From NCBI RefSeq assembly GCF_900113765.1, contig NZ_FOQO01000003.1, positions 186,001-250,000 of the forward strand: a DNA stretch of 64,000 nt, given 5' to 3'. Of the stretch, positions 1 through 64,000 are shown piece after piece. Position numbers and translations under genes: made by a program. Within the stretch, counting starts at the first letter, position 1. Each line of letters begins with the position of its first letter. The stretch is from Parapedobacter indicus (GTDB taxonomy: Bacteria > Bacteroidota > Bacteroidia > Sphingobacteriales > Sphingobacteriaceae). The notes below the pieces were generated by a model. The model was not told where the DNA came from. It searched no databases and saw nothing but the letters and a program-made list of their open reading frames with translations.

Positions 1-1131
1 AAAGGCTTGTTGCAACACTTCCTGTGCACGAACCACGTCGTTATCCGCCTGTGCTTCGGTTAATGCCTCCCGGTCTATCAACAGCGCTTGTGCATACGCA
101 ATCAAGATGGCCTCAACCGATTGCAGCAGATCTTCGAGCGGATCTTTGACGTTATGGGAGGCATCAATCATCCACCCCAGATCCTTCGTATGATCCATGC
201 CCCGGTTGTCCATCCCTTCCACCAATTCACTGAAGATCAAAAACAATTGGTAAGGCTTAATACTACCGGTGGTCAGATCGTCGTCACCGTATTTTGAATC
301 ATTAAAATGGAATCCACCGAGTTTCCCTTCCATCAACAGGAGGGATACAATCTGCTCGATATTGGCATTGGGCAGGTGGTGGCCAAGATCGACCAATGTA
401 TATGCCTTGTTACCCAACTTGCTGGCATATAGCAGCGACTGTCCCCAGTCGCCCACTGTAGTGGAATAAAAGTTGGGTTCGTAGGCTTTGTACTCCACAA
501 ATATTTTCCAATCTTCCGGAAGGGCTTCATACACCTCTTGGAGGCTTTCCAACGTATTTCCGAAAGCCTTGCGAAAATTCAGCTGCCCCGGAAAACACGA
601 TCCGTCGGACAACCAAACGGTCAATGACTTGGATCCCAATTCAATACCATGTTTAATCACGTCGATGTTGTGCTCAACAGCCTGTTTACGAACCGCTTTA
701 TCTACGTGCTGCATGGAGCCGAACTTATAGCTAAGCGCCTGGCCTGGTTGGTCCTGAAACGTATTGGAGTTCATCGCATCGAACTTCAGGCCATGTTGAT
801 TGGCCAGTTCGCGTATCGCGGCGTAATCCTCAGGGATATCCCACGGAATATGTAGGGATATGGCACCGCTTGACCGGTTGAGTGCGTGCAACAAACCGAT
901 GTCTGCTATTTTTTCTTCCAAATTGCGCGGCTCCCCCCCTCCAGAAAAACGGCCGAAACGTGTGCCGCCGGTACCCAATGCCCAACTGGGGATGGCTACT
1001 TGAAAATCGACTAACCGCTGTACAATCGATTCCACGTTTGGCAATTCTTCCGCCACTTGGTTGAATCTACGATTTTGAACCGTTTCGAGTTGTTGATTAT
1101 GTTTCGCTATTTGATTTTTATCGATATTCAT
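1..1131 (-). CDS. rhaI: L-rhamnose isomerase, TIM-barrel type (partial, runs off left edge)
   Basis: Interconverts L-rhamnose and L-rhamnulose, the first intracellular step of rhamnose breakdown. The reading frame starts at the ATG at 1131-1129 and stays open to base 1, giving 377 residues; the C-terminal end lies outside the window. Visible metal-site residues match the Pseudomonas stutzeri-type enzyme: E213 in FVEYKAYEPN, D248 and H251 in LVDLGHHLPNA, H275 and D283 in GGFHFNDSKYGDDD, and D323. It is the last visible gene of a minus-strand operon behind the fused aldolase/dehydrogenase and RhaT. A rhamnulokinase is needed for the pathway and is not in this window; it may lie just beyond the edge. 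The product call is secure; that the substrate is rhamnose rests on family and neighbours. Confidence 0.92.
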   Translation of the reverse strand, partial: MNIDKNQIAKHNQQLETVQNRRFNQVAEELPNVESIVQRLVDFQVAIPSWALGTGGTRFGRFSGGGEPRNLEEKIADIGLLHALNRSSGAISLHIPWDIPEDYAAIRELANQHGLKFDAMNSNTFQDQPGQALSYKFGSMQHVDKAVRKQAVEHNIDVIKHGIELGSKSLTVWLSDGSCFPGQLNFRKAFGNTLESLQEVYEALPEDWKIFVEYKAYEPNFYSTTVGDWGQSLLYASKLGNKAYTLVDLGHHLPNANIEQIVSLLLMEGKLGGFHFNDSKYGDDDLTTGSIKPYQLFLIFSELVEGMDNRGMDHTKDLGWMIDASHNVKDPLEDLLQSVEAILIAYAQALLIDREALTEAQADNDVVRAQEVLQQAF

Positions 1132-1172
1132 CTGTTTGTTTTTTGCTTCCAGTTGTCAGATGAAGCCTTTGA

Positions 1173-1220
1173 TGATCAAAATAATCATTGCCCTGTGGGC
1201 TTATTGATTATTTTTGATCA
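1173..1220. other. Long hairpin between the aldolase gene and rhaI
   Basis: Arms at 1173-1187 and 1205-1220 are complementary over 15 pairs with one extra T in the right arm. An inner GCCC-tgt-GGGC stem (1190-1193 and 1197-1200) closes the loop. It sits 41 bases upstream of the rhaI start within the minus-strand operon. It could be an mRNA processing or stability element, or an operator, since each arm contains TGATCA. There is no U-tract that would make it a plain terminator. Confidence 0.5.
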
Positions 1221-1323
1221 TGTCGGGTTCATTGGGGACTACTTAAGTCAAAGATAAAATAGAATTGCCAATTAAACGCCTTACAGACCGATTTAATTGA
1301 CAATTCTGCTAATAAAGGATAAC

Positions 1324-3450
1324 TTACCGCACGAATGCCATGGCAACGCCTCCATCCACATTCAACACATTGCCGGTAGACTTCTTCATCAGTCCACCTA
1401 CCAGGGCAAAGCATGCATTGGCAATGTCATCCGGCAAAATGATTTCACCGAGCAGCGTACGCTTGGCGTAGTATGCGGGCAATTCTTCCACAGTAATCCC
1501 ATAGGCTTTGGCGCGTCCTTCAGCCCAGCCACCTGCCCAGATATTGCTGTCGCTGATGACTGCATCGGGATTCACCACATTTACGCGGATCTTATCGGCG
1601 CCCAATTCGGCCGCATTCAACCGGCTTAAATGCAGTTGGGCAGCCTTGGCCGAGCCATAGCCGGCATTATTGGGACCACTGACCAGTGCATTTTTGCTGA
1701 CGATATTGACGATATCGCCGCCAATGGCTTGTTTTTTCAATACCTGTACGGCCGCTTGGGTGACCAAAAACTGTCCCTTTACCAATACGTCATAGAGCAG
1801 ATCCCAGTCTTTCTGGGTGTGGTCTTCGATGGTCTTGGAAATCGATAGTCCCGCATTGTTGACCACGATATCGATCCCACCGAAGGCTAGCGAGGCAGTA
1901 TCAAATGCCTGTTGAATCTGATCTGCATTCGTTACATCCAGCTGTGCGGTGGCATACGCATCTTTTCCAAAGGCAGTTTTAAACTCTTCGGCAGCCCCGT
2001 CTAATCGTTCCGCATTAAGGTCATTGAGGATGACAACCGCACCTTCCTGTACAAATTTTTTAGCGATTGCTTTTCCGATACCGCCCGCACTGCCTGTAAC
2101 CAACGCAATTTTGCCCGACAAAGGTTTGGGTTTCGGCATGCGCTGTAATTTAGCTTCCTCCAAGAGCCAGTATTCGATGTTAAATGCCTCCTGCCGGGGC
2201 AGCGACGTATATTCCGAGATTGCCTCGGCGCCTTTCATGACATTGATTGCGTTGATATAAAATTCGGCTGCTACACGCGCCGTCTGCTTATCCTTAGAGA
2301 AGGAGAACATACCGATACCCGGATAGAGAATGATGACCGGATTCGGATCGCGCATCGCCGGGCTATTGGGATGTTTGCAAGTTTCGTAATATTCCTTGTA
2401 CATCGCACGGTACGCTTCAAAGGCCGGAGCTAATGCGTTTTTCAGTGCTTCTGCGTCAGACAAGTCTGCATCCGGTGCCAGATCCAATACCAGCGGACTG
2501 ATTTTGGTGCGCAAAAAGTGGTCGGGGCAACTTGTACCCAATGGTGCTAAGCGGTCGAGGTCGTTGGAGTTGGTAAATTCAAGCACGCGGGCATCATCCG
2601 TGAAATGCCCCACCATGTGTCGCTCGGAAGAACAGAATCCGCGGAGCACCGGAGCCAGGGCCGCGGCTTGCTTTTTACGCAATTCGGCGGGCACATCTGC
2701 TAGCTTGGCTCCCCCAAATACCGGACGTTTCTTTCCGTAGTTGGCTTCCAGGTATTCGGCGCATTGCTCAATGACAGTCAGTGTATTCACATAGCTTTCG
2801 TAGGCCGTGTCTCCCCAGGTGAAAAGTCCGTGTGAGCCCAGCATAATCCCTTTTATTCCGGGGTTGTCGTTAAGGCACTCGCGCAACTTCAGTCCCAAGT
2901 CAAATCCCGGCCGTTGCCATTCCACCCAACCGATCTCTCCATTAAACAGCTCCTGTGTAATCCGCTTCCCGTCTTTTGCCGCTGCAATGGCGATGGCCGC
3001 ATCCGGGTGTAAATGGTCGATATGTTTAAAGGGAAGGAACCCATGCAGGGGGGTATCAATGGACGGAGCCTTTGACGCCAAGTCGTAAATGCAATGGTTA
3101 AACAGCTCAACCATTTCATCCTCATGTTCAATGCCGCGATATACGTTCTCCAGGCTCCGCAACCGGTCTACATAGAGCGCCGCCAGTCCACTGCGTGTCA
3201 ATGTGCCGATATCCCCTCCTGAACCTTTAATCCACATAACTTCCGTGTCAAGCCCCGTAAGTGGGTCTTTGGCGATCGCCTTGCATGAGGTGTTGCCTCC
3301 GCCGTAATTGGTAAGACGCAAATCAGCTCCCAGCAGATTGGATCGGTAAAGCAATAGGGCTACTTCATCTCCCGCTAATTCGGCTGCTTTCGCATGGTCC
3401 CATAAATAACTGACATGCTTAAACGATTCTTTTCCAATGATCTCAGACAT
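1324..3450 (-). CDS. Bifunctional rhamnulose-1-phosphate aldolase / short-chain dehydrogenase
   Basis: A 708-residue cytoplasmic fusion. The N-terminal class II aldolase domain (about residues 20-430) should split L-rhamnulose-1-phosphate into dihydroxyacetone phosphate and L-lactaldehyde; candidate metal ligands are H146 and H148 (HLHPDA) and H207 (GSHG). The C-terminal short-chain dehydrogenase domain (about 444-708) has the nucleotide motif TGSAGGIG at 452-459, NNAG at 531-534, S585 and the Y598-x3-K602 pair, and probably oxidises L-lactaldehyde. The length matches the known RhaD-dehydrogenase fusion family of Bacteroidota and Bacillus. It lies between rhaT and rhaI on the same strand. The fusion assignment is firm; the dehydrogenase substrate is inferred from the pathway. 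Confidence 0.93.
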   Translation of the reverse strand: MSEIIGKESFKHVSYLWDHAKAAELAGDEVALLLYRSNLLGADLRLTNYGGGNTSCKAIAKDPLTGLDTEVMWIKGSGGDIGTLTRSGLAALYVDRLRSLENVYRGIEHEDEMVELFNHCIYDLASKAPSIDTPLHGFLPFKHIDHLHPDAAIAIAAAKDGKRITQELFNGEIGWVEWQRPGFDLGLKLRECLNDNPGIKGIMLGSHGLFTWGDTAYESYVNTLTVIEQCAEYLEANYGKKRPVFGGAKLADVPAELRKKQAAALAPVLRGFCSSERHMVGHFTDDARVLEFTNSNDLDRLAPLGTSCPDHFLRTKISPLVLDLAPDADLSDAEALKNALAPAFEAYRAMYKEYYETCKHPNSPAMRDPNPVIILYPGIGMFSFSKDKQTARVAAEFYINAINVMKGAEAISEYTSLPRQEAFNIEYWLLEEAKLQRMPKPKPLSGKIALVTGSAGGIGKAIAKKFVQEGAVVILNDLNAERLDGAAEEFKTAFGKDAYATAQLDVTNADQIQQAFDTASLAFGGIDIVVNNAGLSISKTIEDHTQKDWDLLYDVLVKGQFLVTQAAVQVLKKQAIGGDIVNIVSKNALVSGPNNAGYGSAKAAQLHLSRLNAAELGADKIRVNVVNPDAVISDSNIWAGGWAEGRAKAYGITVEELPAYYAKRTLLGEIILPDDIANACFALVGGLMKKSTGNVLNVDGGVAMAFVR

Positions 3451-3501
3451 CTTTTTATTGTTTTTTTTGTTAATTCGTTTTTGTTATTTGACTTTCAGCG
3501 A

Positions 3502-4596
3502 TCAGCTTTCTAATGTTCTAGCAAAACCCACAAGCAGGATGGAAAGAATAATAACTGCGATCCCGCTGATGATGGTAACATATGTTTTCTTGCTGACGCC
3601 TTTCCACTCCTTCAGGATTACTCCCCAGGCGTTGGCGATTAGGATAATGAAGGCCATGTGCAATATCCAGGAACTGGCTCCGTTGCCCAACCGGCTTTCT
3701 CCCATTCCGTAAAAGAAAAACTGTAAGTACCAGGTGGTACCCGCCAATGCGCAAAAGAAAATATTCCGTGCGATGGGCGCTTTGGAATTCACATAATCAC
3801 CAAATGTTCGGTTGCGGGCGTTAAGAAACATACACCACACGAAATTGGTGGTCAGTCCGCCCCAAAGCACGACCACATAGGTCACGTTGTTCTGGAACAA
3901 AAACTCCCCCTGCCCCGGATTGGCTGCCTTCCAGAGGTCATTGGCCACATTAGCCATCGGCTTGCCGGCCTCTAATCCAAAATTAAAGCAGGCACTCAGA
4001 ATACCGGAAATAATACCTACCAATAGACCGATTCCAAACTTAAAATCTTTATTTCCGCTGGCATCGGCAGCCACTCCGACAAGTTCACGTTCTTTCAATA
4101 CGCCCGCCCGGCCACATAAGTAAATACCGACGATACAGACCAGCAGCCCCAACAGTATGGTTCGTCCCGAAGCGGTTGTGAAAAATAGGTCAATGGTTTC
4201 TTTTCCCTCAGTTCCGTTAAAGAAATAAAATATAGAAGGTACCAGCGACCCGAAAATCATGGTTAACCCAAGGATGATACTACTCCCCAACGAAACGCCC
4301 AAGTATCGCACCCCCAAACCGTAAGTGAGTCCGCCCACTCCCCATAACAAACCGAATAAATACGAATAGCCGAGGGTGCTGCTAGCTGCTTGCCGGATAA
4401 TATCGGCAAAACCAGGAATGGTTAAGTAAGCAGCAAGCGGCGGTACAATGAGCCAAGAAAACAGCCCCCCCACAATCCAAAATGTTTCCCAAGCCCAGCT
4501 TTTGACCTGTTTATAAGGAACATAGAAACTTCCCGAGGCGAAGCCTCCAATGAAATGGTAAATTACTCCTGCTAGCACCTGCATACAATACGGCAA
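3502..4596 (-). CDS. rhaT: L-rhamnose/proton symporter RhaT
   Basis: An inner-membrane transporter of 364 residues that brings L-rhamnose in with a proton. The sequence is almost wholly hydrophobic, with about ten membrane segments, and opens with the family pattern of a GGFASGSFYVPYKQVKSWAWET stretch followed by the first helices. Alignment with the E. coli protein from memory suggests the second Met (residue 5, base 4584) could be the true start; the longer form is given. It is the first gene of the minus-strand rhamnose operon, 51 bases before the aldolase fusion, and is divergent from the gene at 4777. Confidence 0.92.
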   Translation of the reverse strand: MPYCMQVLAGVIYHFIGGFASGSFYVPYKQVKSWAWETFWIVGGLFSWLIVPPLAAYLTIPGFADIIRQAASSTLGYSYLFGLLWGVGGLTYGLGVRYLGVSLGSSIILGLTMIFGSLVPSIFYFFNGTEGKETIDLFFTTASGRTILLGLLVCIVGIYLCGRAGVLKERELVGVAADASGNKDFKFGIGLLVGIISGILSACFNFGLEAGKPMANVANDLWKAANPGQGEFLFQNNVTYVVVLWGGLTTNFVWCMFLNARNRTFGDYVNSKAPIARNIFFCALAGTTWYLQFFFYGMGESRLGNGASSWILHMAFIILIANAWGVILKEWKGVSKKTYVTIISGIAVIILSILLVGFARTLES

Positions 4597-4776
4597 TTGG
4601 TTATTTAAAACGCCGCAAGATAGAAAAGAAGAAAAAACGAACTGTTATGTGCTGTCATGTTGTTAGTTTACCCACCTACTTTTCTCAATTTTCTTATCTT
4701 GAATTTCCTTTTAAACAATAAATCCCGTAATATCGTGTTTTTAATTTAAAAACTTAATTTGAAACAACGATCGAAC
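4597..4776. other. Divergent intergenic region of rhaT and the 4777 gene
   Basis: About 180 bases of AT-rich sequence that must hold promoters for both directions. I found no clean TAnnTTTG element on either strand. No regulator gene for the rhamnose operon is present in the window. Confidence 0.4.
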
Positions 4777-5385
4777 ATGAGAAACTTTGCATTCCCGGCC
4801 TTGCTGGTTGCGTTAATTTCATTGGGAACTGTTTTCGGACAAACGACATCACGACGGGAGCCCCCAAAAGGATCCCTTACGAGCGGCACGATTGACAGCC
4901 AATTCATTTATCTCTATGCAATTTCACGGACCCAGGACGGTATTGAACATGTTCGCCAGGCGAATCTTGAACGGATTCGGAAAAACGTAGCAGATTCCAT
5001 TAAGGCATTGACGAAGGAAATCTCTGATTTAAAATCCAAAGATGGTAGTCAGCAAGCGGCGGTAGAAGCGATGACAGATTCCCTTTCCCAAGCCAGAAAT
5101 GAGCTGCAAATCGCGCAAAGGGAAAAAGACAGTTTTTCATTTATTGGCATTTCCCTGCAAAAAAGCACCTACAGCTTAACCATGTGGGGCTTTGTCCTGC
5201 TATTAGCCGCGGCATTGATTTTTTACATTTATCGATACAATCAAAGCCATGTAGTAACCAATGACACCAAAAAAGCGATTGACGAACTTCAGGAGGAATT
5301 TGACCAGCACCGGAAAAAAGCCATGGAAAAGGAACAGAAGCTCAAACGACAATTACAGGATGAGTTGAACAAACGACTGGGATAA
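4777..5385 (+). CDS. Secreted/membrane coiled-coil protein of unknown function
   Basis: I do not recognise this protein. The ATG at 4777 is preferred over an upstream in-frame TTG at 4759 because it starts a normal signal peptide (about 22 residues ending FGQ). After it come a basic stretch and a heptad-rich region (about residues 50-115) that looks like a coiled coil. A single membrane segment follows (MWGFVLLLAAALIFYIY, about 130-147), then a second charged, Lys/Glu/Gln-rich helix to the C-terminus. This suggests an envelope protein with coiled coils on both sides of the inner membrane. It is followed 30 bases later by a double thioredoxin-fold gene on the same strand. Confidence 0.75.
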   Translation: MRNFAFPALLVALISLGTVFGQTTSRREPPKGSLTSGTIDSQFIYLYAISRTQDGIEHVRQANLERIRKNVADSIKALTKEISDLKSKDGSQQAAVEAMTDSLSQARNELQIAQREKDSFSFIGISLQKSTYSLTMWGFVLLLAAALIFYIYRYNQSHVVTNDTKKAIDELQEEFDQHRKKAMEKEQKLKRQLQDELNKRLG

Positions 5386-5415
5386 AGTGGTTTGTATTGG
5401 TATAAATCGATTGTG

Positions 5416-6537
5416 ATGATGAAGTCCTTCAAAAAGAATATCCTTTTGCTGATCTTATTTGGGGCACTGATCAACCGGGTTTACGCAGAAAATCCAAAAA
5501 CGCTTCCTATCGGTTCGTCCGCTCCTGATTTCAGTTTAAAAGGCGTGGACGACAAAACCTATACCCTGGAAAATTTCAAGGATGCAAACGTACTGGTTAT
5601 TATTTTTACTTGCAATCATTGCCCAACTGCCCAAGCATATGAAGACCGCATCATCGAATTCACCCAAGTTTACGGCGCGAAGGGCGTTCAGGTAGTGGCC
5701 ATTAGCCCCAATTCGGATGCCGCAATTCGACTGGATGAATTGGGCTATACGGACCTGAGTGATAGCTTTGAAGAGATGAAAATCCGCTATAAGGACAAAG
5801 GTTATAATTTCCCTTATCTTTATGATGGCGAAAACCAAGCTGTTTCAGCGCAATACGGTCCTGTTACGACACCGCACACCTTCGTTTTTGATAGGGAGCG
5901 GATATTGCGTTATGTGGGCCGTATTGATGACGACGAACACATCGGAAGAGCGAAAACATCCGACTTAAAAAATGCCGTGGATGAGTTACTGGCCGGAAAA
6001 GCGGTAACAACTCCCACCACGCGTACCTTCGGATGTTCGGTAAAATGGAAATCCAAAACCGATTGGAAAAACCACGAGGTGGAAGAATGGGCTAAGGAAC
6101 CCGTAGCGCTTGAAGAAGCAAACCTGGACACCTTAAAATCGATGTTAGCCAATCCTTCGGGGAAATACCGTCTGGTCAACTTTTGGGCTACGTGGTGCGG
6201 CCCCTGTGTAGCCGAGTTTTCCGCACTCGTGGAAACCAATAAAATGTACCGAAACCGGGAGTTCGATTTCGTGACGGTCTCTCTGGATGCAAAGCAGTCA
6301 GCAGACAACGTGCAAACCTTTCTTCGGAAAAAATATGCCAGCAATCGGAACTTGCTTTTCGGCGATGCGCATAAATACGACCTCATGGAGGCCGTGGACG
6401 AAGAATGGCAGGGCGCATTGCCATATACCATCCTAATTGCTCCGGGAGGAGAAATTGTCTACAGGCAAATGGGCATTATTGACCCTTTAGCGCTTCGCAA
6501 AGCCATTGTTAAACACATTGGCCGTTACTATCCATAA
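5416..6537 (+). CDS. Exported protein with two thioredoxin folds (AhpC/TSA-like plus TlpA-like)
   Basis: About 373 residues from the ATG at 5416 (a second ATG follows at 5419). An N-terminal signal peptide ends near VYAEN. The first domain (about 30-195) is peroxiredoxin/redoxin-like with the two-cysteine motif TCNHC at 65-69. The second (about 230-373) is TlpA/ResA-like with the classic WCGPC at 260-264 inside NFWATWCGPCVAEF. Each domain alone would be a periplasmic thiol-disulfide oxidoreductase; the tandem arrangement suggests electrons pass between the two dithiol sites or that one protein serves two partners. C207 in the linker is a further cysteine. It sits upstream of atpD, which has its own promoter. 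Confidence 0.85.
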   Translation: MMKSFKKNILLLILFGALINRVYAENPKTLPIGSSAPDFSLKGVDDKTYTLENFKDANVLVIIFTCNHCPTAQAYEDRIIEFTQVYGAKGVQVVAISPNSDAAIRLDELGYTDLSDSFEEMKIRYKDKGYNFPYLYDGENQAVSAQYGPVTTPHTFVFDRERILRYVGRIDDDEHIGRAKTSDLKNAVDELLAGKAVTTPTTRTFGCSVKWKSKTDWKNHEVEEWAKEPVALEEANLDTLKSMLANPSGKYRLVNFWATWCGPCVAEFSALVETNKMYRNREFDFVTVSLDAKQSADNVQTFLRKKYASNRNLLFGDAHKYDLMEAVDEEWQGALPYTILIAPGGEIVYRQMGIIDPLALRKAIVKHIGRYYP

Positions 6538-6564
6538 TCTGCCGTACATTTCTTTACATTTAAA

Positions 6565-6595
6565 TTTGCTTTTAATTCTTTAAAGCGTATTTTTG
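6565..6595 (+). promoter_or_regulatory. Promoter of atpD
   Basis: TTTG at 6565-6568, a 19-base spacer, then TATTTTTG at 6588-6595. This matches the Bacteroidota housekeeping consensus (TTTG, 19-21 bases, TAnnTTTG) exactly. The start codon of atpD is 68 bases further on. Confidence 0.85.
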
Positions 6596-6609
6596 CAGTC
6601 CAAAATTAA

Positions 6610-8166
<1,557 letters not shown>

Positions 8167-8167
8167 C

Positions 8168-8419
8168 ATGAGATTAAGTATCATTACTCCAGACAAGCCC
8201 GTTTATGACGGTGAGGTTACATCGGTCACCGTACCCGGTTCTGCAGGATCTTTTGAAGTACTGAAAGACCACGCTCCGATTGTTTCTACATTGGAGGACG
8301 GGAAAGTAATTATCCGGACTACTGGTAAAAGCGAGGAAATTATCCGAATTATCGGAGGTGTCGTAGAAGTAGTCCACAACGAAATCACCGTGCTGGCCGA
8401 AGGGATTATTGAAAACTAA
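8168..8419 (+). CDS. atpC: F1Fo ATP synthase subunit epsilon (short form)
   Basis: An 83-residue subunit beginning MRLSIITPDKPVYDGEV, one base after the atpD stop codon, so the two are translationally close. It contains only the N-terminal beta-sandwich domain that binds the c-ring and gamma. The C-terminal helical hairpin, which in longer epsilon subunits inhibits ATP hydrolysis, is absent. Short epsilon subunits are usual in Bacteroidota. The ATG at 8168 was chosen over an earlier in-frame ATG inside atpD because it matches the family start. Confidence 0.95.
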   Translation: MRLSIITPDKPVYDGEVTSVTVPGSAGSFEVLKDHAPIVSTLEDGKVIIRTTGKSEEIIRIIGGVVEVVHNEITVLAEGIIEN

Positions 8420-8440
8420 AAAGTAAAAAATAAAAGTAAA

Positions 8441-8480
8441 AAAAGCCTCCCGGCGTTGTTTGCCGGGAGGCTTTTCTTTT
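8441..8480 (+). terminator. Intrinsic terminator of atpDC
   Basis: Perfect 14-base arms (8441-8454 and 8462-8475), GC-rich in the core (GCCTCCCGGC), close a 7-base loop and are followed by a T-rich tail. Confidence 0.93.
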
Positions 8481-8556
8481 ACAACTTTTTTCACAACCTT
8501 TACCATTTTACGCAGAATTTGGCATGCTCCTATCCCTATATCCAAAAATGAACTGA

Positions 8557-8578
8557 ATACCAAAATTGGTTTTGGTAT
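8557..8578. repeat. Inverted repeat, possible operator
   Basis: Arms ATACCAAAA and TTTTGGTAT are perfectly complementary around a TTGG centre. Confidence 0.5.
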
Positions 8579-8591
8579 AATGCCATCAAAC

Positions 8592-8611
8592 AAACATTTG
8601 TTAAAATGTTT
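8592..8611. repeat. Second inverted repeat, possible operator
   Basis: Arms AAACATTT and AAATGTTT are perfectly complementary around a GTTA centre, 13 bases after the first inverted repeat. Confidence 0.45.
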
Positions 8612-8782
8612 AAAATACAGAATTTTTATTCGATATATAAAACATATTGAAATTTTATTCTTATTTGAAAAAACAGCTTTTACCTATTGCCAATACTAAA
8701 TAAACATCCTACCTTAATAAAATCGAAAAGAGATAATAACCTATGACAACTTTGGGAGGGAAATTCAACTGTTTCATTGGTT

Positions 8783-8790
8783 TAAATTTG
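8783..8790 (+). promoter_or_regulatory. Candidate -7 element for ilvE
   Basis: TAAATTTG fits TAnnTTTG and lies 22 bases before the start codon. The partner TTG is not at the standard distance, so this is tentative. Confidence 0.45.
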
Positions 8791-8812
8791 CTGAATTTAT
8801 AGGTTAGCGGAT

Positions 8813-9703
8813 ATGAAATATTTCAGTAAAAATACATGGGTATATTTCAACGGTACGTTTGTCAAAGCAGACCACACCGAGGTTGACTTATTTGGACAAT
8901 CGCTACACTATGGTTATTCGGCCATCGAGGGTATCCGTGCGTACAATACCCACAACGGCACCCGGCTGTTCCGGGCAGAACAACATTATGACCGCCTTCG
9001 TCGTTCATGCGAACTCGTAGGCATTTCCTTTCCGTGGAAAACAGATCTATTGGTTGAACGTACGTACGAACTGCTCGATAAAAATAATTTACGAAGCGCT
9101 TACATCAGGCCGTTGGTTACCGCCGGCCAAAACATGTACTTAACACCTGCAAAAGATTCCGATATCGTCATCACTGCCTGGGAATGGGGACCCTTTTTAG
9201 GCACCGATCTCATCCGCGTATCCCTATCGCCTTACCAGCGGCCGAATCCCGACTCCCTACCTCCGGAAGCAAAGATTTCCGGCCAATATGTGGCGTCGAT
9301 TGTGGCAACCAACGAGGCAACCCAGCGGGGATTTGACGAGGCAATCCTGTTGGATCGTGACGGATACGTCGCACAGGCATCCAGCAACAATCTGTTTATC
9401 GAAAAAGATACGGTGCTGTATACCCCCGCAACGGGTTCTATTTTCCCGGGGATCACCCGGCAAACCGTCCTTGAGATCGCCAACGTACTGAACATCGATG
9501 TGATAGAAAAAAAACTAAGTCCCGACGACCTGCGCGGAGCCGACAGCGCCTTCCTCACCGGAACGGCTACCGGAATTGTCGGCATTGCGGCTGTCGATGA
9601 TGCCGTTTTCCCAGAAGAATGGAGCGACACATTGGGCGCAACCATACAACGGGCCTATAAAAACCTGACATTGGAAAAAGAGAATTATGAAGTAATCATC
9701 TAA
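8813..9703 (+). CDS. ilvE: Branched-chain amino acid aminotransferase
   Basis: Transfers the amino group between glutamate and the 2-oxo acids of valine, leucine and isoleucine; a cytoplasmic PLP enzyme of fold type IV. It is 296 residues long, within the family range. The likely PLP lysine is K154 in AKISGQY, and the phosphate-binding [10 protein letters not shown] stretch lies near the C-terminus. First gene of the ilv-leu operon; ilvD starts two bases after its stop codon. Placing the last pathway enzyme first in the operon is common in Bacteroidota. Confidence 0.94.
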
Positions 9704-9705
9704 TC

Positions 9706-11403
9706 ATGCTAACTGAACAAACAACAGAACTTAACAAGTACAGTAAAGTATTAACGCAGGATAAAACGCAACCTGCGGCTCAAGCAATGTTATACGGCAT
9801 TGGGCTGACTGATGACGACATGCAAAAAGCCCAGGTGGGAATTGCCAGCATGGGATACGACGGCAATACGTGCAACATGCACCTGAACGATTTGGCCAAG
9901 GTCGTAAAAGAAGGCGTATGGGGCAATGACCTGGTTGGTCTTATTTTTAATACAATCGGGGTGAGCGACGGCATGAGTAATGGAACAGATGGCATGCGCT
10001 ATTCACTCGTGAGCCGCGATATCATCGCCGACAGCATCGAAGCCATCTGCGGAGGGCAATATTACGATGGGCTCATCGCCATTCCCGGATGCGACAAAAA
10101 CATGCCGGGTTCTATTATGGCCATGGCAAGGTTAAACAGACCTGCTATCATGGTCTACGGTGGCACCATTGCTCCAGGACATTACAAAGGCCAGGACCTC
10201 AACATCATCTCTTCCTTTGAAGCGCTGGGACAAAAGATTGCAGGAAACCTGTCCGAAGAAGATTTTATTGGGATCGTCAAACATAGTTGTCCGGGTGCCG
10301 GCGCCTGCGGCGGCATGTATACTGCTAATACCATGGCTGCTGCCATCGAAGCATTAGGCATGAGCCTTCCCTATTCATCTTCCTATCCGGCGGTGAGCGA
10401 AGAGAAACGCGGCGAATGCAAAGAAGCGGGAAAATACATCCGCATCCTCCTCGAACGCGACATCAAACCTTCGGATATCATGACCCGCGAAGCCTTTGAA
10501 AATGCGTTGCGCGTGATTATTGTGCTTGGTGGCAGTACCAATGCCGTACTGCACTTTATCGCCATCGGTAAAAGTGTCGGCATAGCGATTACACAAGATG
10601 ATTTCCAACGCATGAGTGATCAGACGCCGGTACTGGCCGACTTCAAACCCAGCGGCAAATACCTCATGCAGGATCTACACAACTACGGCGGCGTACCTGC
10701 CGTCATGAAATACCTGCTGAATGAGGGACTGCTCCACGGCGATTGCTTAACCGTGACCGGGAAGACATTGGCGGAAAACCTTTCAGATGTAACCCCGATC
10801 AATGAAATCGATCAGCCAATCGTTCAAACGCTGGACAATCCAATTAAACCCACTGGGCACCTCCAGATTCTTTACGGCAACCTGGCAGAAAAGGGCAGCG
10901 TGGCAAAGATCTCGGGCAAAGAAGGCGAACGATTTGAAGGACCAGCTCGCGTATTCAACGGCGAAAAAGACTTAATTGCCGGACTCGCTTCGGGCCGTGT
11001 GAAACCCGGAGACGTAGTGGTTATCCAAAACGAAGGGCCTAAAGGCGCCCCCGGTATGCCCGAAATGCTGAAACCGACTTCGGCCATTATCGGTGCCGGA
11101 CTGGGAAAAAGCGTGGCTCTCATCACGGACGGTCGTTTCAGCGGTGGAACACACGGATTTGTCGTAGGACACATTACACCCGAAGCCTACGAAGGTGGAC
11201 TGATCGGACTCGTGGAAGACAATGATACCATTGTGATTGATGCAGTAAATAACACCATCTCGTTACTCGTATCCGACGAAGTGATTGCACAACGCCGGGC
11301 GGGGTGGCAAAAACCTGCCTTGAAGGTATCCAAAGGGGTGCTTTACAAATATGCAAAAACGGTAGCCGACGCGGCCTCGGGCTGTGTAACGGACGAGTGT
11401 TGA
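9706..11403 (+). CDS. ilvD: Dihydroxy-acid dehydratase
   Basis: Dehydrates 2,3-dihydroxyisovalerate and its isoleucine-pathway analogue to the 2-oxo acids. At 565 residues it has the family size. The cysteines expected to hold the iron-sulfur cluster are C56 (NTCNMH), C129 (GCDKNMPG) and C201 (PGAGACGG). The C-terminal [16 protein letters not shown] signature is intact. It is tightly packed behind ilvE and 78 bases before ilvB. Confidence 0.96.
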
Positions 11404-11481
11404 AGTAAGTAAAAAGTCAAAAATAGAACGTAAAAAGGCCGACAGCCGATAGCTGGAAGCCGACAGCTAAAATAAAAGACT
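11404..11481. repeat. A-rich and GCCGACAGC-type degenerate repeats before ilvB
   Basis: The spacer begins with AAGTAAAAAGTCAAAAAT-like sequence and continues with imperfect copies of GCCGACAGC/GCCGATAGC. Related A-rich or GC(C/T)GA-rich spacers occur at 8420-8440, 33436-33460 and 39600-39720. No coding content. Confidence 0.5.
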
Positions 11482-13221
11482 ATGAGTACGTTGGAAATCA
11501 CCAAGGACACACCGAAGGACAGGGCAGAAATCACTCAGATCAGTGGTTCACAAGCGGTGCTGGAAGCGCTGCTTGCGGAAGGTGTAGATACGATATTCGG
11601 TTATCCAGGAGGGGCTATCATGCCCATATACGATGCATTGTACGATTACAATGACCGGTTGAAACACATCCTTGTACGGCACGAACAGGGTGGTATTCAT
11701 GCCGCTCAGGGTTATGCCCGTACTTCAGGCCGTGTGGGGGTGGTATTTGCCACCAGCGGCCCCGGTGCCACCAACCTGGTTACGGGACTGGCCGATGCAA
11801 TGATCGACAGTAATCCCGTCGTCTGTATTACGGGTCAGGTATTTGCCCACCTGCTGGGTACCGATGCTTTCCAGGAAACGGATGTCATCAACATCACTGC
11901 GCCGGTGACGAAGTGGAACTATCAGGTTACCGATGCCTGCGAGATTCCTTCGGCGTTAGCCAAAGCATTCCACATAGCACGCACGGGCAGGCCCGGCCCC
12001 GTGCTGATCGATATTACCAAAAATGCACAACTGCAGCTGTTTGATTATGAAGGGTACAAAGTATGCAACCACATCCGCAGCTATCGGCCCAAGCCCATTG
12101 TACGCAGGGAATACATCGAACAGGCTGCCGCACTGATCAATGAAGCGAAAAAACCATTTGTCCTCTTCGGACAGGGTGTCATCCTGGGCAAGGCAGAAGC
12201 TGATTTCAAAGCATTCATCGAAAAAGCTGGTATACCTGCAGCTGCCACGGTTATGGGCTTGAGTGCGTTAGAAACCGATCACCCGCTGCATGTCGGGATG
12301 CTGGGTATGCATGGCAATTATGCCCCGAATGTGTTGACCAATGAGTGCGATGTACTCATTGCCATTGGCATGCGCTTTGACGACCGGGTAACGGGTCGGC
12401 TGGACAAATATGCCAAGCAGGCTAAAATCATCCACCTGGATATCGATCCTGCTGAAATCGATAAGAATGTCAAAACAACGGTTGCCGTTTGGGGCGATTG
12501 CAAGGAAACGCTTCCGCTGCTTACCGAGCTGGTAAACCGTCGCGAGCATGCTGATTGGCTGGGGCGTTTCCGCGAATTGGAACAGGCAGAAATCAAAGAG
12601 GTCATCTACGACGAACTGAACCCCACATCGGACATCATGACGATGGGCGAGGTGCTAAGAACCTTAAACGAACTTACCGATGGTGAGGCTGTTATCGTGA
12701 CCGACGTAGGCCAGCATCAAATGGTTGCCTGTCGTTATGCCAAGTTCAACCGCTCAAAAAGCAACGTTACCTCCGGCGGTTTGGGCACCATGGGATTCGG
12801 ACTGCCCGCAGCCATCGGTGCCTGGTACGGTACGCCCGACCGGACCGTGGTCGCAATCATCGGCGATGGCGGCATCCAGATGACCATTCAGGAACTCGGG
12901 ACGATTATGCAATTCGGAGCCAAAGTGAAGATTGTCATCCTCAACAACGAATTTTTGGGCATGGTACGCCAGTGGCAACAGCTGTTCCACGACAAGCGGT
13001 ATTCCTTTGTGAACATTACCAGTCCCGATTTCGTGACCGTTGCGAAGGGGTATGGCATCCCGGGACAAAGCATCCGCGAACGTAAAGATTTGAAACAGGC
13101 TGTGAGTGATATGATTGCACACGACGGTTCGTACCTTCTCGAAGTAATGGTGGGTAAGGAAAACAACGTGTTTCCGATGGTGCCCCAAGGAAGCAGTGTT
13201 GCAGAAATCAGGTTAAAATAA
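11482..13221 (+). CDS. ilvB: Acetolactate synthase, large (catalytic) subunit
   Basis: Condenses pyruvate with pyruvate or 2-oxobutyrate to acetolactate or acetohydroxybutyrate using thiamine diphosphate. It has 579 residues. The catalytic glutamate is E68 in VRHEQGGIHAAQGYAR. The C-terminal thiamine-diphosphate motif runs GDGGIQMTIQELGTI and ends in LNN. The N-terminal GYPGGAIMPIYDAL block is typical. The regulatory subunit ilvN follows nine bases after the stop codon. Confidence 0.96.
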   Translation: MSTLEITKDTPKDRAEITQISGSQAVLEALLAEGVDTIFGYPGGAIMPIYDALYDYNDRLKHILVRHEQGGIHAAQGYARTSGRVGVVFATSGPGATNLVTGLADAMIDSNPVVCITGQVFAHLLGTDAFQETDVINITAPVTKWNYQVTDACEIPSALAKAFHIARTGRPGPVLIDITKNAQLQLFDYEGYKVCNHIRSYRPKPIVRREYIEQAAALINEAKKPFVLFGQGVILGKAEADFKAFIEKAGIPAAATVMGLSALETDHPLHVGMLGMHGNYAPNVLTNECDVLIAIGMRFDDRVTGRLDKYAKQAKIIHLDIDPAEIDKNVKTTVAVWGDCKETLPLLTELVNRREHADWLGRFRELEQAEIKEVIYDELNPTSDIMTMGEVLRTLNELTDGEAVIVTDVGQHQMVACRYAKFNRSKSNVTSGGLGTMGFGLPAAIGAWYGTPDRTVVAIIGDGGIQMTIQELGTIMQFGAKVKIVILNNEFLGMVRQWQQLFHDKRYSFVNITSPDFVTVAKGYGIPGQSIRERKDLKQAVSDMIAHDGSYLLEVMVGKENNVFPMVPQGSSVAEIRLK

Positions 13222-13230
13222 ATTAATAGC

Positions 13231-13821
13231 ATGGAAAAGCAGGAATATACCATCACCCTCTATACGGAAAATTCCATCGGGATGATCGGCCGGATCTCTA
13301 CCATTTTTTCACGGCGGAAGATCAACATTGAGAGTTTGAATACTTCCCCCTCGGAAGCAGAGGGTATCCACCGGTTTACCCTCGTCATCCACGAAACAGA
13401 AGATGTCGTACACAAGTTGTGTCGCCAAATAGAAAAACAAGTGGAGGTGTTGAAAGCGTATTACAATACCAATGACGAAGTGATCTGGCAGGAACAAGCC
13501 CTGTACAAGGTGCCGACCGATGTGGTCACCGAAAAGGCCCCTGTGGAACGGCTATTGCGCCAATACGGTGCCAGTGCCGTGGTGATCCGCAACGACTATA
13601 CGGTGTTTGAAACGGCAGGGCACCGGGAAGAAATTGATGCGCTCACCGAGGCATTGGCCGAATACAATCTCATTGAGTTTGTACGAAGCGCCCGCATCGC
13701 GATCATCAAAGACAGCGAAGGATTCCACAAGAAACTGAAGGAGTTCGAAGAAATGGAACCTGCTGAGGAGGTCGTCGAAAATCGCTACCTCAACAAACAG
13801 GACAAAGTGTTTACCATGTAA
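13231..13821 (+). CDS. ilvN: Acetolactate synthase, small (regulatory) subunit
   Basis: A regulatory subunit of 196 residues that should confer valine feedback on IlvB. The N-terminal ACT domain (about 5-75) shows ITLYTENSIGMIGRISTIF and NIESLNTSPSEAEGIHRFTLV. A second alpha-beta domain follows (about 85-170). The acidic tail (EFEEMEPAEEVVEN) is longer than in E. coli IlvH. It directly follows ilvB. Confidence 0.94.
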   Translation: MEKQEYTITLYTENSIGMIGRISTIFSRRKINIESLNTSPSEAEGIHRFTLVIHETEDVVHKLCRQIEKQVEVLKAYYNTNDEVIWQEQALYKVPTDVVTEKAPVERLLRQYGASAVVIRNDYTVFETAGHREEIDALTEALAEYNLIEFVRSARIAIIKDSEGFHKKLKEFEEMEPAEEVVENRYLNKQDKVFTM

Positions 13822-13839
13822 CCTACCGGCGAATTGAAT

Positions 13840-14328
13840 ATGACAGCGTTAGTATTTGAGTATATCAGACAAACCAGAAAAGTATTCATTGAGCTGGTAG
13901 ACGGATTAAGCATCGACGAGCTCAATGCTATTCCTGAGGGCTTCCGGAATAACATCGCCTGGAACTTCGGACACATTGTGGTGAGCACGCTCGGATTGTG
14001 CTACCGGAGAACGCAGGTACAGCCCGACCGGCAGATACAGTTTGTGGAATCCTACACAAAAGGCACAAAGCCTGAACACTGGATCGGCGAATCGGAAATC
14101 CATACCCTGAAGTCGCAAGCGCTGAATACGATCGACCTGATCGAACAGGATTACAAAAATGGTGCGTTCGCGACCGTTGTGCCGTATTCCACGGCAACCT
14201 TCGGGCTGGAAATGGATACCATCGAAGAAGTTCTGGTGATGTCACTGGCCCACGACAATCTCCACTTCGGCTACGCAACCGCACTTAGAAAAGCAGTACA
14301 AGAACAAAACAGTCAATTACATAAATAG
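13840..14328 (+). CDS. DinB-family four-helix metal-binding protein
   Basis: A 162-residue protein starting at the ATG at 13840 (an in-frame TTG two codons earlier is unlikely). The three spaced histidines H45 (WNFGHIV), H138 and H142 (LAHDNLH) are the metal triad of the DinB/YfiT fold. Members include thiol-dependent S-transferases, but the substrate here cannot be told from sequence. It is embedded between ilvN and ilvC with 18- and 4-base gaps, so it must be co-transcribed with them. Confidence 0.82.
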
Positions 14329-14332
14329 AACA

Positions 14333-15814
14333 ATGGCAAATTATTTTAACACCCTCCCTCTTAGAGAACAATTAAACCAATTAGGCGTCGCTGAATTCAT
14401 GGATATCAGTGAATTTGCTGACGGTGTCAGTGCGTTAAAAGGCAAAAAAATCGTCATCGTGGGCTGTGGTGCACAGGGCCTCAACCAAGGCCTTAATTTA
14501 CGGGACAGTGGGCTGGATGTTTCCTATGCGCTTCGCAAGGAAGCAATTGAACAAAAGCGCGACTCGTGGAAGAATGCTACCGACAATCACTTTACGGTAG
14601 GCACGTATGAGGAACTGATCCCCACGGCAGATTTGGTTAGCAACCTCACGCCCGACAAGCAGCACTCTTCTGTAATTGATGCAGTAATGCCATTGATGAA
14701 ACAGGGAGCCACCCTCTCCTATTCGCACGGTTTCAACATCGTAGAAGAAGGAAAGCAAATCCGCAAAGATCTTACGGTGATCATGATTGCCCCAAAATGC
14801 CCGGGTTCAGAAGTAAGGGCAGAGTATTTACGCGGTTTCGGCGTGCCCACACTCATTGCTGTTCACCCGGAAAACGATCCGCAAGGAAAAGGTCTTGCAG
14901 AAGCAAAAGCCTATTGCGTAGGAACCGGTGGCCATAAAGCCGGTGTATTACGCTCGTCGTTCGTAGCCGAGGTTAAATCCGACTTAATGGGCGAGCAGAC
15001 CATTTTATGCGGGTTGCTGCAAACCGGGTCAATCCTGTCCTTTGATAAGATGATCGAAAAAGGCATCGAACCCGGCTATGCGGCCAAATTGGTTCAATAT
15101 GGTGTAGAAGTCATTACCGAAGCCTTAAAGCAAGGCGGAATCACTGCCATGATGGATCGGTTGAGCAATGTTGCTAAAATTAAAGCTTTTGAAGTTTCCG
15201 AAGAGCTGAAGACGATTATGCGCCCCTTGTTCCAGAAACATCAGGACGACATCATGAGTGGCCATTTCAGCCGTACCATGATGGAAGACTGGGCAAACGG
15301 GGATAAAAACCTGTTACAATGGCGGGCAGCCACGGGCGAAACAGCCTTCGAAAAGACACCTGCCGGCGATGTAAAGATCAGCGAACAGGAATATTTTGAT
15401 CACGCGGTATTTATGGTTTCCTATATCAAAGCCGGGGTGGAACTTGCGTTCGAAACCATGGTCGAAGCCGGCATTAAACCCGAATCGGCCTATTACGAGT
15501 CCCTGCATGAAACTCCGCTCATCGCAAATACCATCGCCCGTAAAAAACTGTTTGAGATGAACCGGGTGATCTCGGATACGGCAGAATACGGCTGTTACCT
15601 CTTTGACCACGCGTGCAAACCCCTGCTGGCCGACTTCATGAAAACCGTCGATACAGATATTATCGGTAGAAATTTCAATGAAGGTAAGGACCTTGCGGTT
15701 GATAACCAAGCGCTGATCGCCGTAAACGAAGCCATCCGCACCCATCCGGTTGAAAAAGTAGGCGCCGTACTGCGTAAGGCCATGACCGCCATGAAGGCGA
15801 TAAAAACCGCGTAG
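14333..15814 (+). CDS. ilvC: Ketol-acid reductoisomerase, class II (long form)
   Basis: Isomerises and reduces acetolactate or acetohydroxybutyrate with NADPH and magnesium. At 493 residues it is the long, E. coli-like form with a duplicated C-terminal knotted domain, rather than the roughly 330-residue class I form. The nucleotide motif is [17 protein letters not shown] (about residues 44-60), and the metal-site block [19 protein letters not shown] is present. A 124-base gap with a perfect inverted repeat follows. Confidence 0.96.
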
Positions 15815-15823
15815 GAATCCCCT

Positions 15824-15867
15824 ATCCGGACCGGCAAAAGCGTGCATCTGCTGAAACCGGTCCGGAT
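15824..15867. other. Perfect 11-base inverted repeat after ilvC
   Basis: ATCCGGACCGG (15824-15834) pairs with CCGGTCCGGAT (15857-15867) across a 22-base loop. There is no immediate T-run, so it is a weak terminator or an mRNA 3'-end stabiliser. Confidence 0.5.
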
Positions 15868-15895
15868 GGCATATTTAGTGGCAAAATACACATCA

Positions 15896-15926
15896 TTGCA
15901 TATCAGCGGCATTTTGCATAAGTTTG
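15896..15926 (+). promoter_or_regulatory. Promoter of the ModF-like gene
   Basis: TTG at 15896-15898, a 20-base spacer and TAAGTTTG at 15919-15926 match the Bacteroidota consensus. The start codon is only 12 bases past the -7 element, so the transcript would be almost leaderless. This splits the ilv-leu cluster into two possible units. Confidence 0.7.
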
Positions 15927-15938
15927 TATCTTACAACA

Positions 15939-17405
15939 ATGACTGACACATTTGTCCATATCGCCCAATTGAACCTACAGTATGCACAGCAGGTGGTACT
16001 GGATCAACTGGACTGGCAAATCCACCGTGATGAGTTTTGGCAGATCGGGGGGAAAAGCGGTTCGGGTAAGAGCGCGTTGGCAAAAGCATTGGCAGGACTT
16101 GAAAAAACAAGCGGCACCATCCGTATTCACTTTGATCGGGAGTCTTCCAGGCCTCCACGTGTCCTTTATGTCTCCAATTGGTATCAGTTTACCAACCTGG
16201 AGGGGGATCGCAATTTTTACTATCAACAGCGTTATAACAAGCAACAAAAAAACGACACGTTGACGGTATATGCGGAGTTAACAGCCTATGCCAACTCCGA
16301 GAACCTTTCCATGGAGAACCTGACGCCGTACCTCGATCTTTTTGGACCGGCGGACTTAAAAAACACGCAATTGATTGAGCTCTCCAGCGGTGAACACAAA
16401 AAGTTGCAACTGATCAAAGCACTGTGGTTAAAACCGCAGCTACTCATCGTGGATGAGCCCTACACCGGGCTGGATAAGGCATCGCGTCAAAAGCTGAATG
16501 ACTTTCTTGACGGACTTGCTGCCGACGGTGTACAGCTTGTGCTCGTGACGAATGAGACGGACCTGCCTCGTTGCATCAACCGGTTTGCCGAAATTGAGGA
16601 TGGTAAGCTCAAGCAAGTCGACTCCGCTTGGATGTTGTCAAAGGATATAAGCCGCACCCCCAAGGAATTACCCCAGTTTTTACGAGAAGAGCCGGCGTTT
16701 TCCGGCGACCTCCTAGTCGAGATGGAAAACATTCACATCCGATATGGTGAGAAACAGGTATTAAGCGGGGTTGATTGGACCGTTCGAAAGGGTGAGAAAT
16801 GGTTACTCCAAGGCCCTAACGGTTCGGGAAAATCGACATTGTTAAGCCTGATTACGGGCGATCACCCGCAAGCCTATGCAAACCACATCCGGCTTTTTGG
16901 TCATCGGCGCGGTAGTGGTGAAAGCATTTGGGAAATTAAGGAACGTATCGGTCTCATCTCTCCCGAACTGCATTGGTATTTTGACAAAACTGCGTCCGTA
17001 TGGCAAGCAATTGCCTCGGGGTTCTATGATAGCATCGGCTTATTCAGACACGTTAGCTACGAGAAGCAACAGAAGATCCGTCAACTCTTGGCTTTTTTTG
17101 ATCTAACGGCAGATAAAGACCGACTAATTACCACGTTGCCTTTAGGAAAACAACGTTTGGTTTTGCTCGCCCGAACCCTTATCAAAAACCCACCGTTATT
17201 GATATTGGATGAACCGTGCCAAGGACTTGACCAATCACAAACGGCACTTTTCAATGCCGTGGTCGATGAATTGTGTGGTTTCGGGAAAACGCTGATTTAT
17301 GTCGGCCACTACGAGACGCAGTTACCCAGTTGTTTGGAAAAGCGAATCGTATTGGAAAAAGGGGAAGTACAGGTAATTGAAGAGATAAACGAGCTTGCTT
17401 ATTAA
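15939..17405 (+). CDS. ModF-like protein with two ABC ATPase domains
   Basis: A soluble 488-residue protein with two fused ABC ATPase domains and no membrane segment. Domain 1 has Walker A GGKSGSGKSA (about 37-46), signature LSSGE (148-152) and Walker B with VDEP (171-174). Domain 2 has Walker A GPNGSGKST (292-300), a degenerate signature (LPLGKQRLVLLART) and ILDEPCQGLD. Size and layout match E. coli ModF, whose role is not well defined. No molybdate transporter genes are nearby. It lies between ilvC and leuA and is the only gene of the cluster with an evident promoter of its own. Confidence 0.78.
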   Translation: MTDTFVHIAQLNLQYAQQVVLDQLDWQIHRDEFWQIGGKSGSGKSALAKALAGLEKTSGTIRIHFDRESSRPPRVLYVSNWYQFTNLEGDRNFYYQQRYNKQQKNDTLTVYAELTAYANSENLSMENLTPYLDLFGPADLKNTQLIELSSGEHKKLQLIKALWLKPQLLIVDEPYTGLDKASRQKLNDFLDGLAADGVQLVLVTNETDLPRCINRFAEIEDGKLKQVDSAWMLSKDISRTPKELPQFLREEPAFSGDLLVEMENIHIRYGEKQVLSGVDWTVRKGEKWLLQGPNGSGKSTLLSLITGDHPQAYANHIRLFGHRRGSGESIWEIKERIGLISPELHWYFDKTASVWQAIASGFYDSIGLFRHVSYEKQQKIRQLLAFFDLTADKDRLITTLPLGKQRLVLLARTLIKNPPLLILDEPCQGLDQSQTALFNAVVDELCGFGKTLIYVGHYETQLPSCLEKRIVLEKGEVQVIEEINELAY

Positions 17406-17450
17406 GCAGGCGTCTAAAAACGCATAACTGAAACAAAAAAACAACTTATT

Positions 17451-18980
17451 ATGTTGCACGATCCAAATCGCATATATGTTTTTGACACCACCCTCCGGGA
17501 TGGAGAGCAGGTGCCGGGTTCGCAATTGACCACTCCCGAGAAGCTCATCATCGCCGAAGCGTTGGAAGCGTTGGGCGTGGATGTGATTGAAGCAGGATTC
17601 CCGATTTCGAGCCCCGGGGATTTCAACAGTGTGGTCGAGATCTCCAAGTTGGTTAAAGAACCAACCGTCTGTGCTCTCACGAGGTCTATCAAAGGTGACA
17701 TCGACCGTGCGGCCGAAGCACTGAAATATGCCAAAAGGCCGCGTATCCATACCGGTATCGGTTCGTCCGACATGCATATTAAATACAAATTCAACAGCAC
17801 CCGGGAGGCCATCCTGGAACGGGCGGTGGAAGCGGTTAAATATGCCAAATCCTTTGTGGAGGACGTCGAGTTTTATGCAGAAGACGCAGGTAGAGCAGAC
17901 AACGCGTATTTGGCCCGGATGATTGAGGCCGTCATCGCCGCAGGTGCAACGGTGGTCAATATTCCCGACACGAATGGGTATTGCCTTCCGGAGCAGTATG
18001 GTGCGAAGATCAACTACCTGAAAGAGCACGTCAAAAATATCGACCAGGCCATCATCTCGGTGCATTGCCACAACGACCTGGGGCTGGCTACGGCTAACAG
18101 CTTAGCGGGTTTGCAAAACGGCGCCCGTCAGGTTGAATGCACGATCAATGGCATCGGCGAACGCGCGGGGAATACCTCGTTGGAAGAAGTGGTGATGGCA
18201 TTGAAAACCCATCAATCGCTTGGGTTACACACCCAGATCAACACAAAACAGCTGTATCCGCTTAGCACGACGGTGAGTCGCATGATGCGCATGCCGGTAC
18301 AACCGAACAAAGCCATTGTGGGTAGAAATGCTTTTGCCCACAGTTCCGGCATCCATCAGGATGGGGTGCTCAAACATCGCGAGAACTACGAGATCATCAA
18401 TCCCGAAGACGTCGGTATCGACCAATCGGAAATCATATTGACAGCCCGCAGCGGCCGCCATGCCCTCAAGCACCACCTGGAACGTTTGGGCTATACCATC
18501 GAGCGCATCGACCTCGATCAGGTTTACCAGCGGTTTCTTGAGTTGGCTGACGTGAAAAAAGAATTGAAGGACGACGACCTGTTGCAGTTGATGGGGCATA
18601 AAACGGAAGAAAGCTTCAAAAACGGCATCGCCATCAATGCATTGCAGGTAACCACCGGCGATCAGGAGGCTCCCGTGGCAACCATCAAATTGGGCTACAA
18701 TGGCGAGGAATACACCGCTACCTCCGCTGGCAACGGGCCGGTAAGCGCCACCATTAAGGCCATTGAGCAAATCACAGGAAAGCATGTAGAAATCAAAGAG
18801 TTTAATATCCACTCCATCCACGGCGGCAGCGACGACGTCAGCAAAGTGGATATGCGGGTAGTGTATGAAGATAAATCCTACATGGGCTACGGCTTCAGTA
18901 CGGATATTGTCCGGGCCTCGGCCAACGCGTATCTGGATGCGCTAAACAAATTCATTGTACTGGAAACGGTGAATTATTAA
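17451..18980 (+). CDS. leuA: 2-isopropylmalate synthase
   Basis: Condenses 2-oxoisovalerate with acetyl-CoA, the committed step to leucine. It has 509 residues: an HMG-lyase-like TIM barrel with [16 protein letters not shown] at the start and the metal site [12 protein letters not shown], then a linker and the C-terminal LeuA dimer/regulatory domain (about 390-509) for leucine feedback. It starts 45 bases after the ModF-like gene. A second, divergent synthase lies at 21028; this one is closest to ordinary LeuA and stands next to leuCD. Confidence 0.94.
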
Positions 18981-19026
18981 TGGGCTACCGGCTAACAACG
19001 AAAAAAACAAAACAGCAACTATAAAA

Positions 19027-20424
19027 ATGAGTAAGACATTATTTGACAAGGTATGGGATGCACACGTAGTGCGTAAGATTGAGGGAGGGCCTGATGTGTT
19101 ATTTATTGATCGGCATCTTATCCACGAAGTAACCAGTCCGGTTGCCTTCCTGGGGCTCAGGAACCGTGGAATCCGCGTATTATATCCGGAGCGCACGTTT
19201 GCGACGGCCGATCATAACACACCGACAATAAACCAGGATAAGCCCGTGCAGGATCCGTTATCTGCCAACCAGCTTAAGGCGTTGGAGGAAAACACCAAAG
19301 CGTACGGTATCCGGCACTGGGGATTGGGGCATTACAAAAATGGCATTGTACACGTCATCGGCCCCGAAAACGGGATCACCCAACCGGGTGCTACCATCGT
19401 ATGCGGTGATTCGCATACGTCGACCCACGGCGCGTTCGGTGCCATCGCATTCGGCATCGGCACATCGGAGGTGGAAATGGTACTGTCTACCCAATGCATC
19501 ATGCAGCCGAAGCCGAAAAAGATGCGTATCACCATCAACGGTACATTGGGCAAAGGGGTGCTTCCGAAGGATGTGGCCCTATTCATCATTGCAAAGCTGA
19601 CCACATCGGGTGCCACCGGTTATTTCGTGGAATATGCGGGCAACGTGTTCGAGCAGATGAGCATGGAAGGCCGCATGACCGTTTGTAACCTCAGCATCGA
19701 AATGGGTGCCCGTGGTGGGATGATTGCGCCCGACCAAACTACCTTCGATTACATCGAAGGCCGGGAATTCAGTCCGAAAGGTGCAGACTGGGATAAGGCC
19801 ATGGCATACTGGAAAACCCTGAAGACAGACGACGATGCGGTATTTGACAAAGAGTTAGTGTTTGACGGGTCCGAAATCGAACCCATGATCACGTACGGCA
19901 CGAATCCGGGTATGGGTATCGGCATCACCAGCGATATTCCCGATGCCGAACAGGTGGAAGGCGGCAAGGCCACTTATGAAAAATCCCTGGGATACATGGG
20001 ATTCCATGAGGGAGAGGCGATGGTCGGCAAGAAAATCGACTATGTATTCGTGGGAAGCTGCACCAACGGGCGTATCGAGGACTTCCGCGCGTTCGCTTCA
20101 CTCGTAAAGGGGAAACGCAAGGCCGATGACGTAACCGTTTGGTTGGTTCCGGGATCGCACGTGGTGGAAGAACAAATCCGGAAAGAAGGCATCCTTGACA
20201 TCCTGACGGAAGCGGGTTTCACGTTGCGGCAGCCGGGATGTTCGGCTTGCTTGGCCATGAACGACGATAAAATTCCAGCGGGCAAATACGCGGTCAGTAC
20301 GTCCAACCGTAATTTCGAAGGCCGTCAAGGCCCCGGTGCACGTACCTTGCTGGCCAGTCCCTTGGTTGCAGCAGCAGCAGCGGTAACCGGAAAAGTAACT
20401 GATCCACGGACCCTTATCCAATAA
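19027..20424 (+). CDS. leuC: 3-isopropylmalate dehydratase, large subunit
   Basis: With LeuD isomerises 2- to 3-isopropylmalate; an aconitase-family protein with a [4Fe-4S] cluster. It has 465 residues, the usual size. The cluster cysteines are visible in VGSCTNGR and in the PGCSACLAM stretch, and [14 protein letters not shown] is intact. leuD starts four bases after its stop codon. Confidence 0.96.
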
Positions 20425-20428
20425 CGAC

Positions 20429-21025
20429 ATGGCATACGATAGTTTTAATATATTGAAAAGCACGGCGGTACCCCTGCCGATTGAAAACGTAGATACCGAT
20501 CAGATCATCCCCGCCCGGTTTTTGAAAGCCACCGAGCGCGTGGGATTCGGCGATAACCTATTCCGCGACTGGCGGTACAACGCAGACAATACACCGAAGG
20601 CAGACTTTGTGTTGAACGATCCGACCTATCGGGGAAAAATCCTCGTTGGTGGTAAAAACTTCGGTTCGGGTTCGTCCCGCGAACACGCGGCCTGGGCGAT
20701 CTACGATTACGGTTTCCGTTGTGTGATATCCAGCTTCTTTGCAGATATCTTCCGTGGCAACTGCCTCAACATTGGCGTATTGCCCGTGCAGGTGAGTGCT
20801 GAATTCCTGGAACGGATTTTTGCGGAAATTTACGCGAATCCGGATACGGAACTGGAAGTAAATTTACCCGAACAGACTGTCACCTTGCTGGCAACCGGCG
20901 AAAAGGAATCTTTTGAAATCAACAGTTACAAAAAAGGCAACATGACAAATGGGTTTGACGACATCGATTACCTGCTTAGCATGAAATCAGACATCGAGGA
21001 ATTCTCGAAAACCCTTCCCCTGTAA
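20429..21025 (+). CDS. leuD: 3-isopropylmalate dehydratase, small subunit
   Basis: The swivel-domain partner of LeuC, 198 residues. The family motifs NVDTDQIIPARFLK and GKNFGSGSSREHAAWAI are intact. The following synthase gene starts two bases after the stop codon, showing tight operon packing. Confidence 0.96.
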   Translation: MAYDSFNILKSTAVPLPIENVDTDQIIPARFLKATERVGFGDNLFRDWRYNADNTPKADFVLNDPTYRGKILVGGKNFGSGSSREHAAWAIYDYGFRCVISSFFADIFRGNCLNIGVLPVQVSAEFLERIFAEIYANPDTELEVNLPEQTVTLLATGEKESFEINSYKKGNMTNGFDDIDYLLSMKSDIEEFSKTLPL

Positions 21026-21027
21026 CC

Positions 21028-22596
21028 ATGGAAAGAAGGAAGATAGAAATCATGGACACGACACTGCGCGATGGCGAACAAACCTCGGGCGTGTCGTTTT
21101 CGGTTTCAGAAAAACTTACCATCGTTCAATTATTACTGGAAAAGCTCCGCGTAGATCGGGTGGAAGTCGCCTCGGCACGGGTTTCCCAAGGGGAATTTGA
21201 AGCGGTAAAAGCCATTACCCAGTGGGCGGCCACCAATGGATACCTGGACCGTGTAGAGGTGCTTTCTTTTGTGGACAACGGCGTATCCATTGCCTGGATG
21301 CAACAGGCAGGCGTAAACGTCCAAAACCTACTGACCAAAGGTTCGCTGAACCACCTCACGCATCAACTGCGGAAAACACCACGACAACATTTCGACGAAA
21401 TTGCTTCGGTCATCGAACAAGCCGCCCAAAACGGAATCAGCACCAATGTATACCTCGAAGATTGGAGCAATGGGATGCGCCATTCCCCTGATTACGTTGC
21501 GGAATACCTCGATTTTCTGGCGTCACAACCTGTGAATCGCATTATGCTACCCGATACATTGGGTGTACTTATCCCCTCCGAAACGTTTGAATATATTTCG
21601 ACGCTGAGGAAACGCTATCCGCAGGTCCACTTTGATTTCCATGCCCACAACGATTATGATCTCGGCACAGCCAACGTACTGGAGGCCGTAAAGGCGGGTG
21701 TCAACGGCCTGCATCTCACCGTAAACGGAATGGGGGAACGCGCAGGGAACGCTCCCCTGGCAAGTGCCGTAGCGGTCATCAACGACTTTTTGACGGACGT
21801 GGAAATTGGGCTCCAGGAATCCGCCATCTATACCGTGAGCAAACTGGTAGAAAACTTTTCAGGCGTGCGGATACCGGCAAACAAGCCCATTGTCGGAGAT
21901 AATGTATTCACACAAACGGCCGGTATTCACGCGGACGGCGACAATAAGAACAACCTCTATTTCAATGATCTATTGCCGGAGCGCTTCGGGCGTAAGCGCA
22001 AATATGCCCTCGGAAAAACATCCGGGAAAGCCAACATTGAAAAAAATCTTCAGGAACTGGGTTTGAAGCTGAACGAGGAAGATCTGAAAAAAGTAACCCA
22101 ACGGGTGATCGAGCTGGGCGACAAAAAGGAAACGGTTACTACAGACGATTTACCTTATATCATTTCGGATGTGCTCACAACAAAAGGGCACGATGAAAAA
22201 ATCTTTGTGGAATCCTATGTGCTCAATCATGCAAAAGGGCTCCGTCCTTCGGCAACGATCGCCATACGGATAAACGGGCAGTTGTTTGAAGAACATGCGC
22301 AGGGAGACGGGCAGTTTGACGCGTTTATGAATGCCTTAACGATGGCTTACGCCAAAAACAACATTCAGCTGCCGGGCTTAATCGATTACAACGTCCGCAT
22401 TGCACCCGGAAGCAGTTCGGATGCACTTTGTGAAACCACCATTACCTGGAAAACGAGTGGACGCACATTTTCCACGCGCGGATTGGACTCCGACCAGACG
22501 GTCTCTGCGATCAAGGCTACCCAGAAAATGCTGAACATTGTGTTGAATACCGAGCGGACCGTTGTTGGATATGAGACGGTAGATGTGGGACATTAG
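21028..22596 (+). CDS. Second isopropylmalate synthase-family enzyme, possibly citramalate synthase
   Basis: A 522-residue HMG-lyase-like enzyme with [16 protein letters not shown] at the start, the metal site FHAHNDYDLGTANVLEA, and a C-terminal LeuA-type regulatory domain (about 400-522). It is clearly a paralogue of the gene at 17451 but diverges through the barrel (for instance EVASARVSQGEFEAVKAI). Candidates are (R)-citramalate synthase (pyruvate plus acetyl-CoA), which would feed LeuCD and LeuB to make 2-oxobutyrate for isoleucine, or a second isopropylmalate synthase. Its place between leuD and leuB fits both. Sequence alone cannot decide. Confidence 0.8.
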   Translation: MERRKIEIMDTTLRDGEQTSGVSFSVSEKLTIVQLLLEKLRVDRVEVASARVSQGEFEAVKAITQWAATNGYLDRVEVLSFVDNGVSIAWMQQAGVNVQNLLTKGSLNHLTHQLRKTPRQHFDEIASVIEQAAQNGISTNVYLEDWSNGMRHSPDYVAEYLDFLASQPVNRIMLPDTLGVLIPSETFEYISTLRKRYPQVHFDFHAHNDYDLGTANVLEAVKAGVNGLHLTVNGMGERAGNAPLASAVAVINDFLTDVEIGLQESAIYTVSKLVENFSGVRIPANKPIVGDNVFTQTAGIHADGDNKNNLYFNDLLPERFGRKRKYALGKTSGKANIEKNLQELGLKLNEEDLKKVTQRVIELGDKKETVTTDDLPYIISDVLTTKGHDEKIFVESYVLNHAKGLRPSATIAIRINGQLFEEHAQGDGQFDAFMNALTMAYAKNNIQLPGLIDYNVRIAPGSSSDALCETTITWKTSGRTFSTRGLDSDQTVSAIKATQKMLNIVLNTERTVVGYETVDVGH

Positions 22597-22690
22597 ACAA
22601 GAACAAAAATGAAAAATTTGTCTTTAGACTTTTAATTTTCAACTTTACAGCTTTCAATTTTCAATTTTTACAACTTTTGACTTTACAAAA
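22597..22690. repeat. Degenerate T-rich spacer before leuB
   Basis: Imperfect repeats of TTTTCAACTTT, CTTTCAATTTTCAATTTT and ACTTTTGACTTT fill the 94-base gap. It resembles the A-rich spacers in other operon gaps of this window. No gene or clear promoter. Confidence 0.45.
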
Positions 22691-23782
22691 ATGGAATTAA
22701 ATATTGCGCTTTTACCCGGTGATGGAATTGGACCGGAAGTAGTTGGCCAGGCCGTAAAAGTAGTGGATGCAGTAGCCGAAAAGTTCGGCCACAAAATCAA
22801 TTGGACTTCGGCGTTGACCGGTGCAGCAGCCATTGATGCGGTGGGTGATCCCTATCCGGATGCTACCCACGAGGTTTGCCTCGCTGCGGATGCGGTACTG
22901 TTTGGTGCCATTGGTCACCCGCGTTATGACAACGACCCGAAGGCCCCCGTACGTCCGGAGCAAGGACTCCTGAAAATGCGCAAAAAACTCGGCCTTTTTG
23001 CCAATGTGCGTCCTACGTTTACCTTCCCTTCGCTCATTGACAATTCTCCTTTGAAAAGGGAGCGCATTGAAGGAACTGATTTGATTATCCTTCGCGAACT
23101 GACCGGAGGTATCTATTTCGGTGAACGCGGGCGGAAAGACAATGGAGACACCGCCTTTGACACTTGTACCTACACGCGTGCGGAGGTACAGCGGTTGGCT
23201 AAACTGGGTTTTGAAATGGCCATGAACCGCCGTAAGAAACTTTGTTGCGTTGATAAGGCCAATGTATTGGAAAGTTCACGGCTGTGGCGGGAGACCGTAC
23301 AGGATATGGAAAAGGATTTCCCTGAGGTGGAAGTAAGTTATGAATTTGTGGATGCCGTGGCGATGCGTTTGGTACAATGGCCTTCATCGTATGACGTGAT
23401 CATTACCGAAAACCTCTTTGGCGATATTTTAACAGACGAAGCCTCCGTGATCTCGGGGTCCATGGGCTTGATGCCTTCCGCATCCATTGGTCTGCATACT
23501 TCGCTTTTCGAGCCGATTCATGGATCCTACCCACAGGCGGCCGGAAAAGACATTGCCAACCCATTGGCCACGGTGCTTTCAGCAGCGATGCTGTTTGAAG
23601 ATGCATTTGGTTTGAAGGAGGAAGCGGCCCTCATCCGATCGGTGGTTGACAAATCGCTAGCGGAAGGAGTTGTCACCGAAGACCTGGCCGGAAAGAACAA
23701 AGCCTATAAGACCAGTGAAGTGGGCGATTGGCTGGCTGCTCAGATCGGGTTGCGGGAAACCGCTGAAACGTCTGTTCAATGA
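22691..23782 (+). CDS. leuB: 3-isopropylmalate dehydrogenase
   Basis: Oxidatively decarboxylates 3-isopropylmalate with NAD to 2-oxoisocaproate. It has 363 residues with [17 protein letters not shown] at the start, [13 protein letters not shown] in the substrate pocket, the metal-binding [26 protein letters not shown] block and the C-terminal [18 protein letters not shown] motif. If a citramalate route exists it would also act on 3-methylmalate. Its stop codon overlaps the ilvA start by four bases (ATGA). Confidence 0.96.
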
Positions 23783-25011
23783 TCGAATGGGTTGAATCGG
23801 CCTCCCGGCGTTTAACGGAGGTGGTGGCACATACGCCCCTGCAATACAGTCAGCGGCTTTCAGAAAAATATCGTGCGTCCATCTACCTCAAACGAGAGGA
23901 TTTACAGGTTGTCCGATCGTATAAACTGCGGGGTGCATTCAACAAAATCAGCCTTCTTTCCGAAGCGGATAGAAAAAAAGGAGTCGTTTGCGCGAGTGCG
24001 GGAAATCATGCCCAGGGGGTAGCTTTCTCGTGCAAACGGCTCGGCATCCGCGGTGTGATCTTCATGCCCGAGCCGACACCGCGGCAGAAAATCAGCCAAA
24101 CGGAAATGTTCGGCCAGGGTTACATTGAGATTGTACTCACAGGCGACACGTTTGACGACTGCCAACGGGCCGCGTTGGCATATGCCAACGGACACGATAT
24201 GACCTTCGTTCATCCCTTCGATGACCCGGCCATCATCGAAGGGCAAGGAACCGTGGGCATGGAGATTCTGCAGGACCAGCCTGAAACCGACCTTGTTATT
24301 ATTCCGATAGGCGGAGGCGGTTTGGCGGCAGGCGCGGGAACCTACCTCAAGGAGAAGAAACCCGGAATCCGCATCTATGGGGTGGAGCCCGAGGGTGCGC
24401 CATCGATGAAAACCGCTTTGGAACACGGCGGTCCCGTCACCCTGGCCGAAATCAACCGCTTCGTAGATGGTGCCGCCGTAAAACGCATTGGCGACCTCAC
24501 CTATCAATATTGCAGCAAACTATTGGATGATATGCACCTCATACCCGAAGGTAAGATATGCACCACCATCCTTGAACTGTATAACAAAGATGCCATCGTG
24601 GCCGAACCGGCGGGTGCGCTGGCGGTGGCTGCACTTGATTTCTACGCAGACCAAATTATCGGGAAAAATGTGGTATGTATCATCAGCGGCGGCAATAACG
24701 ATATCGACCGCATGGGCGAAATCAAGGAGCTATCGCTACTGTACGAAGGCCTGAAGCATTACTTCATCGTCCGTTTTCCCCAGCGTCCGGGTGCGCTCAA
24801 GTTGTTTGTCAATGAAGTATTGGGTCCACACGATGACATCACCCGCTTTGAATTCATCAAAAAGACTCAGCGCGAACGCGGACCCGCATTGGTCGGTGTT
24901 GAATTGCAAAATGCTTCGGATTACACCGCATTGGTAGACCGGATGCGTACGCACCGATTTGATTTCAAAGAGGTGAACAGCGACCAAACCTTGTTTGAAT
25001 ACCTGATTTAA
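23779..25011 (+). CDS. ilvA: Threonine dehydratase (deaminase), one regulatory domain
   Basis: Converts threonine to 2-oxobutyrate and ammonia, the entry to isoleucine. It has 410 residues: a PLP fold type II catalytic domain with the Schiff-base lysine K49 in [12 protein letters not shown] and the phosphate-binding [10 protein letters not shown] loop, then one ACT-like regulatory domain (about 325-410). The E. coli enzyme has two such domains. It is coupled to leuB by a four-base overlap and closes the amino-acid cluster. Confidence 0.94.
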
Positions 25012-25083
25012 ACCTTCCGTATTCCATTTTTTCGATTGTTCGCATAACTAGGTGAAGTATTCCTTATTCAGTACTCGCCGGGC

Positions 25084-25109
25084 AACTTTTTAAAAATTTT
25101 TAAAAAGTT
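25084..25109. repeat. Perfect 26-base A/T palindrome at the orphan susC promoter
   Basis: AACTTTTTAAAAA (25084-25096) is followed at once by its exact complement (25097-25109). The right end overlaps the -33 region. It may be an operator or the terminator of the ilv-leu operon. Confidence 0.6.
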
Positions 25110-25140
25110 TTGATTTATGATAGGCATATGTATATTTTTG
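25110..25140 (+). promoter_or_regulatory. Promoter of the orphan susC/susD pair
   Basis: TTG at 25110-25112 (within TTTTG), a 20-base spacer and TATTTTTG at 25133-25140. Because this promoter lies downstream of the in-frame ATG at 25117, the ATG at 25171 must be the true start of the gene. Confidence 0.82.
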
Positions 25141-25170
25141 TGTAACAAATTAACCACCAAAAAACAAATT

Positions 25171-28100
25171 ATGAACAATACGCTACCAAAAGTGCGAATG
25201 CTGGCTAAAAGATTACTTTTGCTGTTGGCGGGAGTCGGGGCGGCAACTGGCCTATTCGCCCAAAATATCCAAATTCGGGGAACCGTATTGGATGCTACTG
25301 ACAACAGTCCGCTGACCGGCGTGTCTGTGCTTGTAAAAGGAGCCAACGCGGGGACAAATACAGATGCCTCGGGAAATTTTGCCCTGAGCGCCAACAGCGA
25401 TGCCGTGTTGTCCTTTTCCTTTATTGGATACCTGCCCCAGGAAATCCCATTAAATGGCCAAACGCTATTAACCGTACGATTACAAACTGATCAAGCTCAA
25501 TTAAGCGAGGTGGTAGTCACCGCGCTGGGCATTACGAAGGAGAAGAAGCGTCTCGGCTATTCGGTAACCGACGTGAAAGGCGGTGACCTCTCCATTACCA
25601 ACGAGGTTAACCCCATCAACGCATTGCAAGGCCGGGTAGCCGGGGTCCAGATTGATCAGGGAGCGGGCGGATTATTCGGTAACTCCAAGATTCTGATCCG
25701 CGGAAATTCCACTTTGGGAAAAAATAACCAGCCTATTTTTGTAATCGATGGAGTCATCATGGATAACGATCTGTTTGAAGGCAATGGTCGCGATTTTGGC
25801 AATGACCTCAAAAACTTAAATATGGAAGACTTTGAAAGTGTGTCCATTTTAAAAGGTTCATCCGCTGCGGCATTGTATGGCTCTCGGGCGATTAACGGCG
25901 TGGTGTTGATTACGACAAAGAAAGGGCAGGCACGATCCGGATTGGGTGTGGAGTTCAACCAAACCGTCAATATTTTCGAACCCTATGCCGGACCGGATTT
26001 TCAGAATGTGTTTGGGGGAGGCACCAATGGCCCGTTTTTCACCGACTTCCGCGACCCCAACTACGATCCCAATGAGGCCTATTATACCAAGGTGTTTCCC
26101 ACAGATCCTGCAACGGGTAAACCCTATATCGATGCGGGCCGAAACCGCGAATTGGAAAACTGGGGCCCGAGGATGGAGGGACAAGAAGTATTGAATTACG
26201 ATGGAACTCCGACCCGTTACCTACCCCAGCCCACTAATTTTCTCGATGCATTCCGCAACGGTGTCGGATATAATACTAACGTAGCTGTGAGCGGCGGATC
26301 GGATCGTTCTACCTTGCGGTTCTCGTACAATCGCAACGAAAGTAAAGGTATTGTTTATAATAATAACCTCGAAAAACATGCATTCAGCTTACGGGCAACG
26401 CATAAGCTGAACGATCGCATCAGTCTCGATGGCAGTGCTGATTATACCAGTTTTCGTGGGCTCAACCCGCCCCGATTGGGCGGACTCGACTCGTATGCTT
26501 CCTACAACTATGGAAAGCTATTTACCTGGATGTTGCCCCGCAATTATGACACGCGGTATTGGATGCAACGCGAACACTACACCAGTGCCCTAGGTGGCGC
26601 ACCAGACCGGGGCAATCCCGACGAGGTCAATCAAGCACCCGAAAGCCGTTTTTGGTTCAATCTTTTTGAAAATCAATACCTGCAACGTGAGCAAATGATC
26701 CGGGGGCGCCTAGCGGTAACCGCTTCCCTTACGGACTGGTCGAAATTGATCCTAGAAGGAAATTTCAATAACATTTATACCAAAACCGAAGAAAAAGAAC
26801 TCGGTCAGGGACAAGGTTTTACCGGCGGACTTTATTCGCTGAGCAATGAAGTCAAAGAAAGCTATTTCCTGAAAGGCATGCTGACCGTAGATCGCACCCT
26901 CGCGCCCGATCTGGAGCTAAGCGGTTACATCGGCGGTGAAATCCAACGTGCTGAAAATTCATTTACAAAAGGTTTTACGGATGGAGGGTTGAGTTATCCC
27001 GGCAACTATTTTCTGGAAAATTCGGTCAATCAGCCCAAAACGGAAGGTGGAGTCACGTTTCGCAGAGGGTTCAATTCGCTGTATGCCAGCGCAGACTTCG
27101 CATACAAAAATCAACTCTTTCTACAGGGAACATGGCGGGGCGACTGGGCGTCGGCATTGACTTATTCGGATGGTACGGGCAATAATTTTTACAGTTACCC
27201 CGCTGCAAGTTTATCCTGGCTATTTACGGAAACCTTCCAACTGCCGGCATGGTTATCTTATGGCAAACTACGCACCAATCTAGCAGCGCTGGGTAGTGAT
27301 GCGGATGTTTTTGTCATTAATCCAGGTTTTGAAATCAGTGACTATACCCGCACCGGCAATGGACTGACGCTGCCGATATCGACTTTTGGTGACCGAAAAG
27401 TCCGCGCAGAAAACCTGAAACCCGAACGGAAAATTGCCAAAGAAATCGGACTTGAAGCGCGCTTTCTCAACAGCCGCTTGGGGGTTGACTTCAGTTGGTA
27501 CCAAGACAACACGTATAATCAAATTGTAGATATTACAACACCTTTTGAATCGGGCGTAGATGCCATTCTAATTAACGCCGGGAACATTCAAAACAAAGGT
27601 ATTGAGCTAGCTATCGATGCTGTACCGTTGCGCAGCGATAACTTCTCGTGGTCTACTGCTATCAACTATTCACGGAATCGCAATTTAATTGTTGAATTAT
27701 ACGAAGGCAGAAACGAATTCAATTTAGGGGCAAACATTGCGGAGATAAGCAGTTGGGCCATCGTCGGAAAATCATACGGAACTCTCCGGAGTACCATACA
27801 GGCCCGTAAATTTCAAGCCACCGATGCATCGGGGAACCCGATAGATCATCCGAACAATGGTAAGAACGTGCTGGAATACCGTACGGATGCGCGCGCGGCA
27901 TTTCCAGCGCGCAGCAATACGATCCAAGATATCGGCGACATCAACGCGAAATTCCGTGGCGGCTGGGATAACACCTTTCGTTATAAAAACCTCAGCCTGA
28001 ATGTACTGGTGGATGCCAAAATCGGGGGAGACTTTGTAATGGCCACCTACCGCTACGGCACGCATACCGGCGTGTTACCCAACACGCTGGTTGGCCGGGA

Positions 28101-28596
28101 TCCGGAATACGGCGGCATCACCTGGGTCAGCGCATGGGATGATCAAGAATACGACGATGGCATCATCCCGAATGGCGTATTCCCGCAAGGCTTCCAGGTA
28201 CCACAGCCCGGTGGTGGACAAGCCAATGTGGGTGGTATGACCTACCAGGAAGCCTATGAGCAGGGACTCGTGGAGCCTACTCATGCGCCCCACTACTATT
28301 ACCGTTATGGGTCTTCTTCTACCGGTGTATCCGACTATTGGATATTCGAAAATTCCTGGGTCTCCCTTCGTCAAGTGGCACTAAGTTATACCTTCCCGCA
28401 GGTTTTTTGCCGAAAGCTAAAACTGAATGCATTGAGTCTTGCCGTAATCGGACGCGATCTGCTGTATCTCTACAACAGCCTCCCCTACAATTACAACCCT
28501 GCATCGAACAACTCGAACAATACGGCTTTTTATGGTGAAGAGGGTTTTTTGCCAATGACGCGATCGTGGGCATTTACATTAAAGGTAGGATTCTAA
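25171..28596 (+). CDS. SusC-like TonB-dependent receptor without STN domain
   Basis: An outer-membrane importer of 1,141 residues. The order is a signal peptide (cleavage near GLFAQ), a carboxypeptidase-regulatory-like beta domain (about 32-115, IQIRGTVLDATDNSPLTGVSV), a TonB plug (about 118-230, NALQGRVAGVQI, GSSAAALYGSRAINGVVLITTKKG) and a long beta barrel ending in the aromatic residue of LKVGF. There is no STN domain, so it should not signal to a FecR. It pairs with the lipoprotein 13 bases downstream. Its substrate cannot be named because no enzyme genes accompany the pair. Confidence 0.93.
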   Translation: MNNTLPKVRMLAKRLLLLLAGVGAATGLFAQNIQIRGTVLDATDNSPLTGVSVLVKGANAGTNTDASGNFALSANSDAVLSFSFIGYLPQEIPLNGQTLLTVRLQTDQAQLSEVVVTALGITKEKKRLGYSVTDVKGGDLSITNEVNPINALQGRVAGVQIDQGAGGLFGNSKILIRGNSTLGKNNQPIFVIDGVIMDNDLFEGNGRDFGNDLKNLNMEDFESVSILKGSSAAALYGSRAINGVVLITTKKGQARSGLGVEFNQTVNIFEPYAGPDFQNVFGGGTNGPFFTDFRDPNYDPNEAYYTKVFPTDPATGKPYIDAGRNRELENWGPRMEGQEVLNYDGTPTRYLPQPTNFLDAFRNGVGYNTNVAVSGGSDRSTLRFSYNRNESKGIVYNNNLEKHAFSLRATHKLNDRISLDGSADYTSFRGLNPPRLGGLDSYASYNYGKLFTWMLPRNYDTRYWMQREHYTSALGGAPDRGNPDEVNQAPESRFWFNLFENQYLQREQMIRGRLAVTASLTDWSKLILEGNFNNIYTKTEEKELGQGQGFTGGLYSLSNEVKESYFLKGMLTVDRTLAPDLELSGYIGGEIQRAENSFTKGFTDGGLSYPGNYFLENSVNQPKTEGGVTFRRGFNSLYASADFAYKNQLFLQGTWRGDWASALTYSDGTGNNFYSYPAASLSWLFTETFQLPAWLSYGKLRTNLAALGSDADVFVINPGFEISDYTRTGNGLTLPISTFGDRKVRAENLKPERKIAKEIGLEARFLNSRLGVDFSWYQDNTYNQIVDITTPFESGVDAILINAGNIQNKGIELAIDAVPLRSDNFSWSTAINYSRNRNLIVELYEGRNEFNLGANIAEISSWAIVGKSYGTLRSTIQARKFQATDASGNPIDHPNNGKNVLEYRTDARAAFPARSNTIQDIGDINAKFRGGWDNTFRYKNLSLNVLVDAKIGGDFVMATYRYGTHTGVLPNTLVGRDPEYGGITWVSAWDDQEYDDGIIPNGVFPQGFQVPQPGGGQANVGGMTYQEAYEQGLVEPTHAPHYYYRYGSSSTGVSDYWIFENSWVSLRQVALSYTFPQVFCRKLKLNALSLAVIGRDLLYLYNSLPYNYNPASNNSNNTAFYGEEGFLPMTRSWAFTLKVGF

Positions 28597-28609
28597 ACAG
28601 TTTGCAATT

Positions 28610-30295
28610 ATGAAAACATTCATCAATTCTTATAAATTCGGTACCTGTCTGGTCTCCGCCGTACTCCTGCTAACTGCCTGTACGAAGAACTTCGGTGATA
28701 TGAATACCGATCCCAACTTGGTAACTAAACCCAACATGAAATTCCTGTTTACCTTTACTGCAGATAAACTGCGTCCTTCGGGTACGGAATGGATTTGGGA
28801 AAGCCTGGAGCAACTGATGCGTTATACCCAGCAGGTGAGCGCGAGTCCTTATGAACTATCGGGCAGTATAAATACACGCTACCGGACTTATTATGCCGAC
28901 ATTCTTCCCAACCTGGTGGAGATCCGGCACCAAATCGACCAAGAGCAAGATAAAGACCGGTATCAGAAAATGGGGGCAGTTACGTATATATTAGGTGTAT
29001 ATTATGGCATTCGGGTAACTGACATGAATGGATCCATCCCCTATTCGGAAGCCATTTTGGCCCGGTATGAAGATAAATTCGATCCGTTATTCGATACCCA
29101 ACAAACCCTGTTTACGCAGTGGCTGGGCGAATTGGATCGTGCCATTCAAGTGCTATCCGACGCCAGCTTGCTCAATCAAGAAAGTTATGGTGATGCCGAT
29201 ATCTTTTACCAAAGCGATTGGGCAAAATGGATAAAGTTGGCCAATACGCTCAAGCTGCGGATTGCCGCACGTCTTGAAAACCAAGATAGCGAAGCAACAC
29301 GCCGCATTTTCCAACAAGTGATGCAGGACGCCATCGGCCCCATTGACGGAGACGAGACGCAACTGCAATACCTAAATCCCACTGACGCCTTTCTGGGTGC
29401 AGATGTAGATTACCGAAGCCGCCGTTATGCGAGCAGGCAAATGGTCCGTTTCATGAAAAAATCCGATGATCCACGTATCCGGATATACTTTGATCAAAAT
29501 GACCTAACAGGTTCCTTCCGCGATACGCTTGCCAAATATAATGTCCAACTGCCGGCATTTATCGATCCGGATGACCCCTTGGTTATGTACCAAGGTGGAC
29601 CTGCAGATTGGACAACCGACCAAAGTATCACGCAGTGGATGAGTAATCCTTTTCAGGTAAGCCAATACAGCCGCTACTTCTTGATTTCACCCGTGAACAG
29701 GTTATTCCTCTCGCCCAAACTGAACGGGGCCACTGGAAATACACTACATATATTGGTTTCGTATGCCGAGACCTGTTTTTATATTTCCGAATTTATTGAA
29801 AAAGGATATGGCGCCGGTATCGATACCAAAGGTTCCGTATCCGACTGGTACAACAAAGGCATTGCCTCCTCGATCCGTACGATGAACGAAGTTGCGCGGG
29901 AAGCCGGCTCAACGATGGCATTCACGGGCGACGGGACGGCGGAAATCCAAGCGTATCAACAGCGTCCGGAAGTGGCATTGGGCGCGGGCAATGACTTGGA
30001 ACGGATTTATATTCAAGCCTACCTGAGCTTGTTCCGACTGCCCAATGAAGCCTATGTGCTCTGCCGCCGCACAGGATACCCGCGTAACGAATCAGCCTAT
30101 TATCCCATGGAATCGTTTCATGAACCCATACCGCGACGTTTTGGGATTAATGATCCCGGCGAGGTCAACCGTGCGAATTGGGAACAAGCGTATCAAGAGC
30201 AAGGCTTTACTCCGAGGGCCGTGGATGCACAAACGCTGAGCCAGGAACGTGTATGGTATGATAAGAATGCACCGGCATTCGGAGCGGGGGATTAA
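28610..30295 (+). CDS. SusD-like nutrient-binding outer-membrane lipoprotein
   Basis: A 561-residue lipoprotein with lipobox LLTAC (mature N-terminus at C25). The sequence after it (KNFGDMNTDPN) and the helical repeats fit the SusD-like_2 branch rather than the RagB branch seen in the two later SusD proteins. It should cap the adjacent SusC barrel and bind the ligand at the cell surface. A strong hairpin follows the stop codon. Confidence 0.9.
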   Translation: MKTFINSYKFGTCLVSAVLLLTACTKNFGDMNTDPNLVTKPNMKFLFTFTADKLRPSGTEWIWESLEQLMRYTQQVSASPYELSGSINTRYRTYYADILPNLVEIRHQIDQEQDKDRYQKMGAVTYILGVYYGIRVTDMNGSIPYSEAILARYEDKFDPLFDTQQTLFTQWLGELDRAIQVLSDASLLNQESYGDADIFYQSDWAKWIKLANTLKLRIAARLENQDSEATRRIFQQVMQDAIGPIDGDETQLQYLNPTDAFLGADVDYRSRRYASRQMVRFMKKSDDPRIRIYFDQNDLTGSFRDTLAKYNVQLPAFIDPDDPLVMYQGGPADWTTDQSITQWMSNPFQVSQYSRYFLISPVNRLFLSPKLNGATGNTLHILVSYAETCFYISEFIEKGYGAGIDTKGSVSDWYNKGIASSIRTMNEVAREAGSTMAFTGDGTAEIQAYQQRPEVALGAGNDLERIYIQAYLSLFRLPNEAYVLCRRTGYPRNESAYYPMESFHEPIPRRFGINDPGEVNRANWEQAYQEQGFTPRAVDAQTLSQERVWYDKNAPAFGAGD

Positions 30296-30307
30296 TCGCA
30301 TTTTTTG

Positions 30308-30360
30308 CCGTCCGGCTATTCGGATACTATATCAAGAAGTATACCGAAATAGCCGGACGG
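30308..30360 (+). terminator. Hairpin terminator after the orphan susD
   Basis: CCGTCCGGCTATT (30308-30320) pairs perfectly with AATAGCCGGACGG (30348-30360). The T-tract behind it is short. Confidence 0.75.
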
Positions 30361-30447
30361 TTATTCACAAACCAGCAACAAACCAATCAAAATAACAACT
30401 CAACCAACTGATTAAAAGTTAAATAAAAGCAAATAAGCCTCCATTAC

Positions 30448-30466
30448 TTATTCACAATGTGAATAA
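30448..30466. promoter_or_regulatory. Palindrome made of two back-to-back DnaA-like boxes
   Basis: TTATTCACA, one A, then TGTGAATAA: a perfect palindrome. Each arm fits the DnaA-box consensus TTWTNCACA on its own strand, and the same 9-mer recurs at 30361-30369. It could instead be the operator of another dimeric regulator. Confidence 0.55.
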
Positions 30467-30626
30467 TTCAACATCTGTTGATAACAATTCCTACCGTCCT
30501 GAAATTAAATAGCTGATATTTGTTCGAGGCTACAACTTACCAACCATTGCAACAAAAATTGTCGGAGTCTACCGGTTAAAAACATCCAGTATCCGATTAG
30601 TGTTGAACTATTAAAATCTTATTGCT

Positions 30627-30863
30627 ATGACACGGATTATTAAATTCGAAAAAAACGATTGCGCACCTTGCAACCAAGTGTCTGAGTTTTTAGACCGCAA
30701 GGGTATCACTTATGAAAAAGTAAATCCGTTTGATAAACCGGAATTGGCCATCCAATACAAAGTACGCACCGTACCGACGGTTATTGTATTAAATCAAGAC
30801 CAAGAGACCCAACGCATTATTGGCTTCAAGCCGGAAGAGCTTTCCGCATTGGAAATCCAATAA
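30627..30863 (+). CDS. NrdH-like small thioredoxin/glutaredoxin
   Basis: A 78-residue thioredoxin-fold protein with the redox pair C12-x-x-C15 (DCAPCNQ) and the cis-proline stretch VRTVPTVIVL. It should reduce the ribonucleotide reductase after each turnover, the role of NrdH. The active site CAPC differs from the usual NrdH CVQC. It is the first gene of the nrd operon, with nrdI about 100 bases downstream. Confidence 0.85.
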   Translation: MTRIIKFEKNDCAPCNQVSEFLDRKGITYEKVNPFDKPELAIQYKVRTVPTVIVLNQDQETQRIIGFKPEELSALEIQ

Positions 30864-30918
30864 ATAACGTAGTCTAAACAAACAGACTCCCCGGAAACGG
30901 ACACATAGGAATAACGGC

Positions 30919-30942
30919 AACCCCCTCAGCTTTGCGGGGGTT
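30919..30942. other. Hairpin between the nrdH-like gene and nrdI
   Basis: AACCCCC (30919-30925) pairs with GGGGGTT (30936-30942) over a 10-base loop. It lacks a T-tract and lies 22 bases before the nrdI start, so it may tune expression inside the operon. Confidence 0.45.
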
Positions 30943-30964
30943 CAGCATCTAAAAAGGTTTGCAC

Positions 30965-31375
30965 ATGGAGTGGATATATTATGACAGTAAGACAGGCAAT
31001 GTAGCGCGGTTCATGCAGAAAGTAGCGGAATTGACAGGATGGACTGTTCAAAAAATCCAACCTGACCTAGCGGTGCAGCATGCGGGCCACTTAGTGACCT
31101 TCACGACCCGATTTGGGGAAGTACCCGACACCACGAAAAGCTTTTTGCAATCAGCGCGTGGTTATGTCCTCTCGGTATCATCTAGTGGAAACCGGAATTG
31201 GGGGAGGAATTTTGCCATGGCCGGCGAAAAGATTGCAACCGAATACGGAATCCCGTTAGCCCTGAAATTCGAATTGTCAGGCACCGGTGAAGATGTTAAT
31301 GAATTTATCGCGATTATTAAAGGGAAACATTATGGTAACAAACGACGTAGCAAAGAGCTGGATTTTGCTCAATAA
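30965..31375 (+). CDS. nrdI: Class Ib ribonucleotide reductase flavodoxin NrdI
   Basis: A flavodoxin-like protein of 136 residues that supplies oxidant for assembling the manganese-tyrosyl radical cofactor of NrdF. The FMN phosphate loop is YYDSKTGNVARF near the start, and SSSGNRNWGRNFA is a typical NrdI block. The ATG at 30965 is preferred over the in-frame TTG at 30959. The 3' end overlaps the start of nrdE by 44 bases if nrdE begins at 31332. Confidence 0.92.
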   Translation: MEWIYYDSKTGNVARFMQKVAELTGWTVQKIQPDLAVQHAGHLVTFTTRFGEVPDTTKSFLQSARGYVLSVSSSGNRNWGRNFAMAGEKIATEYGIPLALKFELSGTGEDVNEFIAIIKGKHYGNKRRSKELDFAQ

Positions 31376-33437
31376 TGAAATCATGCTTAAGCATGATGAT
31401 GAGTTCAGCCTGCATAAGGACAAAGAAGCCGTACGCGCTTATTTTCTAGAATATGTAAACAAGAACACGGTCTTTTTCTACACATTGAAGGAAAAGATCG
31501 ACTATCTTATCGAGAACAATTACTACATCAACTTTTACGAATGGTTTACCTTCGAAGAAATGGAAAAGGTGTACAATTTCATTGCCGCCAAAAAATTCCG
31601 TTTTCCTTCGTTTATGAGTGCATTCAAGTTTTTCCAGAGCTATGCCCTGCGTGACGATTCGGGCGAGAAATTCCTGGAACGCTATGAAGACCGCGTTGCC
31701 GCTGTTTCCCTCTTCCTTGCGCGCCACGAAGGAATAGCGCAGGCATTGCAGTATGCTGAATTACTCATTAACCAGGAATACCAGCCTGCTACACCTACCT
31801 TTCTCAATGCGGGTAAAAAGCGTTCCGGTGAACTCGTTTCCTGTTTTCTAGATGAGATAGGCGACAACCTCAACGGCATCGGATATGCGGTGGATTCGGC
31901 CATGAAACTGTCGTCCATCGGCGGTGGTGTCTCCTTCAACATTTCTAAAATCCGTGCGCGTGGCGAGGCCATCAAAGGTGTGGAGGGCCGTGCCGGTGGC
32001 GTACTGCCCATCATGAAAATTCTCGAAGACACTTTTTCGTATGCCAATCAGCTCGGTCAACGTCCCGGCGCTGGAGCCGTATACCTCAATATTTTCCACT
32101 CGGACATCGAAGAGTTTCTTGATTGTAAGAAAATCAATGTTGACGAAAAGGTACGTATCAAGTCGCTTTCCATCGGTGTGATCGTACCGGATAAATTCAT
32201 GGAACTGGCTACCAAAGACGAACCCTGCTACCTCATTCATCCGCATACCGTGATGCAGGAGTATGGCAAATATTTGGATGAGTTGGATATGGATGCGATG
32301 TACGATGAGTTGGTTACCAACCCGAAAATTAAGAAACGGAAAATCAACGCGCGCCACCTGTTAGTCAAAATCGCCCAGACACAAAAAGAAAGTGGATATC
32401 CTTATATTTTCTTTAAGGAAAATGCAAACCGCCAGCATGCATTGAACGGCATAGGCAAGGTGAAATTCTCCAATCTGTGCACGGAAATCATGCAGGTTTC
32501 GGAAGTATCTGACATCAATATTTACGGGCAGGAAGATACCATACGATACGGAATTTCGTGTAACCTTGGTTCGCTCAACATTGCCACGGTCATGGACAAC
32601 AAGCGCATCGAACAATCCGTAAAGACAGCAATGCGTGCATTGACCATGGTATCGGATGTGACCGACATTGCGATGGTACCTTCTATCCAAAAAGCGAACC
32701 GTGAATTGCACAGTGTAGGTTTGGGCGCCATGAATCTACACGGATATCTTGCCAAGAATTTCATTATGTATGAAAGCGAAGAAGCATTGGACTTTGCCAA
32801 TGTATTCTTCATGATGGTCAATTATTATTCCCTACAAGCTTCCATGGAGATTGCACGTGAACGGGGGGTAACATTCAAAGGCTTTGAGAAAACAGCTTAC
32901 GCCGACGGTACGTATTTTGACAAGTACGTTAGCAAGGATTATTTCCCGACTACCATCAAAGTAACGGAATTATTTGCAGGTATTGACATTCCTACCAAGG
33001 AAGATTGGAACACGCTGAAACAGCAGGTCAAAGAACACGGCATTTACCACGCTTACCGGATTGCCATCGCCCCGAATCAGTCGACTTCCTACATCATGAA
33101 TGCGACTGCTTCGGTCATGCCGATTGTCGATACCATTGAGGTCCGCGAATACGGCGATAGCACCACCTACTACCCCATGCCCTACCTGACTAATGAAAAT
33201 TATTTCTATTACAAGTCGGCATATGATATGGACCAAATGAAGGTGTTGCGTCTCGTTTCCGTCATTCAACGGCACGTAGATCAAGGAATATCTACTATTC
33301 TGCACACTAATTCCAGGGATAACACCCGTGATTTGGCCCGTTATTACATTTATGGCCACAAAGTGGGATTGAAATCACTTTATTATACGCGCACACGCAA
33401 GTCAACCATCGACGAATGTGTTTCGTGTTCAGCGTGA
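31332..33437 (+). CDS. nrdE: Class Ib ribonucleoside-diphosphate reductase, alpha subunit
   Basis: Reduces ribonucleotides to deoxyribonucleotides. From the ATG at 31332 it has 701 residues. There is no N-terminal ATP-cone, as expected for class Ib. Catalytic residues are N381, C383 (thiyl radical) and E385 in SNLCTEIM, with the redox pair C171 (VSCFLDE) and C410 (GISCNLGSLN). The C-terminal CVSC pair shuttles electrons. An alternative ATG at 31383 lies after the nrdI stop; 31332 is chosen because SWILLNNEIM looks like family sequence, so the overlap is an inference. Confidence 0.93.
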   Translation: MVTNDVAKSWILLNNEIMLKHDDEFSLHKDKEAVRAYFLEYVNKNTVFFYTLKEKIDYLIENNYYINFYEWFTFEEMEKVYNFIAAKKFRFPSFMSAFKFFQSYALRDDSGEKFLERYEDRVAAVSLFLARHEGIAQALQYAELLINQEYQPATPTFLNAGKKRSGELVSCFLDEIGDNLNGIGYAVDSAMKLSSIGGGVSFNISKIRARGEAIKGVEGRAGGVLPIMKILEDTFSYANQLGQRPGAGAVYLNIFHSDIEEFLDCKKINVDEKVRIKSLSIGVIVPDKFMELATKDEPCYLIHPHTVMQEYGKYLDELDMDAMYDELVTNPKIKKRKINARHLLVKIAQTQKESGYPYIFFKENANRQHALNGIGKVKFSNLCTEIMQVSEVSDINIYGQEDTIRYGISCNLGSLNIATVMDNKRIEQSVKTAMRALTMVSDVTDIAMVPSIQKANRELHSVGLGAMNLHGYLAKNFIMYESEEALDFANVFFMMVNYYSLQASMEIARERGVTFKGFEKTAYADGTYFDKYVSKDYFPTTIKVTELFAGIDIPTKEDWNTLKQQVKEHGIYHAYRIAIAPNQSTSYIMNATASVMPIVDTIEVREYGDSTTYYPMPYLTNENYFYYKSAYDMDQMKVLRLVSVIQRHVDQGISTILHTNSRDNTRDLARYYIYGHKVGLKSLYYTRTRKSTIDECVSCSA

Positions 33438-33556
33438 AAAAAGTAAAAAGTAAAAAATACGGGGCACCGAATACGAAGCCATTGCTTGAAAACCAAGAAT
33501 CGCTTCGTATTCTTGTCTGACCGTAAAAGACGCCATTTAATTTAACCTTAGCAGAC
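33438..33556. other. Gap between nrdE and nrdF with A-rich repeat and hairpin
   Basis: AAGTAAAAAGTAAAAAATA-type sequence at 33440-33460 is followed by a perfect 11-base inverted repeat: GAATACGAAGC at 33469-33479 and GCTTCGTATTC at 33502-33512 across a 22-base loop. The geometry is like that of the repeat after ilvC. Confidence 0.5.
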
Positions 33557-34540
33557 ATGAAACAATATAAAGCCGTCAACTGGAACGAACCTGAAAATGA
33601 TTATGCGCTGATGTTTTGGGAGCAGAACATCAAGCAATTTTGGATCGACACCGAATACATCCCTTCGAAGGACATCGATAGCTGGAAATCCCTGTCGCCC
33701 GAGATGCGGGAGTGTTACAAGAAAGCGCTAGGCGGCCTTACGCTGCTGGATACGCTTCAAAGCAATACAGGGATGCCCAAAATCATGGACCACATCGATT
33801 CGTTGCAAAACAAATCGGTGCTGGCTTACATGTGCATGATGGAAGCCATTCATGCAAAATCGTATTCCACCATCTTCACGACGGTAGCAACCTCCCGGGA
33901 TATCGAAGATATTTTCAACTGGGTTCAGCAGAACAAGTACTTGCAATTCAAGGCATCGACCATCGACAAATACTACCGAAGGTTAGCGGATACGGATATC
34001 AGCAAGGAAGATTTGTTTATGGGATTGTGCGCCTCGGTATTGTTGGAGTCGTTTTTATTCTATAGTGGTTTTTTCATTCCCTTGTGGCTTTGCGGACAGG
34101 GGCATATGGTTGCCAGTGCAGATATCATCAAGAAAATCATTGCGGATGAATCCATACACGGTGTATTTGTTGGCCTCCTGGCACAGGACGTATACAAGAA
34201 GTTGCCTAACCCCGAAGCTTCGAAAGAAAAGCTGGTTAATTTAATGAACGAATTGTACGAAAACGAATTGAAATATACCGAAGAAATTTATACCGATGTG
34301 GGACTTACGGCTGAGGTGAAAGAATACGTACGCTATAACGCCAATAAGGCACTTATGAATATGGGCTTCGAACCCATTTTTAAGGTCAAGCGCGTGAATC
34401 CGATTGTGCTCAATGGGCTCAATGTAGAAACCACCCAGCACGATTTCTTTTCCAAGAAATCGACCAACTACGAAAAAGCGACCGAGATTGTGCACCTTCG
34501 GGACGAAGATTTCGTGATGGACACGTCTATTGCAGTCTGA
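33557..34540 (+). CDS. nrdF: Class Ib ribonucleoside-diphosphate reductase, beta subunit
   Basis: The radical-generating subunit, 327 residues. Metal ligands and the radical tyrosine are visible: D65 (LLDTLQ), E96, H99 and Y103 in EAIHAKSY, with further ligands in ESFLFYSGF and ADESIHGVF. NrdI in the operon implies a dimanganese-tyrosyl radical cofactor. It ends against a convergent gene with a shared bidirectional terminator. Confidence 0.95.
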   Translation: MKQYKAVNWNEPENDYALMFWEQNIKQFWIDTEYIPSKDIDSWKSLSPEMRECYKKALGGLTLLDTLQSNTGMPKIMDHIDSLQNKSVLAYMCMMEAIHAKSYSTIFTTVATSRDIEDIFNWVQQNKYLQFKASTIDKYYRRLADTDISKEDLFMGLCASVLLESFLFYSGFFIPLWLCGQGHMVASADIIKKIIADESIHGVFVGLLAQDVYKKLPNPEASKEKLVNLMNELYENELKYTEEIYTDVGLTAEVKEYVRYNANKALMNMGFEPIFKVKRVNPIVLNGLNVETTQHDFFSKKSTNYEKATEIVHLRDEDFVMDTSIAV

Positions 34541-34559
34541 TTTGGCAAACGAATCTATT

Positions 34560-34594
34560 CAACAAAAAGGGAGCTTATCGCTCCCTTTTTGTTG
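34560..34594. terminator. Bidirectional terminator of nrdF and oligopeptidase B
   Basis: A perfect 15-base stem (34560-34574 and 34580-34594) around a 5-base loop has A-runs on one side and T-runs on the other, so it works in both directions between the convergent genes. Confidence 0.93.
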
Positions 34595-34599
34595 AACAC

Positions 34600-36771
34600 C
34601 TAGTCCACCATTCCTTCCAACGCAAACAGAAACGAGTATTCCAAAGCGATTTCCTTGAGGTAGTCAAAGCGCCCTGAAGCACCGCCATGTCCATAATCCA
34701 TTTCTGTCTTCAGCAGCAATACGTGGTTGTCTGTTTTAGTCGTTCGCAGCTTAGCTACCCATTTCGCGGGTTCAAAATACTGCACTTGGCTATCGTGCAA
34801 TCCCGTTGTGACCAATATATGGGGATACGCTTTTGCCTCGATATTTTCATAAGGTGAGTAACGCTTGATGTATTCGTAGGCGTCTTCATCGTTCGGATTG
34901 CCCCACTCATCGTATTCATTGGTGGTCAGCGGAATCGATTCATCCAGCATGGTATTGACCACATCCACAAACGGCACCTGGGCCACGATGCCGTGCCACA
35001 GTTTAGGCGCCATATTGGCCACTGCGCCCATCAACAAACCGCCTGCACTCCCCCCCATAGCGTACAAATGTGCCGAAGATGTATACCGTTGATCCACCAG
35101 GAACTGTCCGCAATCAATGAAATCGGTAAACGAATTTTTCTTTTTCATCATCTTACCGTCTTCATACCACTGCCTTCCCATTTCCTGTCCGCCACGGATA
35201 TGGGCGATGGCGAATACGAAGCCGCGGTCCAGCAGGCTGAGTCTACTTGAACTGAATGATGGGTCCATCGTCGCACCGTACGCCCCATACCCATATAACA
35301 GTAAGGGTGCGTTTCCATCTTTCTGAAACCCCTTTTTATACACCAGGGAGATGGGCACCAGCGTACCATCCTTGGCTGTTGCATACAGGCGTTCGGTGAC
35401 GTAGTCGGCCCCATTGTATCCACCGACCACTTCCTGTTGTTTCAGTAACGTCTTTTTGTGGGTGACCATATCGTAGTCGTAGGTAGAAGACGGCGTGGTG
35501 AGCGATGTGTATCCATAACGCAGGGTGGACGTGTTGTACTCCGGATTGGCGGATGGATACGCGGTGTACGCCTCTTCCCCAAAATCCAGGTAGTGTTCGG
35601 AGCCGTCTTTCAGGTTACGGATCGCCAGTTGTGTTAGTCCATTTTTGCGTTCGGAGACCACTAGGAAGTCCCTGAATTCATCCACGTCTTCCAACAGTAC
35701 ATCCGGTCTGTGCGGAATAACTTCCTTCCAATGTTCCTGTCCGGTTTGATCAAACGGACATTCCATCAGTTTAAAGTTCGTAGCATTTTGATTGGTAACG
35801 ATCAGAAAGCGATCGGCAAGCGCCGTTACGCTATATAACACTTCGGGCATACGGGGCTGAAAGACTTTAAAAGTTCCCATTGGGTCGTCCGCGTCGAGGT
35901 AACGGGTTTCTGAGGAGAGCGTACCACCGGAATAGATATAAATGAATTTACCCGACTTGGCTTTGCCCACGCCAATATAATTGGTGTTATCCGATTCGTG
36001 ATAAACGACTCCATCGCCGTCGCTATCCGCTCCCAACGTATGCCGCATAATCTTTTCCGTCAGCAACGTTGCCGGATTGTTTTGGGTATAAAACAGCGTC
36101 CGATTATCGTTGGCCCAAACCGAGCCGCCCGATGTACCGGGGATTGCATCCCTCAGCACCTCTCCCGTTTCCAGATTTTTGACATGGATGGTATACTGCC
36201 GCCGCGACACCGTATCGACGCCATAGGCCAGCAGTCTATTATCCGGACTCACGTTGAACCCGCTGGCCGCATAATACGGATGCCCCTCCGCCAACCTGTC
36301 GACATCGAGCAGGATTTCCTCCGGTGCATCCAAGCCACCCTTTTTTCGGCAAAATTTGAAATATTGCTTTCCTTCCTCCGTGCGCGTGTAATAATAATAT
36401 CCATTTTTAAAATAGGGAACAGATTCATCCTGTTCTTTGATGCGGCCCTTCATTTCATCAAATAGCTTGGCTTGCAGCGCCTCAGTGCCTTTCATCATGG
36501 AATCTGTATAGGCATTTTCCGCTTCCAAATATTCGATTACGGCCGACGAATCCGGACCTTTTTTGAAATAGTCATTTAACCAGTAATAGGGATCTGCTAC
36601 GGTATCTCCGTGCAATGACCGGACATGCGGCTTTATAGCCGCGATGGGCGGATCAATTTGAGGCCATTGATAGGCTTTTCGATGAGATTTGTCCTGCGTG
36701 CAGGAAATAGCGATGGTACTCATTAATAACAGTAACGGGAGTTTAGACAGCAACAATCGTTTAGCATTCAT
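34600..36771 (-). CDS. Oligopeptidase B-like S9A peptidase with lipoprotein signal
   Basis: A prolyl-oligopeptidase family enzyme of 723 residues that cuts short peptides, probably after basic residues. The N-terminal part forms the beta-propeller lid. The catalytic triad is S575 (GGSAGGLLMG), D660 (TGLHDSQVQYFEP) and H695 (YGHGGASGRF). The start MNAKRLLLSKLPLLLLMSTI leads to a lipobox ISC, so the enzyme is predicted to be a lipoprotein in the envelope; E. coli PtrB is cytoplasmic. It is monocistronic with a promoter at 36823-36851. Confidence 0.92.
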   Translation of the reverse strand: MNAKRLLLSKLPLLLLMSTIAISCTQDKSHRKAYQWPQIDPPIAAIKPHVRSLHGDTVADPYYWLNDYFKKGPDSSAVIEYLEAENAYTDSMMKGTEALQAKLFDEMKGRIKEQDESVPYFKNGYYYYTRTEEGKQYFKFCRKKGGLDAPEEILLDVDRLAEGHPYYAASGFNVSPDNRLLAYGVDTVSRRQYTIHVKNLETGEVLRDAIPGTSGGSVWANDNRTLFYTQNNPATLLTEKIMRHTLGADSDGDGVVYHESDNTNYIGVGKAKSGKFIYIYSGGTLSSETRYLDADDPMGTFKVFQPRMPEVLYSVTALADRFLIVTNQNATNFKLMECPFDQTGQEHWKEVIPHRPDVLLEDVDEFRDFLVVSERKNGLTQLAIRNLKDGSEHYLDFGEEAYTAYPSANPEYNTSTLRYGYTSLTTPSSTYDYDMVTHKKTLLKQQEVVGGYNGADYVTERLYATAKDGTLVPISLVYKKGFQKDGNAPLLLYGYGAYGATMDPSFSSSRLSLLDRGFVFAIAHIRGGQEMGRQWYEDGKMMKKKNSFTDFIDCGQFLVDQRYTSSAHLYAMGGSAGGLLMGAVANMAPKLWHGIVAQVPFVDVVNTMLDESIPLTTNEYDEWGNPNDEDAYEYIKRYSPYENIEAKAYPHILVTTGLHDSQVQYFEPAKWVAKLRTTKTDNHVLLLKTEMDYGHGGASGRFDYLKEIALEYSFLFALEGMVD

Positions 36772-36822
36772 GACTTCATGTAACTATGCCGGCACAAACT
36801 AAGATAAAATTGCTTTTATATA

Positions 36823-36851
36823 CAAATTTACCGAAACGACATATGAAGCAA
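36823..36851 (-). promoter_or_regulatory. Promoter of the oligopeptidase B gene
   Basis: On the minus strand, TTG (36851-36849), an 18-base spacer and TAAATTTG (36830-36823). Transcription would start about 45 bases before the gene. Confidence 0.6.
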
Positions 36852-36959
36852 TTTTATCGATCTCTCATCTGCCGCTGAAGAGTAGCTTTTATAGATGAAA
36901 TGAAAGAATTATATCCAACAGTTAAACCTTTTTCCAAGATTTTTATCAAACTTTAACAA

Positions 36960-36988
36960 TTGGCACATGGCAATAAACAGTATATTTG
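36960..36988 (+). promoter_or_regulatory. Promoter of the subtilase gene
   Basis: TTG at 36960-36962, an 18-base spacer and TATATTTG at 36981-36988. It overlaps an upstream in-frame TTG (36986), which supports the ATG at 37013 as the start. Confidence 0.65.
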
Positions 36989-37012
36989 CTCGCACACAAA
37001 AATAATGCATAT

Positions 37013-38644
37013 ATGACGTTTCGCAAATTCGTTCATACGTTCTTTGTCACCCTCTTACCTTTATTATCCCTCGGCCAAGCAAACGACACGCCACCGGCCA
37101 ATTGGTTTAATCTCGATTATGAACGGGACGGTGTGATGGGCATCAGCACTGAAAAAGCATACGAACTTTTACTGAAAGACAAAAAAAGCACGCCCGTGGT
37201 GGTGGCTGTGATTGATGGCGGTGTGGATGTAAACCACGAAGACCTCAAAGACGTTATGTGGATCAACGAAAAAGACAGTGCTTCAACAGGTAAGGACGAA
37301 GACGACAATGGCTACATTAACGATAAATATGGATGGAACTTTTTAGGCAATGCCAATGGCGAAAACGTACATTTCGACAACCTGGAAGTAACCCGATTGG
37401 TCAGAGAACTGGAACCAAAATATCGATCTGTACTGCCATCTACGCCGATGGACGGTGAAGAACGCAGGGAATTTTCCGAATACCAGGAGATGGTGACCTA
37501 CTACGCCAATAAAATGCAGGAAGCCCGTTTTGGCCAGGTGAATTATATGGGGTTGAAACGAACGGTGGATACCATACTCGTAAAAATCGGAAAAGAAAAT
37601 CCCACGCTCGCTGATTTCGATCGCTATAAACCCGAAGGCGATTTCGAAAAGATGGCGGTAAAAATCGTCAAAAAAGAACTGAAAGATGAGCCCGATTTCA
37701 GCAAATTCTACAAAGACCTGGAAGACGGTGTTACGCATTTTAACAACCAGGTCAACTATCACCTGAATAAAGAATTCGACTCGCGCGATACCGTAGGCGA
37801 TGACTATGAGAATAGCCGTGAACGATACTATGGAAATCCAGATGTAACGGGTCCGGATGCCGACCACGGAACCCACGTGGCCGGTATTATCGGCGCTGTC
37901 CGCACGAATGACGTGGGTATCAAAGGCGTGGCCGACAACGTGCGCATCATGGCCGTCCGAACGGTCCCCGATGGGGATGAACGGGATAAGGACGTCGCCA
38001 ATTCCATCCGTTATGCCGTCGAAAATGGTGCAAAAGTTATCAATATGAGTTTTGGCAAGGCGTTTGCCAAAGACAAACAAGTGGTGGACGATGCTGTGCG
38101 CTTTGCCCTGGAAAACGATGTTCTTCTTGTCCATGCAGCAGGAAATGAGGGTCAGGACAACGATGCGAATCCCAATTTTCCCAATCGAAACTACGTAGAC
38201 AGCCTTGGCATCAACATGGGTGAGGCCGGTGCCTGGATCGAAGTAGGAGCTTCATCGTGGAAAAATGACGGTGACCTGGTTGCCTCTTTTTCCAACTATG
38301 GTCGCCGATCCGTTGATGTATTTGCCCCCGGCGTGGCGATTCATTCTACCATGCCCGGATCAACTTACGAAGATCAACAAGGCACGAGCATGGCTTCGCC
38401 GGTAGTAGCAGGTTTGGCTGCATTGATACGCTCATATTATCCACAACTACCCGCCATGGAAGTAAAGCGCGTGATTATGCAATCCGTTTCCCGTGTAGAC
38501 CAACGCGTAAAGGTGAAGGGACCAGACGGGCGCAACATGCGGGTTTCCATGAACGAAATCTGTGTGACGGGTGGCATTGTCAATGCATTTAAAGCCTTGC
38601 AGCTGGCCGAACAAACCGCATCAGAAATCGTTAAGAAGAAATAA
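37013..38644 (+). CDS. Secreted subtilisin-like S8 serine protease
   Basis: A 543-residue protease with a signal peptide ending near LSLGQA. The catalytic triad is D68 (VVAVIDGGVDVNHED), H285 (DHGTHVAGIIGA) and S459 (GTSMASPVVAGLAALI); N378 (HAAGNEG) is the oxyanion residue. The distance between D68 and H285 is about 215 residues, far more than in subtilisin. The extra part (about 110-275) is charged and predicted helical, and is a lineage-typical insertion that may cap the active site. The gene stands alone with its own promoter. Confidence 0.92.
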   Translation: MTFRKFVHTFFVTLLPLLSLGQANDTPPANWFNLDYERDGVMGISTEKAYELLLKDKKSTPVVVAVIDGGVDVNHEDLKDVMWINEKDSASTGKDEDDNGYINDKYGWNFLGNANGENVHFDNLEVTRLVRELEPKYRSVLPSTPMDGEERREFSEYQEMVTYYANKMQEARFGQVNYMGLKRTVDTILVKIGKENPTLADFDRYKPEGDFEKMAVKIVKKELKDEPDFSKFYKDLEDGVTHFNNQVNYHLNKEFDSRDTVGDDYENSRERYYGNPDVTGPDADHGTHVAGIIGAVRTNDVGIKGVADNVRIMAVRTVPDGDERDKDVANSIRYAVENGAKVINMSFGKAFAKDKQVVDDAVRFALENDVLLVHAAGNEGQDNDANPNFPNRNYVDSLGINMGEAGAWIEVGASSWKNDGDLVASFSNYGRRSVDVFAPGVAIHSTMPGSTYEDQQGTSMASPVVAGLAALIRSYYPQLPAMEVKRVIMQSVSRVDQRVKVKGPDGRNMRVSMNEICVTGGIVNAFKALQLAEQTASEIVKKK

Positions 38645-38728
38645 AACCCTTTCAAAAACGTCTTGATAGCCATACTAATCCGCTGTTTATCGCGTTATAA
38701 ATCATATACGCAATAAATAGCGGTGCTT

Positions 38729-38932
38729 ATGACAAAAACGTATACTTCCAAACATGCTTCACAGGATATCATCCGGAAATTAGAGCGGGACGCCATCCGG
38801 CTTGACCTTGACGATGAGCTATTTTATGATTTTCTTAAAAGCGATATGAACGCGCTGCTTCGTCAACCGCGTTCAAGCAGCATTCATCGAATCATTTCTT
38901 ATTCGAAAGCGGGACAAGTGTCATTGATGTAA
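38729..38932 (+). CDS. Small hypothetical protein upstream of nth
   Basis: A 67-residue soluble protein; I do not recognise a family. The ATG at 38729 is preferred over an in-frame GTG two codons earlier. It is rich in Asp, Leu, Ser and Arg with likely helices (DIIRKLERDAIRLDLDDELFYDFL). It has no signal or membrane segment. Its stop codon is nine bases before nth, so the two are probably co-transcribed. Coding is supported by the tight spacing and normal composition. Confidence 0.6.
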   Translation: MTKTYTSKHASQDIIRKLERDAIRLDLDDELFYDFLKSDMNALLRQPRSSSIHRIISYSKAGQVSLM

Positions 38933-38941
38933 CGCAGCGTC

Positions 38942-39589
38942 ATGCTCAAAAAGGAACGATACCGGGCATTTGTCGACTATTTTTCCACGCACAACCCGGA
39001 TGCTCAAACCGAATTAAATTATAGCAACCCCTTTGAGCTGCTCGTAGCGGTCATTCTTTCTGCACAATGTACCGACAAACGGATCAACCAGGTAACCCCT
39101 GCGTTATTTCGTCGATTTCCGGATGCAGAAAGCCTCGCAGCAAGCTCCTCCGATGAAGTATACAGCTACATCCGGAGTGTGAGTTACCCCAATAATAAGG
39201 CCAAGCACTTGGTTGGCATGGCGCAAAAACTGCTAGCCGAATTCCAGGGTGTCGTACCCCAAGAGGTTGCGGAATTACAGAAGCTGCCGGGGGTGGGTCG
39301 TAAAACAGCCAATGTCATTGCGTCTGTAGTATACAACGCGCCCGCTATTGCAGTAGACACCCATGTATTCCGCGTAGCCAATCGCATTGGACTTACAGAC
39401 AACGCCAAAACGCCTTTGGCGGTAGAAAAGCAATTGGTGAAATATTTACCTAAAGATACTTTGGCAATTGCCCACCATTGGCTAATTTTACATGGCCGAT
39501 ATATCTGTGTTGCCCGTAGGCCGAAATGCGAAGAATGTCCACTTACATGGATGTGTAGGTACTTCGAAAAAGTGGTAAGTCGTAAATAG
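38942..39589 (+). CDS. nth: Endonuclease III (DNA glycosylase/AP lyase)
   Basis: Removes oxidised pyrimidines and cuts the abasic site. It has 215 residues. The helix-hairpin-helix LQKLPGVGRKTANVI carries the catalytic K121; the second catalytic residue is D139 (AVDTHVFRV). A [4Fe-4S] cluster is bound by C189, C196, C199 and C205 (spacing C-x6-C-x2-C-x5-C). It follows the small protein at 38729. Confidence 0.96.
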   Translation: MLKKERYRAFVDYFSTHNPDAQTELNYSNPFELLVAVILSAQCTDKRINQVTPALFRRFPDAESLAASSSDEVYSYIRSVSYPNNKAKHLVGMAQKLLAEFQGVVPQEVAELQKLPGVGRKTANVIASVVYNAPAIAVDTHVFRVANRIGLTDNAKTPLAVEKQLVKYLPKDTLAIAHHWLILHGRYICVARRPKCEECPLTWMCRYFEKVVSRK

Positions 39590-39779
39590 CGATTACTGAA
39601 GTGAAAAGCTGATAATCGCAGATGTAACCGATATAAAGCGGAATGCTGACCGCTGATATTAACAGCTCGTTGCTACTGACTAAAAGCCGAATGCCGGTAG
39701 CTAAAAGCAATGATTAAACGAAAAAAATTAGTAAGTAAAATTTATTTATCGTACCTTTGACCCGTTAATTACTAAAACT
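39590..39779. repeat. Spacer with degenerate GCTGA/GCCGA repeats and recA promoter
   Basis: Imperfect copies of AGCTGATA, GCTGACCGCTGATA, AGCCGAATGCC and GTAGCTAAAAGC fill 39605-39715, resembling the spacer before ilvB. A TACCTTTG -7 element lies at 39752-39759. I saw no SOS-type palindrome. Confidence 0.5.
39752..39759 (+). promoter_or_regulatory. -7 element of recA
   Basis: TACCTTTG fits TAnnTTTG, 20 bases before the start codon. No good -33 element is visible. Confidence 0.55.
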
Positions 39780-40787
39780 ATGAGCAATCCAGAAAAACTA
39801 AAAGCATTACAGCTTACGTTAGATAAATTAGAGAAATCCTACGGGAAAGGGACCATTATGAAACTGGGAGATTCGGCAGTCGAACCCATCGATGCCATTT
39901 CTACCGGTTCCCTTGGATTGGATATTGCCCTGGGCATCGGCGGTGTCCCCAAAGGCCGTGTTATTGAGATCTATGGCCCGGAATCTTCCGGTAAAACAAC
40001 GTTGGCAACCCATATCGTTGCGGAGGCACAAAAAAAGGGCGGCATTGCTGCCATTATCGACGCAGAGCACGCATTTGATAAATATTACGCAAGAAAATTA
40101 GGCGTCGATATTGAAAATCTATTGATTTCCCAACCTGACAACGGTGAACAAGCGTTGGAAATTGCGGACAATCTGATCCGTTCCGGAGCGATCGATGTCA
40201 TCGTAATTGACTCGGTAGCGGCTTTGGTACCTAAAGGTGAGATCGAAGGTGAAATGGGCGACTCCAAAATGGGTCTGCAAGCCCGGTTGATGTCTCAAGC
40301 ACTGCGGAAACTTACGGGTACGATTTCCAAAACCAACTGTTGCTGTATTTTCATCAATCAGTTGCGCGAAAAGATTGGCGTCATGTTTGGTAATCCGGAA
40401 ACCACGACCGGAGGTAATGCACTTAAATTTTACGCATCGGTGCGGCTGGACATCCGTCGCATGGCACAAATTAAAGATGCAGATGAAGTAGCCGGAAACC
40501 GGGTGAAGGTCAAGATCGTGAAAAACAAGGTAGCGCCTCCCTTCCGCGTAGCCGAGTTTGATATTCTTTTTGGAGAAGGCATTTCCAAGGCCGGCGAAAT
40601 CATTGATCTGGGTGTTGATTTCAACATCATCAAGAAATCCGGCTCCTGGTTCAGCTACGGCGACACCAAATTGGGTCAGGGTCGCGATGCGGTGAAAACA
40701 TTGCTACTGGACAATCCCGACCTGATGGATGAGCTGGAAACGAAGATCAAAGCGGAAGTAACCGCAGAAAAACTGGAGGAGCTATAA
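39780..40787 (+). CDS. recA: Recombinase RecA
   Basis: The central recombination and repair ATPase, 335 residues. Walker [10 protein letters not shown] is at 66-74; the [21 protein letters not shown] and [21 protein letters not shown] blocks (Walker B and the DNA-binding L1/L2 region) are intact. The C-terminal acidic tail is short. The stop codon lies inside the terminator stem-loop. Confidence 0.98.
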
Positions 40788-40801
40788 TAGCTCCTTTTTT
40801 G
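40778..40801 (+). terminator. Terminator overlapping the end of recA
   Basis: GGAGCTA, a 3-base loop, then TAGCTCC and a run of T. The loop is the recA stop codon. The next gene is convergent and ends two bases further on. Confidence 0.88.
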
Positions 40802-40802
40802 T

Positions 40803-41588
40803 TTACATACTTGGGGTCTTACCACCGTCCACAGGTATACTCACTCCATTGACATAGGATGCAGCGGGGGAAGCCAAAAATGCCACCACATTGGCGATTT
40901 CTTCCGGCTGACCGATGCGCTTCAGGGGAATGGCATTTTTCATTCGCTTTTCCACTTCCTCTACTGATTGCCCACTCGCCTGTGCATTTTGTTCCATCAA
41001 TGCTCCGAGCCTCGACGTGTAGGTTGATCCCGGCAGTACGTTATTAACGGTAATTCCGAATTGCCCGATTTCATTAGCCAGCGTTTTGGCCCAGGACGCT
41101 ACTGCTGCTCGGATCGTGTTGGATACACCGAGATTTGGCAGCGGCGTTTTGACCGATGTGGAGATGATATTAACGATCCGGCCATGGACGGCACCTTTCA
41201 TGGCGGGAAGCACGGCATTCACTAGCAGCTGATTGCAGATTACATGCTGTTTGAACGCATTTTCCAAATCATCCTTCGAGGCATCTGTAATTGGACCGGC
41301 GGCCGGACCGCCAGTATTATTGATCAAAATCGTCACAGAAAAACGTTCAACAACCCGTGCAACCGCCAAGCGAACAGCTTCGGGATCTGAGAAATCAGCA
41401 ACTTCGTATGTGTGGGATTGCTGATCCGGAACGGGTAGTTCGTCGACTGCTGCCTGTAGCTTTTGCTCATTACGGGCCAACAAAATACAAGTAGCGCCGA
41501 ATGAAGCTAATTCTTTGGCCACCGCTAAACCGATGCCCTGGGTACTACCGCAGACGAGGGCATGTTTATTTCTTAAGGATAAGTTCAT
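40803..41588 (-). CDS. Short-chain dehydrogenase/reductase lacking the usual Tyr-Lys pair
   Basis: A 261-residue SDR protein with the nucleotide-binding motif GSTQGIG at 14-20, NNTGG at 90-94 and the NNVLPGSTYTSR block. Where classical SDRs have Y-x3-K the sequence has S156-x3-R160 (GVSNTIRAAVASWAK). This matches a divergent FabG-like subfamily in which those residues are replaced, so ordinary ketoreductase chemistry is uncertain. A minus-strand -7 element TACCTTTG (41616-41609) lies about 20 bases upstream. It is convergent with recA and divergent from the metallophosphatase. Confidence 0.85.
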   Translation of the reverse strand: MNLSLRNKHALVCGSTQGIGLAVAKELASFGATCILLARNEQKLQAAVDELPVPDQQSHTYEVADFSDPEAVRLAVARVVERFSVTILINNTGGPAAGPITDASKDDLENAFKQHVICNQLLVNAVLPAMKGAVHGRIVNIISTSVKTPLPNLGVSNTIRAAVASWAKTLANEIGQFGITVNNVLPGSTYTSRLGALMEQNAQASGQSVEEVEKRMKNAIPLKRIGQPEEIANVVAFLASPAASYVNGVSIPVDGGKTPSM

Positions 41589-41608
41589 AGTAATTAATGA
41601 TCTTCAAC

Positions 41609-41616
41609 AAAGGTAA
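41609..41616 (-). promoter_or_regulatory. -7 element of the short-chain dehydrogenase gene
   Basis: TACCTTTG on the minus strand. It lies back to back with the metallophosphatase promoter. Confidence 0.5.
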
Positions 41617-41628
41617 CGCATAATCGGT

Positions 41629-41658
41629 TTGTAGATAGCGCAATTTTATCTAAGTTTG
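41629..41658 (+). promoter_or_regulatory. Promoter of the metallophosphatase gene
   Basis: TTTG at 41629-41632, an 18-base spacer and TAAGTTTG at 41651-41658. Confidence 0.65.
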
Positions 41659-41735
41659 CTTGCGACAATAGGGAAATTCAACTATACCTATTAAACCAAT
41701 TAGCGTTAGGATATGAATATGGAAACCAAAGACAG

Positions 41736-42662
41736 ATGATATATATTATTCTAAACCTTCTATTATCTTGGTACCTGCCTCAATCGGATAATCAAGCAAT
41801 TACCACAAACGGAAACCAACAGCCTGTTCTCACAATTGGGTTGGTGGCCGATATCCAATATTGCGACTGCGACACACACATTAATCGGTATTACCGAAAG
41901 TCGTTAACCAAATTACAGGAAGCGGTCGATGCCTTTAACCAGAAAGATGTAGACTTTGTCATTAATCTGGGAGATATGATCGATCGGGACTATAAGAGTT
42001 TTGGGCCGGTACTTGATAAACTTTCTGGTCTCAACATGCCAATTTACCATGTGTTAGGCAATCATGATTTTGCAGTTGACTCAAACAGGCTTCCGCAAAT
42101 CCCCAACACGCTGGGCATGAAAACCCGATTTTATTCGATAAAAAAAGGAAACTATCAGCTCATCTTTCTGGATGGCAATGATGTGAGTACATTCGGTCAT
42201 GCAACTAATACCAAAGAGCATGCATCAGCGCTAGAACAGTTGGCATATCTGAAATCAAAAAATGCTGCCAACGCCAAAGATTGGAATGGTGGCATTGGTG
42301 AAGAACAATTCAAATGGCTGGAAAGCGAGTTGGCCACGGCAAATGCAAGTGATGAGGCCGTTATCCTACTGTGCCATTATCCACTCTTTCCAGCAGGCGC
42401 TGCCCACAACCTTTGGAATGAGGAACAATTGAAAAAGCTAATCAACCAAAATTCTTCAGTCATTGCTTACTTTAATGGGCACCAACACAGCGGGGGATAT
42501 GAATATGCCGAAGGTATCCATTACGTTAATTTCAAAGGAATGGTAGAAGGGCCGGAAAATGCCTTTTCTATCGTAAATATCTATCAAGATCGTATTCAAA
42601 TCATTGGATATGGAAGTGAAGAATCCCGGGAGTTGCCGTCCGGCATTCGATCTTCAATGTAA
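41736..42662 (+). CDS. Exported calcineurin-like metallophosphatase (ADP-ribose/CDP-alcohol diphosphatase-like)
   Basis: A 308-residue metallophosphoesterase. The dinuclear metal motifs appear in order: VADIQYCD (about 37-44), NLGDMIDRD, LGNHDF, CHYPLF and GHQHSGGYEY. The IQYCD and HYPLF forms resemble the ADP-ribose/CDP-alcohol diphosphatase branch. The short hydrophobic start (IYIILNLLLSWYL) suggests export. It stands alone, with a promoter at 41629-41658 and a hairpin at 42675-42711 after it. Confidence 0.85.
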   Translation: MIYIILNLLLSWYLPQSDNQAITTNGNQQPVLTIGLVADIQYCDCDTHINRYYRKSLTKLQEAVDAFNQKDVDFVINLGDMIDRDYKSFGPVLDKLSGLNMPIYHVLGNHDFAVDSNRLPQIPNTLGMKTRFYSIKKGNYQLIFLDGNDVSTFGHATNTKEHASALEQLAYLKSKNAANAKDWNGGIGEEQFKWLESELATANASDEAVILLCHYPLFPAGAAHNLWNEEQLKKLINQNSSVIAYFNGHQHSGGYEYAEGIHYVNFKGMVEGPENAFSIVNIYQDRIQIIGYGSEESRELPSGIRSSM

Positions 42663-42674
42663 TGTTATCCGGCT

Positions 42675-42711
42675 GGGGACAGGCCTTGGAGATTGGCTAG
42701 GGTTTGTCCCC
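42675..42711 (+). terminator. Hairpin after the metallophosphatase gene
   Basis: GGGGACA (42675-42681) pairs with TGTCCCC (42705-42711), with a possible inner GCC/GGC pairing. The T-tract behind it is weak. Confidence 0.5.
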
Positions 42712-42766
42712 TGCTTATGAAATTGTTTCTCCCTAAAATCACTACATTCGCAGGGAGGAATATCGG

Positions 42767-43345
42767 ATGCCCGAATATGCTGCCCATACGGATGAAACGT
42801 TGCTACCTTTGCTGCAAAAGGGTGACCGGGAAGCGTATACCGAAATTTACAATCGTTATCACGGACTCCTGTACGTATTCGCGTACAACCGGCTTAAAAA
42901 TCGAGAGGAAGCAAAAGATATTATTCACGAATTATTCCTTAAGCTTTGGCGAGACCGTGCATTTCTGCAAATCACAGGCCGTCTTTCGGTCTACTTGTAC
43001 ACCGCCGTTCGCAACCGCATAATCAATTCCATTACCCATCAGCAGATCGCCAATCGCTACATCGATTCCTTCCTTTCCTACATCGAAGCGGTTGATTCTC
43101 AATCGGCAGATTACCTAGCTCGACACAATGACCTGCAAGCATTTATTGAAAAAGAAATCGCGAGCCTGCAACCACGCATGCGTGAGGTGTTCGAATTAAG
43201 TCGCCACACGAATCTTTCACGTAAGGAAATCGCTGAGAAACTGGGGGTTTCGGAAGAAACGGTCAAGAGCCATATGCACAACGCACTGAAGGTATTGAAA
43301 GCACGACTGGGGAACCTCTTTTTTCTCGCTTTTTTAACTTTCTGA
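42767..43345 (+). CDS. ECF-type RNA polymerase sigma factor, cassette 1
   Basis: A 192-residue sigma-70 family factor. Region 2 (about 20-90) has AYTEIYNRYHGLLYVFAYNRLKNREEAKDIIHELFLKLW; region 4 (about 130-185) has the helix-turn-helix SRKEIAEKLGVSEETVKSHMHNALKVL. It is of the RpoE-like type paired with FecR proteins in Bacteroidota and should activate the susC/susD genes downstream when released. A GGGAGGA sequence lies just before the ATG, unusual in this phylum. fecR follows 76 bases later. Confidence 0.93.
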   Translation: MPEYAAHTDETLLPLLQKGDREAYTEIYNRYHGLLYVFAYNRLKNREEAKDIIHELFLKLWRDRAFLQITGRLSVYLYTAVRNRIINSITHQQIANRYIDSFLSYIEAVDSQSADYLARHNDLQAFIEKEIASLQPRMREVFELSRHTNLSRKEIAEKLGVSEETVKSHMHNALKVLKARLGNLFFLAFLTF

Positions 43346-43421
43346 AAAATTTTCACTTTTTACTCACCCCTTCTCCTTCCTCAACTGTCTTTCTCATACA
43401 AACGGCAACAGCTAACCCACT

Positions 43422-44561
43422 ATGAACAGGGAAGATGTAAAAGATATATTGACACGCTATCGTACCGATACATGTACAGAAGCCGAACGGCAATTGGTGG
43501 AACGCTGGATAGTACACGGCAGTGCCGATCCATTGGATTTGAGCGACGACCAACTATTGGAAGATCTGTTGGCTATTCGGTTGCGTCTGGAACGCGATTT
43601 CCGGGCAGAAAAAGCCACAATGACATACCGCTTTCGCCGATGGTTACCTTATGTCGCCGCAATTGTATTTCTCTTATCGGCTGGACTTTGGCTATTCCGT
43701 GATCAGTGGACAGGTAGTAAACAGCCAAGCACAGAAAGCCAACTGGTGGATATCGCACCTGGCGGCAACCGAGCTACGCTCACGCTAGCAGATGGACGCA
43801 CAGTCAACTTAAGTGTAGCTCAGAAAGGGATTGTCGTAGGAGACGGTGTAACCTACCTGGATGGCAGCAAACTCGTTGAAAACGGAAATATGAAGACGGC
43901 ATCTACCTTTAATTCCATAACGACTCCGAAAGGTGGCACCTACCAAATTAAACTTGCCGATGGCACCACCGTGTGGCTCAACTCCGCTTCCACATTGAAA
44001 TATCCTTCTCATTTCGACAAGAAAGAACGTGTAGTTGAACTACAAGGGGAAGCCTATTTTGACGTCCGATCTATACACTCCACACCTACACCCTTCCGAG
44101 TGATTACTCCAGGACACGCCGTGGAGGTACTAGGCACCCAATTTAATATCTCTGCATATGCGGAGGACGTTGAAACTAAAACCACCTTGGTTGCGGGACG
44201 TGTCCGAGTGCAAACCGTCGGCCGCACAACAAATCACACCGCCGTTCTCCAACCGGGGCAGCAAAGCACGGTATCGGAAAGTGGGGTCGCTGTAAATGAC
44301 GTCGATGTATCTCCGTTCATCGGCTGGAAGGATGGATTCTTTATCTTTAAAGGAACGGAGTTGCGCGAAGCGATGAAACAGATCGGTCGCTGGTACAACG
44401 TGGAGGTGATTTACGAAGGATTCATCTCACCAACGCCATTTTACGGAAAAATCAGTCGGGAAGACACGCTTGCCGAGGTACTTGCTATTCTGAAAGAAGG
44501 CAATATAAATTTCCGGATCGAACAGCAGGCTACTTCCAACCGGTTAGTGGTCATGCCTTGA
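43422..44561 (+). CDS. FecR-family anti-sigma factor, cassette 1
   Basis: A 379-residue inner-membrane regulator. The N-terminal cytoplasmic part (about 1-70) should bind the sigma factor encoded upstream. A single membrane helix (WLPYVAAIVFLLSAGLWLF, about 74-92) is followed by the periplasmic FecR domain (about 110-290, PKGGTYQIKLADGTTVWLNSASTLKYP) and a C-terminal DUF4974 domain (about 300-375). It receives the signal from the STN domain of the SusC at 44774. Confidence 0.93.
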   Translation: MNREDVKDILTRYRTDTCTEAERQLVERWIVHGSADPLDLSDDQLLEDLLAIRLRLERDFRAEKATMTYRFRRWLPYVAAIVFLLSAGLWLFRDQWTGSKQPSTESQLVDIAPGGNRATLTLADGRTVNLSVAQKGIVVGDGVTYLDGSKLVENGNMKTASTFNSITTPKGGTYQIKLADGTTVWLNSASTLKYPSHFDKKERVVELQGEAYFDVRSIHSTPTPFRVITPGHAVEVLGTQFNISAYAEDVETKTTLVAGRVRVQTVGRTTNHTAVLQPGQQSTVSESGVAVNDVDVSPFIGWKDGFFIFKGTELREAMKQIGRWYNVEVIYEGFISPTPFYGKISREDTLAEVLAILKEGNINFRIEQQATSNRLVVMP

Positions 44562-44603
44562 AGAAAAACTACGAACCCATGTAATGTTTAACCAATAAAT
44601 CTT

Positions 44604-44636
44604 AAGGAGGAACAAATGAAAAAAATCAAGACTTGA
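44604..44636 (+). promoter_or_regulatory. Micro-ORF with a strong Shine-Dalgarno sequence, cassette 1 leader
   Basis: AAGGAGG at 44604-44610, five bases, then ATG at 44616 and five more codons (MKKIKT) to TGA at 44634-44636. Cassette 2 has a matching micro-ORF (M-M-M-IKT-P-P) at the same distance from the hairpin and from susC. A translated leader peptide is possible. Confidence 0.45.
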
Positions 44637-44666
44637 CCAAACGAGACATGCCACCGTCCATCAAAA

Positions 44667-44697
44667 GACCGGAAAGTGTTAGAGGCACCATCCGGTC
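44667..44697 (+). ncRNA. Conserved leader hairpin upstream of susC, cassette 1
   Basis: GACCGGA (44667-44673) pairs with TCCGGTC (44691-44697). Inside, GTG pairs with CAC around the loop TTAGAGG. Cassette 2 has the same layout with a different stem sequence that still pairs and loop TTGAAGC. The hairpin ends 76 bases before the susC start. Not a terminator: no T-run follows. Confidence 0.6.
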
Positions 44698-44773
44698 GTA
44701 TCTGGATGTCACTGAGGCATTGCCATAAGGCACGATGAAATAACCAATTAGTTTATCCAAACAATACAAACAT

Positions 44774-47700
44774 ATGATTTTTTGTTCATGTGTTAAAGGT
44801 CACTTTTGGCTTTTAACAAACCGATTATTACTGATTATGAAATTAGCCGTTTTTCTGACATTGATAACGGTGCTGAAGGTCGCGGCTGGAGGGTATGCGC
44901 AAACCATCACCTTAAAGGCCCAAAACATGACCCTTCCTACCGCCATGGAGCGTATACAGGCACAAAGTGGTTATTTATTTTTCCTGAAGGGTGAAAAGCT
45001 GGCTAAGATGAAAGTAACCGCCCATATCAAGGAAGCGGCGTTACCTGAAGCCTTAGACCTGTTGACCAAAGACATGGGGCTCGAATGGATAATTAAGGAC
45101 AGGACGATCATTATCCGTTCAGGGAGACAGCGAGCGATAGAAAAAAACACCGAAAATTTATCAGTACAGGAACGCGTTGTCGTCGGAAAGGTGGTGGATG
45201 AAACCGGGGGGCCGCTTGAAGGGGTTACCGTAACTGTGAAGGGATATGCAACAGCCACCACTACCGATGCAGAAGGGAATTATCGCATTACGTTGCCGAA
45301 TGATGGTAATATCCTGATATTTAGCATCGTCGGGTTTGAAGCCCATGAAGAGACTATCGGTAATCATGGCCGGATCAATGCCTCGTTAAAAGCGTCGGTT
45401 AGCGACCTTGATGAAGTGATAGTAGTAGGATACGGTACACAACGTAAAGGGGATCTCACTGGTGCCATTTCTTCGATGACAGCTGACGACATCAAACAAA
45501 CCCAAGTGCTCTCCCCTGATCAGGCATTGCAGGGAAAAGCAGCAGGTGTTGAAGTCACCCAAACATCAGGGCAACCGGGCGCCAGTAGCCGGATTAGAAT
45601 CCGTGGCGGCAATTCGATTTCTGCGGGCAACGAGCCTCTATATGTAATTGACGGCTTTCCGATTTACAATAACAATAGTGCCAGCAACACCGGCGCAGGC
45701 CGGGCACCAAGCCTCAATGCCTTGGCTGCCATAAATCCATCGGACATCGTTTCGATGGAAATACTGAAAGACGCATCAGCGACAGCAATTTATGGCTCAC
45801 GAGGTGCCAATGGGGTTGTCATGATTACCACAAAACGTGGAAAGGCAGGTGTCAATAACGTTGCATTCGAATCGAGTTTCGGTGTTCAGAAAGTCCGACA
45901 CACCATCCCCATGTTAAATGCCCGTGAATATGCTTCGTTTGAAAACGAAATATTTCTGTATCAACGGGATATACTGAAGCAAAGTAACCGGGTACCCGTC
46001 TACACAGATGAACAAATTGCATCGCTCGGAGAAGGGACAAATTGGCAAAACGAGCTCTTCCGTACAGCTCCGATCCAAAATTACCACATTGCATTTTCGG
46101 GAGGAGACGACAACATGCAGTATGCATTGACTGGAGGTTATACAGATCAACAAGGTATTATTCTCAATTCAGATTATAAGCGCTATTCGACACGGCTTAA
46201 TTTAGACAGGAAGGTCGGTAAACGCGTAAAAATAGGAAACAGTTCCACCTTAAGTTTAACCACATCCGATCTGGCATTTACCGGCGCAGCAGCAAGCGTA
46301 CAAGGGGGTAACACGGGTGTGGTCGGTGTCGCACTTCATTTTAATCCAATAAATCCTGTACGTGATCCTGCAACCCATGAATATACCTTCCAGGATTATA
46401 ACATTGGCGAAGTCCCCGGTGCACAGAACAGAAACGTTCCATTCTACAATCCGGTCGCAATGGCTATGGAGGCAACCAACCAAAGCAATACCTTTCGGGC
46501 ACTAAACAACCTGTATGCTGAGATTGATCTAATGAAAAATCTAACATTTCGGACCAGCCTAGGCGCAGATTACATGACCACCAAGCAAAAAAACTACATG
46601 CCGAGGTCTATCCGGTTTGCCGAACCGGTAGGTGGCCAGGCCCGGATGGGGCAGGCTCAGTCACTCTCTTGGTTAAATGAGAACACGTTGACTTACAAGA
46701 TCGCATTCGGAGATCATCAATTAGATCTGTTGGGCGGATATACGGCACAATCTTACAGACGCGAAAACTTTTGGGTTTACGATGAAGGATTCGTCAACGA
46801 TTTCCTGGAAGAGAATAATATCGGAACCGGTAGCCGTACGGTGCTGCTAAACCGGCCCTCTGTATCCGAATGGGGGCTGCTCTCTTACCTAATAAGAGCC
46901 AACTATAACCTTAAGGATCGATACCTTGTCACCGTCTCTGCACGATACGACGGATCGTCGAGATTCGGAAAAGACAATAAGTGGGGTTTTTTTCCCTCGG
47001 CTGCCTTTGCATGGAAGCTTTCCGAAGAGGCATTTATAAAATCGCTCAATTTGTTTTCTCAATTGAAACTACGCGCAAGCTACGGCATGACCGGCAATCA
47101 GGAAATCGGAGTTTATCAGTCGTTAGCTCAATTGACAAATGGTGTTTATACCCTGGATGAGACCAATGCAAACGGCTATTCCCCAGTACGCATTGCCAAC
47201 CCCGATCTACGGTGGGAGTCTACTTCTCAATTGGATATTGGTATAGACGCTGGTTTTTGGGATGGTCGGGTTTCGTTAACGGCCGACTACTACCTGAAAA
47301 ACACCAAAGATCTTCTGCTAAATGTACAGATACCCTCCTCCAGCGGATTCACTACCTCCCTGCAAAACGTCGGCAGCTTGCAAAACAAAGGATTTGAATT
47401 TTACGTCAACACGGTGATTCTCCAAGGAGATATAGCCTGGGATTTTTCAGTCAATTTTTCGACCAACCGGAACCGGATAATGAACTTAGGTAGGGAGGAA
47501 CAACGGCTGATTTATACTGACTGGAATGTGCTAAAGGGTCAACCTGCGTCCCTGCTTGAAGTCGGACAACCGATCGGACGGTTTATTGGCTGGAAAACAA
47601 ATGGCTGGTTCTTGACCGACGAGGAAGCCGCCCTGGCTCCAGACCAAACACCAGCAGACCAAAATCCGTTACAGCTGGGTGGGAACATCCGATATGTGGA

Positions 47701-48262
47701 TATCAACGGTGACAACGTCGTGAATGATGAAGACAGAACAGTGATCGGCCATGCATTGCCTGATTGGACCGGAGGCTTTTCTACTTCAATCGGTTACAAG
47801 GGTTTCCAACTGAATACTGCCTGGGCATTCTCCTATGGAAATGACGTCATGAATTTCAATAAATTGGAAAATCACTTCGGTATCGGACGGTACAATGCGA
47901 GTAAAAACTTCAACAAACGATGGTCGTACATGAACACACCGGAGGAAAACAGAAATGCAACCGCCCCGACGGTACTTGACAGCCGTAACTTATTTTCGGT
48001 AATCGATTATTGGGTAGAAGATGCGTCCTACCTGCGCATGCGCAGCGTCACCCTTTCTTATACCCTACCTCAGCTCAAACCCCCATTTATCAAGAGCGCA
48101 CAGGTCTATATCTCCGGGCAAAACCTCCTAACGTTTACGAATTATACGGGTTTCGATCCGGAGGTAAGTCTTGGCGAACAAGACAATTTGCTCCTTGGAT
48201 TCGATTATGGTTCATATCCTTCAGCAAAGACGTACATGGTAGGTTTACGATTTGATTTTTAA
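44774..48262 (+). CDS. SusC-like TonB-dependent receptor with STN signalling domain, cassette 1
   Basis: An outer-membrane receptor of 1,162 residues. An N-terminal extension and signal sequence end near GGYAQ (about residue 43). The STN domain (about 44-115, ITLKAQNMTLPTAMERIQAQSGYLFF) can contact FecR. A carboxypeptidase-regulatory-like domain (about 135-215), a plug with the SusC block VIVVGYGTQRKGDLTGAISS and LQGKAAGVEVTQTSG, and a beta barrel ending in LRFDF follow. An alternative ATG at 44837 would shorten the extension. It is 212 bases from fecR, with a structured leader between. Confidence 0.94.
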   Translation: MIFCSCVKGHFWLLTNRLLLIMKLAVFLTLITVLKVAAGGYAQTITLKAQNMTLPTAMERIQAQSGYLFFLKGEKLAKMKVTAHIKEAALPEALDLLTKDMGLEWIIKDRTIIIRSGRQRAIEKNTENLSVQERVVVGKVVDETGGPLEGVTVTVKGYATATTTDAEGNYRITLPNDGNILIFSIVGFEAHEETIGNHGRINASLKASVSDLDEVIVVGYGTQRKGDLTGAISSMTADDIKQTQVLSPDQALQGKAAGVEVTQTSGQPGASSRIRIRGGNSISAGNEPLYVIDGFPIYNNNSASNTGAGRAPSLNALAAINPSDIVSMEILKDASATAIYGSRGANGVVMITTKRGKAGVNNVAFESSFGVQKVRHTIPMLNAREYASFENEIFLYQRDILKQSNRVPVYTDEQIASLGEGTNWQNELFRTAPIQNYHIAFSGGDDNMQYALTGGYTDQQGIILNSDYKRYSTRLNLDRKVGKRVKIGNSSTLSLTTSDLAFTGAAASVQGGNTGVVGVALHFNPINPVRDPATHEYTFQDYNIGEVPGAQNRNVPFYNPVAMAMEATNQSNTFRALNNLYAEIDLMKNLTFRTSLGADYMTTKQKNYMPRSIRFAEPVGGQARMGQAQSLSWLNENTLTYKIAFGDHQLDLLGGYTAQSYRRENFWVYDEGFVNDFLEENNIGTGSRTVLLNRPSVSEWGLLSYLIRANYNLKDRYLVTVSARYDGSSRFGKDNKWGFFPSAAFAWKLSEEAFIKSLNLFSQLKLRASYGMTGNQEIGVYQSLAQLTNGVYTLDETNANGYSPVRIANPDLRWESTSQLDIGIDAGFWDGRVSLTADYYLKNTKDLLLNVQIPSSSGFTTSLQNVGSLQNKGFEFYVNTVILQGDIAWDFSVNFSTNRNRIMNLGREEQRLIYTDWNVLKGQPASLLEVGQPIGRFIGWKTNGWFLTDEEAALAPDQTPADQNPLQLGGNIRYVDINGDNVVNDEDRTVIGHALPDWTGGFSTSIGYKGFQLNTAWAFSYGNDVMNFNKLENHFGIGRYNASKNFNKRWSYMNTPEENRNATAPTVLDSRNLFSVIDYWVEDASYLRMRSVTLSYTLPQLKPPFIKSAQVYISGQNLLTFTNYTGFDPEVSLGEQDNLLLGFDYGSYPSAKTYMVGLRFDF

Positions 48263-48283
48263 CGATTTTCAAAAAAGCAGAAC

Positions 48284-49717
48284 ATGAAAAGAAAATATAT
48301 TTTAATTGCATTTTTCCCGATAATTTTATCCTGCACTGGTTTGCTGGATGAAAATCCGGAGACATTCATTGACCCGAATCGTTTTTACCGCAACATCGAC
48401 GAAGCAACAGCGGCCACGTATGGCATTTACGATATGTTACCATCTATGTACCGAAATCCATACATGACCGCTTTTGCGGATGTATCTTCCAACAGCTTCA
48501 AAGTCACTTCAGCCTCGGCTACTGACTTTCAGCCGTTTGATATCCATAGCATCAGCTCGTCCAACGATCTATTGACGAATTTTTGGGAAGCCTCCTATCG
48601 GGGAATTAATCGGGCAAATGCTGTACTTGATCGGATTTCGAACGTAGAAGGTGATCAAAACAGAAAGAACGAAATCGTCGGTGAAGCAAAATTCTTACGC
48701 GCGCTCTTCTATTTCAACCTAGTGAGACTATTCGGTGATGTTCCCCTGTCACTACACGAAACCGTTGCTCTTACTGACCTGAATTTGGCACGTACCCCTT
48801 TGACAGAGGTTTATCATCAAATCGTAGACGACCTGCTCGATGCAAAAAACCAACTACCTGCGTTTCCTCGGCAAGCAGGTCGCGCAGATTTGTATGCTGC
48901 CACCGCGCTGCTCAGTAAGGTCTACTTAACCATCATGGACTATCCCAATGCAGCTAAAATGGCCGAAGAAGTGATTCTATCCGGCAAGCATGACCTGTGG
49001 GGACACTATCGAGAAGCGTTTCTCGAGAAGAATGATAATGGCAAAGAATCGATTTTCGCTGTCCAGTTCAGAAAAGATGTCGATGGTCTGAATCTCAATC
49101 AATGGGCGCTTTCCCCTCTTTTGAACAGTTATGTGGCTGGAGGATCTCTATTGGATTTGATGGAAATTACCGATGAACTGCTGAATGGTTATGAAGAGGG
49201 AGATCAACGCAAGGATCTAAATGCGGTTTCGCAGTATATTACCGCAGATAACAAAGTCATCAACTTTCAGGCATTGTGTTTTAAATATACGGATGGCATC
49301 TTCACCGATAAGGCAGAGCCTGCCTTCAATAATGCCGGCAACTCCGGTGTCAATTATCAGATTCTGCGTTACGCAGACGTTCTGCTAATATTTGCGGAGG
49401 CACAAAATGAAATATCAGGACCAACCCCAGCTGCATATGATGCAATCAACCGTGTAAGACGCCGCGCTTTTGGACTTCCCTTGGATATACCTTCACGCCA
49501 TGATTTAATGGAACTTAGTAAAGAAACCTTTCGTGAAGCCATATGGCAGGAACGATTCCTTGAATTACCATTTGAAGGAAACCAGTGGTTTGACCTCATC
49601 AGAACAGGGCGTGCAGAAGCTACCCTGGATATTCCGACTGAAAAAACTCTTTATCCCATTCCACAACGGGAAATCGACGTGAACAACCAGTTAATACAAA
49701 ATCCCGGATATAATTAA
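48284..49717 (+). CDS. SusD/RagB-like outer-membrane lipoprotein, cassette 1
   Basis: A 477-residue lipoprotein with lipobox ILSC (C17). The N-terminal SusD-like part (DENPETFIDPNRFYRNIDEATAATYGIYDML) and the C-terminal RagB/SusD part (WQERFLELPFEGNQWFDLIRTGRA and the end NPGYN) are typical. It forms the surface lid of the adjacent SusC barrel. The following oxidoreductase gene starts five bases after its stop codon. Confidence 0.94.
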   Translation: MKRKYILIAFFPIILSCTGLLDENPETFIDPNRFYRNIDEATAATYGIYDMLPSMYRNPYMTAFADVSSNSFKVTSASATDFQPFDIHSISSSNDLLTNFWEASYRGINRANAVLDRISNVEGDQNRKNEIVGEAKFLRALFYFNLVRLFGDVPLSLHETVALTDLNLARTPLTEVYHQIVDDLLDAKNQLPAFPRQAGRADLYAATALLSKVYLTIMDYPNAAKMAEEVILSGKHDLWGHYREAFLEKNDNGKESIFAVQFRKDVDGLNLNQWALSPLLNSYVAGGSLLDLMEITDELLNGYEEGDQRKDLNAVSQYITADNKVINFQALCFKYTDGIFTDKAEPAFNNAGNSGVNYQILRYADVLLIFAEAQNEISGPTPAAYDAINRVRRRAFGLPLDIPSRHDLMELSKETFREAIWQERFLELPFEGNQWFDLIRTGRAEATLDIPTEKTLYPIPQREIDVNNQLIQNPGYN

Positions 49718-49722
49718 CAAGT

Positions 49723-51408
49723 ATGATTTTCAGAACTAAGCATTTTCACACATTCATAGCAAGCAGGTATACCTGCTTGTTATTGAAGCTTTCCTGTATC
49801 GGTCTAAGCTTTGTCCCCACAGGATGTGCTACGGATATCCGGCCTCATCATTATGACGTCGTCGTATACGGCGCTACACCCGGTGGCGTCACGGCTGCCA
49901 TCCAAGCGGCAGAAATGGGTAAAAAAGTAGCGCTTCTCGAACCCTCGGGACACATTGGAGGAATATTGGCGGAAGGTTTAGGTGCATCTGACATCGATAA
50001 CCATCCCGAGTTTCAAAACAGTCCGGCAATCGGCGGACTAGCACTTGAGTTTTATAGACGCATCGCCATCGAATACGACCGACTGGACGATTGGAAAAAT
50101 GCAGTGGATAAAAAGGAAAAAAAACCACTCCTTTGGCGTTTCGAGTCCTCTGTTGCTGAAAAAATTCTGACCAACTGGGTAACAACCAGCGGTGTAGACG
50201 TATACTATCAAGCGGCTTTGGAAGAATCGGATAATGCGGTAATTAAGCACGGAACAACCATCAATACGATCCGAACCACGCATGGATTGAATTTTACCGC
50301 TCGGATTTTTATCGATGCTTCCATCGAAGGCGATTTGCTACACAAGGCAGGCGTCTCGACAATTATCGGACGAGAATCCAATACCATGTACGATGAAGAA
50401 CTCAATGGTATCAGGGGACACACTTCACACAATCAATTTGCGGTTGCGGTAGACCCTTATCGAATCCCTGGAGATTCGACAAGCGGACTCATCCCGACCA
50501 TCCAAGATGAACCCCTGGGCACACCCGGCGCGGGCGATCACCGTCTTCAGGCCTATTGTTTCCGGGTTTGCCTTACCAACGACACCGCAAACCAGCTTGC
50601 ATTTAAAAAACCCAGGAATTACCGTCGCGATGCCTATGAAATCTACCTGCGCTACCTAAAAGCGGGCGGCAAATTATATATGCCTCGCGTAAATATTCCG
50701 AACAACAAAACGGATTTTAACGGAGGAGCAGATCTCTCCCACAATCTTTATGGAATGAATTACGACTACCCAGCCGGCGACTATGGAAAACGCTCGGAGG
50801 TTCTCCAATACCATCGTGACTTTACAGAGGGGCTATTTTACTTCCTAGCAAACGACGAGGAGGTAGCTATTCTCGCACCCGATCTACAGCACGAATGGTC
50901 GAAATGGGGGCTAACCCGCGATGAGTTTACCGATAACGATGGATGGCCAAGGCAATTTTACATCAGGGACGCAAGGCGTATGGTATCAGATTACGTTATT
51001 ACGGAACATCATATAAAAAAAGCCGGGGCAATTGCTGTTGACGATCCTGTCGCCATGGCGTTTTGGCCTCCCGATGTACACAGTGTCCGCCGGATTGTCA
51101 GAGGTGGTAAAGCGTACAATGAAGGATTCGTTTTCGGCGGTGATTGGTGGAAACCGTTCGGCATTTCTTATCGGGCCTTATACCCCAAACCTTCCGAATG
51201 TACCAATTTGCTCACTCCCACGTGTCCGTCGTCCAGTCATATTGCATATGGCGGAATACGGATTGAATGGACATTCATGGCATTGGGACAAGCCGTGGGT
51301 ACTGCGGCAGTCCTGGCCATTAACGATGATGCGGACGTCCAAAAAGTTGACTACATGCGCTTACGAAGCCGACTGTTACAGGACCATCAGGTCTTAAACC
51401 TGGAATGA
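49723..51408 (+). CDS. FAD-dependent oxidoreductase with lipoprotein-like signal, cassette 1
   Basis: A 561-residue FAD_oxidored-type flavoprotein. A hydrophobic start ends in the lipobox-like PTGC (about residue 34), so it is predicted to be anchored in the envelope. The dinucleotide fold is YDVVVYGATPGGVTAAIQAAEMGKKVALLEP (about 44-74) followed by GHIGG; the C-terminal YGGIRIEWTFMALGQAVGTAA is the family's closing FAD motif. Proteins of this family are often labelled xanthan lyase in databases, but nothing here is lyase-like. The substrate is unknown; being locked to a SusCD pair suggests a surface-captured carbohydrate or polyol. Confidence 0.87.
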   Translation: MIFRTKHFHTFIASRYTCLLLKLSCIGLSFVPTGCATDIRPHHYDVVVYGATPGGVTAAIQAAEMGKKVALLEPSGHIGGILAEGLGASDIDNHPEFQNSPAIGGLALEFYRRIAIEYDRLDDWKNAVDKKEKKPLLWRFESSVAEKILTNWVTTSGVDVYYQAALEESDNAVIKHGTTINTIRTTHGLNFTARIFIDASIEGDLLHKAGVSTIIGRESNTMYDEELNGIRGHTSHNQFAVAVDPYRIPGDSTSGLIPTIQDEPLGTPGAGDHRLQAYCFRVCLTNDTANQLAFKKPRNYRRDAYEIYLRYLKAGGKLYMPRVNIPNNKTDFNGGADLSHNLYGMNYDYPAGDYGKRSEVLQYHRDFTEGLFYFLANDEEVAILAPDLQHEWSKWGLTRDEFTDNDGWPRQFYIRDARRMVSDYVITEHHIKKAGAIAVDDPVAMAFWPPDVHSVRRIVRGGKAYNEGFVFGGDWWKPFGISYRALYPKPSECTNLLTPTCPSSSHIAYGGIRIEWTFMALGQAVGTAAVLAINDDADVQKVDYMRLRSRLLQDHQVLNLE

Positions 51409-51428
51409 CGGGATGCAATTTAGGGGGT

Positions 51429-51453
51429 GCCGCGGGTGCGGCCTATTTTATTT
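51429..51453 (+). terminator. Possible terminator after cassette 1
   Basis: GCCGC (51429-51433) and GCGGC (51438-51442) form a short stem with a 4-base loop, followed by CTATTTTATTT. Confidence 0.5.
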
Positions 51454-51465
51454 CCAAAAAAAACG

Positions 51466-51473
51466 TAGCTTTG
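51466..51473 (+). promoter_or_regulatory. -7 element of the cassette 2 sigma gene
   Basis: TAGCTTTG fits TAnnTTTG, 14 bases before the start codon; the leader would be about 8 bases. No clear -33 element. Confidence 0.5.
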
Positions 51474-51487
51474 GTAAATTTCCAATT

Positions 51488-52093
51488 ATGCCGCACCCGT
51501 CGTCCCAAATAACTCCCGACTTGCTACGCATGTTGCGTGATGGAGATGCCACGGCCTTTGGAAGAATATACAACATTTTTGCGCCGGTACTTTACCAACG
51601 ATTGTTACGTCTGTTAAAGGATACCGACACCGTGGAAGAAATCCTGCAGGACACCTTTCTGAAGCTTTGGGAAAAACGCGCACAAATAGATCCCGAACAG
51701 GCATTCACAACATACCTTTACCGCATTGCAGACCATCTAGCCATTGATGTATTCCGCAGGATAAGCCGTGATAAAGTATTGCAACAGGAGTTATGGGCCA
51801 GCACCCTAAGCTTCTACCTCCATACCGAGGAAACGTTTCTGGCCAAGGAACAGCGGCAGCTGATTTCCATGGCCATCGAGCAATTGCCACCGAAACGGAA
51901 ACAAATTCTTATACTGTGTAAACTGGAAGATAAAAGTTATCAGGAAGTGGCCCAATTAATGGGGATTTCTGTCTCCACTGTCAGCAACCAATTAGTGAAG
52001 GCCATTAAGGAAATCAAAAATTATGTGCTCCTATCTACCGGTGGTGAGCAAGTGATTATCCTTTCTCTTCTATTTTCATCTTACATTTATTAA
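51488..52093 (+). CDS. ECF-type RNA polymerase sigma factor, cassette 2
   Basis: About 201 residues from the ATG at 51488; an earlier in-frame ATG would begin upstream of the -7 element at 51466 and is rejected. Region 2 shows FGRIYNIFAPVLYQRLLRLLKDTDTVEEILQDTFLKLWEKR; region 4 shows SYQEVAQLMGISVSTVSNQLVKAIKEI. A hydrophobic tail (VIILSLLFSSYIY) ends the protein, as in many Bacteroidota ECF factors. It starts the second cassette and should be held by the FecR encoded at 52192. Confidence 0.92.
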   Translation: MPHPSSQITPDLLRMLRDGDATAFGRIYNIFAPVLYQRLLRLLKDTDTVEEILQDTFLKLWEKRAQIDPEQAFTTYLYRIADHLAIDVFRRISRDKVLQQELWASTLSFYLHTEETFLAKEQRQLISMAIEQLPPKRKQILILCKLEDKSYQEVAQLMGISVSTVSNQLVKAIKEIKNYVLLSTGGEQVIILSLLFSSYIY

Positions 52094-52191
52094 TCTGTAC
52101 CACAACAGGTTTCATTTTTTTCTCATTTTCCGATAGTGTGTTTTTCCAGTTCGTACGTATAGAGCAATAAACAGATTATAAACTTATCATT

Positions 52192-53433
52192 TTGGAGAAT
52201 CGCACAGCAATACTTGATTTGTTGACTGCCTTTTTAAATAAACAGGTGAGTCGCGAAGAATTTGACCGGCTTTTCTCGGCCCTTGCTAGCCTGGAAGATG
52301 AGGACTTTAAAGAGATGATCCTTCGGGCGTTGGATAACGGGCGCGACATTACCGATGTCGACTTCATCCAAGAACGCGTTTCCCATCTTTATCCACAGCT
52401 TCAGACAAAAATAGGATTGGCGTCATCTCAGCGAGTAATCAAGCCGCCGGATGCGTCCAAAAGGAAACGACTTCAAATCTGGTGGAAGGTTAATTCTGCT
52501 GCCGCGGTCGTACTTGCCTTCCTGTTTGGAGGCTTATATCTTCTATCCGATCAGCCCGATCACGGAGAATCAACGGCTGTGCTCACACCTGAACATATTC
52601 TTCCCGGGGGAAATCGTGCCGTACTAACACTGGCCGATGGGCGAAGCGTTGATTTAAATTCGAGAAAAAGCGGTATCGTGGTTGGTAATGGCCTTACCTA
52701 CCTTGATGGCAGTTCGGTTCTGGACGACCCCGAAAACGAGGGAATGAGTGCACTCAAACTCACGACGCCGAATGGAGGTCAATATCAAATTACGTTGTCA
52801 GATGGCACCCACGTATTGCTCAATGCTGCCAGTACGCTGACCTACCCCGCTGAATTTGGCAGTGAGAACACGCGAGAAGTTACCCTCGACGGCGAGGCCT
52901 ATTTCGAAGTGACAAAAGATCCGGAAAAGCCGTTCATCGTTGCTACCACCAAACAGCGTATTGAAGTACTGGGCACTTCATTCAACATCAATGCCTACGA
53001 CAATGAAACAACCACCAAAACAACGCTATTGACTGGTTCCGTACGTGTAAATATACCGGCAGGCAAGTATACAAATCAAGAAAGCCGGATACTTACTCCA
53101 AACCAACAAAGCGTGGTGAGCGATAGCCAATCTGAAATTACCGTCAAGAACGTCAATCCCGAGTCAGCAATGGCCTGGAAAAATGGGCTATTTAATTTTC
53201 ACGGACTAAGCATCGACGAATCGTTGAAACAGGTCGAACGCTGGTATGATATCCGAATTGTCTATCAAGGTGAAAAACCCGAAGGTTATTTAGGCGGTAA
53301 AATGAGCCGCGGCGTGAAGCTAGCTACGTTCCTTAATTTCCTGGAAAAAGACTTTCATATCAAATCCGAGATGAAGGCAGATCGTACGTTAATCCTATAT
53401 TCCGCTTCAAAAAAGCCGCTAACAACTAATTAA
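52192..53433 (+). CDS. FecR-family anti-sigma factor, cassette 2, with TTG start
   Basis: A 413-residue FecR protein. The cytoplasmic N-terminal part (1-95) binds the sigma factor; one membrane helix (about 97-118) leads to the periplasmic FecR domain (about 140-320, TPNGGQYQITLSDGTHVLLNAASTLTYPAEF) and DUF4974 (about 325-405). No ATG precedes the conserved N-terminal helices: the frame is closed by TAA at 52168, so TTG at 52192 is the likely start, with MENRTAILDLLTAFLN looking like family sequence. Confidence 0.9.
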   Translation: MENRTAILDLLTAFLNKQVSREEFDRLFSALASLEDEDFKEMILRALDNGRDITDVDFIQERVSHLYPQLQTKIGLASSQRVIKPPDASKRKRLQIWWKVNSAAAVVLAFLFGGLYLLSDQPDHGESTAVLTPEHILPGGNRAVLTLADGRSVDLNSRKSGIVVGNGLTYLDGSSVLDDPENEGMSALKLTTPNGGQYQITLSDGTHVLLNAASTLTYPAEFGSENTREVTLDGEAYFEVTKDPEKPFIVATTKQRIEVLGTSFNINAYDNETTTKTTLLTGSVRVNIPAGKYTNQESRILTPNQQSVVSDSQSEITVKNVNPESAMAWKNGLFNFHGLSIDESLKQVERWYDIRIVYQGEKPEGYLGGKMSRGVKLATFLNFLEKDFHIKSEMKADRTLILYSASKKPLTTN

Positions 53434-53446
53434 TAAACTAAATTCA

Positions 53447-53473
53447 ATGATGATGATCAAAACACCACCCTAA
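53447..53473 (+). promoter_or_regulatory. Micro-ORF in the cassette 2 leader
   Basis: Three consecutive ATG codons, then ATC AAA ACA CCA CCC and TAA at 53471-53473. The first ATG is 52 bases before the hairpin, against 51 bases in cassette 1. There is no clear Shine-Dalgarno sequence here. Confidence 0.35.
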
Positions 53474-53498
53474 CCCCTTATGGTATTTCATAGAAAAA

Positions 53499-53528
53499 GC
53501 AGGGAAGTGTTGAAGCCACTTACCCTGC
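53499..53528 (+). ncRNA. Conserved leader hairpin upstream of susC, cassette 2
   Basis: GCAGGG (53499-53504) pairs with CCCTGC (53523-53528); AAGTG (53505-53509) pairs with CACTT (53517-53521) around loop TTGAAGC. The stem sequence differs from cassette 1 but pairing is kept. The hairpin ends 75 bases before the susC start. Confidence 0.6.
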
Positions 53529-53603
53529 GATGTGCTATGATTTACCTTTTTATGTAACAAATCGAATTAGTTCACCAAAGTACAACCCTAGCATAACAAA
53601 ATT

Positions 53604-56600
53604 ATGAATAAAAAGCGAGGCTTGGAAGGCTTTTGCCTACCTCCTGAGCTGTATACCCAAAAATCCATCTTACGGCAAATCTTTATGGTTATCAAAGTGA
53701 GTTATGTCTTATTGTTTATCACCTGCCTTCAATTACAGGCTCGTACCTATTCACAGACTATCACGATGAATACCAAACAAACATCGCTTGAACGGGTATT
53801 TCAGGCGGTTGAACAACAAACCGGTTACGTGATCCTGTATAATTACAAAGAGTTACAACGAGCCAAGCCTGTGACCATCTCCGCGAGCAACCAGGAAATA
53901 ACGAAATTCTTAGATAGACTGTTCGCCGACCAACCGTTTACATACAACATAGAGGATAAAACGATTCTCGTAAGTGGTGGAAAACGGGTAAAACCGAAGT
54001 GGGCGAAGCCAACCGTCCGGATCTTCCCGCCCGTAGAGGCAAAACAAGCGCCCCTGACCGGTTCGGTGAAAGATGCGAGCGGTGCTCCCATCGAGGGTGT
54101 AACCGTTACCGTCAATGGAACCACGACGGCCACAAAAACCGGTTCCGATGGACGCTACCACATCGATGCACCTCCCAGCGACGGCACATTGGTCTTTTCG
54201 ATGCTTGGCTACAACACCGTGGAACAAACGATCGGAAATCGGCAAACGATTGACATCGTCATGATTCCATCGGTTAGCGATCTGGAGGAGGTAATTGTGG
54301 TAGGCTACGGTACCGCGCAAAAAAGGGATTTAACAGGAGCTGTGGCACGTGTTAACCTCGATCAAAACCGGCAGCAACCCAACATCAACCCGGTACAGAA
54401 CCTGCGGGGCACCGTAGCGGGCGTGAACATTACGGACAATGGGCGACCGGGATCGGATGGGACGATTCGGATCCGCGGTGCCAATTCGATTTCTGCCAGC
54501 AACAACCCGCTGATTGTATTGGACGGGATTATCTATGCGGGCGGCAGTTTATCCGACATCAACTCCACCGACATCGAATCCATTGATATTTTGAAGGACG
54601 CCAGCTCGTCCGCCATCTATGGTTCATTGGCCGCAAACGGGGTAATTTTGATCACCACAAAAAAGGGTACGACCGATAAGCCTCGGATTTCACTGAATTC
54701 GTATGTTGGCTTTTCGGATTTTGCCCACATCCCGAAATACCTCGATGCAGAAAAGTACCTACAGGTACGGAAAGACGCGGAGATCGCCGATGGTGGTGCC
54801 ATTCCGTTCAACCCGCTGGAACAAGCTAATATAGACGCCGGACGGACGATCGATCCGTTCGAGGAAATCCGCCAAAATTCACCGATCCATAGCAACGAAT
54901 TGAGCGTATCGGGCAAAAGTAAAGCGTTTACGTATTACTTTTCGGGAGCCTACTCGGGCGTAAAATCACCCGTAATGGGCGATAATTTCAGTCGGTTGGG
55001 CGCGCGGGTCAATTTAAATGTGAAAGTCACCGATTGGCTGAGTATCGGAACCAATTCAGGCTATACGGCGAAAGACAACTCAGGCGTGAGAGCTGACTTG
55101 GCCATGACCACCTTTTTAAGCCCATATGCAGAACTCTATTACGAGGACGGCGTTCCTCGGCCACTGCCAATGAACGTCGGACAGGTCAGGAGCCCCATTT
55201 TAAACGCACTTTTAAGCGATAACCTGGACAAAACGAACACGTTGTTCTCTAACAATTACCTGGATGTAGAACTTCCACTTGAGGGACTTACCTTTCGACT
55301 GAATACGGGTTATACGCAACGGAATAAAAAGGTGTTCAACTATAAACCCACATTTAACCGCGGGGAATTTTTCAATTTAGGAAGCGGAAGCCAAGCCTAC
55401 ACTGAATCTCGGAACCTTACGGTGGAAAACATCCTGCGGTACGACCGGACGTTTGCGGAAGATCATGCCTTTAACCTGACGCTGATGTACGGCGCGTATA
55501 AATCAGCAGATAACAGTGCCTCGCTGGCCAGCGACAATATCTTCAACGATGCCCTGGGCTACAATGCATTGGAAATCGGCGAGAATTTCACCATCAACAC
55601 CGGCGCCGGCGAAGATCAACAGGTGTCGATGATGGGGCGGGCGGGCTACCGGTATAAAGGCAAATACATTGTTGACGCCACCATCCGGAGAGACGGTTTT
55701 TCAGCCTTCGGAAAAGGTCGGAAATACGGGGTATTCCCTTCCGCCGGGGTCAGTTGGGTCCTTTCTGAAGAAGAATTCTTAGCCGACAACTCCTACATCA
55801 ATAGCCTCAAGGTGCGGTTATCGTGGGGAAGGAATGGAAATCGAGGCGTAAGCCGGTATTCATCCCTCAGCTCCGTCGCACAAACCAATTACGTATTCGG
55901 GAACGGCGCGGCTCCGTCAGTTGGTCTTTATACCAATTCGATGGGTAACCCCAACTTGGGGTGGGAAACCACTACGAGTACGAACTTCGGGGTAGACTTT
56001 GAGTTGTTCTCAAACCGTGTAAACGGATCCGTTGAGTTGTACCACAGCAACACGTACAACCTGCTGCTGAGACAGCGTATTCCTAACATGTCCGGTTTCA
56101 CTACATTCCTACGTAACATCGGGGAGACTGAAAACAGAGGTTTTGAAGTAACCCTCAACACGGTCAACGTCCAGAAAGGAAGCTTCAGCTGGGATACCCG
56201 TGTTGCGTTTTCATTGAACAGAAACAAGATTCTCAAATTGACGGGGAACGATCTGGACGGTGACGGTGTGGAAGACGACGACATTGCCAGCGGCTGGTTC
56301 ATCGGCTATCCTCTTGCGTCGAACTTCGACTATGTTTTTGACGGGATTTATCAAGAGGGCGACGACGACTTTTCGCTGCTACCCGGCTCCAAGCCCGGCG
56401 ACGTGAAATTCCGGGATATGAATGACGATGGTAAAATCACGCCAGCCGACCGACGCGTATTAAGCAATTCGCAGCCGATTTTTTTAGCCGGCATCACCAA
56501 TACCTTCTCGTATAAACAGTTTTCGCTCATGGTAATGTTTAACATTCGCCAAGGCGGAGAAAGCGCAAATCAAGCGATTAATATCGGTCGGAACTTCTAT

Positions 56601-56936
56601 TACGAATCCAATACGCTCGATGTCCCATATTGGATGCCTGAAAACCCCATCAACGATTATCCCGCCATTAATTACGGAAATCCCTTGAACTATGGCTTTT
56701 ATCAATCCCGCAGTTTTGTCCGGTTACAGGATGTGTCGTTAAGCTATAATTTTTCGAGCGCACTGCTTGAAAAACTGCGGATTCAGAACCTTCGGTTATT
56801 TGTCAGTGGCAAAAACTTGGTTACATGGACCAAGTGGAACGGGTGGGATCCGGAATATGGCGGTGGCGGAAGAGGCCCCGGAGATAACGGTCCAATCTTG
56901 AAAACGTATACATTCGGTTTAAACTTCCAACTGTAA
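53604..56936 (+). CDS. SusC-like TonB-dependent receptor with STN signalling domain, cassette 2
   Basis: An outer-membrane receptor of 1,110 residues. A signal sequence with a long N-region ends near ARTYSQ (about residue 51). Then come the STN domain (about 52-120, MNTKQTSLERVFQAVEQQTGYVILYNY), a carboxypeptidase-regulatory-like domain (about 150-225), a plug with VIVVGYGTAQKRDLTGAVARV and LRGTVAGVNITDNG, and a barrel ending in FGLNFQL. It has the same order as the receptor at 44774. The STN domain implies ligand sensing through the FecR at 52192. Confidence 0.94.
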   Translation: MNKKRGLEGFCLPPELYTQKSILRQIFMVIKVSYVLLFITCLQLQARTYSQTITMNTKQTSLERVFQAVEQQTGYVILYNYKELQRAKPVTISASNQEITKFLDRLFADQPFTYNIEDKTILVSGGKRVKPKWAKPTVRIFPPVEAKQAPLTGSVKDASGAPIEGVTVTVNGTTTATKTGSDGRYHIDAPPSDGTLVFSMLGYNTVEQTIGNRQTIDIVMIPSVSDLEEVIVVGYGTAQKRDLTGAVARVNLDQNRQQPNINPVQNLRGTVAGVNITDNGRPGSDGTIRIRGANSISASNNPLIVLDGIIYAGGSLSDINSTDIESIDILKDASSSAIYGSLAANGVILITTKKGTTDKPRISLNSYVGFSDFAHIPKYLDAEKYLQVRKDAEIADGGAIPFNPLEQANIDAGRTIDPFEEIRQNSPIHSNELSVSGKSKAFTYYFSGAYSGVKSPVMGDNFSRLGARVNLNVKVTDWLSIGTNSGYTAKDNSGVRADLAMTTFLSPYAELYYEDGVPRPLPMNVGQVRSPILNALLSDNLDKTNTLFSNNYLDVELPLEGLTFRLNTGYTQRNKKVFNYKPTFNRGEFFNLGSGSQAYTESRNLTVENILRYDRTFAEDHAFNLTLMYGAYKSADNSASLASDNIFNDALGYNALEIGENFTINTGAGEDQQVSMMGRAGYRYKGKYIVDATIRRDGFSAFGKGRKYGVFPSAGVSWVLSEEEFLADNSYINSLKVRLSWGRNGNRGVSRYSSLSSVAQTNYVFGNGAAPSVGLYTNSMGNPNLGWETTTSTNFGVDFELFSNRVNGSVELYHSNTYNLLLRQRIPNMSGFTTFLRNIGETENRGFEVTLNTVNVQKGSFSWDTRVAFSLNRNKILKLTGNDLDGDGVEDDDIASGWFIGYPLASNFDYVFDGIYQEGDDDFSLLPGSKPGDVKFRDMNDDGKITPADRRVLSNSQPIFLAGITNTFSYKQFSLMVMFNIRQGGESANQAINIGRNFYYESNTLDVPYWMPENPINDYPAINYGNPLNYGFYQSRSFVRLQDVSLSYNFSSALLEKLRIQNLRLFVSGKNLVTWTKWNGWDPEYGGGGRGPGDNGPILKTYTFGLNFQL

Positions 56937-56947
56937 AAGAATTGAAA

Positions 56948-58630
56948 ATGAAAGCAAACATCACGATCATAATGAGTTTGGCTGCTGTTATACTGTTCAG
57001 TGGATGCAGCAGCAGTTTTTTGGATGAAGTCCCGCTCGATCGTTTCAGTCCGGAGAATTTTCTGGTAGACGAAGCGGGCTTCGAAGCAGCAACGGTGGCC
57101 CTTTACCAAGCCGCGCGTGATGAACACGCCATTGGAGGCGCTAATTTTGATTACATGAACCTCGGGACCGACCTCATTGAGTGGGGACGGTACGATTCCC
57201 GGGGTTTCAAAGATTACAATTTACTAACGTCCCAAGAGGCAGCCGTAGGCGGATATTGGACTTGGGCGTATCAGGACATGATTCGCCAGTGTAACCTGAT
57301 ATTGGATAAGCTGAACGATCCGGAAATTGAACTCAGCGAAGATGCACGAAACCGGTTTGAAGCGCAAGCCAAGTTTTTCAGGGGATATACGTACAACATT
57401 CTCGCCACGTTATACGGCGGCGTTCCGATTGTCACCGACGTTATATCCGAACCCAAATTTGATTTTCAGCGGGCGTCAAAGGAAGAGGTACTCCAACTTG
57501 TCCGGCAGGACCTAGAAGAGGCGGGGGCATTGCTTCCTATTACCGGGAATGTATCCGACGGACGAATTCACAAGGCTGCAGCCTATCATACCCTCTCCGA
57601 AGTGTATCTGTCGTTAGCTCTGGAAACCAATGACGCCTCTTATTACGATCTGTCTATCGACGCTGCCAGTAAGGTAATCAATAAAGAAGTGGGCGACTAC
57701 CGCATTATGACGGAGCGATTCGGCGATCTATCCCGCCCCGGCGACGTCTTTTCCGACCTGTTCCAAACCGATCAACGTAGCCGCGAATCGGGCAACATGG
57801 AAGTCATTTGGAGCTGGCAATTTGAGAGCTTTACCCTTGGCGGCCATACCAGTGCTGGCAACGGTGGTAACAACTCGCCCCGGTTGTGGTTTCCCCAATG
57901 GGAGAAGATCGCAAGCCCCAACGGTGCTTTCAACCTTTCTACCGATAGCATGCTGCGTGGAATCGGCGTCAATTCGCCGTTGAATTATGTCAAGTATGAC
58001 ATCTGGCGCCTTGATCCGAACGACATGCGTAATTCGTCGTACAACATTCGACGGGTGTATTACTACAACAATCCCGATGATCCGGAATATTTCGGTAAAC
58101 CGATGAAGACGGGATACAATAGCAAAGGCGAAAAAGTCCTCCTCAAGAACGATGGAACACTTTCAAATGTCGTACTGGATACCCTCATGCAATATTACCC
58201 CTGGATCCGCAAGGTCGACGGAAAACCCTTTGAAGATAACGTGGTTGGAGGCCAGTCCGAAAACGACATCATCAAAATGAGGTTGGCGGAAACGTATCTG
58301 TTCAGGGCGGAAGCCTATTTCAGGAAAGGGAATTTAGGAGAGGCAGCGGCGGACATTAACGTACTGAGAAATCGGGCACACGCCACTCCCATCGCCCCAC
58401 AAGACGTCACCGTGGATTTCATTCTGGATGAACGGGCGCGCGAACTGATTGCCGAAGAACCCCGTAGGCGCACGCTAAGCCGGATGGGCATGTTTTACGA
58501 ACGGGTAAAAAAATACAACCCATCTTCTGGTCCTACGGTGCAGCCACATAACGAACTGTGGCCCATTCCACAAAGCGTGATCGACGCCAATACGGGAGCC
58601 GAGATGATACAAAATCCCGGATATAATTAA
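56948..58630 (+). CDS. SusD/RagB-like outer-membrane lipoprotein, cassette 2
   Basis: A 560-residue lipoprotein with lipobox LFSGC (about residue 20). The ATG at 56948 is preferred over an in-frame TTG two codons earlier. N-terminal FLDEVPLDRFSPENFLVDEAGFEAATVALYQAAR and C-terminal DERARELIAEEPRRRTLSRMG with the ending NPGYN are typical of the RagB branch. It lies 11 bases after its susC. Confidence 0.94.
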   Translation: MKANITIIMSLAAVILFSGCSSSFLDEVPLDRFSPENFLVDEAGFEAATVALYQAARDEHAIGGANFDYMNLGTDLIEWGRYDSRGFKDYNLLTSQEAAVGGYWTWAYQDMIRQCNLILDKLNDPEIELSEDARNRFEAQAKFFRGYTYNILATLYGGVPIVTDVISEPKFDFQRASKEEVLQLVRQDLEEAGALLPITGNVSDGRIHKAAAYHTLSEVYLSLALETNDASYYDLSIDAASKVINKEVGDYRIMTERFGDLSRPGDVFSDLFQTDQRSRESGNMEVIWSWQFESFTLGGHTSAGNGGNNSPRLWFPQWEKIASPNGAFNLSTDSMLRGIGVNSPLNYVKYDIWRLDPNDMRNSSYNIRRVYYYNNPDDPEYFGKPMKTGYNSKGEKVLLKNDGTLSNVVLDTLMQYYPWIRKVDGKPFEDNVVGGQSENDIIKMRLAETYLFRAEAYFRKGNLGEAAADINVLRNRAHATPIAPQDVTVDFILDERARELIAEEPRRRTLSRMGMFYERVKKYNPSSGPTVQPHNELWPIPQSVIDANTGAEMIQNPGYN

Positions 58631-58664
58631 GCATCGTAAATCCGCAAACAGTTAATGCATAACT

Positions 58665-59930
58665 ATGAATCGCAGAAAACACTTAAAACAATTGATGCTC
58701 CTTGCAGGTGCATCGGCCATCCCTTCTTTTCGCCTGTTGGCTGCGGCCAAGCCCAAAACCATTCTGTTGGTTTCCGGATGGCAATATTATAACATCGGTG
58801 ACATTGCCCATACCCCCGGACTGCTGGCCCTGCTGAACACCTTTCTCCCCGAAACCAAAGTGATTCTATGGCCGGGTCACGAGGTGCGTTCAATCGACAA
58901 AATGCTGATGGATAACTATCCCGATCTACAAATTGTGAAAGGATCAGTTAAGGATGGCAACGTAGAAAGTGAGGAAGTGATCCGCGCGGCCGAAACGGCC
59001 GACTTTATGCTTCACGGTTCGGGACCATCGATGGTTGCGCAGTCGAAACTACAATGGTGGAAAGACCGCTATAAAAAGCCCTATGGCATCTACGGGATCA
59101 CCCTGGAAGATATCAACCCCGCCCGCAGAGAGCTGTTGGACAACGCGGCCTTCGTGTACCTTCGGGATACGCTTTCGGAAAAAAATCTACAAGAAAATAA
59201 CATCAAGGCGCGAAGCATTGGCTTCGCGCCCGATGCTACCTTTGCGATGGACCTCCGAAATAATGTCGATGCGGTCAACTTCATGAACCGACATGGACTC
59301 CGGCGAAAACAATTCCTCTGCGTGGTAACGCGTTTACGGAAAACCCCCTATTATCAGCTGGGCAGCAACTGGTCGCCCGAGCGCATCCGTGAGGTGGACA
59401 CCCTGAACGACCAGCATAAAGAAGCCGATAACGCCAAAATGCGCGAAGCCATCGTTACGTGGGTGAGACAAACCGGATTGCCGGTTGTCGTTTGTCCGGA
59501 AATGAGCTACCAGCTGTCCATCATGGACGAATTGGTTATTAACCCCCTGCCGCCGGATGTGCGCAGTCATGTGATCAAAATGGATCGGTATTGGTTTTGC
59601 GATGAGGCAGCCTCCCTATATGCAAATGCGACCGCGGTCATTAGCATGGAATGCCACTCTCCGATCATTGCCTGCTATAATAATACCCCTGCATTTTACC
59701 TGCGGCAACCCCAAGACACGATCAAAGGCCAGATGTGGTACGACGTAGGGTTGAAAGATTGGGTTTTCGAAATTGAAGAAACCACCGGCCAGGAAATTGC
59801 TTCACGGCTGATGGAGGTATATGACGATTATCCTGCGGCCCAACGCAAACTGGAAACGGCCATGGACTACGTCCGCAATATTTACCGCGAAACGATGCTG
59901 GATGTAAGAAACCGTATTATGAACAGCTAA
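58665..59930 (+). CDS. Exported polysaccharide pyruvyl transferase-family protein
   Basis: A 421-residue protein with the two-lobed pyruvyltransferase fold: GWQYYNIGDIAHTPGLLALL at the start, LHGSGPSMVAQSK, SIGFAPDATFAMD, and ISMECHSPIIACYNNTPAFYL near the end. Ordinary members add ketal pyruvate to cell-surface glycans in the cytoplasm. This one begins MNRRKHLKQLMLLAGASAIP, a twin-arginine-like signal, which places it outside the cytoplasm where phosphoenolpyruvate is not available. It may therefore bind or process a glycan rather than pyruvylate it. It is in an operon with susCD and a double-FAD oxidoreductase. Confidence 0.82.
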   Translation: MNRRKHLKQLMLLAGASAIPSFRLLAAAKPKTILLVSGWQYYNIGDIAHTPGLLALLNTFLPETKVILWPGHEVRSIDKMLMDNYPDLQIVKGSVKDGNVESEEVIRAAETADFMLHGSGPSMVAQSKLQWWKDRYKKPYGIYGITLEDINPARRELLDNAAFVYLRDTLSEKNLQENNIKARSIGFAPDATFAMDLRNNVDAVNFMNRHGLRRKQFLCVVTRLRKTPYYQLGSNWSPERIREVDTLNDQHKEADNAKMREAIVTWVRQTGLPVVVCPEMSYQLSIMDELVINPLPPDVRSHVIKMDRYWFCDEAASLYANATAVISMECHSPIIACYNNTPAFYLRQPQDTIKGQMWYDVGLKDWVFEIEETTGQEIASRLMEVYDDYPAAQRKLETAMDYVRNIYRETMLDVRNRIMNS

Positions 59931-59941
59931 CCCCTCAGAAA

Positions 59942-62900
59942 ATGAACAGAAGAAATTTTTTAAAACTCGGCGTACCGGCAACCGGAGCCGCAATATTGGC
60001 CCCATCGGTAATTGCCAAAGCGATGTCAAACATCCAACGACAATTTACTGGAAAACCCGCTTTCGACAGTTACGATGTCCTCATCAACGGGGGCGGGTTT
60101 AGCGGCTATTTCGCGGCGATACAGGCAGCGAAATCCGGCAAGCGGGTGTTATTGGTGGAGAAAAGGAGCAGTCTCGGCTATGAGCTCACTGCAAAAAGCA
60201 GGTTTTGGCTGGGAACAAACGGAATTGAAAAACTCCCGGAAGACATCAGCGGCGTGCTATGGTCTGATGAAGAATCTTCCGAAGTACACACAACCGAAGG
60301 TTCGGGGGCTGGGAAGGGTATCTTTGGCGATGAGCTCGCATTAATGGCAGGCACACTCAAAAAAGGCCTGTTGGCCAATGTACTGGCCCATAAAGTGGAC
60401 ACGCTATTAATGACCGATGTGTGTGGGCTATTTACTAAAAAAGGAGACGTGCAAGGGGCATTACTTGCCTGTAAACACGGCCTCTTTGCTGTTAAGTGTC
60501 AGCATTTTATCGATGCTTCCGAACATGCAGTTTTCAGCCGCAAGTTATTGGGTCAAAACCCGCTTCCTAAATCAGCAACCTTTGCGTTGGAAATCTGGAA
60601 AACAACCTCGCCCCAACAGAAATCTGTTCCCGTATCCTCATCGCTTGGCGTGTCGGGAAACAAAGTCAACATACACCGTGGTAAGCATGCCAACCATCAG
60701 GTCTTCCTCGAATTCAGCTTTGATGCCAACGGTCTTGACCTAGATACGGTTGAACATCGCGCCCGGGAGCTGGCCACGGCGCTCGGCAAAGCACTTCCGA
60801 CGATCGACCCCATGTTTGCCAAAGCCGAAATTACGCAATTTGCCTGGGAAACGTCGGTTGTTCTCCAGGATCGCGCACAGCCACAGCCCAAACTTTCAGG
60901 ACATCACATCGTTGGCGATACCCAGGCTCCTTCGGACTGCAGTCAGCTGTTGGCAATCCGGGAAAAAGCGGAGGGATTAGTCGCCTCATTGGGCGGTAGC
61001 ACACATTCTCCATCTGCGTTCGCAGAATTGGTAATTGTCGGTGCGACCATCCCGACGCAACATGTCACCCTCGCAGAAGTTGATGAACCCGGCCTTGCGA
61101 TTCCACTAAAACGGTGTACCTTCGATACTGGACTGATCGCTACCCGCCAAGACTGCCAGGTGTTCGTTGCCGGAGGGGGCACCGCTGGGGCGATGGCTGC
61201 GATCGGGGCGACTTCCAAAGGAGCAAATACCATCGTGGCGGATTTTTTCCAAGACCTCGGCGGCACGAAGACCATGTGCGGTGTAATGGGTTATTACCAC
61301 GGTTACCGCAATCAGCCTTATTTCAAGCAACAGGATGAGGAAGCAAACCGCCTGGCTGTCGAAGCGCATATGACCAAGCGTTTGGGACGTATGAGCTATC
61401 TACTCCAGCAAGTACGGCAAGGTGATGGTCAATTTTTTGGGAGCACCATCCTTTGTGGTGCCATAGCAAGTGAAAACAACGTCAAAGGGGGGCTGGTTTG
61501 TCGGCAGGGCACGTTGGAAGCCATTTATGCAGACGTATCGATAGATGCCACGGGCGATGGCGATCTGGCAGCGTTTGCGGGGGCTGCCTTTGATCATGGT
61601 GACGCCCGAACCGGCAAGACCCAAAATTACAGTCAGTGGGATATCCGTGGGGCGGGCAAAGTGCCGTCCAGTACCAGCCGGGATTATGACATTATCGATA
61701 ACACCCGGATCGCGGAAGTGCAGCGCGGGTTGTTTATCTCCCATTACGAAGCGCATTGCTACGACTTTTATCCCATGCTGGCCGTACGCGAATCGCGGCG
61801 AACCAAAGGGGAGTATGAATTAAATGTAATTGACGCGATCGAAGGCACGCATTTTCCGGATGTCGTCTGTCTTGCCAGCAGCGACTTCGATCCGCATTAT
61901 GTGGGATTATCTGATTATACCCGTTGCGGTTTTCTCCTTCCCCATTCCATTGATATTGTCGTAGAGATTCCTTACCGGAGTATCGTTCCTAAAGGTTTGA
62001 ATGGGCTCTTGCTGTCGGGCAGAGGATTTAGCCAAACACAGGAAGCCTATCAGTTCACACGGATGACGTCCGATCTGATCGTACTGGGATACCTAACCGG
62101 GCAAATCGCTGCAACCTTGTCGTTCAACGGTACCCGGGCGAAGGACTTTGACATTTCACCGCTTCAACAGGAATGGGCGGCGCTGGGCTATTATCCCGAG
62201 GGATACCTTTCCAAACAAACAGGCAACAAAATCGAAGCTCCGGGTGAAGCAGAACGTCGGGTGAACGCATTGTCTCAAGGCAAACGGGAGTATCTGTATG
62301 CATGCATCAAACTTCCCAAACAGCAAGCCGTTCCGCTACTTAAGGAGTCTTTCCAAACCGCAAGCGATGCGCAAACGCAGTTGCTCATCGCGCAGGCCCT
62401 GGCGTGGTTCGGGGACCAAACGGGAAGCAATGTTATTCTTCGGGATCTCAATAACCTGTATGTGCAGGAACGTGAAAAAGGCTACCCGGCCGATTTTGTC
62501 GATAACTACGACCTGATCCGAGGTCGCGAACACAACGTCTTAGAAGGTCTTTTCTGGCGCATTAACCAGCACATCGCACTGTTGGCGAGATCGGGCTATG
62601 AAGGCGCCAAGTCCACCATCCGAACGATCCTGGAAAATACAACCTCCGGAGGACCCATGATGAAACGGGAGAGTGAATATTTTGACGGACGCATCGATCT
62701 CAAACTGGTTCCTTTCCACAACCGGATACTGAATCTAAGTTATTTCATCGAACGATTACCGGACACACAGTTTATTGTTGGATTGGAAAAACTGTTGCAA
62801 GACCCACATGTCGGTGGCTATCGCACCAGCGAGTACGAAAAAGTACGATGGCGGGTATACGGCGGCGATCTGGAACTTCATATTGCGGCCGCTTTGGCTC

Positions 62901-63091
62901 GCAGTGGTGGAAAACGAGGGTATGAACTGCTGGCAGATTACCTGCATGACCTCCATCATACATTCAAATCATTTGCCGTTTCCGAGCTGAAGACGCTGAC
63001 CGGAAAACAGCATGGATATGATGTAGCGGCTTGGGGTCAGGCCATCAAATCGTTAGATTATCCCCGTTCGGTAGTAGCCTTGAACAGTTAG
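59942..63091 (+). CDS. Exported tandem double FAD-dependent oxidoreductase with helical repeat tail
   Basis: A 1,049-residue protein starting MNRRNFLKLG, a twin-arginine-like signal consistent with export of a folded flavoprotein. Two FAD_oxidored units follow: the first with GGGFSG at 50-55 and YDVLINGGGFSGYFAAIQAA, the second with GGGTAG at 411-416, a C-rich KTMCGVMGYYHGY loop and SIDATGDGDLAAFAGA. The region after about 790 is helical and looks like HEAT-type repeats (VPLLKESFQTASDAQTQLLIAQALAWFG). The first unit may be degenerate in its second half. The substrate is unknown; the operon suggests a glycan captured by the SusCD pair. Confidence 0.85.
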   Translation: MNRRNFLKLGVPATGAAILAPSVIAKAMSNIQRQFTGKPAFDSYDVLINGGGFSGYFAAIQAAKSGKRVLLVEKRSSLGYELTAKSRFWLGTNGIEKLPEDISGVLWSDEESSEVHTTEGSGAGKGIFGDELALMAGTLKKGLLANVLAHKVDTLLMTDVCGLFTKKGDVQGALLACKHGLFAVKCQHFIDASEHAVFSRKLLGQNPLPKSATFALEIWKTTSPQQKSVPVSSSLGVSGNKVNIHRGKHANHQVFLEFSFDANGLDLDTVEHRARELATALGKALPTIDPMFAKAEITQFAWETSVVLQDRAQPQPKLSGHHIVGDTQAPSDCSQLLAIREKAEGLVASLGGSTHSPSAFAELVIVGATIPTQHVTLAEVDEPGLAIPLKRCTFDTGLIATRQDCQVFVAGGGTAGAMAAIGATSKGANTIVADFFQDLGGTKTMCGVMGYYHGYRNQPYFKQQDEEANRLAVEAHMTKRLGRMSYLLQQVRQGDGQFFGSTILCGAIASENNVKGGLVCRQGTLEAIYADVSIDATGDGDLAAFAGAAFDHGDARTGKTQNYSQWDIRGAGKVPSSTSRDYDIIDNTRIAEVQRGLFISHYEAHCYDFYPMLAVRESRRTKGEYELNVIDAIEGTHFPDVVCLASSDFDPHYVGLSDYTRCGFLLPHSIDIVVEIPYRSIVPKGLNGLLLSGRGFSQTQEAYQFTRMTSDLIVLGYLTGQIAATLSFNGTRAKDFDISPLQQEWAALGYYPEGYLSKQTGNKIEAPGEAERRVNALSQGKREYLYACIKLPKQQAVPLLKESFQTASDAQTQLLIAQALAWFGDQTGSNVILRDLNNLYVQEREKGYPADFVDNYDLIRGREHNVLEGLFWRINQHIALLARSGYEGAKSTIRTILENTTSGGPMMKRESEYFDGRIDLKLVPFHNRILNLSYFIERLPDTQFIVGLEKLLQDPHVGGYRTSEYEKVRWRVYGGDLELHIAAALARSGGKRGYELLADYLHDLHHTFKSFAVSELKTLTGKQHGYDVAAWGQAIKSLDYPRSVVALNS

Positions 63092-63092
63092 T

Positions 63093-64000
63093 ATGAGACG
63101 CCACGGACTTTGGATACTTTCAGCATTTTTTTTGTCGGCCTTCGTCCAACCGCCCACTACGTACTACAGCAGCCGAGCATTGCGTAATCAAGCTCTTAAC
63201 CCGGCCACTGGAGGCAAGGAATACACCATCCGGGATGACCACGGACAACCGATGTCCGTGGCTTCCCGGATGGGTACTGATGGCCTGCCGTACTGGTATT
63301 ACCGCATTTTTACACCTGTGTGCCTCACGGGCGAGTGCCGCCCGATCGATATTGGTATTTATTGGCATTTCTCCGGCAGATACCTGGGTATCGAAATATA
63401 CCGGGAACCTTTGACTAAAACCGACCACAGCGAATTTTCGCCCTTGGATTATGACCGGCTGGAAAGTATCCTTCAAAATGAGTGGTCCGATTTGCGGGAA
63501 TATACAGCTGAAGAGCTCGTTGAACCCACAGATAAAGCGAACGACCAGCCCCAAGTGGACGGTGTTACAGGAGCCACACGCAAAGCAATTAGTGAGGCCG
63601 CGGTAAAAGATGCGGTATATACCACGCATACCATCTGGCATCTCATCCACGTGGGCGAACCCGAGCAGCTTGCTTTACTTGCGCTATCCAAAATGGCCAA
63701 TGAACCGACCCTTGCTCATCGGCTATTGGCTACCGAAGATATGGAAAACCGGAATTTTGTACTCAGAGGTGTCATTGATGGCCACCTAGATGTAGATTCC
63801 GTCATTGAGAAATCCATTCTACAAGGTCTGAGCGCGGAAGACAATACTTACCGTGATCTTGCTTTCAAGGCATTGAGTAGACTCAATCTGTCTACCCTGT
63901 CTCTACAGAAAGCGCTTTCAACGGCGTACCCTCAACTGGAAGCTGGCGAAAAAGTCCGGCTTCTGACAGCACTGGAACAAACGGATGCGCTGCATCCGGC
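63093..64000 (+). CDS. Exported protein with FMN-binding/flavinylation-like motif (partial, runs off right edge)
   Basis: The ATG at 63093 is one base after the previous stop codon; the frame stays open to the window end (302 codons and part of another). A signal peptide (about 1-18) is followed by a compact domain with a cysteine pair (C77 and C82 in PVCLTGEC) and then DGVTGAT at 156-162. This matches the D-x-x-[ST]-G-A-T motif at which ApbE attaches FMN through the last threonine (T162) in FMN_bind proteins. After it comes a helical, HEAT-like stretch. I do not recognise a named family. Its place behind two flavoenzyme units suggests an electron carrier. Confidence 0.72.
   Translation, partial: MRRHGLWILSAFFLSAFVQPPTTYYSSRALRNQALNPATGGKEYTIRDDHGQPMSVASRMGTDGLPYWYYRIFTPVCLTGECRPIDIGIYWHFSGRYLGIEIYREPLTKTDHSEFSPLDYDRLESILQNEWSDLREYTAEELVEPTDKANDQPQVDGVTGATRKAISEAAVKDAVYTTHTIWHLIHVGEPEQLALLALSKMANEPTLAHRLLATEDMENRNFVLRGVIDGHLDVDSVIEKSILQGLSAEDNTYRDLAFKALSRLNLSTLSLQKALSTAYPQLEAGEKVRLLTALEQTDALHP

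Follow-up and report, generated by a model that had tools for sequence, protein, structure and literature searches.

Predicted minus-strand cis-antisense RNA genes in many fecR-susC spacers of Parapedobacter indicus, with relatives in other Bacteroidota

The closest described counterparts of the RNAs considered here come from Bacteroides. In the passages of a citing paper that deal with it, DonS of Bacteroides fragilis is presented as one of a set of cis-antisense RNAs of 78-128 nt that are divergent to susC homologs and lower their expression (PMC7366714), and 32 PUL-associated antisense RNAs are mentioned as annotated in B. thetaiotaomicron (PMC10994844). As late as 2025, the mechanism of the DonS-type RNAs was called unknown in an article whose relevant passages also indicate that ECF sigma/anti-sigma pairs typically control the Bacteroides PULs for host glycans (PMC11697453). 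The same article, devoted to polysaccharide utilization, refers to FopS, a group of paralogous sRNAs of B. thetaiotaomicron of which nine out of 14 members are intergenic (PMC11697453). Besides, a cis-acting intergenic region of the PUL transcript is described as repressing mucin O-glycan PULs, in work cited in PMC5635687. Outside Bacteroides, the literature searches yielded no paper on such RNAs, save a remark in a study of Flavobacterium psychrophilum that cites Cao et al.

The window analysed here, a stretch of 64,000 nucleotides from Parapedobacter indicus (contig NZ_FOQO01000003.1, positions 186,001 to 250,000), holds two full ECF sigma factor/FecR/STN-type SusC/SusD loci, at 42767-49717 and 51413-58630. 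In the first one, the gene of a FecI-like ECF sigma factor (42767-43345, plus strand, Pfam Sigma70_r2 and Sigma70_r4) is followed by the anti-sigma gene fecR (43422-44561, plus strand, Pfam FecR and FecR_C) and by an STN-type susC whose longest open reading frame covers 44774-48262 on the same strand (translation with Pfam STN and Plug), the real start being perhaps the ATG at 44837. The second one comprises, likewise on the plus strand, an ECF sigma factor gene (51413-52093) and fecR (52192-53433), both recognized by their Pfam domains, and an STN-type susC (53604-56936) whose STN match, with 28.0 bits, is slightly below the Pfam cut-off of 28.4. A FAD-dependent oxidoreductase gene (PF12831, 49723-51408) lies between the SusD gene of the first locus and the sigma factor gene of the second. 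At the scale of the 6.16 Mb genome, at least 62 distinct STN-susC genes were counted from 65 domain matches at E <= 0.001, doubles being merged by hand and 150 of the 179 first-look candidates being scored, and 61 of these genes stand directly behind a FecR-like frame. Because both the protein families and the covariance model R1 discussed below were scored on part of the first-look candidates, their copy counts are lower bounds throughout. A hairpin like the two described below recurs in most of the 61 fecR-susC spacers of this genome, and the best overall explanation, to which a probability of about 0.82 is given, is that many of these spacers carry minus-strand cis-antisense RNA genes whose products would repress the cognate locus.

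A first-pass annotation of the window had described hairpins at 44667-44697 and 53499-53528, with different but complementary stems (GACCGGA/TCCGGTC around GTG-TTAGAGG-CAC, and GCAGGG/CCCTGC around GTG-TTGAAGC-CAC), at nearly constant distances from the ATG of a micro-ORF (51 and 52 bases) and, past the hairpin end, from the first susC ATG (76 and 75 bases), together with a block AATTAGTT...CCAAA...ACAA common to both spacers. All these features are present in the sequence, and the structured RNA element that had been deduced from them between fecR and susC is supported: the compensatory stem changes are real, the stems covary across the paralogous spacers of the genome in MAFFT alignments, and a covariance model, once built and searched against genomes of Bacteroidota, finds further copies in other fecR-susC gaps. 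The annotation nevertheless mistook the strand when it suggested a sense-strand attenuator or processing site. This is indicated by a strand-neutral test in which the best stem of each spacer was chosen by rewarding only Watson-Crick pairs and penalising every other cell equally: 57 of the 61 spacers yielded a stem; of the cells that do not form Watson-Crick pairs in these stems, 50 read as G.U when the minus strand is taken and as A.C when the plus strand is, nine show the reverse, and 25 are of other kinds. The flanking tracts agree: on the plus strand, an A-tract (five or more A's within the eight bases that precede the hairpin) is seen in 38 spacers and a T-tract (five or more T's within the eight that follow it) in one, and such an A-tract corresponds to the U-tract of a terminator on the minus strand. 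The same asymmetry is seen in ten named genomes (58 versus 6 cells, stem in 69 of 86 spacers; tracts 46 versus 1) and at R1-selected loci (43 versus 6 cells, stem in 39 of 41; tracts 32 versus 1), while it is weak for the cells of a small phylum sample (9 versus 5, stem in 21 of 29; tracts 14 versus 0). The plus-strand fold is also less stable, with a mean of -13.2 versus -17.5 kcal/mol on the minus strand, in a comparison that is biased because the hairpins were chosen on the minus strand. The unit is most likely read from the minus strand, and the helix P1 and the promoter described below are parts of this same minus-strand unit.

A sense-strand leader element of the fecR-susC mRNA, acting as an attenuator, a processing site or a stabiliser, would agree with the ability of the hairpin to fold, less stably, on the plus strand too. 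Also in its favour is the micro-ORF, a short ATG...stop frame between fecR and the hairpin (44616-44636 and 53447-53473 in the window), which is found in 37 of the 41 own spacers having 40-140 nt before the hairpin, about twice the 17.8 +- 3.2 of the shuffled spacers. Yet this reading is rejected by the strand-neutral stem test and contradicted by the tracts; in addition, P1 begins 3-4 nt past a minus-strand -7 box in many copies, and no promoter-terminator pair was detected on the sense strand in any set (own genome, phylum sample, R1-selected loci, named genomes, sample from the order of Barnesiella). It is regarded as very unlikely. The micro-ORF itself lies outside the predicted antisense RNA and often ends with T-stop, as in MKKIKT, MKT and MET. 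An AGGAG-like stretch is present between fecR and the hairpin in 14 of the 41 spacers, sometimes ahead of the micro-ORF. Besides, a repeated motif AACCAATT occurs after fecR and before susC, for instance at 44742-44749, and is enriched both in the window, with 11 occurrences versus 4.4 expected, and past the fecR stops, where 12 of the 41 spacers have CCAATT (0.6 expected); it was considered as a promoter element and discarded, its distance to the next ATG being variable.

The sigma-ABfr-type promoters of Bacteroidota carry TAnnTTTG at -7 and TTTG at about -33, and transcription starts a few nucleotides downstream of the -7 box. On the antisense strand, 48 of the 61 own spacers have TANNTTTG at 45-100 nt from the hairpin, compared to two on the sense strand and 3.1 in shuffled spacers; in the 13 others, an exact -7 box is missing from this distance range. 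These exact boxes liken the sites to sigma-ABfr promoters, while the -33 element differs in being weakly visible, as a T-rich signal of 0.15-0.27 bits per position at -24 to -21, i.e. 21-24 nt upstream of the box. The distance from box to hairpin is kept even where the first susC ATG shifts (loci L004, L010, L019, L040 and L045); in L004, for example, the ATG is 143 nt and the box 64 nt from the hairpin, and in L045 these distances are 126 and 53 nt. A sequence CAAANNTA before susC had been envisaged as the -10 element of an ECF promoter on the sense strand, but the exact TAnnTTTG and the terminator on the same strand fit an antisense promoter better.

Terminators, taken as a stable hairpin followed by a U-tract on the same strand, are found on the antisense strand of 49 of the 61 own spacers versus eight on the sense strand. 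When terminators alone are counted elsewhere, the antisense and sense figures are 18 versus 6 of 29 in the phylum sample, 57 versus 17 of 86 in the named genomes and 13 versus 5 of 25 in the sample from the order of Barnesiella. A stable hairpin between two genes might simply be a bidirectional terminator, ending fecR transcription as well as minus-strand read-through without any regulatory RNA, and the sense-strand terminator-like sites of the eight spacers would be in keeping with it. This explanation is however at odds with the large majority of antisense terminators and accounts for neither the kept distance of the -7 box nor the covariation of P1, and it is judged extremely improbable. 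The association of the two signals was further evaluated by a strict pair test, independent of R1, which looks for TANNTTTG and then an intrinsic terminator 35-120 nt on: in the own genome, the pair is present on the antisense strand of 42 of the 61 spacers versus none on the sense strand, while 19 fail the test.

In the first spacer of the window, these signals delimit a predicted cis-antisense RNA of about 105 nt on the minus strand (44658-44762), with its 5' end near 44762 and its 3' U-tract near 44658. Its -7 box TATGTTTG, which fits TANNTTTG, lies at 44767-44774, read on the minus strand, and includes the A that opens the first in-frame susC ATG. According to the alignment and its covariation, the opening bases GUUUGGAU (44755-44762) form the 5' strand of P1 and pair with AUCCAGAU (44700-44707), both on the minus strand. 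They are followed by the terminator hairpin P2, which is the plus-strand hairpin of the first-pass annotation read on the minus strand (44667-44697), and by the U-tract (44658-44666, minus strand), which appears as A-rich on the plus strand and is recognized from the sequence and from the strand test on paralogs. This RNA aligns with R1 over the full model length with 62.4 bits, a score to be read with the fact that its row was in the training set. In the second spacer, the coordinates of the R1 match delimit a divergent RNA with a weak P1 (53489-53597, minus strand), the match extending one base into the -7 box TAATTTTG (53597-53604, minus strand), which here too includes the first base of the first in-frame susC ATG; the predicted start of the RNA is near 53592, and the terminator hairpin, again visible in the sequence, is at 53499-53528 on the minus strand. 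This copy was not among the rows used to build R1 and reaches 32.9 bits (E 2e-4) in a local search, while being absent from the matches listed in the genome-wide search; it is a weak member of the family with a poor P1. Judging from the arrangement of promoter, helices and terminator, the element is very probably an antisense-RNA gene that would be transcribed from the minus strand.

Among the FecR-linked own spacers, the 48 out of 61 with an in-range -7 box gave a predicted RNA; one of them (L008), whose automatic hairpin was wrong, was left out of the alignments, although its box stays among the 48. Counted from the first positions past the box to the U-tract, the RNAs of 47 own copies have a predicted length of 88-124 nt (median 103), their ends being predicted as well. 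Two helices are shared. P1 joins the first nine or so nucleotides (often GUUUGGAU) to a RUCCRAAC stretch immediately ahead of the terminator, and the terminator itself makes up P2. The start of P1, in many copies 3-4 nt past the box, coincides with the place where the antisense RNA is expected to begin. In the MAFFT alignment of 44 rows, which leaves out L046, L059 and L061, 81.3% of the cells pair, versus 68.8% in shuffled alignments and 40-50% in slid registers, and the covariation score is 0.43, versus 0.23 when shuffled and at most 0.18 when slid. Double changes occur there in 17 of the 19 pairs, a figure that is undistinctive since it is equalled by 14 of 500 shuffles and by the registers slid by -1 and +1, and G.U cells outnumber A.C cells by 116 to 23. 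A second MAFFT alignment of 27 rows was obtained by removing 17 more rows that looked divergent by eye, and this choice by eye means that R1 models the clearer members. In this alignment, 90.7% of the cells pair (40-48% in slid registers), 15 of the 19 pairs show changes on both sides, G.U cells number 73 versus 13 A.C, and none of 500 shuffles reaches any of the measures. Finally, a MAFFT alignment of other genomes, with 38 rows (37 distinct, L100 and L183 being the same place) retained from 60 fetched match loci (43 + 17), most omitted rows having scored lower, folds unaided into the same two helices, with double changes in 12 of 17 pairs. By our own tally it contains 101 G.U versus 8 A.C cells, a ratio that is not strand-independent, since a model of this same strand served to find the rows.

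The apex of the terminator is shared as well. An RYG-loop-CRY arrangement is present in 30 of 45 own terminators, 34 of 51 from the named genomes and six of 13 from the phylum sample, versus 11 of 66 other terminators taken as control, seven of these 11 being themselves antisense terminators at R1 matches. Among the R1 matches in this control, L197 and L219 are weak (E 0.07 and 0.015). The stricter GTG-N5-8-CAC is found in 22 of 46 own-spacer terminators versus 4 of the 65 window hairpins called terminators outside the two spacers, most of which look like false calls inside genes. A YUNR loop motif was also considered; it fits both window hairpins and fails, by eye, in the paralogs.

The specificity of the element was assessed with R1. 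In the own genome, at least 33 matches were obtained at E <= 0.001 with 150 of 1629 first-look candidates scored, and 33 out of 33 fall in fecR-susC spacers, 30 of them coinciding by coordinates with the listed STN loci and three (L175-L177) being verified separately; the match of L176 overlaps the upstream part of the susC frame. Matches were recorded in at least 23 of 60 genomes (own included, 66 candidates scored per genome), among which all nine searched genomes of the genus are positive, and, across the phylum, in at least 15 of 395 genomes (again counting the own one, with stricter filters and 10 candidates scored per genome). FecR and SusC stand side by side on the opposite strand at 51 of 53 R1 loci, and at 41 of 43 when the 10 own loci are excluded. 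Two matches in other phylum genomes (L128 and L130) have neither FecR nor SusC nearby, and may be false matches or antisense RNAs at other genes. A genome of the same family and another genus (G038, 5.1 Mb) holds at least 30 matches at E <= 0.001, nearly as many as the own genome.

The strict pair test gives a similar orientation in every set, the antisense and sense counts being 31 versus 0 of 41 at the R1-selected loci of other genomes, 9 versus 0 of 29 in the phylum sample selected by FecR (20 of the 29 lack the unit), 30 versus 0 of 86 in the ten named genomes (90 loci fetched; 56 of the 86 lack the unit), and 7 versus 0 of 25 in a sample from the order of Barnesiella, presumably Bacteroidales (30 loci; 18 of the 25 lack it). 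By genome, antisense pairs were detected at 13 of 27 loci in Sphingobacterium olei, four of eight in Pedobacter glucosidilyticus, four of six in Mucilaginibacter rigui, four of 17 in Dyadobacter sp. Leaf189, two of eight in Flavobacterium hibernum, two of six in F. hibisci and one of 10 in Spirosoma lacussanchae, and at none of the one, two and one loci of Algoriphagus faecimaris, Barnesiella sp. and a Muribaculaceae MAG, respectively. Since 34 of the 86 named fecR-susC gaps are shorter than 60 nt, some fecR-susC pairs have no room for the unit.

As for the role of this unit, the housekeeping sigma factor would read the TANNTTTG box, which overlaps the first susC ATG in the window copies, and antisense transcription would start a few nucleotides past it, proceed in the direction of fecR for about 90-120 nt and end at the intrinsic terminator. 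The resulting RNA is probably a repressor of susC, which would hold down its cognate SusC/SusD locus as long as the ECF sigma/FecR pair has not been triggered. Pairing with the susC leader RNA might be the means, promoter collision being a possible addition. Repression through base pairing is given even odds, and pairing with the leader appears as the likelier route compared to collision. The first-pass annotation had also mentioned a small-RNA target, and this comes closest among its options, with the susC leader as the presumed target of its own cis-antisense RNA, although the placing of the element on the sense leader strand does not hold.

A real antisense unit could also act by promoter occlusion or polymerase collision, its RNA product being inert. 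In both window copies, the overlap of the -7 box with the first susC ATG suggests that polymerases might compete for the same DNA. Moreover, a separate hairpin TGTTAAAGG...TTTTAACA is found on the plus strand at 44791-44818, downstream of the antisense promoter and inside an apparent N-terminal extension of SusC, with a stability of -11.2 kcal/mol on the plus strand versus -3.1 on the minus strand (shuffled mean -3.4). Many paralogs show a hairpin of varying sequence at the same promoter-downstream place, where 43 of 48 own copies beat the shuffled mean and the mean stability is -9.1 kcal/mol for the sense strand, -7.8 for the antisense strand and -5.4 after shuffling. Such a hairpin suggests that the susC mRNA may begin nearby, which would favour collision or occlusion; should this mRNA start beyond 44774, there would be hardly any overlap between the two RNAs, and the expected mechanism would be interference instead of pairing. 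On the other hand, collision alone would require neither the two covarying helices nor the terminator apex common to the copies, and an inert product is considered unlikely, although to be taken seriously.

A broader proposal extends the cognate repressor to one ancient, phylum-wide RNA family with cross-talk between paralogs, in which each RNA would bind many susC leaders and the network would rank dozens of uptake systems. The shared 5' start and the shared terminator apex might let the antisense RNAs bind non-cognate leaders. TTTGG occurs within the first 12 nt of 24 of the 47 own copies, and the predicted non-cognate pairing of these 24 copies has a mean of -52 kcal/mol, versus -34 with shuffled leaders (187 pairs), the cognate value being -197. 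Shared structure alone could be the cause of the stronger non-cognate pairing, and the cross-talk proposal is held as doubtful and quite improbable. A truly ancient origin of the family would make the control of SusC/SusD uptake by RNA a trait of the phylum at large, beyond the gut.

The element has no credible counterpart in Rfam 15, as the first-pass annotation had supposed. The whole window gives no match at the gathering score, in the only Rfam search that covers the second copy; the region 44540-44900 gives, at E <= 5, just one snoRNA and one miRNA family, far under their thresholds; and eight other loci give no match at E <= 1. Among the described systems, the region acting on mucin O-glycan PULs resembles the present spacers in being cis-acting, intergenic and lowering PUL expression, and could be the same sort of spacer, while it differs in being described, in the citing passage, as part of the PUL transcript (PMC5635687). 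The FopS RNAs are likewise small, paralogous and numerous within a single genome, and antisense members occur among them, but nine out of their 14 members are intergenic, this parallel being drawn from their description in passages of the article (PMC11697453).

The best parallel is DonS (Cao et al. 2016), as described in passages of the citing papers (PMC7366714, PMC10994844, PMC11697453), to which the RNAs predicted here are likened by place, direction, length and locus type, with expression and repression inferred in the present case. Both are antisense or divergent to a susC homolog, the predicted 88-124 nt fall within the printed range of 78-128 nt, and an ECF sigma/anti-sigma pair is present at both window loci, the other copies having been checked for FecR and SusC. 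They differ in the bacteria concerned and in the two-helix structure and apex shared between copies, demonstrated here by covariation. Because of the Bacteroides precedent, the novelty is limited: this is a known kind of RNA, of which the shared structure and the reach across the phylum are the new part. A puzzling leader motif becomes a predicted and testable repressor RNA, such RNAs can be found in DNA sequence alone with the help of the covariance model, and the DonS-type control documented in gut Bacteroides is suggested for other Bacteroidota too, one genome holding dozens of predicted copies.
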